Under the pieces are notes generated by a model that saw only the letters and a list, made by a program, of their open reading frames with translations, did not search any database and was not told the origin of the DNA. Below, one piece after another: positions 1 through 64,000 of a stretch of 64,000 nucleotides of DNA. Made by a program: the position numbers and the translations under genes. Within the stretch, counting starts at the first letter, position 1; every line of letters starts with the position of its first letter. Origin of the DNA: Terriglobia bacterium (lineage in GTDB: Bacteria > Acidobacteriota > Terriglobia > Terriglobales > Acidobacteriaceae); NCBI GenBank assembly GCA_020073565.1, contig JAIQEY010000003.1, positions 1 through 64,000 on the forward strand, in the 5' to 3' direction.

Positions 1-1
1 C

Positions 2-1819
2 CACTGCGCCGTCCCTGTCGCGATTTCTCCTGACGGCAAGAGCATTCTCTATCGAGTCACCTACGGTGGAGCTAAAGGACTGGATACGACGGAGTGGCGG
101 TTGATTGCGCCCACTGGCGGCGAGTCGCGTCATCTCAATGTTCCAGAAAAATTTCAGCCCGCCGGCTTCACTCGAGACGGTTCGGCTCTCTATGGTCTCT
201 TCGAAGTGAGCAAGACATCGCTACTCGCGACGTTGTTGCTCGCTCCTGCGAACACTCCCGCCGCTACCGCTGCCACTCCTGTCCCGATCGCCAGCCTGCC
301 GAGGGGCATTAACTCCTCGTTGATCTCTCCGGACGGGTCACACTACGCAATCCTGGCCGACCCGCGGCTTCCCGACCCCTTGGCTGACGTGCACACGATA
401 ATCGAGGCTCAGCCTACGAGCCTTTACGTGGTTGGCGCTAACGCTTCGGGCGGCACCTGGTGGTGTCCGACCCTGCGAAATGTGGCTGAGATTGCCTGGT
501 CAGCTGATGGTGCATCGATCGCAGTTCTGTCGAAAACACCAACGATCGGCTTTCACGATGCCCACTCCTTTGTCGATGTTTGCAGTGCCACGGGTTTGCG
601 GCGCGTTGCCACCATCGGCAACGAAACCACTGGGATTGGCTGGATCAATGATGGCAAAGACCTTGTATTCCTGAGCACTACTTCGTCCGTGCTGACTCCG
701 GACCATGTCTGGACTGTAGCGACCAGCGGTGGAACTCCGATCGACCGCACTCCGAATCTCAATGGAAGCGCGTTACAGTTGTCGGTGGACACCAAGGGAA
801 ATGCCTGGGTTGTGGTGGCGCACGGCGTCAAATCCGAAGTCGATGCCTTTCAAAACAATTCGCTCGTTCCCACCTTCACGTGGCCCGACGGGACCATCGA
901 CCTCGGTCCGGTCTCACCGCAAATCTGTTCCGCACCGGAGGTACTGGCGTTCACGGTTGGCGACCCACAACACACCTCCAACGTTGCTGTCGCAAACGGC
1001 CGTACGCTGCAACGGATCACCCATGAAGGCGACGATCAACTAGTGAACGTCGCGTTAGGAGAGGTTCGCCTTGTCCATTGGTCGAGCAAGGAAGGAATTA
1101 CGCTGGAAGGGATCGCCACCTTCCCGGCGGATTACCAGTCCGGGCGGAAATATCCCTTTATGGTGAAGCCGCACGGCGGGCCGGAAATGAACGACTCTCT
1201 TCTGTTCTATCCATATATCCGCTTGTTTGCCGGCCTCGGCTATGTTGTCCTGCAACCCCAGTATCGCGGCTCGACCGGCTACGGCACCGATTTCATGAAC
1301 GCGATCTATCAGCACTTTGGAGATCGTGCCTTTCGCGACGTCGATAGCGCGACCGACTACGCCATCGACCAGGGCTGGGCCGATCCCAATCGCCTGACGA
1401 TCTTCGGTTGGAGTGCGGGCGGTGGGATGACTGCATGGACGATCACGCAAACACATCGCTACAAAGCCGCCATCGAAGGCGCAGGAATTACGGACTGGCC
1501 CAGCTTCATTTGGACGAGCGACGTTGAGCAGATTGACTTCGACGCGCGCTGGCCTGACAAAGATTCCAGCGTATTTCTTGTGTTTTCCGCTGTCATGCAT
1601 TCGGAGAACGTGACCACGCCGCTGCTCATCCTGCACGGCGCGGCCGACGAGCGTGTCCCAGCCTTTCAGGGAAGAGAACTCTTTGAGGTGTTGGCGGCGA
1701 GAGGCAAGACAACCCGCATGGTGACGTATCCGGGATCGCCACATTTCCCCACAGTGTGGGAGCAGCGGCAGGATGTTTTTCGCGAGATCGCCGCGTGGCT
1801 GGCGCGGTACAACCCGTGA
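2..1819 (+). CDS. S9 family (prolyl oligopeptidase-type) serine peptidase, 5' partial
   Basis: Serine peptidase of the prolyl oligopeptidase / acylaminoacyl-peptidase family (S9), which hydrolyses short peptides. The frame is open to the left edge, so the N-terminus and any signal peptide are missing; the TTG at 101 is only an internal start-like codon. The upstream half carries WD40-like propeller strands (ISPDGKSILY at the edge, ISPDGSHYAI further on). The C-terminal alpha/beta-hydrolase domain shows MVKPHGGPEM before the first helix, the nucleophile elbow GWSAGGG (Ser codon 1412-1414), the acid in HGAADERVP and the catalytic His in GSPHFP. All three triad residues are present, so the enzyme is probably active. 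The next gene downstream is a decayed fragment, so no operon is evident. The family call is firm; the exact specificity is not. Confidence 0.9.
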   Translation, partial: HCAVPVAISPDGKSILYRVTYGGAKGLDTTEWRLIAPTGGESRHLNVPEKFQPAGFTRDGSALYGLFEVSKTSLLATLLLAPANTPAATAATPVPIASLPRGINSSLISPDGSHYAILADPRLPDPLADVHTIIEAQPTSLYVVGANASGGTWWCPTLRNVAEIAWSADGASIAVLSKTPTIGFHDAHSFVDVCSATGLRRVATIGNETTGIGWINDGKDLVFLSTTSSVLTPDHVWTVATSGGTPIDRTPNLNGSALQLSVDTKGNAWVVVAHGVKSEVDAFQNNSLVPTFTWPDGTIDLGPVSPQICSAPEVLAFTVGDPQHTSNVAVANGRTLQRITHEGDDQLVNVALGEVRLVHWSSKEGITLEGIATFPADYQSGRKYPFMVKPHGGPEMNDSLLFYPYIRLFAGLGYVVLQPQYRGSTGYGTDFMNAIYQHFGDRAFRDVDSATDYAIDQGWADPNRLTIFGWSAGGGMTAWTITQTHRYKAAIEGAGITDWPSFIWTSDVEQIDFDARWPDKDSSVFLVFSAVMHSENVTTPLLILHGAADERVPAFQGRELFEVLAARGKTTRMVTYPGSPHFPTVWEQRQDVFREIAAWLARYNP

Positions 1820-2110
1820 TGGCAGAGATTAGCCCGAGCAGGTCGCCATACCTCGAATCGGCGGCACCGCGCGCGTTGAAGGAACGTCCGCTTGGGCTTT
1901 GGGAAATTCAAGGGGAACCGCGCCACTTTCTGCATTCGAATCCAAACCTAATCCCGTAACCGGCCCAAGCCTGCCGGATTGGTAATCGCTCCCGAGCATA
2001 GCGAAGATCACGTCATCGACCCATTCTCCTCTGAACAAATGTGCACTCTCCGCGGGTCTTGTCATAGTCACGGGTGGACACGTTGCAAGTATGAATTACT
2101 GACCCAAGGC

Positions 2111-2359
2111 TGCCCACGGCTCTTGACAGGTTTCTCGGCGGCGGCTGGCCTTGCTTTAATCAATTCTGCAGGAAATCTCGCCGGGTCTGTGGGGCCCTAC
2201 ATGATTGGGGCACTCAGTAGGGAAACACACTCTCTCTATGCAGGCCTTGGTCTTGCAGGAGTTTTCATGTTTGCCGCCACGGTACTCGTGCTGTTCATTC
2301 CAAAATCGGGCCTTAGAGACACTCGGGTTGATAATCAGGCCCGAGCTAACGTCACGTAG
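2111..2359 (+). pseudogene. MFS transporter C-terminal remnant
   Basis: The last roughly 80 codons of an open frame resemble the final two membrane helices of a major facilitator superfamily anion:cation symporter: LLTGFSAAAGLALINSAGN, then GSVGPYMIGAL, then a hydrophobic helix ending VLVLFIPKSG. MFS proteins of this group are over 400 residues, and nothing upstream of about 2111 matches the other helices, so this is a 3' remnant. It lies against another broken gene (methyltransferase, convergent, overlapping by a few bases) and an insertion sequence, which fits a locally decayed region. An ATG at 1979 opens the same frame, but the intervening residues are not MFS-like. Confidence 0.6.
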
Positions 2360-2846
2360 ACCTTCCTGGCTTTCGTGACCAAGCACTGATTAGATCTGGA
2401 AGCGGAGTCGTTGCTCCGAACGCCTTCACCTCGGCTTGTAGACGCTCCGATAGAGTGTTGAAGTCACCGAGAGACTTTACCGAGACGCTGAGTTGCTCCA
2501 TGCGGGACCGCACACTGTGGAGGCAGTCGGGCAACCACTGCTCCGAACCAAGCAGGTTGTCCCTGCGCATTATCGGCGCTGGTAGCCCTGCGCCCGAAAA
2601 AACTGTTGGAAGTGCGGGCCCCATCTCGGTATTTGTGCCGGAGCGCTGAAACGTTTCAACCAACACTGAAGCCGCTGCAGACCACAGTGGCATCCGCGCA
2701 ACTTGTTCCAAAAATGACTTCCAGCAAGGCTCTGGAAGGCGATTACTCCACCCGCACGAACCACGTGAGACGCCGAGCGTAAAGCTGCAACGGGATCGGG
2801 CAGAAACATTAAGACATAGCGACCGACCGCAGCATCAAAGGGTCGG
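2352..2846 (-). pseudogene. SAM-dependent methyltransferase, truncated and frameshifted
   Basis: Remnant of a class I SAM-dependent methyltransferase read on the minus strand. The upstream piece (about 2720-2846) reads RPFDAAVGRYVLMFLPDPV and AALRSASHVVRAGGVIAFQ, the classic post-motif-I part of the fold. Near 2711-2720 the frame changes by one base, and the family pattern continues to the stop at 2352 (SAAASVLVETFQRSG, TVFSGAGLPAPIMR, DLISAWSRKP). The N-terminal half with the SAM-binding GxGxG is absent: upstream of about 2846 the sequence becomes the 3' non-coding end of the IS91-like element. A one-base frameshift plus insertion-linked truncation makes this a clear pseudogene. The family call is good; the substrate is unknown. 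Confidence 0.72.
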
Positions 2847-3069
2847 TGCGTTTGCGGCGGACGCGGTGCGCTATGGGATTTGAACGGCGGTTTGGGGCGC
2901 AACCGGTCGATGAGTAGGCACCGGAAAAGCCGATCGAGACCGTGTGCGGTGGTGCAGAGAGCTGCCGGAGGGTTGGTGGAGGGTGGTGAGAGATGTCGTG
3001 GACTTCGGGTGAGCACACGGATGTATCGGCGTGCCGGAGCACATCCTCGAATCGTTGGTGATGGAGGCA

Positions 3070-4212
3070 TCAGGAAGAATCGAAGTATGTGCATGCTGAT
3101 AGTTCCGCAGCAGTAAATCTCTGAATCACCATCATCGATGTGCCGCAGCGTGGGCAGTGCCAGAGAGAAGAACTCTCGGAGCGGAGGTCGCGTGTTCTCA
3201 CTTCCTGGTCTGTCGAGCCACCGGAGGCCAGCAGTTGCCGGCCCAACGCCAGACGGGAAGTGCGAAAGCGATTGGCCAGAAAGCCGAAGTGACGGATACG
3301 CACAAAGCCTTTGGGCAGCACGTGCAGAAAGAAGCGACGTAAAAACTCGGTCGCGCCCAGAGTCATCTTGCCTTGCTTGCCGCCGTGGGCATAATCCTTC
3401 CAGCGGAAGGTCACGCGCTCTTGGTCGAAGGCCAACAGGCGATGATTGGAAATGGCCACGCGATGGGTGTAGCGGCCCAGATAGCGCAACACCTGCATGG
3501 GCCCGCCGAAGGCAGGCTTGGCATAGACCACCCAATCGTGACGATGGAGACGACGAAGTAGTTTTGCAAACTGCTTGTGGTCGGCGATCGCAGCAGCCGG
3601 ACCCACACACTGTAGTTTCTTGCTGCGGTGGAGGCGTTTGAGGCCGGCGAGGAACTTGCCGCGAAAGACACGGCTCAGGACTTTTACCGGTAAGAAGAAA
3701 GGATAGCGCGGGCGGACCCAGCGACGATGGTCCAGCGAGAGTCCGCCGGCGGGTATGACACAGTGAATGTGGGGATGCAGGAGCAGGTTCTGTCCCCAGG
3801 TGTGCAAGATCGCGATCACGCCGATCTCAGCCCCCAGATGTTTCGGATCGGATGCGATCTCCAGCAAGGTTTGCGCGCTGGCGGCGAACAACAGATCGTA
3901 AAAGAGGCGGGGGTTCTCCAAAGCCAGCACATTCAGCTGGTGAGGTACCGTGAAGACGACACGGAAATAGCGGGTGTCGAGGAGTTCGCGTTCCCGTTCC
4001 GCCAACCAGCGTTCACGCGCTTGTGCCTGACACTTGGGGCAGTGGCGATTGCGACACGAGTTGTAGGAGATGGCCTGATAACCGCAACTCGGGCAAGCAT
4101 CGCGATGCCCGCCGAGGGCAGCAGTGCGGCAGCGTTGAATGGCACGAAAGGCTTTGAACTGCTGAAAGTCAAAGCTCGATCGATACCGCTCCAGGAAGCG
4201 ATCGCCGCGCAC
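3070..4212 (-). CDS. IS91 family transposase (HUH/Y1-type)
   Basis: Rolling-circle transposase of 380 residues. The N-terminal zinc-binding region shows CPSCGYQAISYNSC and RNRHCPKCQ. The HUH metal site is in LLHPHIHCVIPAGG, and the candidate catalytic tyrosine lies in YLGRYTHRVAISNHR. A second cysteine pair near the C-terminus (CPRCGTSM) is typical of this family. Length and motif order match intact IS91-type transposases, and no frameshift is visible, so the gene may be functional. It follows the recombinase gene by 33 bp on the same strand and is probably co-transcribed with it. Confidence 0.93.
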   Translation of the reverse strand: MRGDRFLERYRSSFDFQQFKAFRAIQRCRTAALGGHRDACPSCGYQAISYNSCRNRHCPKCQAQARERWLAERERELLDTRYFRVVFTVPHQLNVLALENPRLFYDLLFAASAQTLLEIASDPKHLGAEIGVIAILHTWGQNLLLHPHIHCVIPAGGLSLDHRRWVRPRYPFFLPVKVLSRVFRGKFLAGLKRLHRSKKLQCVGPAAAIADHKQFAKLLRRLHRHDWVVYAKPAFGGPMQVLRYLGRYTHRVAISNHRLLAFDQERVTFRWKDYAHGGKQGKMTLGATEFLRRFFLHVLPKGFVRIRHFGFLANRFRTSRLALGRQLLASGGSTDQEVRTRDLRSESSSLWHCPRCGTSMMVIQRFTAAELSACTYFDSS

Positions 4213-4245
4213 GCAGAATGTCAGCCACCTCGAGGGTGGGCCGAG

Positions 4246-5142
4246 TCATTCGTTGTTCTTTCGTCTAAACCTACGACTGACGTTCTCGCGGCTGGACAAA
4301 GCGAGACCATCCAGCGGATTGGTGACAGCCTGCAGATGCCGTTGCGATAGATGCAGGTACTGAGCAGTGGTCTCCAGATCTCCGTGTCCAAGCAGAACCT
4401 GGATCGTGCGCAGGTCGGTGCCCGCTTCCAATAAATGGGTGGCCCAACTGTGCCGAAGCGTATGCGGCGTAACGCGCTTGCGGATGCCGGCCCGACGTGC
4501 AGCTTCGCTACATGCGATCCAGACGGTCTTATCGGAGATCGACTCTTCACTCTGCACGCGACGAGTGCGCGTGGGAAACAGGTAGAGCTTCGGCTTGCGC
4601 CAGCGCCAGTACTCCCGCAGAGTTTCGAGTAAGGCTGGACTCAGGGGCAGATCGCGATCCTTGCTACGCTTGCCCGCTACCACACGGATGATCATCCGTT
4701 GGCTATCAATGTCGCCCACCTTGAGATGAGCCAGTTCGGAGCGACGCATGCCGGTGCCATAGAGCGTCATCAGCAGGGTCCGTCGAAACAATGTCCCCGC
4801 GGCGTTGATCAGACGCGACACTTCCTCGTGGCTCAACACCGTTGGCAGTCGACGCTGGTCCTGCGGATAAGGCAAGAAATCGCGGAACGGATGGCGCTTG
4901 AGTGTCTTGACGAAAAAGAAACGCAGTGCAGCTACTTGGTTGATTACAGTGCCCGGCGTCAGCTTGCGCTCTCGCAGCAGATAGGCTTGGTAGGTTCGAA
5001 GTTCGTTCAGGCCGAGTTTGTCGGGTGACTTGCCGAAATGCTTGGCGAAGTCAGCCACGACCCGCAGGTAATTGCGCGTGGTGATTGCAGAGTAGTTGCG
5101 GCGCTGGAGTTCTTCCAGCATGATTTTTCGTAAACGGGTCAC
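4246..5142 (-). CDS. Tyrosine recombinase / site-specific integrase of the IS91-like element
   Basis: Tyrosine recombinase of 298 residues, XerC/D-like size. The N-terminal SAM-like DNA-binding domain occupies roughly residues 1-90. The catalytic domain shows the first Arg in GTGMRRSELAHL, the HxxR box in TPHTLRHSWATHL, the second His in LLGHGDLETTAQY and the nucleophilic Tyr in the same stretch. All active-site residues are present. Its position just upstream of an IS91 transposase matches the arrangement reported for a subgroup of IS91 elements, where the recombinase may resolve or assist transposition intermediates; that role is inferred. It is not the housekeeping Xer protein, judging by context. 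Confidence 0.92.
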   Translation of the reverse strand: MTRLRKIMLEELQRRNYSAITTRNYLRVVADFAKHFGKSPDKLGLNELRTYQAYLLRERKLTPGTVINQVAALRFFFVKTLKRHPFRDFLPYPQDQRRLPTVLSHEEVSRLINAAGTLFRRTLLMTLYGTGMRRSELAHLKVGDIDSQRMIIRVVAGKRSKDRDLPLSPALLETLREYWRWRKPKLYLFPTRTRRVQSEESISDKTVWIACSEAARRAGIRKRVTPHTLRHSWATHLLEAGTDLRTIQVLLGHGDLETTAQYLHLSQRHLQAVTNPLDGLALSSRENVSRRFRRKNNE

Positions 5143-5293
5143 GGGAGTCTCCTTTCTCCGTGACCCAAACTACGTCAGCCGTGCCGAAAATGTCCGGATT
5201 CACCACGCGGTAGCGTCCGCCGCGCCAGCGGCTTCGTCCTGGTCGGCTATCCGGAACTTGCCGGCTAGAAACCGGCTGTCATCCCCCAACCGG

Positions 5294-6094
5294 CTAGGCC
5301 GGCCCAACCTCATCCAGAAACTGGCGCAGGATCTTGCCGACTGGTTCGGACTGCTCCCAGGGCGCATAGTGGCCTGCCTTCGGGATCACTCTCAGTTGGC
5401 TGCCCGCGATGCTCTGGCGCATCAGTTCGCCGTCGGCGGCCGTGGACAACACGTCTTCTTCCCCCATCACGATCAGCGTGGGCACGTTGATTGTCTTCAG
5501 GTCGCCTACCGAATCGGGGCGCTCTGCCATCCCGCGCTGGATCAGGCTGATATCTTGCGGCGACATTTTCCGCATCATGCGGCGGGCGCCGTCGACCAGA
5601 TCGGGACGCGTGCCCACCGTGGTCCGGCCCATCAACTTGGGGATCATTCCCTCGAAAAACTGCTCCGCTCCAAACTCTAGAACGTCGGCCGCCACCTTGA
5701 GCCGGTTCGATCGCGCCTCCACGGTGTCGGCTTGCGGCTTCGAATTGCATAGTGCCAGGGCACTGACTCGCTCGCGAGAACGGCGCCAGAATTCAAACGA
5801 GATGTATCCGCCGATCGAGCAAGCGACGAACGCGGCCTTGCCGACGCCCGCCGCGTCCAGCACGCGCGCGACGTCGCGAGCGTGCTTCTCCATCAGCGCG
5901 GGCCCGTCGCCGATCTCCGAGTCGCCGTGCCCTCGAAGGTCGGGAGTAATCAGCCGATAGCGGGAATTCAGCGCGGGCGCGATTGGATTCCAGAACTCGT
6001 GATGACAAGGAAAGGGATGAAGCAGAATGACTGGGGGGCCGTTCCCCTGAATTTCATAGACGATTTCGGCATCGTCGCTGCGCAAGCGTTCCAT
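5294..6094 (-). CDS. alpha/beta-fold hydrolase
   Basis: Cytoplasmic alpha/beta hydrolase of 266 residues with no signal peptide. The oxyanion region is VILLHPFPCHHEFW, strand 5/6 is TPDLRGHGDSE, and the nucleophile elbow ACSIGGY holds Ser. The acid is in MGEEDVLST and the catalytic His in KAGHYAPWEQ. The length is typical of the haloperoxidase / 3-oxoadipate enol-lactonase branch, but the substrate cannot be told from the sequence. The ATG at 6094 opens directly on the family N-terminus. The gene stands alone: a mobile element lies downstream, and a short GTAGCGCC-type hairpin (6150-6173) and the PspC gene lie upstream. Confidence 0.88.
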   Translation of the reverse strand: MERLRSDDAEIVYEIQGNGPPVILLHPFPCHHEFWNPIAPALNSRYRLITPDLRGHGDSEIGDGPALMEKHARDVARVLDAAGVGKAAFVACSIGGYISFEFWRRSRERVSALALCNSKPQADTVEARSNRLKVAADVLEFGAEQFFEGMIPKLMGRTTVGTRPDLVDGARRMMRKMSPQDISLIQRGMAERPDSVGDLKTINVPTLIVMGEEDVLSTAADGELMRQSIAGSQLRVIPKAGHYAPWEQSEPVGKILRQFLDEVGPA

Positions 6095-6149
6095 GGGACG
6101 AGATTAGAACACAAGGGACTACAAGAGCGGGATGCGAGGCAAGGAGGAC

Positions 6150-6173
6150 GTAGCGCCGCTGTCCCGGCGCTAC
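6150..6173. repeat. GTAGCGCC-type palindrome
   Basis: Perfect 8-bp inverted repeat, GTAGCGCC at 6150-6157 and GGCGCTAC at 6166-6173, with an 8-nt loop GCTGTCCC. The same outer arms bound a larger element at 21823-21915, so this is a short copy of a dispersed intergenic repeat. No T-run follows on either strand, so it is not an obvious terminator. Confidence 0.6.
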
Positions 6174-6189
6174 TTGGATGGCCATCCGA

Positions 6190-6507
6190 CTAGCTTGTTA
6201 CCGGCTGTCCCGCTGCCACGACCGGGCGAACTGCAGACTCTTCGGGCACGATAATCCAGGCTAGGACGTAGGCGATCACGCCGGGAAAGACTCCCGCCAT
6301 AAACGTTACGAAGACCCACAGGATACGCACCAACGCAACGTCCAGATCCAGATATTCCCCAAAGCCGGCACAAACGCCCGCGATCTTACGGTTCGACCGG
6401 GGCCGGATCAGTTGCTTCGCGCGAGGCGCGGTCCCTACCACCACTCCGCAGTACGTGCAGAAGCGCGCGTCCTCAGCGATTCCCTTCCCGCAAGAGTTGC
6501 AATACAT
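6190..6507 (-). CDS. Zinc-ribbon PspC domain membrane protein
   Basis: Small envelope-stress-type membrane protein. The N-terminus is a zinc ribbon (MYCNSCGKGIAEDARFC then TYCG), followed by a PspC domain (NRKIAGVCAGFGEYLDLD, then a membrane helix IAYVLAWIIVPEE). PspC proteins take part in phage-shock or membrane-stress signalling in other bacteria; the role here is inferred. The ATG at 6507 is chosen because GAGGA lies 7 nt upstream; a TTG at 6525 would add six residues but would place that ribosome-binding site inside the gene. It lies alone between the hydrolase and the heptad-repeat region upstream of it. Confidence 0.85.
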   Translation of the reverse strand: MYCNSCGKGIAEDARFCTYCGVVVGTAPRAKQLIRPRSNRKIAGVCAGFGEYLDLDVALVRILWVFVTFMAGVFPGVIAYVLAWIIVPEESAVRPVVAAGQPVTS

Positions 6508-6561
6508 AATCGATTCCTCACTCAAGAATACGTGCGCGGCGGGCCAAATGTTCCTAAAACA

Positions 6562-6659
6562 GGCTTTCGGCTGTGGGCTGTAGGCTTTCGAGCTATGGCG
6601 CAGACAGGGTCTTGAGGCTCCGCCGCTCTCTCGCAGCGCGAAGCTCGTAGCTCGCAGCT
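6562..6659. repeat. Facing arrays of 7-bp tandem repeats
   Basis: Left array 6562-6589 is four 7-mers of the form GGCTnTn in exact register. Right array 6632-6659 is four 7-mers ending mostly in AGCT (CGAAGCT, CGTAGCT, CGCAGCT). The right-arm units resemble the reverse complement of the left-arm units, so the transcript could fold back on itself. The region fills most of the gap between the PspC gene and the TPR protein stop. It belongs to the same class as arrays at 11156, 12955, 13358 and 25941. Confidence 0.75.
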
Positions 6660-6664
6660 GCCTT

Positions 6665-8032
6665 CTACTCCCGGTACGCTTCTTTCATCCGCTTCCGCGC
6701 CTTGTCGGCCTCGGCATTGCCGCCGTTGACCGCCACGGCCGCTTCGTATTTCTTGACCGCCAAATCACGCCGCTGCAGTTGGTCATACATCTCGCCGGCG
6801 CCTAGGTTCGCCTTTTGCAGCAATTCCGGATCGGCGCCTGCCACCTCGCTCACCAACTCATAGGCCGCCGCCGCGGCCGGGTAGTTCTTTTCGCTGCGCA
6901 GCAAGTCGCCCAGTCCGAGCGCCGCGATCTCGTAATGCAGGTTGCCGTATTTTCCCGCTCGCCCGTTCTGCCACACGCGACGATATTGCTCCTCGGCCTC
7001 GGAATTCTTACTCGATGCCCGCAGCAGGTTCGCTTCCTCGAGCGGAAAGAGGTAATTACGCGGGAACCTGGGGGTCAGGGCACGTGCAATTTCGAGGGCC
7101 TGGCCATAGCGGTGCTCTCTCCGCAGAAACACCAGGGACACTACCCCGGCATCCACGCTGGTTTCGCCATTCGCATGGTAGGCATCGGACAGATACTGAA
7201 TTCCTCTTTCCTTGTCCCCACTCAGCCCCACCAGGGCGACCGCAATCTTCACGGCCAGCGGGAGACTGCCCATCACGTAGTTGTGGGTCCCGAGCACCAG
7301 CTTGGTATCGGTATATTTCGGATCCAACTCGAGCACCCGTTCGTGGTCGTGGCGCGCGCCCACGGCGTTCCGCAGAGAAGAAAACCAGGCCCGCTCGATG
7401 AGCGCGGTGTAGAGAGCAAACTGGCCGCGCGTCACGCCGCGCGCGTAGAGCATGTCCATGTTGTTCGGGTTCCGCGAGAGTTCGGCATTCTCGATCCGCT
7501 CCGCCTCCGCTGTCAGGCGCTTGATGCGTTCCTTCTGTATCGGATCCGCCGGGCGGTGCGCCTGCCCGACGAAGCTATCGTTGGCGTACTCGCCGGTATT
7601 CATCGCCCCCATGCGATACAGTTCGCGCACCAGGACCGCCGAAAGCAGGTGATTGATAGCAAACGGGTCGCCCGGATGACGCGCGGCCACCTTCTCGAAA
7701 TCCTGAATGGAAGCCTCGTAATCGAGGTCATAGAGGCGCTGGAAGGCGGTTTGATTCAGCGGATCAGCGGGGCGATACGCGATCTGGGCCATCGCGCCGG
7801 CGGCCAGGCAGGATTCCGCCACGGCCAGTAGAAGGACGGCTAGCACAGCAGGGCGGATCCAGGCAGCGAGAGCCACGTCGATCAAGTTTACCCGATTGGG
7901 CTGACGACCGATGAGAGGAAGCACATCGTCTATGTTGACCCCGTACACGTTAGTGCATAATTGGGAATTTCTGGGTGGATTTGGGTAATTCTTGCCTTGC
8001 CGACGGTCTGGGCGGCGTGGCGAAGCATTCAT
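6665..8032 (-). CDS. Tetratricopeptide-repeat protein, membrane-anchored or exported
   Basis: Protein of up to 455 residues with TPR-like helical repeats from about residue 95 to the end (e.g. YEASIQDFEKVAARHPGD, YPAAAAAYELVSEVAG, DLAVKKYEAAVAVNGG). A hydrophobic stretch at about residues 57-80, PAVLAVLLLAVAESCLAAGA, is a signal peptide or anchor; its position well inside the frame suggests the true start may be a downstream GTG or TTG near residue 46-52. The ATG at 8032 is kept because an AGGA lies 9 nt upstream. TPR proteins serve as assembly scaffolds; no specific partner is visible. The gene is transcribed divergently from the zinc-ribbon protein at 8106. Confidence 0.78.
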   Translation of the reverse strand: MNASPRRPDRRQGKNYPNPPRNSQLCTNVYGVNIDDVLPLIGRQPNRVNLIDVALAAWIRPAVLAVLLLAVAESCLAAGAMAQIAYRPADPLNQTAFQRLYDLDYEASIQDFEKVAARHPGDPFAINHLLSAVLVRELYRMGAMNTGEYANDSFVGQAHRPADPIQKERIKRLTAEAERIENAELSRNPNNMDMLYARGVTRGQFALYTALIERAWFSSLRNAVGARHDHERVLELDPKYTDTKLVLGTHNYVMGSLPLAVKIAVALVGLSGDKERGIQYLSDAYHANGETSVDAGVVSLVFLRREHRYGQALEIARALTPRFPRNYLFPLEEANLLRASSKNSEAEEQYRRVWQNGRAGKYGNLHYEIAALGLGDLLRSEKNYPAAAAAYELVSEVAGADPELLQKANLGAGEMYDQLQRRDLAVKKYEAAVAVNGGNAEADKARKRMKEAYRE

Positions 8033-8105
8033 AACTATCCTATTTGCAATAATTTAGTTTGGTGATCTGCTTGCCATTCCACATTCAGCAATTAGGATGG
8101 ACGCC

Positions 8106-8525
8106 ATGGGGCAAGTCGTTAATCAAGTGCAGCACGAGTTTTGGCGCCCGCCAATGCCCGAGGCTGCCGCCAATCAGGAATTCCTCGAAGCTTGCCGTCG
8201 CTGCGGCACCGAGTTCATCGTCAGCTCGCGCTTTTGTCATGCCTGCGGCGCAAGCCGACCCGAACAAAACGCACACTCGCGGGTGATGGACCTGCCCGGA
8301 CTCGCCGAACTTAGCGTCCTTGGTGAGAGGTTCGGGTTAACCACCGCCTCGTTGATCGCCTTTCTGCTCGGCATCGTTTGCGTGCTGGGAGCCCTGACCG
8401 TGGGAGTGATCTTCAGCGCCAAGACAGTGCTCGATTGGCAGGCGATTCAGATCTGGCGCATCGAGTGGCTGCTGGGAGCGATCGCGGCGTTCGCCGCCGG
8501 CGGCTTGCTCAAGAAGTCTTCCTAG
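8106..8525 (+). CDS. Zinc-ribbon membrane protein, unknown function
   Basis: Protein of 139 residues. It has a central zinc ribbon (CRRCGTEFIVSSRFCHACG) followed by two membrane helices (LIAFLLGIVCVLGALTVGVI and LLGAIAAFAAGGLL) and a lysine-rich end. The ATG at 8106 is preferred because AGGA sits 8 nt upstream; an ATG at 8097 lies within that sequence. The layout resembles small stress or anchor proteins with a cytoplasmic zinc ribbon, but I do not recognise a named family. It is convergent with thiD. Confidence 0.7.
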   Translation: MGQVVNQVQHEFWRPPMPEAAANQEFLEACRRCGTEFIVSSRFCHACGASRPEQNAHSRVMDLPGLAELSVLGERFGLTTASLIAFLLGIVCVLGALTVGVIFSAKTVLDWQAIQIWRIEWLLGAIAAFAAGGLLKKSS

Positions 8526-8547
8526 ATCAATTTCAATCTACCCCAAT

Positions 8548-9408
8548 CTAGTCGCGCGAGTGTGCGTGCTCGGGATCGGCTACGACCGCGCTGCGACGCC
8601 TTTGAACATTCATGCGATAAAGATGGTGCAGTGGCCCAACTCCGTGTCCCAGTGGGTGAGCGTTCGTGATCGCGGCCGCAACATAGGCCTTGGAGAGAAG
8701 AACCGCTTCCGGTAGGCTCCGCCCGTGCGCCAAATGACAAGCCAGGGCAGTGGCAAACGCACATCCCGTCCCGTGTGTGGAATTCGATCGCTGACGGTCC
8801 GCTTTAAAAACTTCCTGCTCCGTCCCGCGGTTGGCGCTGAAACTCAACAGGTCGATCGCCTTGTCGAGGTGTCCGCCCGTCACCACCACATTGGCCGCGC
8901 CCATCGAGTGCAGACGGGCCGCCGCCTCGCGCATCCCGTCCAGGTTCGTAACCACCAGGCCGGTGAGCGCGCCCGCCTCATCCAGATTGGGCGTGACCAC
9001 TTCCGCCAGTGGAATCAGTTTTTCGGTCATTAGCCTGGTCCCAGCGGCATCCAGCAGGTCCGCCCCCGAACTGGACTTCAGGATCGGATCCAGGACTACG
9101 TGCGGTGGCTTTGATTCAGCCAGAAAGTCGGAAACCGCCTTAACCACCGCTTCATTCCCGAGCATGCCGAGGTGGACAGCTTCAATTTCGAGGTCGGAGG
9201 CCAGTTCTTGCAAGGTCTCGCGGATGATCGTCGGATCCACCCCTTGGACCCGCCGAACCCCTTGGGTCGATTGAACCGTCAAGGCGGTGATGCAGCAGAC
9301 CCCGTAGCAGTCGTGGGCGGCGATCGTCTTGATGTCGGCGGTGACCCCCGCCCCCGAGGACGGGTCAAAGCCAGCTATCGTCAATACCACGGGAGGTTTC
9401 AACACCAT
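8548..9408 (-). CDS. thiD: Bifunctional hydroxymethylpyrimidine / phosphomethylpyrimidine kinase
   Basis: Phosphorylates 4-amino-5-hydroxymethyl-2-methylpyrimidine and its monophosphate to the pyrophosphate used in thiamine synthesis; cytoplasmic ribokinase-like fold. Diagnostic segments are VLTIAGFDPSSGAGVTADIK at the N-terminus, VVLDPILKSSSGADLL in the middle, VVVTGGHL, and the ATP/catalytic motif THGTGCAFATALACHL. The length of 286 is close to other ThiD proteins, with a short basic C-terminal extension. The partner thiC is in this window (50084) but not linked, and I see no THI-box riboswitch upstream of either gene. The start is ATG at 9408. Confidence 0.95.
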   Translation of the reverse strand: MVLKPPVVLTIAGFDPSSGAGVTADIKTIAAHDCYGVCCITALTVQSTQGVRRVQGVDPTIIRETLQELASDLEIEAVHLGMLGNEAVVKAVSDFLAESKPPHVVLDPILKSSSGADLLDAAGTRLMTEKLIPLAEVVTPNLDEAGALTGLVVTNLDGMREAAARLHSMGAANVVVTGGHLDKAIDLLSFSANRGTEQEVFKADRQRSNSTHGTGCAFATALACHLAHGRSLPEAVLLSKAYVAAAITNAHPLGHGVGPLHHLYRMNVQRRRSAVVADPEHAHSRD

Positions 9409-9529
9409 GCCGCCTCACTCTAAACCCAAATACCTGCGATGGGAACTCCCCTTCCGGCTCATCTCGCTCCAAAGGCCGGGAAGCCCGACCCGTTATTCCG
9501 TTGGCACGGATGTAGCCCAAGTGTTTACT

Positions 9530-9770
9530 ATAAGGTAATTGATATCAGCTCTAAGTGGTTGATTATATTACTCCTATCAGACTATTCACGTAAGATTAAC
9601 ATTCGACAACAGCTTACACCATCTTGCGCCAGACAGGAATCGGGATGTTTACTAATTTACAATCAACTGCCTCCTCATCATTTCAACAACATAGCATACA
9701 AATCCCATAGTTTTCATGGTGCTAAGTGATTGATTAATTACCATTTAGTTAATTGTAGACCGAATTTTCC
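9530..9770. other. AT-rich intergenic region upstream of rlpA
   Basis: About 240 bases between thiD and rlpA, visibly richer in A and T than the surrounding DNA (runs such as TTGATTATATTACTCC and GATTGATTAATTACC). No credible gene is present: the open frames across it have no ribosome-binding site or recognisable product. It leads into a sigma70-like promoter at 9774, so it may act as an upstream regulatory region; it could also be a scar of foreign DNA. Confidence 0.55.
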
Positions 9771-9773
9771 CGG

Positions 9774-9802
9774 TTGACACACCTCGCGTGGGTCGTTACC
9801 AT
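9774..9802 (+). promoter_or_regulatory. sigma70-like promoter for rlpA
   Basis: A perfect -35 box TTGACA at 9774-9779 is separated by 17 bp from TACCAT at 9797-9802, with a further G+T sequence after it. It lies 72 bp upstream of the rlpA start codon. The box match and spacing are as expected for a housekeeping promoter. Confidence 0.6.
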
Positions 9803-9873
9803 TGTCAGATCGTTTGACCAAAGGAGCACGCGACCCTATAGCAGGACGACTTTCAAAATTGCGAGGTCACTGA

Positions 9874-10368
9874 ATGCGACGACGATTAGCCGAAGGTCTG
9901 GCGCTTGCTTTATCGGTTGCCAGTCTGGGAGCCGGAGCCGCATCCGGGCGAGGTAGCTCGGAAGCCGCCAAGGTCACTATCCCGCCGGTCATTTCGACCA
10001 GCGGTCAGAAATCCCACAAAAACCAGAAGTCTCAGCCCTACCAGGTAGGGACCGCGTCCTGGTACGGAGATTATTTTCAGGGCAAGCCCACAGCCAGCGG
10101 CGAGCCCTTCGATATGCGCGATTTCACCGCCGCCCATCCCAGCCTACCGCTGGGTACGTTCGTCAAGGTCACGAACCTGAGGAACGGAAAGGTCGTGATG
10201 GTGCGAATCAACGATCGCGGTCCGGTGGTTGAGGGCCGCATCATCGACGTTTCCTACAACGCCGCTCGCGCGCTGGGCTTCAAGGAGCGCGGTTTGCAGA
10301 AGGTCCGCCTGGACATTTACCAACCCCCTACCCTGGCACTGCTGCAACCCGTAGCCAAGCTCAACTAA
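9874..10368 (+). CDS. rlpA: RlpA-like septal lipoprotein / lytic transglycosylase
   Basis: Exported protein of 164 residues with an N-terminal signal-like segment (GLALALSVASLGAGAASG) and a double-psi beta-barrel domain at about residues 57-150. Family markers are GTASWYGDYFQGKPTASGE, TAAHPSLPLGTFVKVTN, VRINDRGPV and RIIDVSYNAARALGF. In characterised RlpA the barrel cleaves glycan strands lacking stem peptides. No lipobox Cys is evident after the signal segment and there is no SPOR domain, so this is the short DPBB-only form. A promoter lies at 9774, and pyrF follows 20 bp downstream, so the two are likely co-transcribed and end at the hairpin at 11118. Confidence 0.9.
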   Translation: MRRRLAEGLALALSVASLGAGAASGRGSSEAAKVTIPPVISTSGQKSHKNQKSQPYQVGTASWYGDYFQGKPTASGEPFDMRDFTAAHPSLPLGTFVKVTNLRNGKVVMVRINDRGPVVEGRIIDVSYNAARALGFKERGLQKVRLDIYQPPTLALLQPVAKLN

Positions 10369-10388
10369 ACCCGATACACTCGGCACAG

Positions 10389-11087
10389 ATGGACCCGCGC
10401 CAACGTCTCATCGTTGCCTTGGACGTATCTTCGTCCGCGGCCGCCCGCAAGATCGTGGCGGCCGTGGGCGATTCCGCCCATGCTTACAAGGTCGGAATGC
10501 AGCTCTACACGGCCGAAGGGCCCGCTATCGTACGCGAGTTGGTTGGCTCCGGCCGCAAGGTCTTCCTGGATCTCAAGTACCACGACATTCCGAACACGGT
10601 GAGCGCCGCGGTCCTCGAAGCCACACACCTAGGCGTGAGTATGCTGACCGTGCATGCCTCTGGTGGCGCCAAAATGCTGCGCGCCGCGGTCAAAGCTGCA
10701 CAGGCGGTCAAGCCCGATTTGCTGATGCTGGCTGTGACCGTTCTCACCAGTCTCGATGACGCGGACCTCAATATGCTCGGCATCCGGGGCGGGGTTCTCG
10801 ATCAGGTTCTACGCCTTGCCGCCTTCGCCCTCTCGAATGGCTGTAACGGCATCGTTGCGTCCGCGCAGGAGGCCTCTGCGCTCCGTGAGGAGTTCGGGCC
10901 CGATTTCATCATTGTCACTCCGGGGGTGCGTCCTGCAGGGAGCGGCGTCGATGACCAAGCCCGCGTCGTCACGCCCGCCGAAGCCATCGCCGCGGGAGCC
11001 TCTTACATCGTCGTAGGACGCCCCATTACAGGGGCGACCGATCCTGCCGCAGAGGCTCGTGCCATCCTCGGCCAGATCGCCGCCTGA
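10389..11087 (+). CDS. pyrF: Orotidine-5'-phosphate decarboxylase
   Basis: Converts OMP to UMP, the last step of de novo pyrimidine synthesis; cytoplasmic TIM barrel. The 232 residues match the bacterial type 1 enzyme. The catalytic Lys/Asp network is in FLDLKYHDIPNTV, with LIVALDV at the N-terminus, TVHASGG mid-barrel, the phosphate loop PGVRPAGS and the end motif YIVVGRPIT. It starts at ATG 10389, 20 bp after rlpA, and is followed by a strong terminator-like hairpin. Other pyr genes are not in the window. Confidence 0.96.
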   Translation: MDPRQRLIVALDVSSSAAARKIVAAVGDSAHAYKVGMQLYTAEGPAIVRELVGSGRKVFLDLKYHDIPNTVSAAVLEATHLGVSMLTVHASGGAKMLRAAVKAAQAVKPDLLMLAVTVLTSLDDADLNMLGIRGGVLDQVLRLAAFALSNGCNGIVASAQEASALREEFGPDFIIVTPGVRPAGSGVDDQARVVTPAEAIAAGASYIVVGRPITGATDPAAEARAILGQIAA

Positions 11088-11117
11088 AAAAAGAACGTTT
11101 CAAGGTTTCAATGAAAA

Positions 11118-11142
11118 AAGGCGCGGCCTCAAGCCGCGCCTT
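11118..11142. terminator. Hairpin terminator after pyrF
   Basis: Perfect inverted repeat AAGGCGCGGC / GCCGCGCCTT with a 5-nt loop, preceded by a run of A residues and followed by a T-rich stretch. It could stop transcripts from both sides: pyrF from the left and the small zinc-ribbon gene (11179-11358, minus strand) from the right. Confidence 0.75.
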
Positions 11143-11155
11143 CTGTGTTTTCGCG

Positions 11156-11183
11156 GACTACTGACTACCGACTACTGACTACA
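11156..11183. repeat. 7-bp tandem array (GACTACn x4)
   Basis: Four consecutive 7-mers GACTACT, GACTACC, GACTACT and GACTACA in perfect register. The stop codon of the small minus-strand zinc-ribbon gene (11179-11181) lies inside the last unit, so the array abuts and partly overlaps a coding end. Confidence 0.75.
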
Positions 11184-11358
11184 GCTTCTCAAAAAACTCA
11201 CACGCCGAGCATGAAATATAGATCCCGCCCGGCACGCCCCGCTCGCGGTCTTTCACGCGCTTCACGATGCGGGTTTCCTTGCCGCACTTGGGGCAGTTGG
11301 TCGATTTCGTTGTGTCCATGACCTTCTTACGGTCGGCTGTCTTTGCGATCTTTGCCAT
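11179..11358 (-). CDS. Small zinc-ribbon protein
   Basis: Small gene of 59 codons. The product begins MAKIAKTADRKKVMD, followed by a zinc ribbon with two CxxC knuckles, NCPKCGKE and SCSACEFFEKL, linked by a basic stretch (RIVKRVKDRERG). AGGAG is located 7 nt upstream of the ATG at 11358, which is strong support for translation. Basic zinc-ribbon proteins of this size often bind nucleic acid, but no named family is recognised. It is convergent with pyrF, sharing the bidirectional hairpin at 11118. Confidence 0.72.
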   Translation of the reverse strand: MAKIAKTADRKKVMDTTKSTNCPKCGKETRIVKRVKDRERGVPGGIYISCSACEFFEKL

Positions 11359-11530
11359 TCAGGTTCTCCTGACAGGAATGTGCCGCCACCCGATGGGCTG
11401 CGGTTCTACCTGGAAATTGGGAGTATTCAAGGTCGCCGGCCTAAACCTGGATCACTTCAGCCCGGCAGGATGACTCGCAGAAGCGGTGCACCGTACTCGC
11501 CACAAGAATTCTACATCATCCGACGAGATG

Positions 11531-11582
11531 GAGAGCCGGGCGTCCCCGCCCGGCAGGACGGGCGAGACGCCCGTCCCTCCAC
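11531..11582. repeat. GC-rich palindromic repeat (CGGGCGTCCC family)
   Basis: Contains interleaved inverted segments GCCGGGCG / CGCCCGGC and ACGGGCG / CGCCCGT, ending CCGTCCCTCC. Related sequence occurs at 40895-40921 (where it encodes the tail of the cytochrome protein) and 43836-43885. A dispersed intergenic repeat family, not a gene. Confidence 0.6.
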
Positions 11583-11628
11583 CACCGGATATACTTCCAA
11601 TCCAACGACCGCCGTCGATCAACCGCAC

Positions 11629-12228
11629 ATGCTCTCGCCGTCCACCACCCAACCCGACGCACCGCCCTGGGTCAACTGGCTTACCGGACGCCCCGGCATC
11701 GCGCTCGTCTTCCTCTGGGGTTTTGCCGAGGGAACACTGTTCTTCATTCTTCCCGACGTGCCGCTCTCGCTCGCCGCGATGTTTCGCCCACGCCGCGCTC
11801 TGCTGCACGTAGCCGCAATCGTCGCCGGAGCCGTGCTCGCCGGCGCCGTCATGTTCAACTGGTCTGCCCATGGACCAACTGCCCGACGAACCGTCGCGCA
11901 CGTCCCGCTCGTGACTCCGGCTATGTTCGAGCGCGCCGAAAGCGACTACCGTCAATTCGGCGTCTGGGCCGCCAGCAACGGCCCAACCCGCGGAATCCCC
12001 TACAAGGTATATGCCGTGGAAGCGCCGGAGCATTCCAGCCTCTGGCCTTTTCTGCTGGTTACCATCCCAGCACGTCTTTGGAGACTGCTAGTCGTCTGGC
12101 TGGGTTTCGCCGGGGCGGGAGTGCTTCTGCGCAGGCTGGGCCACGCTTCCATTGCTCCTGTAGTTCACGCCCTCTTCTGGATTGCGACGTACGCAGTCTA
12201 CTGGGCGACCGTTGAGGGCCGATTCTAA
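11629..12228 (+). CDS. Integral membrane protein, possibly DedA/YqaA-like
   Basis: Protein of 199 residues with four or five predicted membrane helices. The segment LVFLWGFAEGTLFFILPDVP resembles the re-entrant motif (F.E.t..P.P.e) of DedA/SNARE-associated (VTT) proteins such as YqaA, which move lipids in other bacteria; the match is weak and the assignment is tentative. The ATG at 11629 is chosen over an in-frame ATG at 11380 because the upstream residues come from repeat DNA (11531-11582) and overlap the promoter side of the small zinc-ribbon gene. It is convergent with queG, leaving only 16 bp between stops. Confidence 0.65.
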   Translation: MLSPSTTQPDAPPWVNWLTGRPGIALVFLWGFAEGTLFFILPDVPLSLAAMFRPRRALLHVAAIVAGAVLAGAVMFNWSAHGPTARRTVAHVPLVTPAMFERAESDYRQFGVWAASNGPTRGIPYKVYAVEAPEHSSLWPFLLVTIPARLWRLLVVWLGFAGAGVLLRRLGHASIAPVVHALFWIATYAVYWATVEGRF

Positions 12229-12244
12229 GCGGTGCCCAAGTGGA

Positions 12245-13432
12245 TCACGGGGTATCCCCCTGATCGGGCACTTTGCGATGAGTGGCTTCACCACCGAACT
12301 TTCTCACAGCCCAACGTGCATGACTGGCGACGACCGCATCTGGGTCGTCACAAAGTCTCTTCAGCGTCGGCAGAAACTTCACGTTGCCGGTGTTGCCCAT
12401 CGCGATGACGGCGTTGCGGCGCAGGCCGGAGAGCTTGGTGCGCCGGATCGGTGATCCTCGAAAGACGGTACGAAATTCCTCCGGCTGCATTTCGGCCAGC
12501 CAGTCGAGCGCGGGATTGACCAGTCCTTCGCGCGGCTGGAATTCGGCGGCGGCGGTCACGGGCGCTTTGCGGTTCCACGGGCAGACGTCCTGACAGATAT
12601 CGCAACCGAAAACGTGACGGCCCATGCCGGAGCGACGTTCGTCGGGAATGTCGCCGCGCTTTTCGATGGTCAGGTACGAGATGCAGAGGCGTGCATCGAG
12701 TTGGCCTGGGGCTGCGAAGGCGTGGGTAGGGCAGGCTTCTAGACAGCGCGTGCAACTCCCGCAGCGATCGGGAGCGGGCAGATCGGGTTCGAGTTCAAGC
12801 GAAGTCAGGATCACTCCCAGAAACAGCCACGATCCCAGCTTCTGATTGATGATGCAGGTGTTCTTGCCAATCCAGCCCACGCCCGCGTACCTAGCATAGA
12901 CACGCTCGACCAGCGGGCCGGTATCGACGTAGGAACGGGTCTGGAGAGAGTCGTCAGTGGCCGGTGGGCAGTGGGCAGTGGCGTCCAGAAGTTCGCGCAG
13001 GTGGCTCTCGACCTGACGGAGACGCCGCAGGACGGCATCATGGTAGTCCTCCCGGCTCCAGGCATAGCGCGAAATCCATCCCTGGCTGGAGTCTCCGGTT
13101 TGGGTGGAATAGGGATGCGCGGTGTTGTAGTTGATGGCGCAGACGATCACGCTGCGCGCCCAGGGAGCAACCCGCGTCAGCGACACTCGCTTGAGTCCTC
13201 CGGCGTCGTCGCGCGCCTCCATGTATTTCATGTCGCCGTGATGGCAGGCCGCGATCCAGGCGGGAAAAGATCCGAGTTCGCCGAACTCACGGACGGGCGC
13301 GATCCCGCACAGCTCGAATCCTACGTCGCGGGCGAACTGCTTGATGCGGGTTGGAAGATCAGTGATCAGGGGCCGGTGGTTAGTGGTCAGCGGCCAGCCA
13401 TCAGCGGTCAGCAAAGACCACATCCTCCACAA
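12245..13432 (-). CDS. queG: Epoxyqueuosine reductase
   Basis: Reduces epoxyqueuosine to queuosine at tRNA position 34 using cobalamin and two [4Fe-4S] clusters; cytoplasmic. The C-terminal half contains CGSCTRCLEACPTHAF and CDICQDVCPWNRKAP, and RYAGVGWIGKNTC lies upstream; a HEAT-like tail (RRNAVIAMGNTGN, SHARWAVRKFGG) follows. Two oddities: the first roughly 25 residues are encoded by a 7-bp repeat array, and a second array (12955-12982) inserts about ten residues (ATAHCPPATDD) into the loop before SYVDTGPLVER. No better start codon was found downstream, so the ATG at 13432 (or 13423) is uncertain. It is divergent from nfnA. Confidence 0.9.
   Translation of the reverse strand: MWRMWSLLTADGWPLTTNHRPLITDLPTRIKQFARDVGFELCGIAPVREFGELGSFPAWIAACHHGDMKYMEARDDAGGLKRVSLTRVAPWARSVIVCAINYNTAHPYSTQTGDSSQGWISRYAWSREDYHDAVLRRLRQVESHLRELLDATAHCPPATDDSLQTRSYVDTGPLVERVYARYAGVGWIGKNTCIINQKLGSWLFLGVILTSLELEPDLPAPDRCGSCTRCLEACPTHAFAAPGQLDARLCISYLTIEKRGDIPDERRSGMGRHVFGCDICQDVCPWNRKAPVTAAAEFQPREGLVNPALDWLAEMQPEEFRTVFRGSPIRRTKLSGLRRNAVIAMGNTGNVKFLPTLKRLCDDPDAVVASHARWAVRKFGGEATHRKVPDQGDTP
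12955..12982. repeat. 7-bp tandem array inside queG
   Basis: Four 7-mers (CAGTGGC, CGGTGGG, CAGTGGG, CAGTGGC) within the QueG coding region. Translation on the minus strand gives the low-complexity loop around ATAHCPPAT, and the reading frame is kept. The units resemble those of the intergenic array at 13358-13413. Confidence 0.75.
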
Positions 13433-13494
13433 AAGGCTACCACTTTACCGCGCACCCGGTTCAACTGCCCGTTGGCCACCGGCCACTGACCACT
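13358..13494. repeat. 7-bp tandem arrays between queG and nfnA
   Basis: Left array 13358-13413: eight 7-mers of the type rTCAGnG in exact register. Right array 13474-13494: three 7-mers GGCCACC, GGCCACT and GACCACT, whose complement (AGTGGTC, AGTGGCC) matches the left units, so the two arms face each other. The left arm overlaps the annotated N-terminal codons of queG. This divergent intergenic space must also hold promoters for queG and nfnA. Confidence 0.75.
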
Positions 13495-13546
13495 GTCTCG
13501 TGACGTGCGTCACAGCCCCCTGTTACAAGCCCACGGGACAATACAC

Positions 13547-14455
13547 ATGGAGTTCGACGGAGCACACGTGTTCAAGATCATCCACGCTCAATTCATTGCC
13601 CCTGGAATTAAGCGGTTCATTCTGGAAGCGCCCCGGATTGCGCGCAAACAGCGCCCGGGGCAGTTCGTGATCCTGCGAGTCAACGAGACCGGCGAGCGCA
13701 TCCCGCTCACCATCGAGCGCTCAGACCCGGAAAAAGGCACCGTCAACCTGGTCGTGCAGTCGATCGGCAAAACCACCCACCTGCTGAACTCTCTCGAAAC
13801 CGGCGACAGCATCATGGATATCGTTGGGCCGCTGGGAAAGCCTTCTGAGATTGCGCACTTTGGCACGGTCGTGGTGATGGGCGGAGGCGTGGGCACGGCG
13901 ATGGCCTATCCCACCGCAGCGGCGATGAAGCGGGCCGGGAATCGCGTGATCACGATTCTGGGCGGGCGGAATAAAGATCTCGTCCTGCTGGAACGCGAGA
14001 TGCGCGAAGTGAGCGACACCGTCTTTGTAACGACCGACGACGGCAGCTATGCCGACAAGGGTCTGGTCACCGACAAGCTTCGCCAGTTGATCGAGAACGG
14101 AACGCGCATTGACCTGGTGCTGGCGGTGGGGCCGATTCCGATGATGCGCGCCGTCGCGGACATGACGCGCAAGGAACGCATCCGCACGATCGTCAGCCTG
14201 AATCCGATCATGATCGACGGCACGGGGATGTGCGGCGGGTGCCGGGTGCTGGTCGAGGGCAAGAGCGAGTTTGCGTGCGTCGATGGACCGGAGTTTGATG
14301 CGCATCGCGTCGACTTCGCGGTGCTGGTGCAGCGCAATTCGATGTATCGCGACGCGGAGAAGCGCTCGATGGAAGACTACCAACGCGAACTGGAAGCGAA
14401 AAAAGCAGCGGTCAAAACTGAGGCCGAAACGGCGTGCGCACTGGGGGGAAAGTAA
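13547..14455 (+). CDS. nfnA: NADH-dependent ferredoxin:NADP+ oxidoreductase small subunit (NfnA/SudB type)
   Basis: FAD/NAD-binding subunit of the electron-bifurcating ferredoxin:NADP+ oxidoreductase family, also called sulfide dehydrogenase beta. The 302 residues run through a ferredoxin-reductase-like FAD domain (PGQFVILRVNETGERIPLT), an NAD-binding domain (VVVMGGGVGTAMAYP, LAVGPIPMMRAV) and a [2Fe-2S] segment GTGMCGGCRVLV with a further Cys in FACVDGPEFD. A lysine/glutamate-rich tail follows. The ATG at 13547 fits the family N-terminus (HVFKIIHAQFIAPGIKR) better than the ATG at 13505. The stop TAA is immediately followed by the nfnB ATG, so the two subunits are translationally linked. Confidence 0.88.
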   Translation: MEFDGAHVFKIIHAQFIAPGIKRFILEAPRIARKQRPGQFVILRVNETGERIPLTIERSDPEKGTVNLVVQSIGKTTHLLNSLETGDSIMDIVGPLGKPSEIAHFGTVVVMGGGVGTAMAYPTAAAMKRAGNRVITILGGRNKDLVLLEREMREVSDTVFVTTDDGSYADKGLVTDKLRQLIENGTRIDLVLAVGPIPMMRAVADMTRKERIRTIVSLNPIMIDGTGMCGGCRVLVEGKSEFACVDGPEFDAHRVDFAVLVQRNSMYRDAEKRSMEDYQRELEAKKAAVKTEAETACALGGK

Positions 14456-15907
14456 ATGGCTACGACTCCGACGAAGTCGAAGAATCCCATTCCCAACCGC
14501 GAGCGCATCAAGATGCCGCGGCAGCACATGCCGGAACAGCCTCCGTTGGTGCGCGCCCAGCAGTTCACGGAGGTTAACCTTGGATATTCACCGGAACTGG
14601 CGCGGCAGGAGGCGCTGCGCTGCATCGAGTGCGCCAAACCGGCCTGCACCGACACATGTCCGGTAGGCGTCAAGGTAAAAGAGTTCGTGCAGTTGATCGT
14701 GGAAGGGAATTTTCTGGGAGCCGCGGCGAAGATCCGCGAAGACAATGTGCTGCCCGCCATCACCGGACGCGTTTGCCCGCAGGAGGACCACTGCGAAGGT
14801 GGTTGTCTGCTCAAGAAAAAAGGCGAATCGCTGGGCATCGGGTATCTGGAGCGGTTCGTCGCCGACTACGAGCAGCAGCACTTCGATGTGAAGAACATCG
14901 TGAAGGCTCCGCCGACGGGGAAGAAAGTTGCCATCGTGGGCAGCGGGCCTTCGGGCCTGACGGCGGCGGGCGACCTGGTGCAGAGGGGGCACCAGGTGCA
15001 CGTCTTCGAGGCATTGCATGAAGTCGGCGGCGTGCTCACGTACGGCATTCCGGAATTCCGTCTGCCGAAGAAGATTATTCGCGAGCAGGTCGACTACATG
15101 CGCGCCATGGGCGTGGAGTTCGAAACAGATGTGGTCGTCGGCCGCACGGTCACGATCGACGAACTGCTGGAGGAGGAAGGATACGACGCGGTCTTCATCG
15201 GGACCGGCGCGGGGCTGCCGCAGTTCATGGGCATTCCGGGCGAGCACCTGAATGGCGTTTACTCGGCGAACGAATTTCTGACGCGCATCAATCTGATGCA
15301 CGCCTACGAGTTCCCAAAGTACGACGAGCCGATGGTGGACTTCCACGGCAAAAACGTGGCGGTGATTGGTGGCGGGAATACAGCACTGGATGCCATCCGC
15401 TCAGCCCTGCGACTGGGAGCGGGCAAAGCTTATGTGCTGTACCGCCGCAGCGAGGCAGAGATGCCGGCCCGTATCGAAGAGGTGAAACACGCGAAGCAGG
15501 AAGGAATCGAGTTCCAGGTGCTGGCTGCTCCCATCGAGTTTCTGTCGGACGGCAAAGGATGGTTGAGCGGCGCGCGTTGTCAGAAAATGGAACTGGGTGA
15601 GCCGGACGCTTCCGGGCGGCGCCGGCCAGTACCGATCGCTGGGTCGGAATACGAAGTGTCACTTTCGGTGGCGGTGATTGCCATCGGGACGAGCGCGAAC
15701 CCGATTGTGCAGAGCACGACGCCGGGACTGAATACCAATAAAAGAGGCTACATCCAGGCCGATGAGATGACGCAGAGAACATCCCGCAAGGGAGTGTTCG
15801 CCGGCGGCGACATCGTAACCGGCAGCGCGACCGTAATTCTGGCGATGGGTGCGGGACGCCGAGCGGCCAAGGGGATCGACGACTACCTTAAGTCCGGACA
15901 GTGGTAG
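14456..15907 (+). CDS. nfnB: NADPH-dependent glutamate synthase small-subunit-like flavoprotein (NfnB/SudA type)
   Basis: Large subunit of the Nfn complex, 483 residues. The N-terminal cluster domain shows CIECAKPACTDTCPVG and CPQEDHCEGGC, ligands for two [4Fe-4S] clusters. The FAD Rossmann motif is VAIVGSGPSGLTAAGDL and the NADPH motif VAVIGGGNTALDAIRSA; the C-terminal GVFAGGDIVTGSATV is typical. These features are shared with GltD, and homologues are often annotated gltA/gltD, but adjacency to the NfnA-type subunit without a large GltB favours Nfn. The complex couples NADH and reduced ferredoxin oxidation to NADP+ reduction. Genes are head to tail with no gap. Confidence 0.9.
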   Translation: MATTPTKSKNPIPNRERIKMPRQHMPEQPPLVRAQQFTEVNLGYSPELARQEALRCIECAKPACTDTCPVGVKVKEFVQLIVEGNFLGAAAKIREDNVLPAITGRVCPQEDHCEGGCLLKKKGESLGIGYLERFVADYEQQHFDVKNIVKAPPTGKKVAIVGSGPSGLTAAGDLVQRGHQVHVFEALHEVGGVLTYGIPEFRLPKKIIREQVDYMRAMGVEFETDVVVGRTVTIDELLEEEGYDAVFIGTGAGLPQFMGIPGEHLNGVYSANEFLTRINLMHAYEFPKYDEPMVDFHGKNVAVIGGGNTALDAIRSALRLGAGKAYVLYRRSEAEMPARIEEVKHAKQEGIEFQVLAAPIEFLSDGKGWLSGARCQKMELGEPDASGRRRPVPIAGSEYEVSLSVAVIAIGTSANPIVQSTTPGLNTNKRGYIQADEMTQRTSRKGVFAGGDIVTGSATVILAMGAGRRAAKGIDDYLKSGQW

Positions 15908-15932
15908 AACTGCGGTTTGTGGTGGGGAGTCC

Positions 15933-16910
15933 TTACTTCTGGCTAGCTTGCGATGCGCCTCGCTTTTTTGGAGCGCTCGCGCAATGCGCGACTCGGTTCC
16001 GGCCCTGTCCTTTGGCCGCATAGAGGGCCCCATCTGCACGGCTCAGCAGCGCTTCGACTTCACCTTTTCCCACGCACTCTGAAACCGCGACGCCCATGCT
16101 GACGGTAATGTCCTTCTGGGCATCGAGAGCAACCACGGGCGTTCCCGCCACGAGTTCCCGCAGTTCATTGCTGCGGGCCATCCCATCCTCCAGATCGCAA
16201 CCGGGCAGCACAAGCAGAAACTCTTCTCCGCCATACCGGCCAATCCAGTCATACACACGCAGGCTGGAGCGGAGGCGGCGCGCAATCTCCTGCAACGCTT
16301 GATCGCCAAACAGATGCCCGAGGGTGTCGTTGACCTGCTTGAAATGGTCGATGTCCGCCAGAATCACGGTGAGCGGTTTCCGCTCCCGCCGGGCTCTCTC
16401 CAATTCCCGCTGGAGCATATCGAGAATCTCACCACGATTCAGCAACTCGGTGAGTGAATCGTGCGTGGCGGCATGGCGCATGGCCTCGCGGGCCTCGACC
16501 AGCTCGTCCTGCAAGTTGAGGATACGTTTGCCCACCATCAGACGGGCTTTCAACTCCGATTCATCGAAGGGCTTGACGAGATAGTCGTCGGCCCCGGCTT
16601 GCATCGCCTCCAGCATGTTCTGACGGCCTTCTTTGCTGGTCAGGAGAATAACGTAGACATAGGGACGAGACGGTCCGGCTTCCCGGATTTGCTGGCAAAG
16701 CTCGATGCCTTCAATATCGGGCAGCACCCAGTCGAGAAGAACCAGCTTGGGTGAGTCGGGACGCTCGAGTACCGCCGACGCTTGCGCTCCGTTTTCCGCG
16801 ACGGTGACGCGGAAGCCCCAGGCTTTCAGATTGTCGCTGATCAGCTTGCGGTACACCGCTGAGTCTTCGACGATCAGGACCTGCATTTCGCTCTGCACCT
16901 GCGCCTCCAA
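15933..16910 (-). CDS. Response regulator with GGDEF domain (PleD-like diguanylate cyclase)
   Basis: Signal-transduction protein of 325 residues. Receiver domain at about residues 9-125: acidic pocket in VLIVEDSAVYR, phospho-acceptor Asp in VLLDWVLPDIEG, and KPF loop LVKPFDESEL. A short helical linker leads to a GGDEF domain at about residues 150-312 with active-site GGEEF and an RxxD inhibitory site (RVYD) five residues before it. It should therefore make c-di-GMP when phosphorylated and be product-inhibited. No cognate histidine kinase is adjacent. The gene is convergent with nfnB (25 bp between stops). The cytoplasmic location is inferred from the lack of membrane segments. Confidence 0.93.
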   Translation of the reverse strand: MEAQVQSEMQVLIVEDSAVYRKLISDNLKAWGFRVTVAENGAQASAVLERPDSPKLVLLDWVLPDIEGIELCQQIREAGPSRPYVYVILLTSKEGRQNMLEAMQAGADDYLVKPFDESELKARLMVGKRILNLQDELVEAREAMRHAATHDSLTELLNRGEILDMLQRELERARRERKPLTVILADIDHFKQVNDTLGHLFGDQALQEIARRLRSSLRVYDWIGRYGGEEFLLVLPGCDLEDGMARSNELRELVAGTPVVALDAQKDITVSMGVAVSECVGKGEVEALLSRADGALYAAKGQGRNRVAHCASAPKKRGASQASQK

Positions 16911-17276
16911 GACGCCAGAAAATATACGGGGGACAAAAACGCACGCGGCGGCGATGAGACTGATGCTGCTTGGATCTTAGCTCGGTACACATTTTTGAAC
17001 AACAGCGTCGCGCAACAACACGGCTACTGACATCCCGTTGCCTGGACTCGTCTTGGAGAATCGGCAATGCCAGCCACTACTTTAGGGGCCGGTGGCACGA
17101 AGGGCGGTGGCCGCGGAGCGTGGAAGAGGAGACGTCGCCCGTGGTTTCTAAGACGTTTCTAATCCAATTTGCCAGGCGCGATGCCTCACCCGCTGCGAGA
17201 GCCTTCTGAACGCTCCTCAAGGAGCAAGGCCAGACCAGAGTCTCACTGGTAAGTTCCTCCAAGTCTTTCAGACCTA
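16911..17276. other. Intergenic region between kdpA and the GGDEF gene
   Basis: Gap of 366 bases on the 3' side of kdpA where kdpB would normally begin. It contains a 61-codon minus-strand open frame (TTG at 17262, stop near 17077) starting 14 bp after the kdpA stop. Its product (with RSVQKALAAGEASRLANWI) is not KdpB, KdpC or any family I recognise, and it lacks a well-placed ribosome-binding site. No promoter or hairpin stands out. Confidence 0.5.
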
Positions 17277-18995
17277 CTATCTTCCGAGGAGCGATCGTTC
17301 CAGAACGGGCCCGAGGGCCAAGGCCGGAAGATAGCTCAGAGCCACCATCGTTACCAAACAGGTTGTGAGTAGGACGCCAAACGAAAAAGAATGGGTCGGA
17401 AGAGTTCCCGACGAGGAAGGGGTTATCCTCTGACGGCCAAAGAGAGCGGCCAATGCCAAGGCGGGAATCGCCAAGCCGAACCTGCCCACCAGCATCGCTA
17501 GTGTCGTCGTGAGGTTGTAAAAGGGAGTGTTCGCACTCAGACCGGCAAAGTTTTGGCCGTTGTTGGCGAAGCAGGAAGTATAGGCAAACAGAATCTCAGT
17601 AAATCCATGCGGGCCACCGTTGACTGTCAACCCGGACAGCCCCAGCCTGGTGCTCACCGCAATCGCGGTGAGTGACAGGACGAGCAGCGGCGCGGCCAAC
17701 GCATACAGCATGATCATTTTGTTCTCCGCGGGCCCGATCTTCTTTCCCAGGTATTCAGGCGTGCGCCCAACCATGAGTCCGGCTAGAAACACAGCAATCG
17801 CCGCGGCCATGATCATGCTGTAAAGACCAGTTCCGAGACCTCCGAAAACCAGCTCTCCGAGCAACATGTTTACCAGCAAAACCATGCCGCCGAGCGAGGT
17901 GTAGCTGTCGTGCATGGAGTTGTATGATCCCGTGGCGGTGTTGGATGTAACCACGGCCGCAAGGGTCGAACCGCTGATGCCGAACCGCACCTCCTTCCCT
18001 TCCATGTTCCCACCAGACTGCACGCTACTATTTCGGAAATCCACCTTTGCGAGATGGGGATCGCCTCCCTGTTCAAAGTGATGTACGAAGGCCACTCCGC
18101 AGCCGAAGAGAAAAACCATGACGCAGTAGAGAAGCCATCCCTGTCGCGGCTGGCCAACCATCCTGCCGAAGGTGTGCGTGAAGGCCGCAGGCACGAGGAC
18201 GATGGCCAACATGGCAATAAAGTTCGTAAGAGGCGTGGGGTTCTCGTAGGGATGAGCCCCATTGGCGTTAAAGAAGCCGCCACCGTTTGTCCCGAGGTTC
18301 TTGATGATCTCCAGTGCGGCGACCGGACCCTGTGGTATGACCTGCGTCGCACCCTCGACGGTAATGGCAACTTTATAACGGTGGAAGTTCATCGGGACGC
18401 CCTGCCAGACGAACAGCAGGGCGCCTAGCAATGCCCCTGGCAACAGGATCCAGAGCAGGGCGCGTGTCAGGTCAACCCAAAAGTTGCCCAGCGTGTCGGA
18501 GACTTGGCGGGCAAAGCCGCGGATAAAGGCACCGCCTGCGGCCAACCCCGCAGCGCCAGCCAGGAAGTTCTGCGCGCAGAGCCCCACCATCTGGCTAAAG
18601 TAGCTCATGGTGTTCTCGCCGGCATAGGCTTGCCAGGTAGTGGTCGTCGAGAAACTGATCGCCGTATTCAGGGCCAGATCCGGGGATAACGGCGTGGTGT
18701 GGTATTGAGGGAAGAACCAGGGAAGAAACTGCTGCAGTCTGAGAGTCGCATACAACAGGAGAGTGCCGGCCAAGCCAAAGAGCACGAAGCACGTCGCATA
18801 CTCCTTGCCGGTCATCTCCGCATCAGGATCAACCATCGTAACGCGATAGATAAGCCGTTCAAGCGGAAGGCACAAACGATCAAGTGGAGTTCGCTTCCTG
18901 GAGAAGACCCGCGCCATGTACCCTCCCAGGGGCTTCACCAGGGAGGTGACAATCGCCAAGAACAACAGGTATTGAATCGCGCTGTAGAGATCCAC
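17277..18995 (-). CDS. kdpA: Potassium-transporting ATPase potassium-binding subunit
   Basis: Channel-like subunit of the high-affinity K+ pump KdpFABC, in the cytoplasmic membrane. The 572 residues are full length. The four selectivity-filter loops are visible: FSTTTTWQAYAGE, LGTNGGGFFNANGAHPYENP, SNTATGSYNSMHDS and FANNGQNFAGLSANTP. The start is GTG at 18995. Oddly, kdpB and kdpC do not follow: after the stop there are 366 bases without a recognisable gene and then a GGDEF regulator. Upstream is only a small membrane protein gene; no kdpF was found. KdpA cannot pump without KdpB, so either the rest lies elsewhere or this is a stranded subunit. Confidence 0.95.
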   Translation of the reverse strand: MDLYSAIQYLLFLAIVTSLVKPLGGYMARVFSRKRTPLDRLCLPLERLIYRVTMVDPDAEMTGKEYATCFVLFGLAGTLLLYATLRLQQFLPWFFPQYHTTPLSPDLALNTAISFSTTTTWQAYAGENTMSYFSQMVGLCAQNFLAGAAGLAAGGAFIRGFARQVSDTLGNFWVDLTRALLWILLPGALLGALLFVWQGVPMNFHRYKVAITVEGATQVIPQGPVAALEIIKNLGTNGGGFFNANGAHPYENPTPLTNFIAMLAIVLVPAAFTHTFGRMVGQPRQGWLLYCVMVFLFGCGVAFVHHFEQGGDPHLAKVDFRNSSVQSGGNMEGKEVRFGISGSTLAAVVTSNTATGSYNSMHDSYTSLGGMVLLVNMLLGELVFGGLGTGLYSMIMAAAIAVFLAGLMVGRTPEYLGKKIGPAENKMIMLYALAAPLLVLSLTAIAVSTRLGLSGLTVNGGPHGFTEILFAYTSCFANNGQNFAGLSANTPFYNLTTTLAMLVGRFGLAIPALALAALFGRQRITPSSSGTLPTHSFSFGVLLTTCLVTMVALSYLPALALGPVLERSLLGR

Positions 18996-19065
18996 CAGCC
19001 CTACTTAGGAGCAGGACGTCTGCCCCAACACTGCATGGCTCGCAATTGTAGTTTGTTTCAACTTC

Positions 19066-19257
19066 TCACGCCGCACGAATCACTGGGTCTTTCCGTTCCT
19101 GCAACTCATCTATCGCGTTCTCCCCAGAGTCCACTCGCACACGCACCCAATAGCCGATCGAACAAGGCTTGCACTCTTTTTGTAGCGCCACCAGGAATCG
19201 CACATAAAATGCGAGGCTTGCGGTGCACAGCACCATCATTACGGTCTTGACGAACAT
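19066..19257 (-). CDS. Small membrane protein upstream of kdpA
   Basis: Protein of 63 residues with one N-terminal membrane helix (MMVLCTASLAFYVRFLVAL), then a Cys pair and a charged tail (ENAIDELQERKDPVIRAA). GGAGG sits 5 nt before the ATG at 19257, good evidence for translation. It lies 70 bp upstream of kdpA on the same strand and may be co-transcribed, but it is too long and has the wrong sequence for KdpF. The function is unknown. Confidence 0.62.
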   Translation of the reverse strand: MFVKTVMMVLCTASLAFYVRFLVALQKECKPCSIGYWVRVRVDSGENAIDELQERKDPVIRAA

Positions 19258-19488
19258 GTCAGCCTCCGCGCGCGGACGCCAGCATCTTTGCGGTGCATGG
19301 AATCACCCGTCCCAGACCATTGGACAAAAAAGACCGTAAATTTCGAATAAACGGGTCGTAAATTGTTCGTAAAGGGGCACCCACCGCTTAGACGAGCTAA
19401 TTTCTTTTTCGCAGATCCTCCCTGATTTAACAGGATATTCATATGCACGAAATGCTCCTGTAACACGGCGTACAACCCCGGCCTGACC

Positions 19489-20553
19489 ATGAGCTACTTT
19501 GACGCGACCAATATGCCCGAAGGACTGCTCGCTCAGAAGTACACCATGGCGGATAACTTCTTCCATGCGGCCTTTGGCGAGTCGTTCCTCAACCACCAGT
19601 TCCTCATTGCGGCTGCGGCTCCGGTGTATCCGAACGCCTCGTTAGCCATGCAGGCGGTCCTGGATACAGACGGGCAACTCCTGGTGGACCCGACGACGGG
19701 CAAGATCGTGCACGATGGCAACATCACCCCCATCGGCGGCGTGTCGTTCACCGTTCCTACAGTGACGTTCGACAAGAACTACGCCGTGAACACGATTTTC
19801 TCCGCGAACCTGGTTCCCACATTTTCTGCGGTCAACGCATCGTTGCTCCCGTCCCTGAATGACAGCGACCCGTCCGATACGACCCGCCCTTTCATTCCGG
19901 CCATCGGCGACCGCCTCAGCGCGAAGCACATCAGCTGGAAGTGGTACTCGGGCGGCTGGGACAATGCCCTGGCCAGCACGGTCAGCAACCCCGCCAACAA
20001 CGGCGTCGTTCCTCCCAACCCGCCCGTCGACCCCCTGTTCCAATGGCATCACCAGGCTTTCGCCTACTATGACAACTATGCTCCGTTCAAGAATGGCGAG
20101 CGCAACCCGGTATCTGCGGCACACCTGCAGGATGAAAATAACTTCTTCCTGGATCTGAAACACGAACGCCTGCCGGCGGTGGCCTTTATTAAGCCACTGG
20201 GACCCGACAACGAGCATCCCGGATATGCCGGCCTGTTGCGCGGCCAGCAGCATGTTGCGGATCTTGTGAACGCGGTGAAACACAGCGACTATTGGGAGAA
20301 CACTCTCATCGTTGTCACCTATGACGAACACGGCGGCCGTTGGGACCATGTCCCCCCGCCAGTCACCGGCATCTGGGGCGATGGTTCGCGCGTTCCCGGC
20401 ATCATTATCGGACCGCTTGCCAAGCGTGGTTTTGTGGACCACACGCAGTACGACACGCTTTCGATTCTCAAGACGATCGAAGAGCGCTTCGGACTGAAAC
20501 CACTGAGCACGCTCGACGCTCAGGCCACCTCGTTGAAGAACAGCTTGCGCTAG
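19489..20553 (+). CDS. Phosphoesterase (AcpA / phospholipase C superfamily), N-terminally truncated
   Basis: Metal-dependent phosphoesterase of the type that includes acid phosphatase AcpA and phospholipase C; these are normally exported. Visible parts: KYTMADNFFHAAFGESFLNH, ISWKWYSGGWD, LPAVAFIKPLGPDNEHPG, VVTYDEHGGRWDHVPPP and VPGIIIGPLAKRGFVD. Family members start with a signal peptide and a QENxSFDxYFG metal/nucleophile region about 100 residues earlier. Here the homologous frame extends only to about 19471 (YNPGLT before the ATG) and a stop lies near 19427, so the N-terminal active-site part is lost. The product is probably inactive, making this a likely pseudogene. A terminator follows. 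Confidence 0.75.
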   Translation: MSYFDATNMPEGLLAQKYTMADNFFHAAFGESFLNHQFLIAAAAPVYPNASLAMQAVLDTDGQLLVDPTTGKIVHDGNITPIGGVSFTVPTVTFDKNYAVNTIFSANLVPTFSAVNASLLPSLNDSDPSDTTRPFIPAIGDRLSAKHISWKWYSGGWDNALASTVSNPANNGVVPPNPPVDPLFQWHHQAFAYYDNYAPFKNGERNPVSAAHLQDENNFFLDLKHERLPAVAFIKPLGPDNEHPGYAGLLRGQQHVADLVNAVKHSDYWENTLIVVTYDEHGGRWDHVPPPVTGIWGDGSRVPGIIIGPLAKRGFVDHTQYDTLSILKTIEERFGLKPLSTLDAQATSLKNSLR

Positions 20554-20574
20554 ATAAACCGGACGGCGTAAGAC

Positions 20575-20604
20575 CCTGGGCGGCCTAGCCGCCCAAGGTT
20601 TTTT
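20575..20604 (+). terminator. Rho-independent terminator after the phosphoesterase gene
   Basis: Stem GGGCGGC / GCCGCCC (20578-20584 and 20588-20594) with loop CTA, extended by CCT/AGG, followed by six T residues at 20599-20604. It starts 22 bp after the stop codon. Confidence 0.85.
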
Positions 20605-20664
20605 CTTCGGGCAAGACGAAGTATCTATGAGCTGTCGGCTATTTCGGATGCTAGTGGTGTAGAG

Positions 20665-21537
20665 TCACGCATTACGACGTGAGTCGGGATAGTCAAACAC
20701 GCCGCGTCCCGACTTCCGGCCCAGGCGTCCGGCTTTTACGTACTGCACCAGCAACGGGCAGGGGCGGAATTTCTCTCCCAGAGTTTTGTGCAGATATTCG
20801 AGGATGTGCAGGCGCGTGTCGAGGCCGACCATGTCCAATAGTTCGAACGGACCCATCGGATGGTTCAGTCCGAGTTTCAGGGCGTTGTCGATGTCCTCGG
20901 CGCTGGCAATGCCTTCCTGCAGCATGTAGAACGCCTCGTTGCCGATCATGGCGTTGATGCGGCTGGTGATGAAGCCGGGCGCCTCTTTGATCACGACTAC
21001 TTCTTTGCCCATGCGCTTGCCGACTTCGACAGTGGCGGCCAGCGTCTCCGCATCGGTTTCGAGCGCGCGCACGACTTCCAGCAATTTCATTTTGTGCACG
21101 GGATTAAAGAAGTGCATGCCTACGCATTTTTTGGCACGGTAGGTCACGCTGGCGATCTCGGTGATGCTGAGCGAAGACGTGTTCGAAGCCAGGATCGTGG
21201 CCGGGCGGCAGATCTTGTCGAGCAGGGTAAAGATTTCGATCTTTGATTCCATCTCTTCGGGGACCGCTTCGATCACCACATCGGCCTCACGCGCGGCCTG
21301 ATCGACCGAGCCCGCATATTCGAGGCGCGAAAATGCCGCGTTCGCAGCCGCGGCGTTGACCTTGCCGAGTTCAACGGCCTGGTCGAGGTTGGCGCGTATT
21401 TCGTTTTCGGCCTTGCGCAGGGCGTTCGGGAGAAGGTCTTCGAGGATGGTGCGGTAACCGCCCAGCGCGGCAGCGTGAGCAATGCCGCGCCCCATCGTAC
21501 CGGCGCCAATGACGGCGACGGTCTTAATCTCCGGCAC
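20665..21537 (-). CDS. 3-hydroxyacyl-CoA (3-hydroxybutyryl-CoA) dehydrogenase
   Basis: NAD-dependent oxidation of 3-hydroxyacyl-CoA to 3-ketoacyl-CoA in fatty-acid or butanoate metabolism; cytoplasmic. The 290 residues match the Hbd/PaaH type. NAD-binding Rossmann VAVIGAGTMGRGIAHAAALG, catalytic region LASNTSSLSITEIA and MHFFNPVHKMKLLEVV (active His in HFFNP), and C-terminal domain GFITSRINAMIGNEAF with NHPMGPFELLDMVGLD. The start is GTG at 21537, overlapping the stop of the small gene upstream by one base (TAGTG), so translation is coupled. A second, larger enzyme with the same dehydrogenase domain is at 46898. Confidence 0.93.
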   Translation of the reverse strand: MPEIKTVAVIGAGTMGRGIAHAAALGGYRTILEDLLPNALRKAENEIRANLDQAVELGKVNAAAANAAFSRLEYAGSVDQAAREADVVIEAVPEEMESKIEIFTLLDKICRPATILASNTSSLSITEIASVTYRAKKCVGMHFFNPVHKMKLLEVVRALETDAETLAATVEVGKRMGKEVVVIKEAPGFITSRINAMIGNEAFYMLQEGIASAEDIDNALKLGLNHPMGPFELLDMVGLDTRLHILEYLHKTLGEKFRPCPLLVQYVKAGRLGRKSGRGVFDYPDSRRNA

Positions 21538-21725
21538 TATTTGCCCACCTTGTCGAGGGTCTTCAGCACGCTCTCCAGGCTGGGATCGGATTTGCGGATG
21601 TAATCGGCGAGGCGGACGCGTTCCTCCTCGGTCATGGTTGGGAGAGAGGTGTTGATGCGGCGCAGGGTTGCCGCGATGTCATCGATGTAATTCATCAGAC
21701 GAATGAGTTCTCCGGTTGCAGGCAT
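21537..21725 (-). CDS. Small helical protein coupled to the hydroxyacyl-CoA dehydrogenase gene
   Basis: Protein of 62 residues predicted to be mainly helical (YIDDIAATLRRIN, TEEERVRLADYIRKSD, LESVLKTLDKVGK). Its stop codon overlaps the GTG start of the dehydrogenase by one base, and GGAGCAA (reading on the minus strand) lies just upstream of its ATG. This tight coupling supports a real gene. No named family is recognised. Confidence 0.65.
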   Translation of the reverse strand: MPATGELIRLMNYIDDIAATLRRINTSLPTMTEEERVRLADYIRKSDPSLESVLKTLDKVGK

Positions 21726-21822
21726 GATTGCTCCTTGCGTTCACCCGGCGTCACGGCGGAAGCAGCCGCGCGGGGAACCTTTTATTGTGAAGGGAGCCAC
21801 CGCTTAAGTAAAGGAGGGCAAA

Positions 21823-21915
21823 GTAGCGCCACCGTCTCGGCGGCTGTCCCGCGGGCGTCTCGCCCGCACCGAGGCCAAGGCGGCCTCGGGACAGCCGGCT
21901 GGGAGCCGGCGCTAC
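21823..21915. repeat. Nested palindromic intergenic repeat (GTAGCGCC...GGCGCTAC)
   Basis: Outer arms GTAGCGCC (21823-21830) and GGCGCTAC (21908-21915), inner arms CGGCTGTCCC (21841-21850) and GGGACAGCCG (21888-21897), and further complementary GC-rich segments between. The outer arms are identical to the short palindrome at 6150-6173. It lies in the divergent gap before the hemerythrin gene. Confidence 0.7.
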
Positions 21916-21946
21916 GTGTTGGGCCGATGTCCCGCATAATGGAACC

Positions 21947-22426
21947 ATGCTTCGCGATCCGAGCCTGATTCCGCTCTCACGACAGCATCAGCACGCGCTG
22001 GCGCTTTGCGTGCGGATCGAACGTGCTTTACAGAACAGCGTGGCGGATCTTCAGGCGTGGCAGTCGGAAGTGGAGCAGCATTACGGGCAGGAGATCGGCT
22101 TCCACTTCGCAGCGGAGGAGAAGGTGCTGTTTCCCGTGGCGCGGCGATTTCCAGAGCTGGTCTCGCTGGTAGAAGATCTGAGCCACGAGCATTGCCGGTT
22201 GCGCGAATTGTCTGCGCGCGCTCGCGAGCGGGCAATGGATGGAGACGAACTACGTGGCTTCGCAAAGCTCCTCTCCGGGCATATCCGAAAAGAAGAGCGG
22301 CATTTGTTTGAGGTGATCCAGAAGCTTGTGAAGAGGGACGAATTGAGGAAAGTTGGAGCGGCGTTGGAGCAGGAACTCGCCGTCGAGCATCAAACTTGCA
22401 CTCTTCCTAAACGGTCGCGCCCCTGA
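21947..22426 (+). CDS. Hemerythrin domain protein
   Basis: Protein of 159 residues with a four-helix hemerythrin-like HHE fold. Iron ligands are suggested by LSRQHQHALAL, FHFAAEEKVLFP, LSHEHCRLREL and LSGHIRKEERHLFE. Such proteins bind a di-iron centre and serve in O2/NO sensing or metal and oxidative-stress defence; the exact role here is unknown. No signal peptide, so cytoplasmic. It is convergent with the acyltransferase gene; a GCGGACA hairpin lies between the stops. Confidence 0.85.
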   Translation: MLRDPSLIPLSRQHQHALALCVRIERALQNSVADLQAWQSEVEQHYGQEIGFHFAAEEKVLFPVARRFPELVSLVEDLSHEHCRLRELSARARERAMDGDELRGFAKLLSGHIRKEERHLFEVIQKLVKRDELRKVGAALEQELAVEHQTCTLPKRSRP

Positions 22427-22450
22427 AGGTGCGCATGAAGTCCACGGGTC

Positions 22451-22468
22451 GCGGACAGAAATGTCCGC
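22451..22468. terminator. Hairpin between convergent genes
   Basis: Perfect 7-bp stem GCGGACA / TGTCCGC with tetraloop GAAA, between the stops of the hemerythrin and acyltransferase genes. There is no clear T-run, so termination is only suggested by position; it may instead be a dispersed palindrome. Confidence 0.4.
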
Positions 22469-22478
22469 GCCACACTCA

Positions 22479-24275
22479 TCAACTCATCTGGTGGAAGCGG
22501 CGGAATCCGGCGTAGCCTTCTTTCCCCATGTAGCGCTCCAGGACTTGGGGCTCGGTTTCGCGCAAATCCACGATCACCAGGCCATCTACAACATCGGAAA
22601 ATTTGCGGTCGAGGTTGAAGCCGACCAACTTCCCGCCCACTTTTGCATACTGCTTGATCAGAATCGGCACGCCTTTGCCATCGACTTCCATGTCTGAAAT
22701 CGACTCGGCGAGTTCATCGAGATCGCGGAGCGCGTTGCAAACGGCACGGCAGTCCCAAGGCCGGAGCTTGGGCACGCGAAAGGGAGTGCGCGGCTGGATG
22801 AGGTCGGCAAATTCGCGACCGTCCTCGCGCTGCTCGAAGTAGCGTACGATCATCTCGCGGGACATTCGGCTGTATTCGTTGCTGATGCTAACCGCGCCGA
22901 ACAGCACCGGCGTCTCAGGATGCGCGCCGACGAAGCGCGCTATTCCTTTCCACAGCAGAAGCAGGGGAGCGTACTGGCGCTGGTATTCCGTTCGCACGAA
23001 AGAACGCCCCAGCTCCAGGGCGGAACCGATTTTGAGGAACAGTTGCTCGTCGTAGCGAAATACGGTGTTCGTGTACAGGCCCTTCACACCATGTTTGCGG
23101 ATGATTTCGTCGGTATTGCCCGCACGATAGGCTCCGGCGAGTTCCTGTTTCTGCTTGTTCCAGAGCAGCAAATGCCAGTAGTAGGCGTCGAATTGGTCGA
23201 GATCGGCGCTACGCCCGGTTCCTTCGCCGGCGACGCGGAAAGTAATTTCGCGGAGGCGTCCCAATTCGTCGAGCAGATGAGGTAACTCGGGAGCGCGCGC
23301 AGCGTACACGGCGAACTCTGCATTCTCGGTGAGCAGGCGGCCGGTGGGCAGCGCATTGATATCGTCGATGATGAATCTTTGCGGGGCTGCGGGAGCGATC
23401 GGATCCTGAGCCTTACGGGGCAATGCGGAGCGCACCTTGCTCGGAAGCGAGAGCGTCTTCCTGCCGCGATGAGAGAGGAGATAGGTCCGGCGGCGAAGGT
23501 ATTCGGTGGCCTTCTCGTCCGTATCGAGGTCGGCGATTAACTCGGCTGGAACTGGGGTACCCACCCGCACCTTCACTCTTCTCCCGCGCTGCTGGAGAAA
23601 CTCCTGCAGAAGCAAAAGTGTGCGCAGGCGCGGATTGATGAGTCCAAGCAACTGGAAGGCCACGCTGTTGTGTCCGCAGAAAAAGACTGGGAGCGCGCTG
23701 GCGCCGGTCTTGCGCACCAGCCGGGCAGCAACATGGTTCCACTCGGGATCGGTGACTTGACCTTGCAGAACATTCAGCTGCGAAACTTCACCGGCGGGGA
23801 ACACCGCCAGCGCGCCGCCTTGCCCCAACCACTCGATCGCCTGCTTCAAGGCTTTCAGATTCTTTTCGGCTGAGGATTCAGCATGAAAGGGATCCACAAA
23901 AATGCAGTGCTCGCGCAGTTCCGGGATGCCTTCCAGGAGGGAGTTAGTCAGCACCTTCACATCCGGGCGAACCCGCGACAGCAGCACTCCCAGGGCCGCG
24001 CCGTCGAGCACGCCAAAGGGATGGTTGGCCACGGCCACCAGAGGGCCTTTTGCCGGGATGCGTCCGAGGTCGCTGGGCTGAACCTCGAGCCCTACCTTCA
24101 TCTCTGCCAGCAGATTTTCCAGGTGAAATCCCTGCGGGGCGGATCGCACGCGGTGATACAAACGGCGTGCCTCTTCCAGGGGAATCAGCTTCCCCGCAAA
24201 ATTCGGGAGCCCCGGAAATACAGGAGGACGTCCGAGGCTCCCTCGCTCGTCACCCACAAGCGGCAATTTCCGCAT
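22479..24275 (-). CDS. OlsF-like bifunctional acyltransferase (ornithine-lipid type)
   Basis: Protein of 598 residues joining two acyltransferase domains. N-terminal PlsC/OlsA-like domain: VAVANHPFGVLDG (acceptor motif with His85), HCIFVDPFH, and FPAGEVSQLNV. From about residue 310 a second OlsB-like GNAT domain follows (FAVYAARAPELPHLLDELGR, LREITFRVAGEGTG, FDAYYWHLLLWNKQ, ELGRSFVRTEYQRQYAPLLL). The order OlsA-like then OlsB-like is that of OlsF, which makes ornithine lipids (phosphorus-free membrane lipids) in one polypeptide. Some acidobacteria and flavobacteria carry such fusions; the substrate amino acid is not certain. The gene is transcribed alone, upstream of convergent hemerythrin. 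Confidence 0.82.
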   Translation of the reverse strand: MRKLPLVGDERGSLGRPPVFPGLPNFAGKLIPLEEARRLYHRVRSAPQGFHLENLLAEMKVGLEVQPSDLGRIPAKGPLVAVANHPFGVLDGAALGVLLSRVRPDVKVLTNSLLEGIPELREHCIFVDPFHAESSAEKNLKALKQAIEWLGQGGALAVFPAGEVSQLNVLQGQVTDPEWNHVAARLVRKTGASALPVFFCGHNSVAFQLLGLINPRLRTLLLLQEFLQQRGRRVKVRVGTPVPAELIADLDTDEKATEYLRRRTYLLSHRGRKTLSLPSKVRSALPRKAQDPIAPAAPQRFIIDDINALPTGRLLTENAEFAVYAARAPELPHLLDELGRLREITFRVAGEGTGRSADLDQFDAYYWHLLLWNKQKQELAGAYRAGNTDEIIRKHGVKGLYTNTVFRYDEQLFLKIGSALELGRSFVRTEYQRQYAPLLLLWKGIARFVGAHPETPVLFGAVSISNEYSRMSREMIVRYFEQREDGREFADLIQPRTPFRVPKLRPWDCRAVCNALRDLDELAESISDMEVDGKGVPILIKQYAKVGGKLVGFNLDRKFSDVVDGLVIVDLRETEPQVLERYMGKEGYAGFRRFHQMS

Positions 24276-24402
24276 ACCCGATTGTGGCCCGGCCTTCGTT
24301 GCAGCCGTGTGAAGAGATGGTTAAACCTTCGTGAATGAGTATTCCCGAAGTAACTCCGCCGACGATTACCAGGATCGCGGTGGGAAGGCCGGAATCAAGC
24401 GT

Positions 24403-25932
24403 TCAAGCGGCCCATTCTTCGTTAGACGCCGGAAGCGGCTGCGGAAGCCGGTCGACCACCTCGGCGAGGGTGGCGAGTTTTTGGGCGACTTCCGGCCGCA
24501 GCATGTCGGCACGGAAACGCCAGCGCCAATTCCCTCGATCGCGGCTCGGGACATTCATGCGTGCTTCGCTTCCCAGGCCGAGAACATCCTGCAATGGCAC
24601 GACGCACAGGCTGGCCGCGGAACCGAGAGCGGCGCGAATCATCGCCCAGTGCATTCCGTCTTCGGGCCGGCCCAGGCACGCTTCCGCATGATGGCGCTCG
24701 CGCTCGGTCGCTCCCGATTCCCACCAGCCCCGCAGCGTGTCGTTGTCATGGGTTCCGGTATAGACAACCTTGTCCGGCGTGAAGGTGTGCGGGAGGTGCG
24801 TATGCGCACCGGGATCGCCAAAGCCGAATTGCAGCACGGCCATCCCGGGAATCTTCAGGCGGTCGCGAAGTTCATGCACGTCAGCCGTAATGTAGCCCAG
24901 ATCCTCCGCGAAAAACGGCAGGCCGCCCAGCGCCTCGCGCAGTTTCAGGAACAACTCGTCTTTGGGCCCGTCTACCCAGCGGCCGTGAATCGCAGTGGGC
25001 TCGCTCGCGGGGATCTCCCAAAACTGCGAGAAGCCGCGGAAGTGATCGAGACGAATATAGTCGAAGTTGTGCGTTGCCCAGCGCAGGCGGTCGATCCACC
25101 ACGCAAAGCCCTGCGCCTTCATCACGTCCCAGCGATACACAGGATTCCCCCAGCGTTGCCCATCTTTGCTGAAGAAATCCGGAGGGACACCGGCGACGAC
25201 CTCGGGGTCGAGATCGGCGTTGAGGCGAAACAGATCGGGATGCGTCCAAACGTCGGCGCTGTCAAAATTCAGAAAGATGGCGATGTCGCCGACCATGCGA
25301 ATCGAGTGCTGTGCGCAATACACGCGCAGGGCTTGCCACTGTTCGAAGAAGAAGAATTGCACCGCGCGACGAACATCGAGCTCGGCGAGCATTTCCGTGT
25401 GCATCCGATCGAGCACCGCCGGATCACGATGTGCCAGTTCGTGGGGCCAGCGATTCCAACTTTCCAGATGAAAACGGGCGCGCAGACCATCGAAGAGGAC
25501 GAAGTCATCGAGCCACCATTCGTTTTGATGGCAGAACGTCTCGAAACGGGAGCGCGCGGTACCGGCTGCGGAACGCAGGAAGTTGCGGGCTGCCTCGAAT
25601 AGCAACGGCATCTTGCGCCGGAACACGAAGGGATAATCGACCGGTTCGACGCCGTCGGGAAGCGGGTCCACCTGGGCGCGATCAATCCATCCGCGATCGG
25701 CCAGCCGGCCAAGGCTGATCAGCAGCGGATTTCCAGCAAACGCGGAAGTGGAAGAGTAAGGGGAATCACCGAAGCCGAGCGGCCCGAGCGGCAACACCTG
25801 CCAGAGGCCCTGGCGGGCGGAAGCGAGGAAGTCCGCAAAGGCATAAGCCGACGAACCAAAGTCGCCGATCCCGCCGCGCGAAGGCAGCGACGTCGGATGA
25901 AGCAGAATTCCGCTGGCGCGTGGAAAGGACAT
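24403..25932 (-). CDS. malQ: 4-alpha-glucanotransferase (amylomaltase)
   Basis: GH77 enzyme that transfers alpha-1,4-glucan segments between maltodextrins; cytoplasmic glycogen/maltodextrin metabolism. The 509 residues match the bacterial short form. Markers: RASGILLHPTSLPSRGGIGD, QVLPLGPLGFGDSPYSS, the nucleophile region YIRLDHFRGFSQFW (Asp), the acid in FFAEDLGYITADV and the third carboxylate in YTGTHDNDTLRGWW. The start is ATG at 25932; a hairpin-forming 7-bp repeat pair lies immediately upstream. No other glycogen genes are in the window. Confidence 0.96.
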   Translation of the reverse strand: MSFPRASGILLHPTSLPSRGGIGDFGSSAYAFADFLASARQGLWQVLPLGPLGFGDSPYSSTSAFAGNPLLISLGRLADRGWIDRAQVDPLPDGVEPVDYPFVFRRKMPLLFEAARNFLRSAAGTARSRFETFCHQNEWWLDDFVLFDGLRARFHLESWNRWPHELAHRDPAVLDRMHTEMLAELDVRRAVQFFFFEQWQALRVYCAQHSIRMVGDIAIFLNFDSADVWTHPDLFRLNADLDPEVVAGVPPDFFSKDGQRWGNPVYRWDVMKAQGFAWWIDRLRWATHNFDYIRLDHFRGFSQFWEIPASEPTAIHGRWVDGPKDELFLKLREALGGLPFFAEDLGYITADVHELRDRLKIPGMAVLQFGFGDPGAHTHLPHTFTPDKVVYTGTHDNDTLRGWWESGATERERHHAEACLGRPEDGMHWAMIRAALGSAASLCVVPLQDVLGLGSEARMNVPSRDRGNWRWRFRADMLRPEVAQKLATLAEVVDRLPQPLPASNEEWAA

Positions 25933-25940
25933 TACACGCA

Positions 25941-26041
25941 GTTCTCAGTTCTCGGTTCTCAGTTCTCAGAACAAACCACTGGGCTGCAGTTCCCGGTTCA
26001 GTTACTGGTTTTGCTGAGAACTGAGAACTGGGAACTGAGAA
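25941..26041. repeat. Facing 7-bp tandem arrays forming a long hairpin
   Basis: Left arm 25941-25968: four units GTTCTCA, GTTCTCG, GTTCTCA, GTTCTCA. Right arm 26014-26041: four units CTGAGAA, CTGAGAA, CTGGGAA, CTGAGAA. The arms are reverse complements over about 28 bp with only one or two mismatches. Between them a degenerate set of similar 7-mers (GGTTCAG, TTACTGG) continues the pattern. The element fills the whole gap between ppiD stop and malQ start. Confidence 0.85.
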
Positions 26042-26044
26042 CTC

Positions 26045-28033
26045 TTACGAGCCTTCTTCCGCTCCTCGGCGCGTGAGGTTTTTCATTTCTTCCTGGTTGA
26101 TTTTGATCCGGTTGGATTTTTCCATGTCCTTGCGCAGGTTCCCGACGAACAGGCCAAACAGATCGTTCTGCTTGGTCTGAAGGAGCGACTCGCGAATCTG
26201 ATCCTTCTTCTGCGCATAGTCCTGGTCGGTAGGCTCCTGTCTTTCGAGCAGGTGAGCTACTACACCATTGGCGCCGGTGTTGATGGGGCCGCTGATCTCA
26301 CCCGGTTTGAGCGAGAAGACAACGTTCCCTGCGCCAGCCATGGAACCTACGTCGGGCACCTGGCCATCGGGCAGGACGAGATCGCTGGTCTTCACAGTCG
26401 CGCCCAGTTCCTTCGCAGCTTTCTTCAGGTCGTGTTCGGATTTCGCCCGGTCGGACAGTTCCTGCGTCTTCTGCTGCAGCAGGAAGCCGGCACGCTCGTT
26501 CTTGAATTCTGTCTCAACCCGCGCGTGAATTTCCTCGAAGGTGGGAGTCGCGGGAGGCAGGACGGCAACCAACTGGAAGACAACGTACCCTTGCGGGATT
26601 TGCACTACATCAGGTGGGGATTTCTCGCTCTCGTTAAAAATGGCGTCCGTCAACTGCGGGGACGCTGCCAGGCCCGGCGGGTTCGCGCCACGGCTGAAAA
26701 ATTCGGTAGTGATCGCCGGCACGCCTTTGGAGGCAGCGGCCTTGTCAAGCCCGTCCGTGCGTGCCTGGCTGAGCAAGGTGTTGGCGGCGGCTTCTGTGGC
26801 GCGGGCGACCTTCTGTTGTTTCACTTTTGTTTCGATCTCGGTCTTCACTTCGGCCAGCGTCTTGAGGTGGGCGTCTTGCTTGTCCTCAACGCGGATGATG
26901 TGGAAGCCATAACTGCTCTTGACCAGATCGCTGGTCTGGCCTTTGGGGAGTGAATAGGCCGCCTTTTCGAATTCAGGAACAGTACGCCCGCGCCCGATCC
27001 AACCCAGTTCTCCGCCGCTCTTGGCGCTGCCCGGATCATCGGAGTATTTCTCTGCCAGCTTGGCGAAGTCTCCACCGGACTTGACTTCTTTCAAAACATC
27101 TTCGGCTTTCTTGCGAGCATCGGCGACCGCCTTCTCATCCTCCTTCGCTCCCGGCGCGGGAAGAGGAGTCTTGATCAAGATATGGCTGACCTTGACTTGC
27201 TCGGGAACGCGGTACTCGTCGCGATGGTCGTTGTAGTATGCCTGCACGTCGGCAGCGGAAACACTGGTTGCAGCCTCCAGCTTGGATGAGTCGATAATGG
27301 CGTACTTGATCTTCCGCTTCTCAGGTATGGAATTGTTGTAGTTCGCCTTGTTGCGATCGTAGTAGGCTTTGAGTTCCTGATCGGTGGGATGCAATCCTTT
27401 CAGGAGATCGGCCTGGGTAAGCACCGCGTACTCGAACTTGACCTTGGTATTCCGGCGCTCGAATTCGTCGCGAACTTCCTGCTCCCCAACAAATGCTCCG
27501 CTCCTGACAAGGGCCTGCAGTTTGCGGATCAGAATGTCGTCTTTTACAAGTTGCTCAAATTGAGGGACGGGAAGGTCGAAGGCGCGCTGGACAAGGTTCT
27601 CGTATTCTTCCCGCCCAATAAATTTGCCGTCGGGAAACAGATTGGCGCCCAGTTGCCCCTGGTGCAGTTCCTCACGCAGTTCGTCATCGCTGACGCGCAG
27701 GCCCATCCGGTGTGCTTCCGCAATGACCGCTTTCTTGCTGATCAGTTGTTCGGCTGCCTGGCTGGCGAAATAGGGCATCAACATCTGAGCCTGGGCTCCG
27801 CCCTGGGGGAACTGCTGGCGGATCATGGACTTGGCCTGGCGCTGTACTTCGTCCATCGTCACTTGCTGATCGCCGATGGTCGCCAGTACGCCGCGCTCGG
27901 GCGTGCCGATACCGAGGCTGGAGCCGACTCCGCCGGGAATGAGAGTGATCGCCATCGAGGCACAGATGAGGACGAGCAGCGCGCCGAGAATGATTTTCAC
28001 GGTGGGCCCTGCATTTTGCAGCTGTCGAATCAT
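26045..28033 (-). CDS. PpiD/SurA-like peptidyl-prolyl cis-trans isomerase
   Basis: Membrane-anchored periplasmic foldase of 662 residues. One N-terminal helix (IILGALLVLICASMAITLIP), then a SurA_N-like chaperone segment starting at about residue 50 (ATIGDQQVTMDEVQRQ), and a parvulin rotamase domain at about residues 281-380 (VKVSHILIKTP, GGDFAKLAEKYSDDPGS, GGELGWIGRGRTVPEFE, SSYGFHIIRVED). A second helical and partial rotamase-like region fills the C-terminus. The layout is that of PpiD, which assists folding of exported proteins. It starts at ATG 28033, about 220 bp from the divergent GH2 gene. Confidence 0.9.
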   Translation of the reverse strand: MIRQLQNAGPTVKIILGALLVLICASMAITLIPGGVGSSLGIGTPERGVLATIGDQQVTMDEVQRQAKSMIRQQFPQGGAQAQMLMPYFASQAAEQLISKKAVIAEAHRMGLRVSDDELREELHQGQLGANLFPDGKFIGREEYENLVQRAFDLPVPQFEQLVKDDILIRKLQALVRSGAFVGEQEVRDEFERRNTKVKFEYAVLTQADLLKGLHPTDQELKAYYDRNKANYNNSIPEKRKIKYAIIDSSKLEAATSVSAADVQAYYNDHRDEYRVPEQVKVSHILIKTPLPAPGAKEDEKAVADARKKAEDVLKEVKSGGDFAKLAEKYSDDPGSAKSGGELGWIGRGRTVPEFEKAAYSLPKGQTSDLVKSSYGFHIIRVEDKQDAHLKTLAEVKTEIETKVKQQKVARATEAAANTLLSQARTDGLDKAAASKGVPAITTEFFSRGANPPGLAASPQLTDAIFNESEKSPPDVVQIPQGYVVFQLVAVLPPATPTFEEIHARVETEFKNERAGFLLQQKTQELSDRAKSEHDLKKAAKELGATVKTSDLVLPDGQVPDVGSMAGAGNVVFSLKPGEISGPINTGANGVVAHLLERQEPTDQDYAQKKDQIRESLLQTKQNDLFGLFVGNLRKDMEKSNRIKINQEEMKNLTRRGAEEGS

Positions 28034-28257
28034 GGTCTGGTTAACTCCAAGCTGAACGCGAGAATCTTTGATTATAAACTAGCGCCAGCATGGAAAATGG
28101 CGGGTCCGGAGCGAGTGTTACGTGGCGGTACGAACCCTTTGAGGAAATCCCCAAAAACTCTGTATTGAATCGAATTAATAAAAGTGGTATCAAGCTTAAG
28201 ACGACTTCCAGCAGAATCCGTCCGCTGCCAAACGAATCATCGCCGTAGAGGAACTTC

Positions 28258-30933
28258 ATGACAACCTTTCGCTTCTTAGTCGCGGCCTTTCTACCTGCCC
28301 TCGCTTTGGGGCAGTCCAGTTTCAGACCTGCTTCTGCTCTCAAGTTGCCATTGCGCGAGGGCTGGGCTCTGCAATCTTCGCCAAAGGTTGCGGAAACGGG
28401 TGAAGCCATCTCGAACGCTACCTTTCAGCCAAAGGGCTGGCTAAAGGTAACGGTTCCGGCCACGGTGGTGGCCGCCCAATTGAAGAACGGTCTGCTTCCA
28501 GATCCTTTTTACGGCATGAACCTGCGGCAGTACCCAGGCGTCAGTTATCCGATTGGCTTTAATTTTTCGAACATCCCGATGCCACCCGACAGCCCGTATG
28601 CGGTTTCGTGGTGGTATCGAAGGGAGTTCGCGTTGCCTCATGAGTATGGTGGCAAGACGGTGTGGTTGAATTTTCGGGGGATCAACTATCGCGCTAATAT
28701 TTTCCTCAACGGAAAGCAGATCGCAAGCTCGAACGAAGTTGCTGGGACATGGCGCACGTACGAGTTCAACATCACATCCGCAGTGAAGTTTGGCGCGAAC
28801 GTGCTGGCGGTGCAAGTCTGGGCGCCGACCGAGGAAAGCCTGGCGATCACCTTCGTGGACTGGAATCCTTCCCCACCGGACAAGAACATGGGGTTGTTTC
28901 GCGACGTCTACCTGACATCGAGCGGCCTCGTAGCACTCCGGCATCCTTCGGTTGTATCGAAGGTAGATTCGCCTGCCAATCGCTCTGCGCATTTGACCGT
29001 GACTGCCCTCGTGAAGAATGCCAGCGATCAACCCGTCAAGGGCACGCTGAAAGGGAGAATCGAGAAGATCGAATTCTCGCAACCAGTCGAACTGGCTGCG
29101 GGGGAATCGAAGGACATCGTTTTTTCGCCCGAGCAGTATCCGCAGCTCAATGTCAGTAACCCGCGCCTGTGGTGGCCGGCGCAGATGGGCACGCCGAATC
29201 TGCACGACCTTGATCTGTCGTTTGAGATCGACGGCAAGGTTTCCGATTCATCGCACACGCAATTCGGTATTCGTGAGATCACTTCCGAAGTCGCGGAGCA
29301 AGCGCCGGATCGCTTTAAGCGTCTGTTCAAGATCAACGGCAAGAACATCCTGATTCGCGGCGGCGGCTGGACGCCCGACATGATGCTGCGCGATGATTCC
29401 CAGCGCATGGCGGACGAATTTCGCTATGTGCGCGACATGGGTCTGAACACGATCCGGCTGGAAGGGAAACTAGAGACTGATGAATTTCTGGAAATGGCCG
29501 ACCGGCAGGGCATTCTGGTCATGGCCGGATGGTGCTGCTGCGACTTCTGGGAACACTGGGGCAATTGGAAGGATGAGGATTTCGGAATCGCCAGGAATTC
29601 GTTGCGTGACCAGATCTACCGATTGCGAAGCCATCCAAGCCTGGTGATGTGGTTAAACGGCAGCGACAATCCTCCGCCCCCGGACGTGGAGGAAATGTAT
29701 CTCAAGGTGGAGAAGGATCTGCTGTGGCCGAATCCGGTCGTGTCGTCGGCGACGGCCAAGCCAACCACGGTCACGGGCGAGAGCGGGGGAAAGATGTCTG
29801 GTCCCTACGAGTACGTCGCGCCTTCGTACTGGATGAGCGATCCGCATCGCCCACCACAAGAACAGTCCTGCAATCCCGGCGGGTGTGGCGGGGCGTATGG
29901 ATTCAATACTGAGACCAGCATGGGACCAGCCGTTCCGGTAGTCGAAAGCGTCCGGCGCATGGTTCCCAAGGATCACCTTTGGCCGGTGGACGACGACTGG
30001 AATTTCCACGCGGGCGGGGGGGCCTTCAAAAACCTGCACGTCTTCACCGATGCCTTGAACGCTCGTTACGGGCAGGCGAACAGCGCCGCGGAGTTCACGT
30101 ACAAATCGCAATTGATGACCTACGAAGGCGTGCGGGCGATGTTTGAGGCGTACAGCCGCAACAAGTACACGTCGACGGGCGTGATTCAGTGGATGCTCAA
30201 CAACTCGTGGCCGTCGATGATCTGGCATCTTTATGATTTCTACCTGCAGCCGGGCGGAGGATATTTTGGGGCGAAGAAAGCCATGCAGGCGCTCGATCCC
30301 GTGTATGGATACGATGACAACTCGGTATGGCTGGTCAGCAGCCAGTACGAGGACGCCAAGGGCCTGAAGCTGACGGCGCGTGTGTTCAATCTTGATGGCA
30401 CCGAGAAGTTCTCAAAAGATGCCACGCTCGATGCGGCCGCCGACAGCACAGCCAAGGTTTTTGCGCTGCCGCAGATCGATGGGTTGTCGCCGGCGTATTT
30501 CCTGGATCTGCGTGTAACCGATGCGGGCGGCAAACTGGCAGGATCGAATTTCTACTGGCTTTCCACCAAGCCAGAAACGCTCGACTGGACGAAGTCGAAC
30601 TGGTATGTGACACCAACCGCCTCGTATGCGGACTACACATCGCTGGCACAATTGCCCAAGACAAAGCTGAACGTTTCCAGCCGGACCCAAAAAGAAGGAT
30701 CTGAGTCGATCACCCACGTGAAGCTTGAAAATCCAACCAAGAACGTGGCCTTCTTTGTGCGGCTGAAGGTTAGTAAGGGCAAGGGGGGAGACGAAATCCT
30801 GCCGGTGATCTGGGAGGATAACTACATTTCGCTGCTGCCGGGAGAGAGGCGGGAGATCAAGGCCACTTATCGGACCAGTGAGCTAGGGACCGAGAAGCCG
30901 GCGGTCGAGGTAAGCGGATGGAACGTGGAGTAG
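28258..30933 (+). CDS. Glycoside hydrolase family 2, exo-beta-D-glucosaminidase-like
   Basis: Exported GH2 enzyme of 891 residues with an N-terminal signal peptide (FLVAAFLPALALGQ). After a sugar-binding jelly-roll (SWWYRREFALP, WLNFRGINYRANIFLNGKQI) and Ig-like domains comes the TIM barrel: DMGLNTIRLEGKLETDEF, MWLNGSDNPPP and AYGFNTETSMGPAV. The Asp in NGSDN and Glu in NTETS match the catalytic pair reported for the exo-chitosanase CsxA, so action on chitosan oligosaccharides is likely. The ATG at 28258 gives a proper signal peptide. The neighbouring ChbG-like deacetylase and transporter may serve the same sugars; this is inference. Confidence 0.88.
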   Translation: MTTFRFLVAAFLPALALGQSSFRPASALKLPLREGWALQSSPKVAETGEAISNATFQPKGWLKVTVPATVVAAQLKNGLLPDPFYGMNLRQYPGVSYPIGFNFSNIPMPPDSPYAVSWWYRREFALPHEYGGKTVWLNFRGINYRANIFLNGKQIASSNEVAGTWRTYEFNITSAVKFGANVLAVQVWAPTEESLAITFVDWNPSPPDKNMGLFRDVYLTSSGLVALRHPSVVSKVDSPANRSAHLTVTALVKNASDQPVKGTLKGRIEKIEFSQPVELAAGESKDIVFSPEQYPQLNVSNPRLWWPAQMGTPNLHDLDLSFEIDGKVSDSSHTQFGIREITSEVAEQAPDRFKRLFKINGKNILIRGGGWTPDMMLRDDSQRMADEFRYVRDMGLNTIRLEGKLETDEFLEMADRQGILVMAGWCCCDFWEHWGNWKDEDFGIARNSLRDQIYRLRSHPSLVMWLNGSDNPPPPDVEEMYLKVEKDLLWPNPVVSSATAKPTTVTGESGGKMSGPYEYVAPSYWMSDPHRPPQEQSCNPGGCGGAYGFNTETSMGPAVPVVESVRRMVPKDHLWPVDDDWNFHAGGGAFKNLHVFTDALNARYGQANSAAEFTYKSQLMTYEGVRAMFEAYSRNKYTSTGVIQWMLNNSWPSMIWHLYDFYLQPGGGYFGAKKAMQALDPVYGYDDNSVWLVSSQYEDAKGLKLTARVFNLDGTEKFSKDATLDAAADSTAKVFALPQIDGLSPAYFLDLRVTDAGGKLAGSNFYWLSTKPETLDWTKSNWYVTPTASYADYTSLAQLPKTKLNVSSRTQKEGSESITHVKLENPTKNVAFFVRLKVSKGKGGDEILPVIWEDNYISLLPGERREIKATYRTSELGTEKPAVEVSGWNVE

Positions 30934-30950
30934 AAGGGTGGGTTCTGACC

Positions 30951-32333
30951 TCATGACTCCGCGAAGTCGATCATGACCGACGCGGTACGGAAGCCTTTCG
31001 TCTTGATTCCCAAGTAGAGCAGGCCAATCACAAACCAGATTCCTCCAGCCACTTTAGCCAGCGGGTTGAGGTTCCACCAGATCAAAGCGCAGAAGACAAA
31101 ACCAAACAGCGGTAACACAGCATCTTTGAGAAAGTGCCGGCGATAGCCGATTTTGGCGACCACGGTGAACTGCCAGAAAGTTGCGAAATTCACGCCCATG
31201 AAAGCGAGGAAGGCCCCGAAGTTCAAAAGTTCGCCGGCGTGCTGGTAGGCGCTGCCAATACGGTTCAAGGCCACAGCCCCGCCGTAGGCGATTAGCCCGA
31301 TCAGTATGATGTTATAGGTAGGTGTGCTGCTTCTCGGACTCAGGTGTCCGAAAACACGTCGTGGAAGGACGCCATCGCGACCCATGCCAAAGAGCAACCG
31401 CGCCGCACCCAGGGTCCCTGTCAACGCACTGCCAAACGCGGCCACGATCAAAATCAGCCCCATGGCATTGAACAAGAGCGCTCCGCCGACCCGGCTGCAG
31501 ATGTCCATGAAAGCCGTTTCGAGGTTAGGGAACGAGCGCCAGTCCGGCCAGACGCGCGCGCCGAGGTAGGCTTCGAACCCGCTGCACACGCCAGCAAAGA
31601 TACAGGTCAGCACGACCGCGAGCAGCACATTGCGCTTGGGGTTTTCGACGTCCTCCGCAAGCGTGGTCACGCCATCGAAGCCAATATAGGTCAGGGCAGC
31701 AAAGGAGGTTGCCGTCCAGATGCGGTGCGAGTTAAAGGTCTTCGGGTCGTAGAACGGCTGCACAGAGAACAGGCCATTCCAGCCCTGGCCTCCGTAAAGG
31801 TATCGAATGGCGAGCACGACGAAGAAGCCGACTACGACGGTCATGAAAGCAAGCAGGATCTTGTTGGCCCGAGCCGAGGAGCGGACCCCAGCGAGATTGA
31901 GCGCAGTGATGATTCCGGCAATGATGACGGCCCACACCGCGAAAGGAACAGCTGGCACGTAGCGCTCATGCAGGGCAGTCGAGATCCACACCGTGTTGAT
32001 CAGCGGCTGGAGCAAGTAATCCAGGAACATGGCCCAACCCGCCAGAAAGCCAAGGTGGGGATTGAGACCCCGGCCAACATAGGTGTATGCCGATCCCGCG
32101 GTGGGATAGAGAGCAGCCATGCGGCCATAGCTGACGGCGGTGATCAGCATGGCGAACAGGGCGATCGCGATGGTGGTTAGAAAATGGCCGTCCGATAACT
32201 TCTGGGCCACGCCGTAGAGAGGCACCGGCGCGATCGGCTGAATGAGCACAATGCCGTAAAAGATCAGGTCCCAGAGGCTGAGAACACGCTTCAGGCGCGG
32301 CGCGGATGCTGGAGTAGCGGAGGATGAAGTCAT
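30951..32333 (-). CDS. APC family amino acid/polyamine permease
   Basis: Integral membrane transporter of 460 residues with about 12 helices. Family signatures: LSLWDLIFYGIVLIQPIAP in helix 1, YPTAGSAYTYVGRGLNPHLG in helix 2-3, LTYIGFDGVTTLAEDVENPK in helix 6 and RLLFGMGRDGVLPRRVF after helix 8. The substrate is not determined; the closest general type is the amino-acid/proton symporters (AAT/YdgF-like). It is convergent with the GH2 gene (17 bp between stops) and divergent from the ChbG-like gene. Confidence 0.9.
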   Translation of the reverse strand: MTSSSATPASAPRLKRVLSLWDLIFYGIVLIQPIAPVPLYGVAQKLSDGHFLTTIAIALFAMLITAVSYGRMAALYPTAGSAYTYVGRGLNPHLGFLAGWAMFLDYLLQPLINTVWISTALHERYVPAVPFAVWAVIIAGIITALNLAGVRSSARANKILLAFMTVVVGFFVVLAIRYLYGGQGWNGLFSVQPFYDPKTFNSHRIWTATSFAALTYIGFDGVTTLAEDVENPKRNVLLAVVLTCIFAGVCSGFEAYLGARVWPDWRSFPNLETAFMDICSRVGGALLFNAMGLILIVAAFGSALTGTLGAARLLFGMGRDGVLPRRVFGHLSPRSSTPTYNIILIGLIAYGGAVALNRIGSAYQHAGELLNFGAFLAFMGVNFATFWQFTVVAKIGYRRHFLKDAVLPLFGFVFCALIWWNLNPLAKVAGGIWFVIGLLYLGIKTKGFRTASVMIDFAES

Positions 32334-32485
32334 TCCATCACCAAATTGTCAGACTCTCTGGAGAATTCCCCTCGCATTCTATCTGGACGAAGTATTCTGT
32401 CAATGAAAAACGCTGGCTATTAAAACGATTCTCGCCTATATTTCTGCCATCCTGCAGGAAATCCAGCACGCGAGGTGCAGCCACT

Positions 32486-33442
32486 ATGAAGAATAAACTC
32501 CGTTTTCTTCCGATCCTTCTTTGCTCGACCGGTGCATTGCTTGCCCAGACTGTTGCCCCCGCGCCAAGTCCCGCCAAAAGCGTTCAGGAGCGGCTGGGAT
32601 ATCCCGCCTCGGCGCGGCTGCTGATCATTCATGCCGACGATCTGGGAATGAATCACTCGGTGAACCGGGCCACATTCGAAGCGCTCGAGAAAGGCTGGAT
32701 TACGTCCGCCAGCATCCTCGTGCCCTGCCCGTGGTTTCCCGAGGTGGCGAAGTGGGCGAGGGAGCACCCCGACGCCGATGTCGGAATTCACCAGGCCCTC
32801 AACAGCGAATGGACGAACCTTCGCTGGGGTCCTGTGAGCCCAAATGACAAGGTAGCCAGCCTGCTGGACGCGGACGGGTATCTTCCCCTCGAAACGCCGG
32901 CCGTCGCGCAAAATGCCAAACTCCCAGAGGTTGAGACCGAACTGCGGGCGCAAATCGATCGCGCCAAATCTGCGGGCATTCATCTTACGCACCTGGATAC
33001 GCACATGGCCGCCTTGTTCGGCTCAACCGATCTGTACAAGCTGTATCAAAGGATGGGGTACAGCTACGGTCTGCCGATCCTGGAAGAGTGGGAGGGGACT
33101 CACGGTCCGATCAGTATAGCGCCGCCAGCAGACGAGGTTCTGATCCAGAAGGTCATTTCCATCAATCCAGGAATCGAAGCGAAAGACTGGGCAAATTGGT
33201 ACGAGAAGCAGCTTGCGGCGCTCGGTCCGGGCGTTTATCAGATCATTGTGCATCTCGCATACGATGACGAAGAGATGCGGGGCGCAACCTACGATCATCC
33301 CGATTGGGGCGCCGCATGGCGGCAGCACGATCTGGACATGGTCAAAAGCCCAGAGTTCCAGCAGTTCCTGAAACAGCAGGGCTTCGTGCTGGTGGGCTGG
33401 AGGGAGTTAGCAAAAGCATTGCCGAAGAACTACGGCAAGTGA
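32486..33442 (+). CDS. ChbG/HpnK family carbohydrate deacetylase, exported
   Basis: Polysaccharide-deacetylase-like TIM-barrel enzyme of 318 residues; family members remove an acetyl group from chitooligosaccharides (ChbG) or hopanoid-linked GlcNAc (HpnK). A signal peptide is visible (LRFLPILLCSTGALLA). Metal-site motifs: LIIHADDLGMNHSVN, DVGIHQALNSEW and THLDTHMAALFG, then VHLAYDDEEMRG. The ATG at 32486 with GAGGTG 10 nt upstream is preferred over the ATG at 32324, which lies inside the divergent permease. The gene ends 13 bp inside the convergent CRTAC1 gene. A role with the GH2 enzyme in chitin/chitosan use is plausible. Confidence 0.86.
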   Translation: MKNKLRFLPILLCSTGALLAQTVAPAPSPAKSVQERLGYPASARLLIIHADDLGMNHSVNRATFEALEKGWITSASILVPCPWFPEVAKWAREHPDADVGIHQALNSEWTNLRWGPVSPNDKVASLLDADGYLPLETPAVAQNAKLPEVETELRAQIDRAKSAGIHLTHLDTHMAALFGSTDLYKLYQRMGYSYGLPILEEWEGTHGPISIAPPADEVLIQKVISINPGIEAKDWANWYEKQLAALGPGVYQIIVHLAYDDEEMRGATYDHPDWGAAWRQHDLDMVKSPEFQQFLKQQGFVLVGWRELAKALPKNYGK

Positions 33443-35220
33443 GCGGGGAGATCGCTGAAGGACGCGGCGCTCTGAATGCCCTGCCCTTCCACGACGGTGT
33501 AGATCTTGTCGGCTGGGATGTCTTTCAAGACTTCAATCTTGCCGGAAGGCCAGCGCACCTCGACCGTCTCCATCTTTGTTGCCGATCCAAGGCCGAAGTG
33601 CAATCGCAGATCATTCTGTGAGAGATAACTGGCTCCGCCACGTACCTCGTCGAATTGGGTGAGGCTCCCCGCGTGCACCGTGACGCGAGCGCCAATGGCA
33701 GCACGATTACTTTTGGTTCCGACCAGGTGGAATAGCACGCGATGATTGCCGGCGCTATTGGTATTGAGCAGCAGCGATGGCGGCTCGCCCACATTCAGCA
33801 CAACAATATCGACGTTGCCATCATTCACAATGTCGCCGAAGGCTGCCCCCCGCCGGGATTTCAACGGCATGTCAGCCAGCCCAGCTGCTTTCGATACGTC
33901 TTCAAACGTACCATTGCGCAGGTTGCGATGCAGCAGCAGAGGCTGGGCATAGGCGGCGCTGCCCTTCACTGTATCCATCTGCGGATAGACGTGGCCGGTA
34001 GCGACGAAGAGATCGAGCCAACCGTCGTTCTCCATGTCAAAAAAAGTCGTGCCCCAGCCCAAGTAGGGCAGGCTGGGCTGGCCGAGATGGGACTGCATCG
34101 CGACATCTTCAAATCCGCGCGCACCCTGGTTGCCATAGAGCGTGTTGGGCTGGTCGGCGAACTCCGTGATGAACATCGAGAGGCGCCCGCTGTGATCGTA
34201 ATCGCCCCAGGTCACGCCCATGGATCCCAGCGCCTGCCCTTCGCTGTTCATGGCAATGCCGCTCACCATCGCTTCATCGGTAAAAGTGCCATTGTGATTG
34301 TTGCGGTAGAGATGATTCGGGGTGGCGTCGTCGGCGACGAACAGGTCGGGCCAGCCATCGTTGTCGTAATCGCCCCAGGTCACGCCGAGCCCGTAGTATT
34401 TGTCGGGATCGTCGACGCCTGCTTTTTTCGAAACTTCTTCGAACGTGCCATCGCCGCGATTGTGGTAGAGCAGATCGGTTTCGCCCTCCATCCCCCAAGG
34501 CCCGCACTGCACGGGCGCACCCTTGAAGTGGCAAAACTTGGTCGAGCCGAACTCCGGCAGGTTATTCATATCAACGCGGACATAGCGTGATACAAACAAA
34601 TCCACATTGCCGTCGCGGTCGTAGTCACCCCACGCAGCGCCGGTGGAAAAGCCGCCTCCGTGAACGCCGGCTTTCTCCGTTACATCCTCGAAAACGCAGT
34701 TTCCCTTGTTGCGATAGAGTGCGTTGCCGCCATATCCGGTGACGAAGAGGTCAAGGTTGCCGTCGTTGTCGTAGTCGGCGACCGCCACGCCCATGCCCCA
34801 GCCTTTGCGTGCGAGCCCAGCTTTCTGGGTGATATCCGTGAACGTGAGATCGGCGTCCTGATGCCACAGCGTGACCAGACGATCCCCGCCCTGTTTGTAG
34901 CGATCAACACTAGAGCCGTTCACCATGACGATGTCGAGTTTGCCGTCGTTGTCGCAGTCGAACAGGCCGACGCCGCCGCTCATCGATTCGACAACGTAGT
35001 GCTTCTCGGCCGACGAGATGTGGGATGCCGTGAGTCCCGCTTGGGCGGCGATGTCGCGAAAAACGGGAACCGGATCGGTGACCTTAGGGGCAGACCATTT
35101 TCCTTCGGTGCGCGCCGACGGAAGTTTTGTGGGAGGTCCCATCGGCCGTTGCGGCTCGGCCTGCGCCGACAGCAGGCCGGTAAAGCCGATTACTAGAATG
35201 GCAATCTGGCCGGCCCGCAT
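33430..35220 (-). CDS. CRTAC1-type protein: FG-GAP/VCBS propeller with ASPIC/UnbV domain
   Basis: Exported protein of 596 residues. Signal peptide MRAGQIAILVIGFTGLLSAQ (ATG at 35220; an upstream ATG at 35244 adds eight residues). Then a propeller with seven calcium-loop-like repeats, among them DCDNDGKLD, DYDNDGNLD, DYDRDGNVD and DYDNDGWPD, each preceded by a blade with a GxxW/LYRN pattern. From about residue 500 comes an ASPIC/UnbV domain: LVGTKSNRAAIGARVTVHAG, RGGASYLSQNDLRLHFGLGS, VEVRWPSGKIEVL. The function of these domains is unknown; they are extracellular in known proteins. Last gene of a four-gene minus-strand cluster with a five-haem cytochrome. Confidence 0.92.
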   Translation of the reverse strand: MRAGQIAILVIGFTGLLSAQAEPQRPMGPPTKLPSARTEGKWSAPKVTDPVPVFRDIAAQAGLTASHISSAEKHYVVESMSGGVGLFDCDNDGKLDIVMVNGSSVDRYKQGGDRLVTLWHQDADLTFTDITQKAGLARKGWGMGVAVADYDNDGNLDLFVTGYGGNALYRNKGNCVFEDVTEKAGVHGGGFSTGAAWGDYDRDGNVDLFVSRYVRVDMNNLPEFGSTKFCHFKGAPVQCGPWGMEGETDLLYHNRGDGTFEEVSKKAGVDDPDKYYGLGVTWGDYDNDGWPDLFVADDATPNHLYRNNHNGTFTDEAMVSGIAMNSEGQALGSMGVTWGDYDHSGRLSMFITEFADQPNTLYGNQGARGFEDVAMQSHLGQPSLPYLGWGTTFFDMENDGWLDLFVATGHVYPQMDTVKGSAAYAQPLLLHRNLRNGTFEDVSKAAGLADMPLKSRRGAAFGDIVNDGNVDIVVLNVGEPPSLLLNTNSAGNHRVLFHLVGTKSNRAAIGARVTVHAGSLTQFDEVRGGASYLSQNDLRLHFGLGSATKMETVEVRWPSGKIEVLKDIPADKIYTVVEGQGIQSAASFSDLPAHLP

Positions 35221-35248
35221 GCAGACTGATTGTACCGCGATCAACGTT

Positions 35249-35442
35249 TGTCATCCTGAGCGCAGCAACTGCTTCGCGGCAGCGAAGCAGTTGCGGAGTC
35301 GAAGGACCCCTACTTGTACAAGACTTCGGACCCGCAGACTTAGCGACCGCGGAATCCACTCCAAAGCCACTGCCGCGCGTAGGGATCCTTCGACTCCGCA
35401 GGAACTTCGCTTCGCGAAGTTCCCGCTCCGCTCAGGATGACA
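35249..35442. repeat. Inverted pair of TCATCCTGAGCG-type repeats
   Basis: Copy 1 (35249-35313) runs TCATCCTGAGCG ... GCTTCGCGGCAGCGAAGC ... GTCGAAGGACCCC. Copy 2 (35380-35442) is the same kind in the opposite orientation (GGATCCTTCGACTCCGC ... CTTCGCTTCGCGAAG ... GCTCAGGATGACA). Each has an internal palindrome, and together they could form a large stem. A third copy is at 38986-39048. They fill the gaps between genes of the cytochrome/CRTAC1 cluster. Confidence 0.75.
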
Positions 35443-35448
35443 GCGCTG

Positions 35449-38400
35449 TTACTTTGGATAGCGGAACGAATACCCGCTCGCTTCATTCCCCGACATGAAC
35501 CTCGTGTTGTATTCGAGCTGGTAGTTGATGTGGTCGGCGTCGGCCGGGAATGATTTGCCGGGATAAGGATACGTCCCCATGTCCCGGTAAGGCAGCGGCT
35601 CTACCGTGTCGCCGCGGTAGGCATAGAAGTCCATATCTTTTTCGTAACCGTGCGCGGCAAAGAAATAGTCGCGCACCCAGCCTTGCGGCAGAGGCGGAAG
35701 CTTCGCGGGATCGAAGTCGAGCGCCACTTCATCGCCCGATCCAAAGACAGCAAACTCGTCGTCGGTTGCGGCGAGTAGGGGCCGGACATCGCCATAGCGC
35801 GTATAAGCGCCAGCAGGCCGCGTATAAGGACCAGTCGCGCTGGTCTTCTCGTAGATGTACTTCACGTTGCCCGGAGGCTGGCCTTCTATCTTCAGCGGGA
35901 AGCCGTGGAAGTTGAGGTCGGCGCGAGCCAGCGGCACAGATGAGAGGCGGGCGCTTTGATTTTGGTTGGTGCGGCTCACCAGAATGTTGTCCCAATAAAT
36001 TTGCAGGTTGGTCGTGAGGCGGATGCGCCGCGTCCCTTGCGGCAATTTGCCAGTCAGGTCCGCGGTCATGGTGCGCGCTCCGCCAGACGGGAAACCGAGA
36101 TCATTGATCACGCGGACCCACTGCCCTTGATCGCCGTTTTGTTTGGAAATGAGCGCTTCAACGTAGGGCGCGAACGGCTGCAGGTGCGCCTGGTCGGCGG
36201 CGTACATGCTGGTCGCAGTGAAGTATTCGATCTCGCCGTGCATCAGGAGCCAGAGCGGGCCGCCGCGGTAGGGCTCGCCCAGATCGAGTTCCAGGCTGTG
36301 CGGCTCGGTGAAGCCCGCAAACGACAGCACTTTGAAATCGCCGAAATAGCGGTGCGCGAGCAGGTCTGGGAGCACGTTGTGGCCGTGCTCGTCCCACGCG
36401 CCCGCGGGCGGGCGGGCATCCCTGGTGAAAACTACTTTGAATGGCGGGTATGGAGGATTGCTGGCGAAGTATTCGTTGGGATAGACATCGACGTTCTCCG
36501 GATGATCCACGGCCAATAAATTCACTTGATCGAGGTAGACCGACTCTTCGAGCGGCTCCATGAAGCGGAAGCTGAGTCGGCCGTCTTTTTCGCGAAGGGT
36601 GTCGCGGTCGAGCTTGATGTATTCGGTGGGCCGCGCGATATTGCGCTCGTTCGGGCCAACCCAATGCCCGACCGCGCCCGCGCCCAGCGTGTCGCCGACC
36701 AGTTCATATTCGTGGCCGTCCCAGGCAAACAGCGTGGGACACGAACTGCCCCGGCGATCAATTTCCAGAACGTCTTGCCGCTTGTTGGCGGCGACTTCGA
36801 TTTCGTCCTGCAGAACGCCGGTCGGCCATACCATCCGGACGACGTCGGCTTCTTTCGCCTGCCCCAGGCCAATGGTGAGGTAAGGCGAGTTCTGCCCGAG
36901 ATAGCCGGACGATCCGTACACTTCGAATTTCTGCCGCAGCCCAGCGGAGAAAACTTCGACCTTCGTCCCGATGGCGCTCTTGTTGTCGTTCAGCCCCTTG
37001 AGCGCGAGGCGCAGCGAGTTGTTCTTGTTGCCGCCTTCGTTGCGAAGCAGCACGGCGGGTCCGTGGTTCTGCGTGATCAGCAGATCGACGGCGCCGTCGT
37101 TGTCGTAGTCTCCAGCAATGATGGCACGCGGCTCTTTGAGTTGAATCTTGTCGAGACCGACGTCGACGCTGACGTCTTTCCATCCGTCAAGTCCGAGATT
37201 GCGGAAGAGACGAACCTCGCCGCGGCCGTCTTTCGCCTCACCGACGGCGGCAACGTCAACCCAACCGTCGTTGTCATAATCGATGGCCGTGACACCGTAA
37301 CCGCGAACCCAATCCACCTTTGGCAGGGGGACCTGCTCGAAGACTTTGCCTTGCTTGTTCTGCCAGAGGCTGATACCCGGCGCTTCCCAATGCGTGAAAG
37401 CAATATCCATCCAGCCGTCGTGGTTGAAATCGAGAACGGCAATTCCCCTCGGATAGTCGGGGACAGCAGTTGCCCAAGGCTCCAGAGTAGGGAATTTACC
37501 TTCCCTGGGATTCTGGTACAAGACCGGAGCCCGCCACCCAGCTACGACAAGATCGATGGCCCGGTCATTGTTATAGTCGGTCGCGAGTGCTCCGTTGCTG
37601 GGCGGCCCGAATTTCAAGCCGGTAGGATCTGAAACGTCCGTAAAGGTCTGATTGCCATTGTTGCGAAACATCATATTGGACGTGACAAACACTCCGTTAC
37701 AAATTTGCGAGTCCGGCTTGCGTGGATCAAAGCAAGGGCCCTTGCTGTATCGGGTTAGATAAAGATCCAGGTCGCCGTCGTGGTCGTAGTCAACGAACGT
37801 CAAGCCCAGGTTGAATCCATCGCTTTTGATGCCCGCCACTTCGGTTACGTCCTTGAACGTTCCGCCCTTCTCATGGCGGAGCAGAAGTACGCGGCCATCC
37901 AGACTAAGCGCGATGTCAACGAATCCGTCGTTGTCGTAGTCTCCGGTCGTACAGCTGAGACCGTGCAGTGTAGGATCGAGCCCGACCGTCTTGCTAACGT
38001 CCTCAAACTTGCCACCTCCGTTATGAAAAAGGACAAGCCCTCGTTCGGAGCCGCCATCCGGAAGCAGCAAATCAATCTGGCCATCGTTGTCATAGTCAAG
38101 AAAGCATGCGCCCGGGCCGAGAAAGGAAGCGAGGTCTTTGCTGTCGCTGGCCGAGGGTTTCGATGCGATGCCGGCACTCTTCGTCACATCCACAAACTTC
38201 ACCGGGATCGCCTCTGCCATTTTCTCCACCGCCACCGGCGATTCTTCCGCGCGCGAATACTTTCCCTGCTCGCCATACACCAGGCTGATCGGCGAGCCCA
38301 GTTTGTTCTGCGTGATGTACTGGAATTTCTTCATTGCCTCATGGGCGGGATCGGCTTGGCCGGATTGCTGGTAGGAGCGGGCCAGACCGAATTGGGCTGA

Positions 38401-38907
38401 GGCGTGCAGCGGGTCGATCTTGAGCGCGTGCTCAAAGGCGCTGATCGCCTCCGGGAACTGCTTCAGCTGCGCGTAGGTGGAACCGAGAAAGTACCAGGTG
38501 TCGGCGTCGTTGGGATCGATTTCGGTGACGCGGCGGAAGTTGCTGACCGCGGCTTCGGGATTTGAGGAATTCTTGTAGTAGAGGCCGAGGCTGTAAAACG
38601 CGTGTGCCTCGTTCGGGTCGTCTTTTGTGGCCTTCTCGAGCAGGGCTTTCGCTTCGTCGACGCGTTGCAGGTTCAGCAGCGCCACGCCGCGATTCAGCGC
38701 CGTCACTTTCAGGTTGGGATCTTTGGCGGCCGCCTCTTCGAAGGACTTCAGCCCCTTTTCAAATAACTGCTGGTTCATGTAGGCGACGCCGATGTTGTTG
38801 AGTCGGGCCGCTTCCTGGGGATTAGGGGCAGCAGCGGCACCAGCCAGCGCAATAAGAAGAGCAAGAACACACGCAGCGATAGGGGCAATGGTGAGTTTCT
38901 TGATCAT
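35449..38907 (-). CDS. TPR - FG-GAP propeller - ASPIC/UnbV fusion protein with long C-terminal extension
   Basis: Exported protein of 1152 residues. Signal peptide (IAACVLALLIALAGAAAA). Four to five TPRs at about residues 35-200 (LNNIGVAYMNQQLFEKGLKS, FYSLGLYYKNSSNPEAAVSN, WYFLGSTYAQLKQFPEAISA). Then a propeller with seven D-rich loops (DYDNDGQID, DYDHDGDLD, DYDNDGWVD, DYDNDGAVD and others) and an ASPIC/UnbV domain (LKGLNDNKSAIGTKVEVFSA, GQNSPYLTIGLGQ, RMVWPTGVLQDE). From about residue 740 to the end, some 400 residues (starting CPTLFAWDGHEYELVGDTLG) form a beta-rich region with no named domain that I recognise. The second-longest gap in the cluster precedes the next gene. The scaffold role is inferred. 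Confidence 0.9.
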   Translation of the reverse strand: MIKKLTIAPIAACVLALLIALAGAAAAPNPQEAARLNNIGVAYMNQQLFEKGLKSFEEAAAKDPNLKVTALNRGVALLNLQRVDEAKALLEKATKDDPNEAHAFYSLGLYYKNSSNPEAAVSNFRRVTEIDPNDADTWYFLGSTYAQLKQFPEAISAFEHALKIDPLHASAQFGLARSYQQSGQADPAHEAMKKFQYITQNKLGSPISLVYGEQGKYSRAEESPVAVEKMAEAIPVKFVDVTKSAGIASKPSASDSKDLASFLGPGACFLDYDNDGQIDLLLPDGGSERGLVLFHNGGGKFEDVSKTVGLDPTLHGLSCTTGDYDNDGFVDIALSLDGRVLLLRHEKGGTFKDVTEVAGIKSDGFNLGLTFVDYDHDGDLDLYLTRYSKGPCFDPRKPDSQICNGVFVTSNMMFRNNGNQTFTDVSDPTGLKFGPPSNGALATDYNNDRAIDLVVAGWRAPVLYQNPREGKFPTLEPWATAVPDYPRGIAVLDFNHDGWMDIAFTHWEAPGISLWQNKQGKVFEQVPLPKVDWVRGYGVTAIDYDNDGWVDVAAVGEAKDGRGEVRLFRNLGLDGWKDVSVDVGLDKIQLKEPRAIIAGDYDNDGAVDLLITQNHGPAVLLRNEGGNKNNSLRLALKGLNDNKSAIGTKVEVFSAGLRQKFEVYGSSGYLGQNSPYLTIGLGQAKEADVVRMVWPTGVLQDEIEVAANKRQDVLEIDRRGSSCPTLFAWDGHEYELVGDTLGAGAVGHWVGPNERNIARPTEYIKLDRDTLREKDGRLSFRFMEPLEESVYLDQVNLLAVDHPENVDVYPNEYFASNPPYPPFKVVFTRDARPPAGAWDEHGHNVLPDLLAHRYFGDFKVLSFAGFTEPHSLELDLGEPYRGGPLWLLMHGEIEYFTATSMYAADQAHLQPFAPYVEALISKQNGDQGQWVRVINDLGFPSGGARTMTADLTGKLPQGTRRIRLTTNLQIYWDNILVSRTNQNQSARLSSVPLARADLNFHGFPLKIEGQPPGNVKYIYEKTSATGPYTRPAGAYTRYGDVRPLLAATDDEFAVFGSGDEVALDFDPAKLPPLPQGWVRDYFFAAHGYEKDMDFYAYRGDTVEPLPYRDMGTYPYPGKSFPADADHINYQLEYNTRFMSGNEASGYSFRYPK

Positions 38908-38985
38908 CGTGGTTTGCGAATGATTCTATCTGAGCGCGGGCGAGTGGTCGAAACGCTGTCGAGTCGCATCGGCCAACTGAGGGAG

Positions 38986-39048
38986 TAGGGGTCCTTCGAC
39001 TCCGCGGGTCATTCGCTTCGCGAATGGCCCGCTCCGCTCAGGATGACA
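38986..39048. repeat. TCATCCTGAGCG-type repeat, single copy
   Basis: Reads GGGGTCCTTCGACTCCGC, then the palindrome CATTCGCTTCGCGAATG, then CGCTCAGGATGACA. Same orientation and structure as the copy at 35380-35442. It separates two genes of the CRTAC1 cluster and ends 25 bp before the stop of the third one. Confidence 0.75.
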
Positions 39049-39072
39049 AAGTTGAGGTTGCCGGGGGATAGG

Positions 39073-40731
39073 TTACTTCTTCGCGTACGGCCGCGTTGCG
39101 GTCACCCCTTTTCCTTCCTCGACTGTGATTGTTTCCCCCGCCATGATGTTTGCAAGCTTGTCCGCTTGGCCGCTGGGCCACTGGATCTCCACGCTGTCCG
39201 CTTTTGTCTTCGATCCCAGGCCGAAGGTCAGCACCAGTTCGCTTTGCGACAGATAGCTGGAGCCCGACTTCATCATCAGCCACTGCTTGTCGCTCCCGGC
39301 CGTCACGCGGACGATCGCCCCAATTCCGTCACGATTGGATTTCGTTCCTACCAGCTTTAGGCGCAGGCTCTGATTCGTGCCGCCTTCGCTGCGGTAGAGA
39401 TGCGCGGGGCCGCCGTTGGTCATGACCAGGATGTCGAGTGCGCCGTCGTTGTTGATGTCGGCGTAGGCAGTGCCGCGGGCAACCTTGGGAGCCGCAAACC
39501 CCGCGCCCATTTTTGTTGTGACTTCGTCGAATTTTCCGTTGCCCAGGTTGCGGAACAGGTGCGGCGGCTCGGCGTAGCTGACGCGTTTCTGCACGCGCTC
39601 GATTTCGCTTTCGATGTGGCCATCGGCGATGAAGATGTCGGGCCAGCCATCGTTGTCGTAATCGAAAAAGAAGCAGCCAAAGCCAAGCGTGACGAGCGTG
39701 GCGCGCCCGACTTCGGAGCGCGGCGCTTCGTCCACAAACAAGCCGTTGCCCTCGTTGTGGTAGAGCGAAAGCATCTGGTTCGAGAAATTCGTGATGACCA
39801 GGCTGGCGCTGCCGGATCGGTCGTAATCGGCGGCATCCACGCCCATGCCCGCGCGGGCGATGCCGTCCTCACTGAACGCGACCCCGGCACTCACGGCGTG
39901 CTCTTCGAACGCGCCGTTCTTCTTGTTCAGGTAGAGCTTGTTGGGCTGCGTGTCGTTGGCGATCAGAAGGTCAGGCCAGCCGTCGTTGTTGTAGTCGAGG
40001 ATCGCGATCCCGAGGCTCTTGGAAGTCGGATCATTGAGCCCAGTTTTCTGTGTGGCGTCTTCGAACTTGCCGCCCATGTTATGCCAGAGGCGAACCGACG
40101 TTCCCTTGTAGGACTCGGGCGTGCAGTACGATTTGTGCGTGCCGTCGAGCGTGCAGTAGAGATCGCCTTGCTCCGACCACTGCACGTAATTGGAGACGAC
40201 GAGATCGAGTTTGCCGTCGCGATCATAGTCGAACCACGCGGCGCTGGTGGAAAATTCACTTGGGCCCCAGAGGCCTGCGGGCTTGGTCACATCGGTGAAA
40301 GTGCTGTTGCCATTATTGTGGAAGAGATGGCTCTGGCCGACGGCGGTGATGAAGATGTCATCGAAGCCGTCGTTGTCATAGTCGCCGATGGCAGCACCGA
40401 GCCCGAAGAGCGAAATGCCGAGACCAGCTTTGCTGGTCACATCCGTGAGAGTGCCGTCGTGATTGTTGTGATAGAGCTTTGGAGTTGTGGCGCCACTCTT
40501 GGCGTGGCCAGGCCAGTCCTGGCCGTTGATGAGCAGGATGTCGGGCCAGCCGTCGTTGTCGTAGTCGATGAAGGCGCAGCCGGGGCCCATGGTTTCCGGC
40601 AGCCACTTTTTTCCGAAGGCGCCGTTGTTGTGGATGAAGCGGATGCCGGCCTGGGCGGTGATGTCGCGGAAGGTGATGGTTTGCGCGCGGGCTACCACAC
40701 CGAATATAAGGACAACTAACCACAGAGACAC
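39073..40731 (-). CDS. CRTAC1-type protein: FG-GAP/VCBS propeller with ASPIC/UnbV domain
   Basis: Exported protein of about 552 residues. Propeller with seven loop motifs (DYDNDGWPD, DYDNDGFDD, DYDRDGKLD, DYNNDGWPD, DYDRSGSAS, DYDNDGWPD, DINNDGALD) and blade ends such as LYHNNHDGTLTDV. The ASPIC/UnbV domain follows: KLVGTKSNRDGIGAIVRVTA, GSSYLSQSELVLTFGLGSK, VEIQWPSGQADKL. The GTG at 40731 gives a compact signal peptide (SLWLVVLIFGVVARA, cleavage before QT). An ATG at 40839 would prepend 36 residues encoded by an octad repeat, which is unlikely. Interestingly the chosen start codon itself lies in that repeat. Second gene of the cluster. Confidence 0.88.
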   Translation of the reverse strand: MSLWLVVLIFGVVARAQTITFRDITAQAGIRFIHNNGAFGKKWLPETMGPGCAFIDYDNDGWPDILLINGQDWPGHAKSGATTPKLYHNNHDGTLTDVTSKAGLGISLFGLGAAIGDYDNDGFDDIFITAVGQSHLFHNNGNSTFTDVTKPAGLWGPSEFSTSAAWFDYDRDGKLDLVVSNYVQWSEQGDLYCTLDGTHKSYCTPESYKGTSVRLWHNMGGKFEDATQKTGLNDPTSKSLGIAILDYNNDGWPDLLIANDTQPNKLYLNKKNGAFEEHAVSAGVAFSEDGIARAGMGVDAADYDRSGSASLVITNFSNQMLSLYHNEGNGLFVDEAPRSEVGRATLVTLGFGCFFFDYDNDGWPDIFIADGHIESEIERVQKRVSYAEPPHLFRNLGNGKFDEVTTKMGAGFAAPKVARGTAYADINNDGALDILVMTNGGPAHLYRSEGGTNQSLRLKLVGTKSNRDGIGAIVRVTAGSDKQWLMMKSGSSYLSQSELVLTFGLGSKTKADSVEIQWPSGQADKLANIMAGETITVEEGKGVTATRPYAKK

Positions 40732-40805
40732 AGAGTCACAGAGGAAATCAGAAAGAGATCTTTCTCTGTGACGGAGCCCGCCCTGAGCGTAGTCGAAAGG
40801 TGTCT
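40721..40805. repeat. 8-bp tandem array CACAGAGn with facing arm
   Basis: Left arm: ACAGAG at 40722, 40730 and 40738, an exact 8-bp period. Facing arm: CTTTCTCTGTGACGG near 40759-40774 and GTGTCTCTGTGGTGAA at about 40800-40815. The arms are complementary, so a hairpin may form between the cytochrome gene and the next CRTAC1 gene. The start codon and signal peptide start of the latter overlap the left arm. Confidence 0.75.
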
Positions 40806-40835
40806 CTGTGGTGAATTTTATGTTGAAACCAAGGA

Positions 40836-43727
40836 TCACTTGGAGGCTCCGGCTGAGATCGCGCTCTTCTTTGCTCCCGAGTTGCGCTCGGCTTGCACGG
40901 GCGAAACGCGCGTCCCTCCACGAGCGCTGATAATCGGCAGCGGCACGGAGACGTGTTCGTGGATCGACTGGCGCTCGTTATTGTCTTCAGGATTGAGTTG
41001 GCGGTAGGGACCGGTGATCTCCTGCGAGGCTTCGTCGGCTTTGAAACGTAGATAGCGCGCCTGATGTTCCTTGGCCATTTTCTCGTTGCCGAGTCCGTTG
41101 TAGCAGAGCATCAGGTTGTAGTGAGCCTGCAGGTCCTCCGGGTCGATCGTCAGCACTTGCTGCAGAACTTTGACGGCATCCGCATATTTCCGTTCGAGGA
41201 ACAACACGCGGCCAAGGTTGTTGAGCGCTACTCGGTCGCGCGGATACCCCGCCAGCACAATCTGCAAGTGTTCCGCAGCTTTGTCGTAATCGCCCGTAGC
41301 CTTCATCAGGGCGCCGTAGAAGAAATTCGTGCGCGCGAGCTTCGGATTAATGGCCAGCGCCTTCTCGAGAACCACGCGGGCGCGCGCAACATCGCCTTCC
41401 TGCAGAGCGGCGCGGCCGATGTTGACCCAGCCATCGGGATTCTGCGGGTCGATCTCGGTCACTTTTTCGAAGGCCGACTGCGCGGCTTTCAGATCTCCTT
41501 GCAATAACAAGCCGATGCCGTAGTCATTCCAGCGTTGCCAGTCTTCCTTGCTGAGCTGCGTTCTGGGCTCAGGCATGGGAGCATGGGCGGGCAACACACT
41601 CAGAGCAACTTGGTTTTCCGCCACAGTCACGATCGGCAGATCGGGGACTTTCGCTTCTTTGGCTGACACATCGGACTGGACAACGCTGGTCAGAATGTAG
41701 CGCGTGTCGTCGTGATCGGGCGTCACTTCGTGGGCAGGCTGTGTGGGATCGGGAACGGCGCGGAAAGAAAACTGCGTGCCCCACCACGCAAACTTCCGGT
41801 AGCAAAGGCGCGCGGTCAGGGTGATCTTGCCGCCCGTCTTCTCAGGGACTTTCATGCGGAAGTGCACGGTGTCGGCTGCTCCGGGAGGAATCAGGCGTAC
41901 ATACACAACCGCGCGCGTCGCCCAGGCGTTGCGCTTGTTGATGGGATGGCCGTGACCGTCTACTTGAAGCGAGCGATAGAAGTGCGCGCCTTTTTCGACT
42001 GGACCCTTGCCGCCATCTTCCGCCATGCCGCTCCAGAAGATGGTCTGGCCCCTGTCATCGACGCCCTTGAGTTCGAGCCAGGTATCGTAGGCGTCCACAG
42101 TGCCGCCGGGAAAAAAATGGCCGACGCGCTTGGTGCGCACGACCACGTCGACGCGCACGGTATCGCCGCGGCGGACGGTGGGCTGCACGCGATCGAGCGG
42201 GGCGGTGATGGGGGCGACCTCACCAGCCTCTCCGGGAGTGATTTTTGCCTCGGCTTCTTCTCCGACGGCGAACGTCGTGGACATTTCGCGCTGCGCGACC
42301 GCTCCAGCTTTGACTTCACGTTCCGGAGACAGCGCGAAAATATCGACCGTCAGCGCGCCGCTGGTGAGAAAGTTTTCCGTCACTTTCAACTGCTCGGCAT
42401 CCTCGTTCGCGGTGGGCAGAGCCGTGTTGGCCGCGGGAAAGCGGTGCGAGTGTACCTTGCCGGCGACGTTTCCCATATCGCTGGAAGGTTCGAGCGGCAT
42501 GTGGCAGTCGGGACACCCCTGCGGCTTCGGTGGATAGTAAAACGAGCGCGCGCCTTGTCCCGAAACGCCGCTGGCTTGCCAGTTGTCATACTCGTTGAAA
42601 CCGCGAATCCACCGGTAGTGATTGACCGGCACGTCGAGATGCACCTTGTGACACGCGGAACAGAATTCGGCCGTCTGATCGCGCATAAACGGCTTGAGGA
42701 AAACGCGGCGGTGGGGCTCGGGATTCAGCTTCGTTAAGATGTCGTGCAAATAGCGGATGACCGGGTTCTTGCTGGCGGCAAGCTCGTGCAGCTTGGGGTA
42801 TTCAAGGTGGAAATCCCCTTGCCCCATGGTGCTCTTCACGTCGGCAATGGCATGGCACATCATGCAGCCGAGGCCAGCCTGCGCCTCAGGGGTGTGGACA
42901 ATCTGCTTGATCGGCGTGTCCATCTTGCCGGCGTAGAGGACGGCGGGATCGTGGCAGCCGCCGCACCACTTCGAAGGCTTCGTGCCAACGACGTCCTGCA
43001 TGTATTCGATACTCTTGCGATACCACTGATTGTTGAAGGACGAGAAGTGGTGTGCTGAGCTGTACCACTGCTTGTAGATGTCTTCATGGCAGCGCTTGCA
43101 GGAATCCGACTCCATGAAGAACTTGCTGGGAATTTTCTGGCCGCCGTAAACTTGCGCGGAACTGGGGAAAAACGCGCCCGACGGGCCGTCACCTTCACCC
43201 TCCATGGTGTCGGGAGGCAAGGCCGGATTCTTGATGACGGTTCGCGTCAACCACCGGGATTCGCGCTGGTAGCGCGCCGCCCAGCTAACTGCGCCGAGCA
43301 CGGCAAGACAGACCGCTAGTCGCATGGCTGCATTTGAACTCAGCCAGCCGCGGCGTCCGAGGAACTCGGCGAGCAAGCAGCCAATTCCGATCACGCTGAT
43401 GATGATGTGCGCGTACAGCCAGCGGTACTCGCTGTGCGGCGTGCCCTTAAACACGAGCAGCACGCCGACCGCAGCCCCAGCCGCGATGAGCAGCCAGCCC
43501 GCCTTCCAAATGAAGTTCCCGTCTCTGAGCAAGCGCCATAGCAAAAGTACAAGAAGGATAGTCGCCAGGATTCCACCAAACACATGCATCACAATGGCGG
43601 CAGGATAAAGAAGATTGGCTTGCGGAAAGGGGTAGAGATAGGCCGCAGAAATCAGCAGGACGAAGATCAGCCCGCGCAGCAGTTTCTGTGTGAATGAGAG
43701 ATTCGAGACAGCCATTCGAGGCATCAC
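40836..43727 (-). CDS. Membrane-anchored five-haem cytochrome c with C-terminal TPRs
   Basis: Protein of 963 residues. Residues 1-150 contain four or more membrane helices (LIFVLLISAAYLYPF, AAIVMHVFGGILATILLVLL, WLLIAAGAAVGVLLVF, IIISVIGIGCLLAEFL). An extracytoplasmic region follows with five CxxCH haem sites at residues 210, 255, 288, 356 and 405 (CKRCH, CGGCH, CMMCH, CSACH, CPDCH), spaced like the cytochrome c554 family. Then a beta-rich domain to about 700, and TPRs at about 735-905 (NDYGIGLLLQGDLKAAQSAF, YDKAAEHLQIVLAGYPRD). The last roughly 25 residues (with RGGTRVSPVQ) are encoded by a dispersed repeat. It is first in transcription order of the cluster; an electron-transfer role is inferred. 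Confidence 0.9.
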   Translation of the reverse strand: MMPRMAVSNLSFTQKLLRGLIFVLLISAAYLYPFPQANLLYPAAIVMHVFGGILATILLVLLLWRLLRDGNFIWKAGWLLIAAGAAVGVLLVFKGTPHSEYRWLYAHIIISVIGIGCLLAEFLGRRGWLSSNAAMRLAVCLAVLGAVSWAARYQRESRWLTRTVIKNPALPPDTMEGEGDGPSGAFFPSSAQVYGGQKIPSKFFMESDSCKRCHEDIYKQWYSSAHHFSSFNNQWYRKSIEYMQDVVGTKPSKWCGGCHDPAVLYAGKMDTPIKQIVHTPEAQAGLGCMMCHAIADVKSTMGQGDFHLEYPKLHELAASKNPVIRYLHDILTKLNPEPHRRVFLKPFMRDQTAEFCSACHKVHLDVPVNHYRWIRGFNEYDNWQASGVSGQGARSFYYPPKPQGCPDCHMPLEPSSDMGNVAGKVHSHRFPAANTALPTANEDAEQLKVTENFLTSGALTVDIFALSPEREVKAGAVAQREMSTTFAVGEEAEAKITPGEAGEVAPITAPLDRVQPTVRRGDTVRVDVVVRTKRVGHFFPGGTVDAYDTWLELKGVDDRGQTIFWSGMAEDGGKGPVEKGAHFYRSLQVDGHGHPINKRNAWATRAVVYVRLIPPGAADTVHFRMKVPEKTGGKITLTARLCYRKFAWWGTQFSFRAVPDPTQPAHEVTPDHDDTRYILTSVVQSDVSAKEAKVPDLPIVTVAENQVALSVLPAHAPMPEPRTQLSKEDWQRWNDYGIGLLLQGDLKAAQSAFEKVTEIDPQNPDGWVNIGRAALQEGDVARARVVLEKALAINPKLARTNFFYGALMKATGDYDKAAEHLQIVLAGYPRDRVALNNLGRVLFLERKYADAVKVLQQVLTIDPEDLQAHYNLMLCYNGLGNEKMAKEHQARYLRFKADEASQEITGPYRQLNPEDNNERQSIHEHVSVPLPIISARGGTRVSPVQAERNSGAKKSAISAGASK

Positions 43728-43835
43728 CCCAGAAAACGCAGGTCGAAATCCCCACGAGTCCGACGGTCGATCAGTCTATTTCATCGAGTCCGGAGCGTTA
43801 ATAGTAGAAAACCATTAGAGCTGGCTCTTCTGCAT

Positions 43836-43885
43836 ATGGAGCGCCGGGCCGCCCCGCCCGACCGGACAGGCGAGACGTCCATCCT
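43836..43885. repeat. GC-rich palindromic repeat between amidase and cytochrome genes
   Basis: Reads GGAGCGCCGGGCCGCCCCGC, then CCGGACAGGCGAGACGTCC. The same family as 11531-11582 and 40895-40921. It lies between the minus-strand amidase stop and the cytochrome start, where a terminator or promoter would be expected. Confidence 0.55.
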
Positions 43886-43899
43886 AGGAATCAGCGCCG

Positions 43900-45318
43900 T
43901 CAGGTGAGTTGGATGGAAGGGCCGACCCAATCGCCTCTTGCCTGTTCCAGAGCCGCCGCGATTGCCAGGATCAGTTCTTCTTCCCACGGTCGTCCCACAA
44001 TCTGCACACCGATCGGCAGGCCTTCTTCGGAGAGGCCGATTGGAACTACGACGGCCGGGAAACCCAGCAGGTTGAACCACTCGCAGTAGCTCCAGGCGTC
44101 AAGATACTTCACGGTCTTGCCCTCGACGTTCCACTCCCGCTCACCGTGGCGGAAAGCTGGGATTGCGGCTGTGGGGCAAAGCAGCACAGGATACTTCCGC
44201 ATCTGGCGGAGAATCCGCTCGCGCACGTCGTCGCGGCCCAACCAGGTGGCCAGCAACGAGTCGCCGGAGTGGGCCGGCTCGGCAGAGGTCCAAGAGGAAA
44301 ATTCCCGCAAAATCGCGCTGAGTTCCGATTCGTGGCCGCGAAACATCGGGCCGAGGATCATGCCTCCGGCCGTGCCAAACAGTTTCCACCAGAGTTCTCG
44401 TGCTTCCTCGAGTCCGTCGGGCAGGAAGGATTCGACACGATATCCCGCCTCTTCGAGGGCGCTCGCGGATCGGCGCACAGCGTCGCGTGTTTCGGCGGTG
44501 ACCGGCGTCCGGCCATCATCCTCGAAGAAGCCAATGCCCACAGCTTTGACTTCCTCCTCGTGAATTTCACGAACCGGGACTGGAGCGGCACAAGGATCGC
44601 CATCGTCGGCACCGGCCATCGCGTTGAAGAGAACCTGCAAGTCCCCAACGGTGCGTGCCATCGGGCCGACCACGCCGAGCAAGGCGAACGGGCCGCCGGA
44701 CTTCGGAAAGTGTCCAGTTGAAGGAATACGTCCGGGTGTTGGCTTGAGTCCACAGATTCCACAGAAATGCGCGGGTTCGCGGATTGATCCGCCACCGTCG
44801 CTGCCCACGCCACCGGCGGAGAGTCCGGCGGCGATGGCGGCCGCTTCCCCGCCGCTGGATCCTCCTGCGGTGCAAGTCAGATCCCAGGGGTTGTTTGTTC
44901 TGCCATATATAAGGTTGTCGGTTTCCCATGCCATGAGCAACTCGGGTGTGTTAGTGACGCCGAGAATCACGGCTCCGGCCGCTCGCAAACGTGCGACCAG
45001 GGGCGCATCTTCAGCTGCGATGTATCCGGAGCGCAAGCGTGTGCCCGCCTCCGAGCGATGACCACCAACATCAATCGAGCTTTTGATCGAGAGCGGAACA
45101 CCGTGCAACGGCCCGAGATCGGCTCCCCGAAGAACCGCCTTCTCGGCCTCCTGGGCCTGAGCCAACACCAGTTCGGGCTTCCAGTCGACGATGGCGTTCA
45201 GCGTTGGATTGAGGCGCTCGATGCGGTCGAGGTGAAGGCGAGCCACCTCGACCGCTGATATGTCTTTCTTGCGGATCTGTGCGGCGATGTCTCGTGCGGA
45301 AGAGAAACTTGCTGTCAT
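43900..45318 (-). CDS. Amidase (amidase signature family)
   Basis: Amide hydrolase with a Ser-cisSer-Lys catalytic triad; cytoplasmic. The Lys is in HGVPLSIKSSIDVGG, the cis-Ser in TAGGSSGGEAAAIAAG and the nucleophile Ser in GSDGGGSIREPAHFCG. The 472 residues from ATG 45318 match the family; an upstream ATG at 45345 adds nine residues with no support. Specificity is not clear: it resembles GatA but lacks GatB/GatC neighbours, so it is better called a general amidase. A repeat-rich gap separates it from the FNR-like regulator. Confidence 0.92.
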   Translation of the reverse strand: MTASFSSARDIAAQIRKKDISAVEVARLHLDRIERLNPTLNAIVDWKPELVLAQAQEAEKAVLRGADLGPLHGVPLSIKSSIDVGGHRSEAGTRLRSGYIAAEDAPLVARLRAAGAVILGVTNTPELLMAWETDNLIYGRTNNPWDLTCTAGGSSGGEAAAIAAGLSAGGVGSDGGGSIREPAHFCGICGLKPTPGRIPSTGHFPKSGGPFALLGVVGPMARTVGDLQVLFNAMAGADDGDPCAAPVPVREIHEEEVKAVGIGFFEDDGRTPVTAETRDAVRRSASALEEAGYRVESFLPDGLEEARELWWKLFGTAGGMILGPMFRGHESELSAILREFSSWTSAEPAHSGDSLLATWLGRDDVRERILRQMRKYPVLLCPTAAIPAFRHGEREWNVEGKTVKYLDAWSYCEWFNLLGFPAVVVPIGLSEEGLPIGVQIVGRPWEEELILAIAAALEQARGDWVGPSIQLT

Positions 45319-45370
45319 GAAATGAATGAAATGCCCGAGAACCAAGCCCCAGGGGGGCGATCCAGCTTAG

Positions 45371-45426
45371 CCCAGCGCTTCAGCGCTGGGAGAAAGTGGA
45401 AGACGTGATTCAAGTCCCGGAGGGAC
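45371..45426. repeat. Palindromes of the GTCCCnnnGGGAC / CCCAGCGCT family
   Basis: CCCAGCGCTTCAGCGCTGGG at 45371-45390 is a 9-bp stem with loop TC. GTCCCGGAGGGAC at 45414-45426 is a 5-bp stem. The same two modules recur together at 59402-59511 and 63457-63628. They sit between the amidase and regulator genes. Confidence 0.7.
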
Positions 45427-45529
45427 GACCCAGTTCTACCACGCACGCTACGACATTGCGCCACCCCACATCAAGGGCGAGATTCTATCAGCAGCCTGTC
45501 AGGATATAGGAAGAAGTGAAAAACAGCCC

Positions 45530-46246
45530 TCAGGCGCCGATCAACTTCTCCAACGCTGCCCGGTTTGTGATCATCAGAGTCGAGCCGCGCAGTTGCGCGA
45601 ACTGCTTATCGCGGAACTCGCCGAGCACGCGCGTGACGGTTTCGCGGGAGGTGCCGATCAGCTGCGCAATCTCCTCGTGCGTGAGAGCAATCTTGATCCG
45701 GATGCCGTCCTTGGTCTGCTCTCCGTCGCTGGCCCACTCCAGAAGCAGGCGCGCAAGCTTCTCGGAAACCGAGTGCGAGAGTCCAAGCGAACGGATCATC
45801 TCATAGGCGCTCTGGCAGTTCTGGCTCAGGTGATGCGCGGCGCTGAGACAGGCTTCGGCATGATTCTGAAGAAATTTCAGGAAGTCGTCGCGCTTGATGA
45901 AATCCAGCTGACAAGGTTGCAAAGTCTCAGCCGTTAACTCGTAGGGTTTGCCCGACACCGTGCCATGGAGCCCCAGCACTTCTCCCGCTTGGGCGATGCG
46001 AAGAATCAAGGTCTTGCCGTCGCGCGAGGTCGTGGTCAGTTTTACGCGCCCACTGCAAACGATGTAGATGCCACGCGGTGCCTGGCCTTCCACGAACAAC
46101 ACCGCTCCCTGGGGAAAGGCGCTGGCGTACTTAACTCTTTCCAGGTCTTCGATCGACGACTTGGGGAGGTCGCAAAAGAATCCGGAATGGCGGAGTTTGC
46201 ATAAAACGCAACTCTCCGTGATCTGCAGCCCGTAGGGCGAACTCAT
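45530..46246 (-). CDS. Crp/Fnr family transcriptional regulator
   Basis: DNA-binding regulator of 238 residues. N-terminal cysteines ESCVLCKLRHSGFFCDL suggest an FNR-like [4Fe-4S] or redox sensor. The cyclic-nucleotide-binding beta-roll spans about residues 35-130 (VLFVEGQAPRGIYIVCSGRV), followed by the dimer helix and a HTH_Crp domain with LTHEEIAQLIGTSRETVTR as helix-turn-helix. The ATG at 46246 places the Cys motif close to the N-terminus as in FNR; 46261 is an alternative. Targets are unknown. It is divergent from the small secreted protein gene and may respond to oxygen or NO. Confidence 0.93.
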   Translation of the reverse strand: MSSPYGLQITESCVLCKLRHSGFFCDLPKSSIEDLERVKYASAFPQGAVLFVEGQAPRGIYIVCSGRVKLTTTSRDGKTLILRIAQAGEVLGLHGTVSGKPYELTAETLQPCQLDFIKRDDFLKFLQNHAEACLSAAHHLSQNCQSAYEMIRSLGLSHSVSEKLARLLLEWASDGEQTKDGIRIKIALTHEEIAQLIGTSRETVTRVLGEFRDKQFAQLRGSTLMITNRAALEKLIGA

Positions 46247-46422
46247 ACGTGACACCCACACCTACAACTGAATCTTAGCACCCCGTTAGCTTCTGGTAAA
46301 GGCGCCGATAGCCGCCAATGCGGCTGTTCGGGCAGTTGCCGCAGCCCGCTATCATCTGCAATCGAAATCCATCATCGCCCATTGCTACTTGCGCTTGAGA
46401 GTCCCCGCCCGCACAATGGAAT

Positions 46423-46830
46423 GTGAGCTTCAGGTTAGCGGTCATTCTGTTCTTATTCCTGCCCTTTGCAAGCTGGGGCGGCCCCCGGCATTCTGCCAAA
46501 CCAGCGGCGCTCAACGACCCAGGGTATGTATTCGCACTGGGAACGGCAAACCGATTTCTCCACGCATGGCAAACGGGCGATCTCGAAAACGGAATGGTCC
46601 TGCTCAGTGACCACGTGCGCCGCTCCCATAACTCCGAAAGCCTTGAGCAGTCTTTCTCCGGCGCCTCGGACCGGGCGTATGAAATTAACCGCGGCCAGGG
46701 ACACCCGGGACGCTACCGCTTTCCCGTTGTGCTCGTAACCAAAACGGGAGAACTTCACCGCACCTTCTCCGAGATAATCGTCGTCAACACTGGAAAGAAT
46801 GACTGGGTGGTAGATAAACTACCCTGGTAA
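46423..46830 (+). CDS. Small secreted protein, unknown function
   Basis: Protein of 135 residues with a clear signal peptide (LAVILFLFLPFASWGG). The mature part is a compact alpha+beta domain (FLHAWQTGDLENGMVLLSDH, RYRFPVVLVTKTGELHRTFS, VVNTGKNDWVVDKLPW) reminiscent of NTF2/SnoaL-like folds, a weak structural impression only. GTG start with GGAATG just upstream. It lies 67 bp upstream of the beta-oxidation gene on the same strand and may be co-transcribed, though no functional link is evident. Confidence 0.7.
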   Translation: MSFRLAVILFLFLPFASWGGPRHSAKPAALNDPGYVFALGTANRFLHAWQTGDLENGMVLLSDHVRRSHNSESLEQSFSGASDRAYEINRGQGHPGRYRFPVVLVTKTGELHRTFSEIIVVNTGKNDWVVDKLPW

Positions 46831-46897
46831 GGCTCTTCTTCTTGTCCGCATCGGTTCATTGCAGTCGGTCGTAGCATCATCGCGGGAGTGAGCATTC

Positions 46898-49321
46898 ATG
46901 AAAAAAATAAATAAAGTTGCCATCCTGGGCGCCGGCACCATGGGCGCACGCATCGCAGCACACTTCGCCAATGCCGGTGTGCCATCCTTCCTGCTGGATA
47001 TCGTTCCGCCGGATGCCGACGGCCCGGCGCGCAATAAAATCGCCGCCGCTGGACTGGACGGCGCCCGCAAGTCGAAACCGGCTGCATTCTTCGAGGCGTC
47101 GCTCGCAAGACTGGTTACGATCGGCAATTTCGAAGACGACTTGAAACACCTGGCTGACGTCGACTGGATCATCGAAGCCGTCGTCGAGAACCTGGAAATC
47201 AAGCGTTCCTTACTGAAGAAAGTGGAAGCCGTGCGCAAGCCCGGCTGCATCGTCACTACCAACACCAGCGGGCTGCCCGTAGGCAAAATCGCCGAAGGAT
47301 TCTCGGACGATTTCCGCTGGGCGTGGTTCGGCACGCATTTTTTCAATCCACCGCGCTACATGCGCCTGCTGGAAATCATTCCCACACCGGAAACCGATCG
47401 CGCCGCGCTCGAGGCCATCGCTCACTTCTGCGACGTGCGCCTGGGCAAAGGCGTGGTCTTCGCCAAAGACACGCCCAACTTCATCGGCAATCGGATCGGC
47501 ACGTTTTCCGTCCTCAATGCCATGCGCCTCATGCAGGAGATGGATCTCACCATCGAAGAGGTCGACGCGCTCACCGGACAAGCCGTGGGCTGGCCCCGCT
47601 CCGCCACCTTCCGCACCATGGACCTCGTCGGCCTCGACATTCTGAGCCACGTGGTCGGCAACATGACCGCGAACGTGCACGACGAGCGCAGCGATCTGCG
47701 CTTGCCCGATTTCTTCGGCCAGATGCTGCAGCGCAAATGGCTGGGCGACAAAACCAAAGGCGGCTTTTACAAAAAAGTGAAGGGCGGCGAGGGCAAAGAG
47801 GACGAGCGCCTAGCGCTGAACTGGAAAACGCTTGAATACCACCCGCGGCAGAAGCCAAAGTTCGCCGCGCTCGACATGGCGAAGAACATCGAAGACACGC
47901 GTGCACGCCTGCGTACGCTGCTGGGACTAGAAGGCGGGGGCCCGCAGAAGGGCGACAAGGCCGGAGCCTTCCTCTGGTCCGCACTCTCGGATCTGTGGAC
48001 CTACTCCGCCAACCGCGTGCCCGAAATTTCCGACTCGATTGTTGAAATCGATCGCGCCTTGCGCCTCGGCTTCAACTGGGAACTCGGTCCCTTCGAGCTT
48101 TGGGATGCTGCCGGGGTCGAAGCGACCGTCGCCCGCATGAAAAAAGAGGGCAAGCCGGTGGCGCCCAATGTCGAGCGGCTGCTCGCCAACGGACAAAAAT
48201 CCTGGTACATCGACGATCCAAAATCACCCGCGGGACGAAAGTACTGGGAACTGGGCACGGAGAGCTGGGAACCGATTCAAGTCCCGACGGGCGTCTGGTC
48301 GGTCGAGGTCGCGAAGAAATCCAATGGCGTAGTCAAGAAAAATTCCGGCGCCTCCCTCGTCGACCTGGGAGATGGCGTCGCCTGCATTGAGTTCCACTCG
48401 AAGATGAATGCGTTAGGCGCCGACATCATCTCCCTGATCACGCAAACCCTCAAGCACGGCGGCCCCGGCGATGCCTTTGACGCCTTCGTCATAACGAACG
48501 AGGCGACGAATTTCTCGGTGGGCGCCAACCTCATGCTGCTGCTCATGTCCATACAGGAAGACGAGTGGGACGAGATCGACCTCGCCATCCGTCAATTCCA
48601 GGGCATGACGCAAGCCATCAAATTCTCTCCCAAGCCAGTGGTCATCGCACCGTTCGGCCTCACTCTCGGTGGAGGCTGCGAAATTTCGCTCCACGCCGCC
48701 GCCCGCCAGCCGCATGCTGAACTCTACATGGGACTGGTCGAAGTCGGCGTAGGCCTGCTCCCCGGCGGCGGAGGCTGCAAGGAGATGCTGCTGCGAGCAG
48801 TCGACAGTGCGTATTCCATCCGCCCGGACGCAAAGGGAGACTCGGTCGAGTTGCTGGAGGCGATGAAGAAAACGTTCGAGACCATAGCCACGGCCAAGGT
48901 CGCAACCTCAGCGCACGAGGCACGGGGCCTTGCCTTTCTCCGTAATTCCGACCGGATCACGATGAATCGGGAGCGCGTCCTCTCCGATGCCAAGACTCGT
49001 GCGCTGGAACTGGTGCGAGCGACCTATGAGCCTCCCATTCCTCGCACCGACATTCCTGCGCCCGGCGAGAATATTTTCGCGGCGCTCAAAACGGGTGTCT
49101 ATCTGATGCGGCAGGGCGGCTACATCAGCGATCACGAACAAAAACTGGGAACGAAGATCGCCGAGGTTCTGTGCGGCGGGAATGTCACGCCCGGCACACC
49201 CGTCAGCGAGCAATATGTGCTCGACCTGGAGCGCGAGGCTTTCAAGTCGCTGTGCGGAGAAAAGAAGACGCAGGAGAGAATCCAGTTCACGTTGAAGACA
49301 GGCAAGACCCTGCGGAACTAG
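46898..49321 (+). CDS. 3-hydroxyacyl-CoA dehydrogenase / enoyl-CoA hydratase (FadN type)
   Basis: Beta-oxidation enzyme of 807 residues; cytoplasmic. N-terminal 3-hydroxyacyl-CoA dehydrogenase (NAD motif KVAILGAGTMGARIAAHFAN, active region GTHFFNPPRYMRLLEIIP, C-domain NFIGNRIGTFSVLNAM), then a second helical domain and a crotonase-like domain from about residue 500 (PKPVVIAPFGLTLGGGCEIS, GLVEVGVGLLPGGGGCKEML). The order dehydrogenase first, hydratase last, is that of FadN rather than FadB. The usual thiolase and acyl-CoA dehydrogenase partners do not follow; the next gene is a DoxX protein on the other strand. The start at ATG 46898 is certain from the Rossmann motif. Confidence 0.93.
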   Translation: MKKINKVAILGAGTMGARIAAHFANAGVPSFLLDIVPPDADGPARNKIAAAGLDGARKSKPAAFFEASLARLVTIGNFEDDLKHLADVDWIIEAVVENLEIKRSLLKKVEAVRKPGCIVTTNTSGLPVGKIAEGFSDDFRWAWFGTHFFNPPRYMRLLEIIPTPETDRAALEAIAHFCDVRLGKGVVFAKDTPNFIGNRIGTFSVLNAMRLMQEMDLTIEEVDALTGQAVGWPRSATFRTMDLVGLDILSHVVGNMTANVHDERSDLRLPDFFGQMLQRKWLGDKTKGGFYKKVKGGEGKEDERLALNWKTLEYHPRQKPKFAALDMAKNIEDTRARLRTLLGLEGGGPQKGDKAGAFLWSALSDLWTYSANRVPEISDSIVEIDRALRLGFNWELGPFELWDAAGVEATVARMKKEGKPVAPNVERLLANGQKSWYIDDPKSPAGRKYWELGTESWEPIQVPTGVWSVEVAKKSNGVVKKNSGASLVDLGDGVACIEFHSKMNALGADIISLITQTLKHGGPGDAFDAFVITNEATNFSVGANLMLLLMSIQEDEWDEIDLAIRQFQGMTQAIKFSPKPVVIAPFGLTLGGGCEISLHAAARQPHAELYMGLVEVGVGLLPGGGGCKEMLLRAVDSAYSIRPDAKGDSVELLEAMKKTFETIATAKVATSAHEARGLAFLRNSDRITMNRERVLSDAKTRALELVRATYEPPIPRTDIPAPGENIFAALKTGVYLMRQGGYISDHEQKLGTKIAEVLCGGNVTPGTPVSEQYVLDLEREAFKSLCGEKKTQERIQFTLKTGKTLRN

Positions 49322-49390
49322 ACGCTTCGTTCCCGCCGATTCCAGCCGAACGCGCAGCCCGCGCTTTCCGCTCTCGGATCGCGCAGGGGT

Positions 49391-49828
49391 TCAGTCCGTC
49401 AAGGCCCGGTCAACAGAGTACGCGCCCGCGCCGCGCACCAGTAAGATAGCCGCGACGGCGATGGCCAGCAGATGATATTCGTATCCCTCGCCTTTCTGGG
49501 TGCCCGCCCAGTTCATGAAAAACCCGTTCGGCAGGTGGACCAGGAAGATCGCGCCTATCATCTCGACGCCAATTCCCAGGGCGGCGATTCGCGTCAGGAA
49601 TCCGACAATCAGCCCCAGGCCGCCAAAGAATTCGGTGCAGATAATCAGAAAGGCGACGGCCGCCGGCATTCCCATGTGCGTAAAGAATCCCATGGTGCCG
49701 TGAAATCCATAACCGCCAAACCAGCCGAGCATCTTCTGCCCTCCGTGCGCGAAGAACACCACTCCTAAAACCAGCCGCAGAGTCGTCAAACTCACATCCT
49801 GGGTTGTCGCAACCAGTCTCTGGAACAT
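49391..49828 (-). CDS. DoxX family membrane protein
   Basis: Integral membrane protein of 145 residues with four helices, DoxX/SURF4-like. Markers: LRLVLGVVFFAHGGQKMLGW, FFTHMGMPAAVAFLIICTEF, RIAALGIGVEMIGAIFLVHL and YEYHLLAIAVAAILLVRGAG. In other bacteria DoxX proteins are linked to thiosulfate:quinone reduction or thiol stress responses; nothing nearby specifies which. It is convergent with the FadN-type gene and divergent from thiC. Confidence 0.9.
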   Translation of the reverse strand: MFQRLVATTQDVSLTTLRLVLGVVFFAHGGQKMLGWFGGYGFHGTMGFFTHMGMPAAVAFLIICTEFFGGLGLIVGFLTRIAALGIGVEMIGAIFLVHLPNGFFMNWAGTQKGEGYEYHLLAIAVAAILLVRGAGAYSVDRALTD

Positions 49829-50044
49829 CTCATGCCTCCGTGGGGATCACAAATTCCCTATTTGTCGTTATAACAACTATTCTACTTCGATCGCGGACTG
49901 CCCGAACCGGATTCACTTTTTGCGAACGCCATCACTATACGCTTGCGTGGAAATAAGGGCTGCGGCCAACTTCGCAGATCAAGGCTGACTGGTGTGCTCG
50001 CCGGTCCGCACAAGAAAGGTCGGCACCGATTCTCCGGCGTATAA

Positions 50045-51550
<1,506 letters not shown>

Positions 51551-51571
51551 CTCGTGTCGCGGGCTAGTGGC

Positions 51572-52459
51572 CTAAGACTTTTTGTAGTACTTCTGCCGGT
51601 AGTCGCGCATGTATGTTGCCCACGCCTCGGGCTCGGCCTTTTGACGGTACAGCGTGCGGCAAGAATTGCTGCAAAACTCTCTCGTCGTTCGCCGAGGGAC
51701 GACGAACCTGCCACATTCCGTGCGCCTGCATCGGATGATTGGCACAGCCTCCTCCAACTTCAGTTGGCCCTCATGATACCGTTCCAGTCGGTCAAGGATG
51801 AATCGTGCGACCGGCGTCATGATCGTGTCGTAGCCAGAAACGCTCTTCCAGTAATAGAAGGGGGCACCAGAATTGTTTCCGTCCTTATCAAAGTTTTGGT
51901 TTACGTCCATGTCAGAATAGACTTGCCACTCTTCTCCGTGCTTCAGCAAGAAATCCAAAGACTGCTCTCTTTGTTCGGCTGTGCACGCCTTTGGATTGGC
52001 GAGCCACGCAACCATCACCTTGAACTGTGCGTGCAGGTCGTAGGCTCGGCGTCCCAGCGCCTCACCCTCGGTTTTTCCTTTGCGGGTTTCGTAGTCTAGA
52101 TCGCGGAATGACAGGCTTTCCATGGGATCCATGACATGAAATAGATCAGGGAAGCGGATTTCACAGAGGACCAACAACAATCGATAGATCGTAGCAGCTT
52201 TCCAGAAGCCCACGTCATCGTGCGGGTCTGAGTTCGCGAACGCCACAATGCCGTGCCAAACGAGTCGGTTGGGATCGCGCTCCTCAGCAGCACCAACCTG
52301 CTCAGCACATACCCGCTGCAACGACCGCCTTGCCTGTGCCGCCCTCTCCCCAATCTCAGTGATTTCGCGTTCGACTGCCTCCAGCCGACGCCTTCCCTCT
52401 TCGGAGGATGGCGATTGGGGGAGCGGTTCTGCTCGTTGGTTCATGTTCGAGGGCCTCAT
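51572..52459 (-). CDS. Hypothetical protein with C-terminal CGNR-like zinc finger
   Basis: Protein of 295 residues, no signal or membrane segment. The N-terminus has a coiled-coil-like stretch (GRRRLEAVEREITEIGERAA). A central helical region contains FWKAATIYRLLLVLCEIR. Near the C-terminus a zinc-finger-like segment, IIRCRRTECGRFVVPRRTTR then EFCSNSCRTLYRQK, resembles the CGNR zinc finger of stress/uptake regulators. Convergent with thiC (21 bp between stops). First gene of a small accessory island of unrecognised genes; the function is unknown. Confidence 0.68.
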   Translation of the reverse strand: MRPSNMNQRAEPLPQSPSSEEGRRRLEAVEREITEIGERAAQARRSLQRVCAEQVGAAEERDPNRLVWHGIVAFANSDPHDDVGFWKAATIYRLLLVLCEIRFPDLFHVMDPMESLSFRDLDYETRKGKTEGEALGRRAYDLHAQFKVMVAWLANPKACTAEQREQSLDFLLKHGEEWQVYSDMDVNQNFDKDGNNSGAPFYYWKSVSGYDTIMTPVARFILDRLERYHEGQLKLEEAVPIIRCRRTECGRFVVPRRTTREFCSNSCRTLYRQKAEPEAWATYMRDYRQKYYKKS

Positions 52460-52919
52460 GTAATTACGCTACCCTGCCCGTGAGCCAATTTTATCGTAAT
52501 GCTTGTATTCCGAATACTAACAATATTACGGTGAGTTCAGTGGGAGACATCTGTGGATACTCACCTTGTCGAACTTTGTCGGGGAGTCCTGGCTGGCGCG
52601 TCGCCGTGGTTCGTTGTCGTCGTTCTGGTCGCTTGGGTGGCGTGCCGGCGATCCATCACCGTGTCTCTGAGAATAGGTGACCGGCCGCGGGCCCGTAAGG
52701 CCAGGGGCCAACCCTGGGACGGTTAGTGCGGGTGGCCCCGGTCTGCGCAGACAGTAAAGTCCGAGCTTTGGTTGTGTCGGCAGCATCCCTGTTGGGGGTA
52801 CCCCACTTCTCGCGCTTTTCGAGAAGTGGGATTCCAGAAGAGAGCGAGGTTGGGGTTTACCTAAAAGATTCCACTAAGACATGCTCTAGCCGACTCGTAT
52901 GACGAGCGGAACGATTCTG
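52460..52919. other. Intergenic region with hairpin, accessory island
   Basis: 460 bases without a supported gene. The left part is AT-rich with a possible promoter for the zinc-finger gene (reading leftward). The middle is GC-rich with no credible coding frame. A perfect 11-bp inverted repeat is at 52802-52830. An 86-codon minus-strand frame at 52526-52786 has no ribosome-binding site or recognised product. Confidence 0.5.
52802..52830. terminator. Perfect 11-bp inverted repeat
   Basis: CCCACTTCTCG (52802-52812) and CGAGAAGTGGG (52820-52830), loop of seven bases CGCTTTT. Strong stem but no adjacent T-run on either strand; it may end the transcript of the minus-strand gene at 52920, or be a protein-binding site. 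Confidence 0.5.
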
Positions 52920-53915
52920 TCATTTCTTGTCCACTAGCTTGTCACCGGTTTTATCAGCAACGGCTTTATCGGCGGCGACCTTATCAGCAGCAGCCTTATC
53001 GGCAGCAGCCTTATCGGCGGCGGCCTTATCGGCAGCAGCCTTATCGGCCGCGACCTTCGCATCGCCTGTTTTCGGGTCGGCTGATTTTGACAAGATATTT
53101 GGCACGAATGATTCAGAGAAGCCCGCGAGGAAGCAAAAAAACATCTCAGCGATCAACAATCCGTCGCTGCCAGAAGGCAACTTGCCCTCCGGATAGGCAA
53201 TCCCGGCGAACATTTTTGACCGCATAGCCAAAAGCAGTCCAATGCCCGCCAGGAACGCTACGATTGAGCGAGTGGCGCCGGCGATGAGCAGAAACCACTT
53301 CTGTTGATTCACGTTCACTTCAAGCGATCCGAGGTTCAGGCAGACGGAGAATAAGCCCCCTAGAATCGCAAGTGCGGCAGCCAGTATCCACGGGGGCCAC
53401 TTCGCGGGCATTGATCCCGTACTTTGAAGCCGCAGATAAGCAATCCAGACCACCGCCGTGATCAATACAGCGCCCAATTGGTACATCAGCCGCCGCTGTC
53501 CTTCCTCCTTTGCTTGCAGCTTGTCACGAATGCCGTTCAGGATTTCCACCGCTTCGTTTCTTTCCCCGCAAAAAAACATTTCAAACGCATCCGCGGCCAG
53601 TTCCAAAGTTGAGACATTGATGTCGTATTCGCGAGTGCCCTCCTGGGGATTGGCATCGAGCAGCCGATTGATCCGGGCCAGCGCCGAATCAGCGCTTCCC
53701 AAGTCTTTTTCCAGCGTTGGCCCTGTTTCGTAATACAGTTCACAACCGATGAAATAAAGGACGTAATCGTCGCCGACTGCGTACACTTTTCTAATTTTTC
53801 GGCCAGCTCTATCGCCCTCGCCGGCGCGGTAAGTCCGCCAGTCGGGATTAGCTGTCACGGATACTTCTGATGCCGCGTCTGTCTTTCCTCCAAACCAGCG
53901 TCGGAGAACATTCAT
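52920..53915 (-). CDS. Membrane protein with a 5-residue tandem-repeat C-terminal tail
   Basis: Protein of 331 residues, unrecognised family. About residues 1-135 are soluble, with a helical part (DSALARINRLLDANPQEG). Four membrane helices follow (YQLGAVLITAVVWIAYL, WILAAALAILGGLFSVCLNL, FLLIAGATRSIVAFLAGIGL, LIAEMFFCFLAGFSESFVP), the last suggesting a C-terminus outside the bilayer. The tail is made of seven AADKA-type pentapeptides encoded by exact 15-bp repeats (52951-53055), then TGDKLVDKK. The charge pattern (Lys/Asp) is periodic. The start is ATG at 53915. The repeat number is likely to vary between strains. Confidence 0.72.
   Translation of the reverse strand: MNVLRRWFGGKTDAASEVSVTANPDWRTYRAGEGDRAGRKIRKVYAVGDDYVLYFIGCELYYETGPTLEKDLGSADSALARINRLLDANPQEGTREYDINVSTLELAADAFEMFFCGERNEAVEILNGIRDKLQAKEEGQRRLMYQLGAVLITAVVWIAYLRLQSTGSMPAKWPPWILAAALAILGGLFSVCLNLGSLEVNVNQQKWFLLIAGATRSIVAFLAGIGLLLAMRSKMFAGIAYPEGKLPSGSDGLLIAEMFFCFLAGFSESFVPNILSKSADPKTGDAKVAADKAAADKAAADKAAADKAAADKVAADKAVADKTGDKLVDKK
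52951..53055. repeat. In-frame 15-bp minisatellite
   Basis: TTATC recurs at 52951, 52966, 52981, 52996, 53011, 53026 and 53041, exactly every 15 bases. On the minus strand each unit reads as AADKA or a near variant. It lies inside the coding sequence of the membrane protein at 52920-53915. Confidence 0.85.
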
Positions 53916-54374
53916 TGCGTTTTTCCCTTTTTCTTTGACGTTGCGGTAGTACGACGGCGGGGGCCCACATCTCCGGCCGGCAAGTATACCGCGCGTTGCC
54001 AGGTGTTGGCAGAGAAGAATCTTTCGAGAGAGTGGGCATAGGCGGGTATTCCACTTCTAAGTTGCCGGGAGGAAACCCGGGGACAGGGAGGAAACCCGGG
54101 GGGAGGAAACCCGGGGACAGACGGAACGATTCCAAGTGGGAAGGCGGGTGGCCCGTCCAAGCTCCGCTTGGGCTGGGGTGTCGTCCGTCGCTCAAACATT
54201 ACGGGGTCTGTTTCCGAATCTCGTTGCTATCGGTGACGCAGAGGACTAGGCTTAAGAAGTCCCTTTCGCATCTCTCCGTCGTACTTCGGGCACCCGATCC
54301 TTCCAGACGGCCTCTTTGCGCAACCGATAGAAATGAGGGTTCACACGTGGAACCCATCCTTGGAGCACGCTTCT
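53916..54374. other. Intergenic region with a 19-bp tandem repeat
   Basis: 459 bases between the minus-strand membrane protein and a small plus-strand gene. The open frames present overlap each other in several phases and come from repeat-rich DNA; none has a convincing start. The main feature is a tandem repeat of about 19 bp at 54067-54120. Promoters for both flanking genes must lie here, but I cannot point to one. Confidence 0.45.
54067..54120. repeat. 19-bp tandem repeat (three copies)
   Basis: Three copies of a unit close to GGGAGGAAACCCGGGGACA, the second slightly altered at its end. Non-coding, between divergent genes of the accessory island. Confidence 0.75.
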
Positions 54375-54560
54375 ATGAGCGCAACTAGCATCTTTTTCGG
54401 TCTGATGATTGCGCTGTTCGCAATCAGGCTTCTCTACAAGGCACGCAGGCTAAAACCACAAATCGCCGGGCTCGGATCACAAAGGATGTGCCCGGCTTGC
54501 GGATTGATCACATCTCGCTTAAAAGCAAGTTGCTTGGAGTGTGGCAAGTCTCTCCTATAG
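54375..54560 (+). CDS. Small membrane protein with zinc-ribbon tail
   Basis: Protein of 61 residues: one N-terminal membrane helix (TSIFFGLMIALFAIRLLY) followed by a zinc ribbon MCPACGLITSRLKASC-LECG. The ATG at 54375 (GGAGC about 10 nt upstream) gives a membrane-first protein; an ATG at 54333 is possible but adds non-homologous residues. Function unknown. Confidence 0.55.
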   Translation: MSATSIFFGLMIALFAIRLLYKARRLKPQIAGLGSQRMCPACGLITSRLKASCLECGKSLL

Positions 54561-54650
54561 CGGTGAGTGTGCAGCAATTGTGGAGAAACCGCTGCTTGGT
54601 TCACGTTTCCCTAACCGTTTCTCGCGAAGGACAGAAGGCAGTGACAAACT

Positions 54651-54860
54651 ATGGCAAACACAAGATTTGTTGTGAAAGTAGATCGTGGCGGTACTCGCGC
54701 ACCGGAATTCGTGGAGCGGATTGATCGGACCCCTATCCGGATGACACTCAACCGTAAGCTGGCACTGGTGATGGGGAAATTCACAGCGGAAGACGCTGCC
54801 AAGTCCATCCAAAACTCCCGGCGTATCCCGGAGTTAGTACCCGTACAGGTTGGCGCCTAG
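54651..54860 (+). CDS. Small hypothetical protein
   Basis: Protein of 69 residues, basic, no membrane segment (MANTRFVVKVDRGGTRAPEF, then TPIRMTLNRKLALVMGKFTA). GAAGG lies upstream of the ATG at a loose distance. It may be a real small gene of the island: codon choice looks natural and the next gene follows at once. No family recognised. Confidence 0.45.
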   Translation: MANTRFVVKVDRGGTRAPEFVERIDRTPIRMTLNRKLALVMGKFTAEDAAKSIQNSRRIPELVPVQVGA

Positions 54861-54912
54861 CATTCGTGCTGAAAATGGCTACCCGACTTCACGGACATCA
54901 CTGGAGGATTTC

Positions 54913-55122
54913 ATGGAATACTTTCGCCTTGACCATCCACCGGATCGACTGATTCTTTGTAATCGGTCGAACTGCGAAGATATCGCCGACTACTTGGAAA
55001 TCAACGAACACGGAGGCGAATACTTCGCCTGCGCTAACCACACCAGCAGTGAAAAGCATGCTTCAGTTCTGCCGAAGGGCGTTCCCAATGCGGAACCGCA
55101 CCGGAACCGCCCTGCCGCTTGA
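54913..55122 (+). CDS. Small hypothetical protein with Cys/His pairs
   Basis: Protein of 69 residues starting MEYFRLDHPPDRLILCNRSN. It contains Cys residues at CNRSNC and FACANH that could bind a metal. GGAGG lies 5 nt before the ATG at 54913, good translation evidence. An earlier in-frame start at 54850 would include non-conserved residues. Function unknown. Confidence 0.55.
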   Translation: MEYFRLDHPPDRLILCNRSNCEDIADYLEINEHGGEYFACANHTSSEKHASVLPKGVPNAEPHRNRPAA

Positions 55123-55306
55123 CCTGCTCGGCATCACTAGCCGTGTGCCCCAAACATTCGCGTTCTTTGCGAATGTGTGGGTGTGCGCACCACCGAAGGA
55201 TTGAGGGCGCGAAAACACACCTCAGGCGCTGAAACGCGATCGCATTTTCATGGCTTAGCGGCACGCGTAAACTCGTGCCCTCCCCCTTCGCGGTGACGTT
55301 CGCGAT

Positions 55307-55954
55307 TCACCCTCTAAAGTCCGCCACGCCATTCCACACCAACTGCACCGCAATCGCCAAAATCAGAAATCCAAAGATGCGGTTGATCGCGCCCACCGCG
55401 CCCGGCCCCAACCGCTTGACGAACGGACCTCCCAGACATAGCAACAGGTACACCGTCAGACCGATGGCCACAATTCCGATCATCATTCCCGCATAGGCAA
55501 GAAAGCTGTTCGCGTGCGCGGCCAGTCCCATGACCACTCCGATCGACCCCGGCCCGGAGAGCATCGGCATGGCCATGGGAGTAAGTGAAATGTCTTCTTT
55601 GGTCAGCGCTTCGCTGCTTTCCTCCATCGTCATGCGGCTGGACCCTGTCACCATGCCCCAGGCCGTGTTGGCGACGATCAATCCTCCAGCAATCTTGAGC
55701 ACGGGCAACGAAATCCCGAAGAAGTTCAGCACAAACCGGCCGAACAGCATGAAGATGACCAGGATCGCAATTACGTAAAACGCCGTCTTCAAAGCTGTTT
55801 GTCTACGCTCGGGCGCAGGGAAATCTGCCGTCAAGGAGAAGAACATCGGAATCCCGCCAAGCGGATTGACGATGGGGAATAACGCGAGAAACGTGGCCGT
55901 GGCCGCCGTGGGCAGGTCTTGCAGGAGGTGCTGGATGGCTGTTTGAGCGCTCAT
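55307..55954 (-). CDS. MarC family membrane protein
   Basis: Integral membrane protein of 215 residues with about six helices; the MarC/UPF0056 family, of unclear transport role (once linked to antibiotic resistance, since withdrawn). Motifs: TFLALFPIVNPLGGIPMFFS, LPVLKIAGGLIVANTAWGM, LTPMAMPMLSGPGSIGVVMG and VGAINRIFGFLILAIAVQL. The ATG at 55954 is preferred over 56041, which adds 29 residues overlapping the upstream gene's end region. A stop-to-start gap of about 90 bp separates it from the proline-rich membrane protein upstream. Confidence 0.9.
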   Translation of the reverse strand: MSAQTAIQHLLQDLPTAATATFLALFPIVNPLGGIPMFFSLTADFPAPERRQTALKTAFYVIAILVIFMLFGRFVLNFFGISLPVLKIAGGLIVANTAWGMVTGSSRMTMEESSEALTKEDISLTPMAMPMLSGPGSIGVVMGLAAHANSFLAYAGMMIGIVAIGLTVYLLLCLGGPFVKRLGPGAVGAINRIFGFLILAIAVQLVWNGVADFRG

Positions 55955-56047
55955 CAGACCGGGGAAACCGAGTATACCCTTCCGGGCCAGATAAACCGAG
56001 GGTTCGCGACCACGGCGCCAGCGAGCATTCAGCAGCGCCAAGAACTG

Positions 56048-57103
56048 CTACTGCGGTTTGTTGTTGGGCGCGAACGTTCTGTCGATATAGGTAACCGTAT
56101 CGGCCGCAACCAGGCCGTTGTCATGTCTGCGACGGCGCTTGTGATGCCGGGCGTTCCTGGCGACCTGTGCAATCGGTTTGTCACGATAAACAGCGGCGTC
56201 GGGCGTTTTCAAGGCGTCGGCCTTGCGGAGGGAGCTTTCGATCCTGGAGTTAGAGGAAACCGACGGAGCACTCGGCGGCAGTGGGTTCGCTGTTAATCGC
56301 GCCCGCTCCTCTTGTGATCCAGCGACTGGACTTCCCGCAGCCGCGTCGCTTGGCCGCTGTGGCTCGTGTACTGCGAACACGTTCGCTTCTTCTGCTGGAG
56401 CGGTCTGGCGGGACTCAACTGCCGAGTTCTGCACGGAGGACGTGCTTCCATCCCGGCGCACGCCTCTTCCCACCACAATGGCTAGGACGACCACGGCGGC
56501 AAAGCCCACCGCAGTCCGCAAAAACCACCGGCCGGACGCGTCCGACGGCTTGGGTTTCAGCTTGAGTTTGATTTTGGACTTCGACCGCGACCGGTGAATA
56601 ATGATGGTGATCCCAGTCCTGACATGGTCTTGTTCAGGCTCCTGCGTCGGGGGCAGAACTTGTTCGGGCGGAATAATCAGGCTGGGCCCTTCTTCGGGAT
56701 CGGGCAATAGCTTAAGCGGCTGATGGGCCGGGGGCAGCGCCCGCTCAGAGACTGGCGTCGGCAGTTCGATCTGGTCGAACAAACCCTCGGCATTAAAGCT
56801 GATGGGGCCATCCGGGAAGTGTGCTGCCGGGCCCGTTTCCGGCGGACGGCGGAGGAAATCGACCATCGGGGCCTTGAGATGATGGACAAAGTCGAGAGAG
56901 GTCGAGTGGTCGCCAGTGCGCACGGCAACGTTCGCAGTCAGGTCGTTCGAAGCGTCGGCTTCGACCCGTAGCTCAAGGTCGGCGAAGTTATCCGGAATCG
57001 CCTCGGGCGACACGATTTCAACCGCGTATCCGCGGCAGAGCAGATCCAGTGCCAGCTCTCGCGAGCACTGAGGAGAGCGAGAGATGATCCGTGCGAATGC
57101 CAT
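56048..57103 (-). CDS. Single-pass membrane protein, proline/arginine-rich, unknown function
   Basis: Protein of 351 residues. A soluble N-terminal domain (about 1-70) begins MAFARIISRSPQCSRELALD, resembling a conserved acidobacterial segment of unknown role. A proline-rich middle is followed by a basic stretch (HRSRSKSKIKLKLKPKP), one membrane helix (FAAVVVLAIVVGRGVRR) and a low-complexity tail. The polar organisation suggests an N-terminus in the cytoplasm and the tail outside. Not a family I can name. The gene lies between MarC and the M28 peptidase, all on the minus strand. Confidence 0.68.
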   Translation of the reverse strand: MAFARIISRSPQCSRELALDLLCRGYAVEIVSPEAIPDNFADLELRVEADASNDLTANVAVRTGDHSTSLDFVHHLKAPMVDFLRRPPETGPAAHFPDGPISFNAEGLFDQIELPTPVSERALPPAHQPLKLLPDPEEGPSLIIPPEQVLPPTQEPEQDHVRTGITIIIHRSRSKSKIKLKLKPKPSDASGRWFLRTAVGFAAVVVLAIVVGRGVRRDGSTSSVQNSAVESRQTAPAEEANVFAVHEPQRPSDAAAGSPVAGSQEERARLTANPLPPSAPSVSSNSRIESSLRKADALKTPDAAVYRDKPIAQVARNARHHKRRRRHDNGLVAADTVTYIDRTFAPNNKPQ

Positions 57104-57163
57104 ATATTTAACTGCTTTCGGTGTTCTCTGGGACGCGCGCTGGCGCCGCAGAACTTTTGCCGC

Positions 57164-59326
57164 TCAGCGGTATTGCTCGAGAACCAGGACGGCCCGGTTC
57201 AGCGCAGCCGCTAACGTCGCAATCTGTTGTTCAGTTCGGCGAAGATCACCCCTGTCAATCGCCTCACTCACTCCCGGAATCACCACGGCCGCGTACCCGG
57301 TATATTGGCCGGGTGCGTAAATCGCATGGTGGTACCACGGACGGTTGGGTAGCCCCTCTGGAATCAGCAGCGCCCGTTCTGCTTCCCGCAGTTTAGCATT
57401 CAAACGATCGGGCGCTCCAGGCATTTTGTGCTGCCTTTGCAAAATCTTCGCCCCCGCCTGCTCAAAACGGCGCGCCCCTTCTACCGCCGCGGAGAAATCC
57501 GGGGCCTTGTCTCCAAAGCGGTCTTTGGCCTTGTCCTTCGCTGCCTCTAGATAGACCAGAACCTCTTTCCCGTAGTCCTCGTAATCGTACGGAAGCACGT
57601 CGGCACCGGCCATGCGCACCACTTCCAGTCCGTACATGCGCGCCATCTGCTGCTCGTAGCGGAAGTCCGGATCTCCGAACTTCTTGAACCACGCAAAGTT
57701 GTCAAACACCGAGTGATAAACGCCGTAGTCACCCGTCGAACCAATATCGGTGCTCGGCACCCCCAAGTGCTGCAGGAACACGGTGTAGTCCGAGCCGCTG
57801 CCCAGGTCGCCGACTGGGACATCGCCTCGTACATTGGCCGCGGGCGGACGATACGTGCTTGTACTCGTCTCCTGCGGATGGAAACTTTCCTGCTTCGGCT
57901 GGCTGGTCTTTTTCCATGCGTCGTACACGGTGCCGCCCTGCGGCGAAGGTACGGCCTTCGCAATCTCGCGGATAAACTGCTTCAGGGTGGGCACGGCCGA
58001 CGCGCCGAACTTTGTACCCGAAACAGCTACATCCATATTGAAATAGGCGGCTGCGTTCGCCAGATCCTGCGCGTGATCTTCACCCCACTCCGTAGACCCG
58101 ATCAGCCCTTCTTCTTCGGCATCCCAGCTTCCGAACACGATCGTCCGCTTGGGCTTCCATCCTGACTTCAGCAACTCGCCCAGGCCGTGAACCGCCTCGA
58201 GCATGGCCGCTGTGCCGCTGTTCGGATCGACCGCGCCATAAACCCATGCATCGCGGTGATTGCCCGCCACCACCCACTCGTCAGGAGATGTCGCCCCGCG
58301 CGCCTTGCCAATTACATCCCAAATGGTGCGCAGTTGGTAGTCCTGCTTAAGGTGCATCCGTACCTTCGCTGGTCCCGGGCCTACGTGATAGGTGAACGGC
58401 AATGCACCCTGCCATTCGCGCGGCGAGGGCGGCCCGCCGAGATGCTCAAGAATCGGCGAGGCGTCCGCATAGGAAAGCGGGGTTACCGGAATTTTTGGCA
58501 ACTGCTCGGATTGCGCCGGCGATACACGCTTCGAGTCCGGCAAAGTCGGGACCGAGGCGACTCCCGGTGTGGTTGGATCTCCGGGAAACTGGAACATGTA
58601 TCCAACCGATCCGCGCTGCACTCCGCTGGCCGGGCGCCACGGCCCCCTAGGATAGGCATCGCCGCGGTAGTAACCATCGTCCTTCGGATCCGAGTAGATA
58701 ATGACCCCGGCCACCCCACGCTCCTGCGCCACAAACGCCTTCACGCCGCGAAAATTTTCTCCGTAGCGAACGATCACAACCTTGCCCTGCACATCCACGC
58801 CTAAGTGCTTCAGCTTGTCGAAATCTTCCGGCGATCCGTAGTTCGCATAGACCACTTCCGCTTCTGCGTCTCCGGACGGCGACATGCCGTTATACGGGTT
58901 GGCCACTCGCGGGTCGTCCTGAAAGCGATCGTCGTCCACGTGTTCGCGTCGCGGCCCATGCATTTCGACGCCGACGGGCCCTGTCATGTCCACGTTGATT
59001 TCGGAGGGATAGTTGATCCACACCTTGTATTCCACAATCTCGGCATCGAGGCCGGCCTCCCGAAACTTCTTCGCCACATACTCGGCAGTCGCTTTGTCTT
59101 CCGGCGACCCGGCGATGTGCGGCGCCTGCGTGAGAATGCGCAGGTGTTCTTCGGCCAGTTTGGGATCAGGCACGGCCAGAAAGCGCTTTTCGATCTCCTG
59201 CTCCGCGGCCACGTCTCGGAACCCACCGATGACCGCGCTTCCAGATTCTTCTTTGGGATGATCGAAGGCTCGCAGGTTCGAGCCGAGCAACGCGAGGAAC
59301 AAAACTGTACCGGACAAGAGTTTCAT
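57164..59326 (-). CDS. M28 family metallopeptidase, glutamate carboxypeptidase II type
   Basis: Exported zinc peptidase of 720 residues with a signal peptide (LLSGTVLFLALLGSNLRA). Domain order follows the GCPII/transferrin-receptor family: N-terminal part of the peptidase, a PA (protease-associated) insert (GKVVIVRYGENFRGVKAFVA, GVAGVIIYSDPKDDGY), the M28 core with zinc ligands in VVAGNHRDAWVYGAVDPNSG, SWDAEEEGLIGSTEW, YFNMDVAV and VYHSVFDNFAW, and a C-terminal dimerisation domain. All ligand residues are present. It probably trims N-acylated or acidic peptides outside the cytoplasm. The start is ATG at 59326. Confidence 0.93.
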   Translation of the reverse strand: MKLLSGTVLFLALLGSNLRAFDHPKEESGSAVIGGFRDVAAEQEIEKRFLAVPDPKLAEEHLRILTQAPHIAGSPEDKATAEYVAKKFREAGLDAEIVEYKVWINYPSEINVDMTGPVGVEMHGPRREHVDDDRFQDDPRVANPYNGMSPSGDAEAEVVYANYGSPEDFDKLKHLGVDVQGKVVIVRYGENFRGVKAFVAQERGVAGVIIYSDPKDDGYYRGDAYPRGPWRPASGVQRGSVGYMFQFPGDPTTPGVASVPTLPDSKRVSPAQSEQLPKIPVTPLSYADASPILEHLGGPPSPREWQGALPFTYHVGPGPAKVRMHLKQDYQLRTIWDVIGKARGATSPDEWVVAGNHRDAWVYGAVDPNSGTAAMLEAVHGLGELLKSGWKPKRTIVFGSWDAEEEGLIGSTEWGEDHAQDLANAAAYFNMDVAVSGTKFGASAVPTLKQFIREIAKAVPSPQGGTVYDAWKKTSQPKQESFHPQETSTSTYRPPAANVRGDVPVGDLGSGSDYTVFLQHLGVPSTDIGSTGDYGVYHSVFDNFAWFKKFGDPDFRYEQQMARMYGLEVVRMAGADVLPYDYEDYGKEVLVYLEAAKDKAKDRFGDKAPDFSAAVEGARRFEQAGAKILQRQHKMPGAPDRLNAKLREAERALLIPEGLPNRPWYHHAIYAPGQYTGYAAVVIPGVSEAIDRGDLRRTEQQIATLAAALNRAVLVLEQYR

Positions 59327-59401
59327 GACGCTCCAGTGGCAACCAGAATGACTCAGAAAGGTCTGGCTCTGTTGACATCCTCCGAATCAAGCCAATTAAG
59401 A

Positions 59402-59511
59402 GTCCCGAAGGGACGGCTGAAAATAGGCCGTTCAGCGTCTGTTTCAGAACTGGGCCGTCCCTCCGGGACTTGGTTCATCTTTTCCACTTTTCCCACCGCT
59501 GAAGCGGTGGG
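59402..59511. repeat. Composite palindromic intergenic repeat
   Basis: Modules in order: GTCCCGAAGGGAC (59402-59414), an AT-flanked spacer, GTCCCTCCGGGAC (59457-59469), and CCCACCGCTGAAGCGGTGGG (59492-59511, 8-9 bp stem). A related set follows at 59600-59765. The same modules in the same order occur at 63457-63628. Confidence 0.75.
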
Positions 59512-59796
59512 CTAAAATTGATCGCCCCTACGGGGCTGGGTTTCGGTGGTTGTTCTTCCACTGGTCTAACCGCCGAGTGAGTTTCGTAAAAGACTCTTCA
59601 GCGCCGGGTCCTTCCCCCCTGACAAACCAGTCCCGTCAGGGATGACTGAAAGTCTACGGCGAGGTTGCGATTCAGTCGTGCCTCGGGCACTCCCGCGCCG
59701 GCTGATCGCACAGTCCCGGCAGTAAACTGGCGGGCTATTTTCGATGGTCCCTTCGGGACCGTTCCCCACTAGGATGTCAACCGAGCCAAATCATTA
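59512..59796. repeat. Second composite palindromic repeat block
   Basis: Contains CGCCCCTACGGGGCTGGG near 59522, CAGTCCCGTCAGGGATGACTG near 59629, and a perfect palindrome GGTCCCTTCGGGACC at 59746-59760. Together with 59402-59511 it fills the 470-base gap between the M28 peptidase start and the redoxin stop; no gene is visible there. Confidence 0.65.
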
Positions 59797-60312
59797 CTAG
59801 AGTTTCGCCAGCATCGGAAAGATCTCTTCCAGCAGCGGCACTTCTTTCAAGCCGTATGTCTTGCGGAAAGCGATCCGTCCATCGCGATCGATGACAAAGA
59901 CTGCACGCGCGCTCGCGCCCGCATCCGGCCCGGAGTTGTGCAATACACCGTAACGGACGCAGACCTCCCCGTGGGGCCAAAAATCGGCGCAGATCGGAAA
60001 ATCGAACGGCCCGATCGCACGCTCCCAGGTGGTCGTATTCATGATCGAATCGACCGTCACCGCGACCGTTTCCGTGTTGCTCGCCAGCACGCGCGGCCGT
60101 TCCGCCTGATACCCGATCAACTGTTTCGCGCTCACTTCCTGCCAGTTGTGCGGATAAAAGGCCAGCACTACATTCTTTTGACCGCGATATGCGCTAAGAA
60201 GCAGCGGCTTCTTGACGCCGCCAATCAGCGCCGGCAGTTCAAAGTCCGGCGCGACCGTCCCCACGCTCGCTCGCTCGTTTTCGATTACCGCGCGAATACC
60301 CTCTTCCGACAT
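59797..60312 (-). CDS. AhpC/TSA-type redoxin lacking the peroxidatic cysteine
   Basis: Thioredoxin-fold protein of 171 residues, peroxiredoxin-like. Start ATG 60312 (MSEEGIRAVIEN). Fold markers: VAPDFELPALIGG, VVLAFYPHNWQEVSAKQL, VAVTVDSIMNTTTWE and AVFVIDRDGRIAFRKTYGL. In peroxiredoxins the FYPxxxxxVC site supplies the catalytic Cys; here the corresponding residue is Ser (EVSAKQ), and the other cysteines (ICADFWPH, EVCVRYG) are elsewhere. So the usual peroxidase chemistry is not expected. It may be a redox chaperone or a degenerate paralogue. Divergent from the methyltransferase gene. Confidence 0.82.
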   Translation of the reverse strand: MSEEGIRAVIENERASVGTVAPDFELPALIGGVKKPLLLSAYRGQKNVVLAFYPHNWQEVSAKQLIGYQAERPRVLASNTETVAVTVDSIMNTTTWERAIGPFDFPICADFWPHGEVCVRYGVLHNSGPDAGASARAVFVIDRDGRIAFRKTYGLKEVPLLEEIFPMLAKL

Positions 60313-60371
60313 AAAGCAAAGATTGTACCGTGCCTTCAGAGGGTCCCGCTGACGCGTTACACTGATGACTA

Positions 60372-61130
60372 ATGTGCAAGGCGCCAACCGCACGCTTTTC
60401 TGATCGGGTGGAGAACTACGTTCGCCACCGTCCCGGATACCCGCCCGAAGTCCTCGATGTGCTCCGCGCGGAATGCGGACTGCGACCGAATCACGTGATC
60501 GCTGACATCGCTTCGGGAACCGGCATCTTTACCAAGCTGCTTCTCGAAAACGGCAATCCAGTCTATGCCGTCGAACCCAACCCCGAGATGCGGGAAGCGG
60601 GCGCCAGTCTGCTCACCGCCTACGACAAGCTGACCTCAGTCGCAGGAACCGCGGAAGAGACGACCCTGCCCTCCGCCTCGGTGGACTTCATCACAGCCGC
60701 GCAGGCCGCTCACTGGTTCGACCGCGACCGCGCTCGACGAGAGTTCGCTCGCATCCTGAAGCCGGCCGGATGGTGCGTGCTGATCTGGAATGAGCGCCGC
60801 ACGGCGACCACGCCTTTCCTGCGCGACTACGAGGAACTCCTGCTGACCTACGGCACCGACTACAAAGAAGTCCGCCATGAGCGCACCACCGCCGTGATCC
60901 ACGAATTCTTCGCGCCCTCGCCTTATCAGGAGCGCGTTTTCGACTTCCGGCAGCGCTTCGATTACGAAGGCGCCGCTGGACGCCTGCTGTCTTCTTCCTA
61001 TGCGCCGCTTGAAGGTCATCCCAATCACGCCCCGATGATGCGCGAACTCGAGCGCATCGTCAGGGCCCACGCGCAGCACGGCCTGGTCGAATTCGAATAC
61101 AACACGCGCGTGTTCTACGGAATTCTGTAA
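60372..61130 (+). CDS. Class I SAM-dependent methyltransferase
   Basis: Soluble methyltransferase of 252 residues. Motif I VIADIASGTGIFTKLLLENG, the acidic loop VEPNPEMREAG, and motif III region SVDFITAAQAAHWFDRDRAR match small-molecule methyltransferases of the UbiE/trans-aconitate type. The substrate is unknown. The start ATG is at 60372, 59 bp from the divergent redoxin. The stop TAA (61128-61130) lies at the edge of an 8-bp repeat array that continues to 61216. The decarboxylase follows on the same strand. Confidence 0.88.
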   Translation: MCKAPTARFSDRVENYVRHRPGYPPEVLDVLRAECGLRPNHVIADIASGTGIFTKLLLENGNPVYAVEPNPEMREAGASLLTAYDKLTSVAGTAEETTLPSASVDFITAAQAAHWFDRDRARREFARILKPAGWCVLIWNERRTATTPFLRDYEELLLTYGTDYKEVRHERTTAVIHEFFAPSPYQERVFDFRQRFDYEGAAGRLLSSSYAPLEGHPNHAPMMRELERIVRAHAQHGLVEFEYNTRVFYGIL

Positions 61131-61216
61131 TTGTGTAATTTTGCAATTTGGTAATTTTGGAAGTCGGTCAACACTTTGTCGGTCAAATTACCGATTACAA
61201 AATTACAAAATTACTA
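61127..61216. repeat. 8-bp tandem arrays with facing arms
   Basis: Left arm: GTAATT at 61127, 61135 and 61151, with GCAATT at 61143, so exact 8-bp steps. Right arm: ATTAC at 61187, 61194, 61202 and 61210 (7, 8, 8 bp). The arms are complementary (GTAAT / ATTAC) and could pair across the intervening sequence. The stop codon of the methyltransferase gene is inside the left arm, and the decarboxylase start follows 7 bp after the right arm. Confidence 0.8.
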
Positions 61217-61222
61217 AATCCC

Positions 61223-62665
61223 ATGCCTGACACCAAATCCTTCCACATGTCTCCCGAAGAGTTTCGCCGCCAGGGCCACGCCGTGGTCGACTGGATCGCC
61301 GATTACATGTCGCGCGTTGAGAGTTTCCCCGTCCTTTCGCGCGTTCAGCCCGGCGAGATCCGCTCCCAGCTGCCGCCCAGAGCGCCGCAGAAAGGCGAAG
61401 CGTTCGACCAGGTCCTCGCTGACATCCAGCGCGTAATCCTTCCCGGCATTACGCATTGGCAGTCGCCCAATTGGTACGCGTACTTCCCCGCCAACGCGTC
61501 GGGGCCGGCAATCCTTGGTGATCTGCTGTCATCCGGGTTGGGGGTTCAGGGCATGCTCTGGTCCACCAGTCCGGCTTGCACTGAACTTGAGACCCACGTT
61601 CTCGACTGGCTGGTCACCGCGCTGGGCTTGCCGGAGAAGTTTCTCTCTTCGAACACCGGGGGCGGCGTCATACAGGACACGGGTTCCAGCGCCAATCTCT
61701 GTGCATTGCTGGCGGCCCGTGAGCGAACGACGCAGTTTGCCAGCAATGAGCGAGGGTGCAACGGGCGCCTGGTCGGGTATTGCTCCACCCAGACGCACTC
61801 GTCCGTCGAGAAGGCCATGAAGATCGCCGGCCTGGGCTCACACAACCTGCGTCAGATTGAAGTCGACCAGGACTTTGCCCTGCGGCCTGAAGTTCTCGCG
61901 CATCGAATCGAAGTCGATAAGAAAGCGGGTCTGATTCCCTGCTTTGTCTGCGCCACCATCGGAACAACTTCCTCGTGTGCAATCGATCCAGTGCGCGAGA
62001 TCGGCCGCATCTGCCGTGACCACAATCTCTGGCTGCACGTGGATTCGGCCATGAGCGGCACCGCCGCGCTCTGTCCCGAGTTCCGCTTCCTCCACGACGG
62101 CGTCGAGTTCGCCGACAGCTACACCTTCAACCCGCACAAGTGGATGTTCACCAACTTCGATTGCACCTGCTTCTTCGTGGCCGACCGCGCGCATCTCATC
62201 CAAACGTTCTCGGTGCTGCCGGAGTACCTGCGCAACCAGGCCACCGAGTCAGGCGCGGTCATCGACTATCGCGATTGGCACATTCAGCTTGGGCGCCGAT
62301 TCCGCTCGCTCAAGCTGTGGTTTGTGATCCGTCACTACGGAATCGAAGGCCTGCAGCATCATGTCCGCGAGCATGTACGGCTTGCCCAGCAGTTCGTCGA
62401 ATGGGTGCGTTCCGATTCGCGCTTCGAGCTGGCCGCGCCCGCGAAGCTCAATTTGGTCTGCTTCCGCCTGCGCTCGGGCGACCAAGCGAATCAGACTCTC
62501 ATGGACCGCCTGAATGGCAGTGGCGACCTCTTTATGACGCACACCAAGCTCGACGGCAAGCTCACGCTGCGCTTTTGCGTCGGCCAGACAAACACGGAAG
62601 CCCGGCATGTGGAGCGGGCCTGGCAGCGCATTCAGCAAGAGACTGCGCGACTCGAAAATTCCTGA
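61223..62665 (+). CDS. Pyridoxal-phosphate-dependent decarboxylase (aromatic L-amino-acid decarboxylase-like)
   Basis: Group II PLP decarboxylase of 480 residues, cytoplasmic. Recognisable parts: EEFRRQGHAVVDWIADYM (N-terminal helix), HWQSPNWYAYFPANASGPAI, GGGVIQDTGSSANLCALLAA, CATIGTTSSCAIDPVREIGR, LWLHVDSAMSGTAALCPEFR and the PLP-lysine site FNPHKWMFTNFDC. It resembles tryptophan/tyrosine (aromatic) decarboxylases; the true substrate is not certain. The ATG at 61223 matches the family N-terminus; an earlier in-frame ATG at 61148 would be encoded by repeat DNA. Nudix hydrolase follows on the same strand 13 bp after the stop. Confidence 0.92.
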   Translation: MPDTKSFHMSPEEFRRQGHAVVDWIADYMSRVESFPVLSRVQPGEIRSQLPPRAPQKGEAFDQVLADIQRVILPGITHWQSPNWYAYFPANASGPAILGDLLSSGLGVQGMLWSTSPACTELETHVLDWLVTALGLPEKFLSSNTGGGVIQDTGSSANLCALLAARERTTQFASNERGCNGRLVGYCSTQTHSSVEKAMKIAGLGSHNLRQIEVDQDFALRPEVLAHRIEVDKKAGLIPCFVCATIGTTSSCAIDPVREIGRICRDHNLWLHVDSAMSGTAALCPEFRFLHDGVEFADSYTFNPHKWMFTNFDCTCFFVADRAHLIQTFSVLPEYLRNQATESGAVIDYRDWHIQLGRRFRSLKLWFVIRHYGIEGLQHHVREHVRLAQQFVEWVRSDSRFELAAPAKLNLVCFRLRSGDQANQTLMDRLNGSGDLFMTHTKLDGKLTLRFCVGQTNTEARHVERAWQRIQQETARLENS

Positions 62666-62678
62666 TACTTTGTGCCCT

Positions 62679-63179
62679 ATGGCGCGGGAGATCTCGGCAG
62701 GTGGCATCGTGCTGCGGCAGATGGATGGAGTCTGGAATGTTGCCCTGATCGAACCCCAGAAAGAGAGCCCGAAGCCAGCCAAGTCGCCTCGCAAGCGCAC
62801 GCGCGCCGTGCTGGCGCTTCCCAAGGGACTGGTCGATCCTGGCGAGAAGCCGATGGCCACTGCTCTGCGCGAAGTAAAAGAGGAGACCGGCATCCTGGCA
62901 GAAATCGTCACCAAGCTCGTCGATATCAAGTATGTCTATGTGCGCAGCTGGGGCGATGGCGAACGCGTCTTCAAAATCGTGAGCTTCTATCTGCTGCGCT
63001 ATGTCTCGGGCGAGATCGACAACTTAGCGCCCGACATGCGGATTGAGGTGAAACGGGCACTCTGGGTGCCGCTCGACGAAGCGAGCCGGCAACTGGCCTA
63101 CAGCAACGAACGCAAGGTTCTCCGCCAGGCCCAGGAGTATCTCGAAACTCGCGGTCTTGTGCCCGAAAAGACGCCCTGA
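62679..63179 (+). CDS. Nudix hydrolase
   Basis: Nucleoside-diphosphate-linked moiety hydrolase of 166 residues, cytoplasmic. Nudix box GLVDPGEKPMATALREVKEE followed by TGI matches Gx5Ex7REUxEExGU. The lead segment REISAGGIVLRQMDGVWNVA is typical of the RppH/MutT-like small enzymes; the substrate is unknown. The ATG at 62679 fits; an upstream ATG at 62607 would overlap the decarboxylase end. It is co-directional with the decarboxylase gene, so probably in one transcript. Confidence 0.93.
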   Translation: MAREISAGGIVLRQMDGVWNVALIEPQKESPKPAKSPRKRTRAVLALPKGLVDPGEKPMATALREVKEETGILAEIVTKLVDIKYVYVRSWGDGERVFKIVSFYLLRYVSGEIDNLAPDMRIEVKRALWVPLDEASRQLAYSNERKVLRQAQEYLETRGLVPEKTP

Positions 63180-63318
63180 GCGCGGGTGCCGGATCATTCC
63201 CGAACGTCACACGGAGATGTGATCCATGCACTGCGGATATGTGATCCATGTACTTGCGAGATTATTCGAAAAGTGATCTCCATTGGGCCGGTAAGTCATT
63301 GTAGGCAAAAGATTTATC

Positions 63319-63347
63319 TTGACATCCTTATCCGGGAAGTCTACTGT
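63319..63347 (+). promoter_or_regulatory. sigma70-like promoter in intergenic DNA
   Basis: TTGACA at 63319-63324, 17 bp spacer, TACTGT at 63342-63347. It is not followed by any protein gene on the plus strand but by a hairpin terminator 15 bp later, which suggests a short RNA transcript. Confidence 0.5.
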
Positions 63348-63352
63348 GAATA

Positions 63353-63416
63353 CAACTTAATAGGGCGCATGCCGTTGCCATCCTCACCCCACATCTATCG
63401 GCATGCGCCCGTTCTT
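63353..63416 (+). ncRNA. Candidate small RNA (about 60 nt) with C-rich loop
   Basis: Between the promoter-like sequence (63319-63347) and a T-run lies one hairpin: GGGCGCATGCCG (63363-63374) pairs perfectly with CGGCATGCGCCC (63399-63410), loop of 24 nt containing CCATCCTCACCCC, then GTTCTTTTTG. The unpaired CCTCACCCC-type loop is complementary to Shine-Dalgarno-like G-rich sequences. This is a prediction from base pairing only; expression is unknown. Confidence 0.45.
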
Positions 63417-63418
63417 TT
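63363..63418 (+). terminator. Rho-independent-like terminator
   Basis: 12-bp perfect inverted repeat (63363-63374 / 63399-63410) followed by GTTCTTTTT. The long loop is unusual; it ends the short transcript predicted above and could also stop read-through from the Nudix gene. Confidence 0.6.
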
Positions 63419-63456
63419 TGGGGTGTTTTCCAACCCGCGAGAGATGGGCGGAACAT

Positions 63457-63628
63457 GGTCCCGAAGGGACCTCCGAAAATAGCCCGCCAGTTTACGAGCG
63501 GGATGGCGCGGTGAGAACGCACGGAGTGCCCGGAGGCACGACTGAATCGCACGCTGCGCAGGTGAACTTCAGTCGTCCCTCCGGGACTTGCTCGGCCGTA
63601 CCAGTCTTCCCGGCGCTGAAGCGCCGGG
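63457..63628. repeat. Composite palindromic intergenic repeat, third copy
   Basis: GGTCCCGAAGGGACC (63457-63471), GTCCCTCCGGGAC (63575-63587) and CCCGGCGCTGAAGCGCCGGG (63609-63628, 9-bp stem). Same modules, same order as 59402-59511. This and the region to 63703 form a gap of about 520 bases (with the small RNA candidate) in which no protein gene is supported. Confidence 0.75.
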
Positions 63629-63703
63629 CTGTTTTCAGTCGTCTCTGGCGGGACTGGACAATCCATCATGTCTCCGAGGGTGTGAACAGAAGCCGAGTTG
63701 TCT

Positions 63704-64000
63704 CTAGCTCGCTTTGCCGCGAAGCGCGCGATCCACCGCCTGTTTCTCCCCCAACTCCAACTCCCGCGCCGCACCTTTCTTCAGATCGCCGAGCTCCAGC
63801 GGCCCGACCGCGACCCGCACCAGCCGCAGGACCTCCACCTCCAGCGCTTTCAGCAGACGGCGAATGTGCCGATTTTTCCCCTCATCCAGCGTGATCTCAA
63901 GCCAGCTATTCTTCTCTCCGTGTCGCAGAAGCCGCGCCGCCCTTACCCGCAGGCGATCGCCATCGACCGTCGCACCCCGCCTGATCTTCGCCAGCAAGGC
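63704..64000 (-). CDS. RsuA/RluB-type pseudouridine synthase, C-terminal part (5' end beyond window)
   Basis: C-terminal part of an rRNA large/small-subunit pseudouridine synthase (RsuA/RluB/RluE/RluF group). The frame is open to the right edge, so the N-terminal S4 domain and catalytic Asp motif are outside. Visible: SWLEITLDEGKNRHIRRLLK, equivalent to the conserved GKNRQVRRM segment, then VEVLRLVRVAVGPLELGDLK, and a Glu/Lys/Arg-rich end. Not enough remains to say which of the four subfamilies it is; position next to repeats gives no context. Confidence 0.85.
   Translation of the reverse strand, partial: ALLAKIRRGATVDGDRLRVRAARLLRHGEKNSWLEITLDEGKNRHIRRLLKALEVEVLRLVRVAVGPLELGDLKKGAARELELGEKQAVDRALRGKAS

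Follow-up and report, generated by a model that had tools for sequence, protein, structure and literature searches.

A putative membrane pentahaem cytochrome and an adjoining CRTAC1/ASPIC protein encoded by a conserved gene pair in Acidobacteriota

The window analysed here, a stretch of 64,000 nucleotides from a soil acidobacterium of the Terriglobia, contains a four-gene cluster in which the conserved unit is a pair, namely the gene of a multihaem cytochrome (CYT) and that of an integrin-like propeller of the CRTAC1/ASPIC kind (CR1). In close relatives the cytochrome gene is nearly always followed by a CRTAC1 gene, which suggests that CYT and its CRTAC1 partner probably work together.

Gene layout and conservation of gene order

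An earlier note on this DNA had placed four large minus-strand genes at 33430-43727, and all four open reading frames were found there: CYT (40836..43727, 963 aa), CR1 (39073..40839, 588 aa), which overlaps CYT by 4 nt, the TPR-containing CRTAC1 protein TCR (35449..38907, 1152 aa) and another CRTAC1/ASPIC protein, CR2 (33430..35244, 604 aa), all on the minus strand. Since these reading frames and their order are kept in related genomes, the arrangement is more than chance. The promoter-like sites (2 vs 3.4 expected) and terminator-like sites (15 vs 13.8 expected) were uninformative, and the one promoter-like site that precedes TCR (38951-38923) was at chance level.

Gene order was compared in a near set, comprising the best 80 of 196 relatives, 75 of them with at least 400 nt downstream; in a deep set of 13 loci hand-picked from search matches, 12 with room downstream; in 7 paralogue loci fetched out of 13 more distant rows (E 1.2e-20 or better, one per locus, five still weaker rows being left out); and in a phylum-wide set of 40 fetched cytochrome loci, short of some short or weak matches. 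With reading frames taken from stop to stop, 73/75 near and 12/12 deep loci had a CRTAC1 gene directly downstream of the cytochrome in the same orientation; a greedy search had given 70/75 for the near loci, missing CRTAC1 frames hidden by other frames, and the stop-to-stop count was used. Under a tighter overlap rule the corresponding figures are 73/75 and 9/12, and 16/37 phylum-wide. The gap between the two genes is 10 nt or less in 58 of the 73 near loci, and the two are still found side by side, overlapping or nearly touching, in orthologues whose identity has fallen to about 43-50%. With 17 ASPIC genes in this genome of 6.1 Mb, adjacency by chance would be expected in less than 1% of cases. 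The tie between an envelope electron-transfer protein and a CRTAC1 protein, as proposed earlier, was thus recovered in the near loci and also for a distant paralogue (about 24-28% identical to CYT), where 7/7 fetched loci have the CRTAC1 gene immediately downstream in the same orientation. Throughout the phylum 18/37 loci have it in this same position and 4 more directly upstream; in another 4 the nearest one is at a distance of 1.9-5 kb or on the opposite strand, and 11/37 have none in the fetched stretch (the neighbours were scanned for ten of these 11). No PHC-CRTAC1 fusion occurred among the reading frames examined.

Such a neighbourhood might also have been inherited by descent only, with no functional tie, in a phylum whose CRTAC1 genes have expanded. 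Each of 20 genomes examined has 3 to 20 ASPIC genes, TCR and CR2 are loosely attached, the 11 phylum-wide loci just mentioned lack a CRTAC1 gene, and the counted loci are related by descent, all in keeping with this explanation. It is nevertheless very improbable in our judgement, as the near-touching adjacency is kept both in the orthologues of about 43-50% identity and in the separate paralogue, and as the CRTAC1 partners come from several CRTAC1 lineages. The latter was deduced from a FastTree phylogeny of 150 rows after a length filter, containing every eighth near-set locus, on which the PHC-partner labels change 12 times as compared with 36-53 times in 200 shuffles, 'other' labels being possibly wrong where a contig ends.

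The cluster as a whole, which the earlier note took as a unit, did not stand beyond CYT and CR1. TCR takes third place in 45/60 near loci, with a fourth CRTAC1 gene after it in 7/37; a fixed four-gene operon was therefore rejected, because TCR and CR2 vary between loci, CR2 being an optional member. Scattering of the homologues in related genomes, which the earlier note had named as evidence against its cluster, was found for TCR and CR2 and not for CYT and CR1. A general tie of TCR to the cytochrome was likewise rejected, a cytochrome (PHC) gene being present in only 6/40 TCR-centred loci of the phylum. Six further genomes with a cytochrome in TCR-centred loci (L162, L164, L165, L174, L175 and L179, all outside the 37 phylum-wide loci) have a same-strand adjacent CRTAC1 gene in 5/6 cases; in the sixth, L162, TCR lies 1.2 kb upstream.

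An amidase gene precedes CYT (43900..45345, minus strand). An amidase occupies the position directly upstream of the cytochrome in 31/68 near loci, 1/11 deep loci and 1/36 phylum-wide loci, so that it is probably a neighbour and not a part of the cluster. A CRP regulator of at least 55% identity was present within 3.5 kb in 7/68, 1/11 and 0/36 loci of the same sets. On these counts both were rejected as cluster parts.

Domains and haem sites of the cytochrome

The description of CYT as a membrane-anchored protein with five CxxCH sites and C-terminal TPRs was borne out. Residues 12-162 (43242..43694, minus strand) form five predicted helices, located in the model at 12-31, 40-68, 72-94, 98-125 and 133-162, by which CYT would be anchored in the membrane. 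In an alignment of 51 rows, every row that covers the position has H48 (44/44) and H107 (46/46), only three of the distant-paralogue rows extending over this part, and these are the only two conserved membrane histidines. Their conservation in all covering rows points to a likely b-haem site in the N-terminal helices, with H48 and H107 as its likely ligands. Cytochrome b561 and DUF4405 proteins are likewise helical bundles with conserved histidines; the window CYT differs from them in reaching no Pfam b-type family at E 0.01 and in having only two conserved membrane histidines. Among the paralogues, L134 passes the Pfam DUF4405 cut-off, while cytochrome b561 matches below the threshold came from L135 and L206; the CYT model compared with the b561 structure 4o6y gave Z 7.8, a value too low to be trusted for helical bundles. 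The gene of one relative, L212, adjoins those of MoaA, a molybdopterin oxidoreductase and a 4Fe-4S subunit, a possible pointer to a quinone link.

The five CxxCH sites, exactly five, at residues 210, 255, 288, 356 and 405, lie in the region 200-455 (42363..43130, minus strand). The C, C and H of all of them are kept in 51/51 aligned sequences, site 1 being CX4CH in three; judged by their motifs, they are five c-haem attachment sites, as in the PHC family. They are followed by a beta-sandwich domain at residues 456-712 (41592..42362, minus strand) with the invariant H537, and by the C-terminal TPR region at about residues 740-893 (41049..41510, minus strand). Pfam returned TPR_2 at 4.1e-21 for these TPRs and Cytochrome_C554 at 2.2e-6.

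The model of residues 200-709 matched pentahaem cytochrome c552 of Thermochromatium tepidum (5ze8, a chain of 385 residues) with Z 21.4 and rmsd 3.9 over 344 aligned residues at 17% identity, the structure at rank 2 reaching only Z 7.9; the Foldseek and profile E-values were 6.2e-8 and 1.6e-8, respectively. This part of CYT, haem and beta domains included, is thus predicted to take the c552 fold, in which five c haems are likewise followed by a beta domain. Unlike c552, CYT carries TPRs and a membrane domain as well, and its gene is paired with that of a CRTAC1 protein. The c552 fold and the likely b-haem membrane domain are features that the earlier note did not contain. The PHC family comprises ExtKL, Gsu2801 and the sPHC and lPHC of cable bacteria; the relation of the c552 fold to PHC/ExtKL and to archaeal nanowire cytochromes is taken from the available text of PMC11976967, in which c552 is given no clear role and one in sulfur metabolism is suggested.

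Only four non-motif histidines of CYT are invariant, H226, H339, H428 and H537, each in 51/51 sequences, which may leave the fifth haem with an open site. CYT might therefore be supposed to be an enzyme, a multihaem reductase or oxidase whose small substrate reacts at one c haem without a protein ligand, CR1 being a subunit without redox function. A CRTAC1 gene beside an HZS_alpha-domain gene in this genome (locus L243, see below), as in the HZS-like clusters of PMC12758564 (available text), would agree with that. However, the fifth ligand could be supplied by a methionine or by one of the near-invariant H227 (47/51) and H363 (44/51), the solved structure that CYT matches is c552, to which the text consulted assigns no clear role, and neither NrfA (Cytochrom_C552, PF02335) nor HZS_alpha is among the 22 Pfam families matched by CYT at E 0.01. 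PF02335 appeared as a weak sub-threshold match (0.029) in the paralogue L134. We consider a catalytic CYT unlikely, yet the more serious of the alternatives.

CRTAC1/ASPIC proteins inside and outside the cluster

FG-GAP_3 and UnbV_ASPIC were found far above the Pfam cut-offs in CR1, TCR and CR2, so that all three have an ASPIC domain. The earlier note had described an unnamed region of 400 residues behind the ASPIC domain of one protein; this protein is TCR, and the region comprises about 430 residues. The seven calcium-loop-like motifs noted for each propeller were found again: seven strict D.[DN].[DNS]G loops in CR1, six strict ones and the looser DYNNDR at 444 in TCR, and five strict ones together with the looser DMENDG at 403 and DIVNDG at 471 in CR2, a motif count that predicts seven blades in each. 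CR1 matches human CRTAC1 (PDB 9etn) at 1.4e-23, and the FG-GAP propeller and ASPIC domain are common to that protein and to CR1, TCR and CR2; in contrast to it, the cluster proteins are bacterial and adjoin a cytochrome, and TCR adds TPRs and the unclassified C-terminal region. CxxCH is absent from CR1, TCR and CR2, which are therefore unlikely to carry electrons themselves, and HZS_alpha gave no match at E 0.01 in any of the four proteins of the cluster.

The C-terminal region of TCR (residues 720-1152; 35452..36750, minus strand) is beta-rich, and its model contains a discoidin/CBM-like sandwich at model residues 107-263, approximately. It gave no Pfam or NCBIfam match at E 0.01, the best 25 of the 27 families found for TCR all falling in the TPR or FG-GAP part, and neither a sequence match to solved structures nor a convincing whole-length fold match. 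Birnavirus VP2, which occupied the top Foldseek rows, was rejected as its fold, a TM of about 0.1 being meaningless.

Apparent signal peptides, read by eye, precede CR1, TCR and CR2. Together with the CBM-like sandwich of TCR and the kinship of the c552 fold with nanowire cytochromes reported in PMC11976967 (available text), they could be taken to mean that CYT, together with the CRTAC1 proteins, passes electrons to an acceptor beyond the outer membrane, with the propellers at the surface. Against this improbable arrangement are the predicted anchoring of CYT by five helices, the presence of four Cytochrome_C554 matches genome-wide and the lack of an outer-membrane barrel in the four-gene cluster. 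In Mtr/Pcc porin-cytochrome conduits the quinone pool feeds multihaem c cytochromes, and CYT resembles these in being a multihaem c cytochrome, putatively quinone-fed; in contrast to them, this genome has no match to the MtrB/PioB porin (PF11854; 0 matches at E 0.01). The surface partner of the earlier note accordingly found no backing, and a surface role is unproven.

Of the 17 CRTAC1 genes in this genome, 14 are found elsewhere than in the cluster, and CxxCH is absent from the listed reading frames around 13 of these; CRTAC1 is therefore not confined to cytochromes. The exception is L243, where the CRTAC1 gene is flanked by an HZS_alpha-domain gene and by the gene of a propeller protein that carries two CxxCH sites. 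The Pfam assignments of such neighbours cover ten proteins from five of ten stretches. The literature already contains a CRTAC1 gene that lies between HZS-like multihaem genes, such a cluster being reported also for Paludibaculum (available text of PMC12758564), and L243 is one of this kind. These clusters share with that of CYT the occurrence of CRTAC1 among haem-protein genes, and differ from it in encoding HZS_alpha-domain and propeller-cytochrome proteins instead of a membrane-anchored pentahaem CYT. The system thus has some precedent, but of the cytochrome-CRTAC1 tie itself no description was found in the open-access literature searched.

Possible role of the pair

The gene order, the domains, the invariant haem-site and membrane histidines, the c552 fold match and the conserved pairing come directly from sequence or model. 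The interpretation we prefer, to which we would give an even chance, is that CYT is a quinone-linked b-to-c electron relay of the inner membrane and CR1 its dedicated periplasmic docking partner. The helical domain of CYT would hold a b-type haem and exchange electrons with the quinone pool, presumably from quinol outwards, and the c552-like pentahaem domain would carry them into the periplasm, while the TPRs would serve to bind a partner protein. CR1, a propeller stabilised by calcium and followed by a C-terminal ASPIC domain, would be in physical contact with CYT, and might dock it to a redox partner or position it in the envelope. TCR, where present, would add its own TPRs and a discoidin/CBM-like module, the latter a candidate for binding an envelope glycan or protein.

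It is tempting to speculate, with somewhat less assurance, that some CRTAC1/ASPIC proteins form a class of their own, each dedicated to a membrane b/c pentahaem cytochrome as its partner without redox function. The pair would then be a new kind of module for quinone-linked electron transfer in the envelope of Acidobacteriota, to which a TPR-propeller protein with a new C-terminal domain is sometimes added. In the soil acidobacteria examined, ASPIC/UnbV and CRTAC1 domains are frequent, and they occur also in animals, including humans. We know of no accepted role for them, and a cytochrome partner conserved in gene order would give the family a direct, testable job. The low-oxygen metabolism of Acidobacteriota is, to our knowledge, poorly known. 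CYT appears to combine, within a single chain, a likely b-haem site for quinone, a pentahaem wire of the c552 type and TPRs and, if this is true, would represent a new respiratory module in this phylum.

Organisation of the cluster

Four open reading frames lie in a row on the minus strand at 33430-43727, as the earlier note had stated. The first in transcription order encodes CYT (43727-40836, minus strand, 963 aa), a pentahaem-TPR protein in which the five CxxCH sites were counted and the C-terminal TPRs were recovered by Pfam, together with a Cytochrome_C554 match (2.2e-6). It overlaps by 4 nt the second gene, CR1 (40839-39073, minus strand, 588 aa), which is followed by TCR (38907-35449, minus strand, 1152 aa) and CR2 (35244-33430, minus strand, 604 aa). 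FG-GAP_3 and UnbV_ASPIC matches far above the cut-offs bear out the assignment of the last three as CRTAC1/ASPIC propeller proteins; TCR also carries TPRs at its N-terminus, and a motif scan of the three proteins revealed no CxxCH site. Calcium-loop motifs are documented in propellers (PMC3123361), and the seven loops proposed for each propeller are present strictly in CR1, TCR reaching seven with one looser loop and CR2 with two.

Conservation of the cytochrome-CRTAC1 pair

The haem part of CYT was matched in 44 of 61 genomes, its own included, by protein search. A contig scan with a 720-residue CYT query gave 196 relatives, the top one 92% identical over the query; the best 80 of the 196, labelled Terriglobia, Acidobacteriaceae, Candidatus Sulfotelmatobacter and other Acidobacteriota, were retained as the near set, in line with an acidobacterial host. 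Immediately 3' of the cytochrome a CRTAC1 gene on the same strand was found in 73 of the 75 near loci with at least 400 nt downstream (gap of at most 10 nt in 58 of the 73), in 12 of 12 deeper orthologue loci and in 7 of 7 fetched loci of a distant paralogue about 27% identical to CYT. Among 37 loci obtained from cytochrome matches across the phylum, the CRTAC1 gene was immediately 3' in 18 and immediately upstream in 4 more. A recount under a stricter overlap rule, with the paralogue set excluded, gave 73/75, 9/12 and 16/37 for the near, deeper and phylum-wide sets; such counts are not independent events, because the loci share descent. Since the own genome holds 17 ASPIC genes (3 to 20 in each of 20 other genomes) at about one gene per kb, chance adjacency would be below 1% per gene. 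Mapped as a label onto a tree of 150 CRTAC1 domains, adjacency to this cytochrome required 12 changes, compared with 36 to 53 in 200 shuffles; the partners of the cytochrome are clustered, yet come from several lineages. In a deeper branch, most of the loci L101, L108, L110, L111 and L115-L118 have an extra CRTAC1 gene directly before the cytochrome in addition to the usual one after it. A Crp/Fnr-type regulator is encoded at 45530-46261 of the window, upstream of an amidase gene; at 7 of 68 near loci a relative with at least 55% identity is encoded upstream of the cytochrome, no more than 3.5 kb away.

The proposal of a four-gene cluster held for the CYT-CR1 pair, the other two genes being variable. 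A TCR-type gene follows CR1 in 45/60 near, 2/8 deeper and 1/16 phylum-wide loci, and a fourth CRTAC1 gene comes next in 7 of 37 near loci. CYT and CR1 form a real, conserved two-gene core, to which TCR and CR2 are optional additions. A phylum-wide search located the C-terminal region of TCR in 50 of 149 genomes. Most of the open frames that contain it run to 983-1764 codons, a few hits being short or partial; each strong match shares one reading frame with CRTAC1 repeats (40 loci read), and in only 6 of 40 fetched TCR-centred loci was a cytochrome gene of the pentahaem c-type family nearby. This region had no Pfam or NCBIfam match and no relative in a sequence search of solved structures. A 37-sequence alignment yielded a good model of it (pLDDT 81.5, pTM 0.85). 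Model residues ~107-263, on which the comparison essentially bore, resemble discoidin, CBM32 and CBM35-type sandwiches with Z of 8 to 9.4, close to what a common arrangement alone can produce.

Of the 37 phylum-wide loci, 11 showed no CRTAC1 gene, and in 4 further ones the closest such gene lay 1.9 to 5 kb off or on the opposite strand. The neighbours scanned at ten of the 11 include GcpE with a metallopeptidase, ROK, amylase, RHS-repeat and kinase genes; at L237 a single FG-GAP_3 match occurs in a large protein. Another of the ten, L212:4363-10876, has a pentahaem cytochrome relative adjoining MoaA, a 4Fe-4S subunit and a molybdopterin oxidoreductase, which may make up a quinone-linked molybdoenzyme.

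CRTAC1 genes elsewhere in the genome

The remaining 14 ASPIC genes of the own genome are spanned by ten stretches, and around 13 of them the retained reading frames contain no CxxCH motif. The exception (L243:7069-12353, contig C58) places a CRTAC1 gene between an HZS_alpha-domain gene and one for a propeller protein that has two CxxCH motifs, the arrangement outlined in PMC12758564 for HZS-like clusters, in which a CRTAC1 gene beside multihaem genes is already in print. A Pfam scan of ten neighbouring proteins from five stretches identified several TPR proteins, two OMP_b-brl_4 outer-membrane barrels and one glycoside-hydrolase-like protein; the barrels, with a CarboxypepD_reg domain, lie near CRTAC1 genes at L239:8799-12578 and L242:3364-7167. 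CRTAC1 therefore accompanies haem proteins in two unrelated settings and keeps mostly other company in this genome. An ASPIC/UnbV protein also appears in a table of Solibacter paralogues (PMC3174227). Literature searches, mostly confined to openly available papers, gave PMC12758564 as the one paper on CRTAC1 beside multihaem genes and no description of the present cytochrome-CRTAC1 pairing.

The cytochrome and the possible path of electrons

The predicted CYT model (mean pLDDT 83.1, pTM 0.80) has five long N-terminal helices; with the N-terminus inside, these would leave the haem domain periplasmic. Residues 200-709 superimpose on Thermochromatium tepidum cytochrome c552, a pentahaem protein (Z 21.4, 344 residues, rmsd 3.9, 17% identity over the aligned part), the second-ranked chain reaching only Z 7.9; the same protein was ranked first by Foldseek (6.2e-8) and was reached by a profile search with CYT (1.6e-8). 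Cytochrome c552, given no clear role in PMC11976967, is likened there to a pentahaem family including Geobacter ExtKL and cable-bacteria cytochromes, a family tied to archaeal cytochrome nanowires. The novelty is the combination of known kinds, a c552-type cytochrome with CRTAC1.

When CYT residues 1-720 were aligned with 50 relatives, each of the five haem-attachment sites retained its C, C and H in 51/51 sequences. A CX4CH form of the first site occurs in three distant paralogues of the alignment and in six other loci inspected; these nine (L201, L202, L203, L206, L209, L224, L132-L134) belong to several branches of the family. Among rows covering the N-terminal helices H48 is invariant in 44/44 and H107 in 46/46, this part being covered by only three of seven distant paralogue rows; these histidines would make a likely b-haem site. 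One distant paralogue passed the Pfam cut-off for DUF4405 and two relatives gave sub-threshold b561 matches; Pfam returned neither for CYT of the window.

Four non-motif histidines (H226, H339, H428, H537) are invariant in the alignment, one fewer than the five haems. The main rival reading, in which CYT would act as an enzyme in its own right through an open haem site, is considered rather unlikely. A surface route to external acceptors is possible, but the usual porin is missing (no MtrB_PioB match in the genome) and Cytochrome_C554 matches number four genome-wide. In the most likely mode of action, given roughly even chances, electrons of the quinone pool would enter the b-type site of CYT, pass along its pentahaem chain into the periplasm and exit to a partner that CR1 holds; having no haem motif, CR1 should dock and not conduct.
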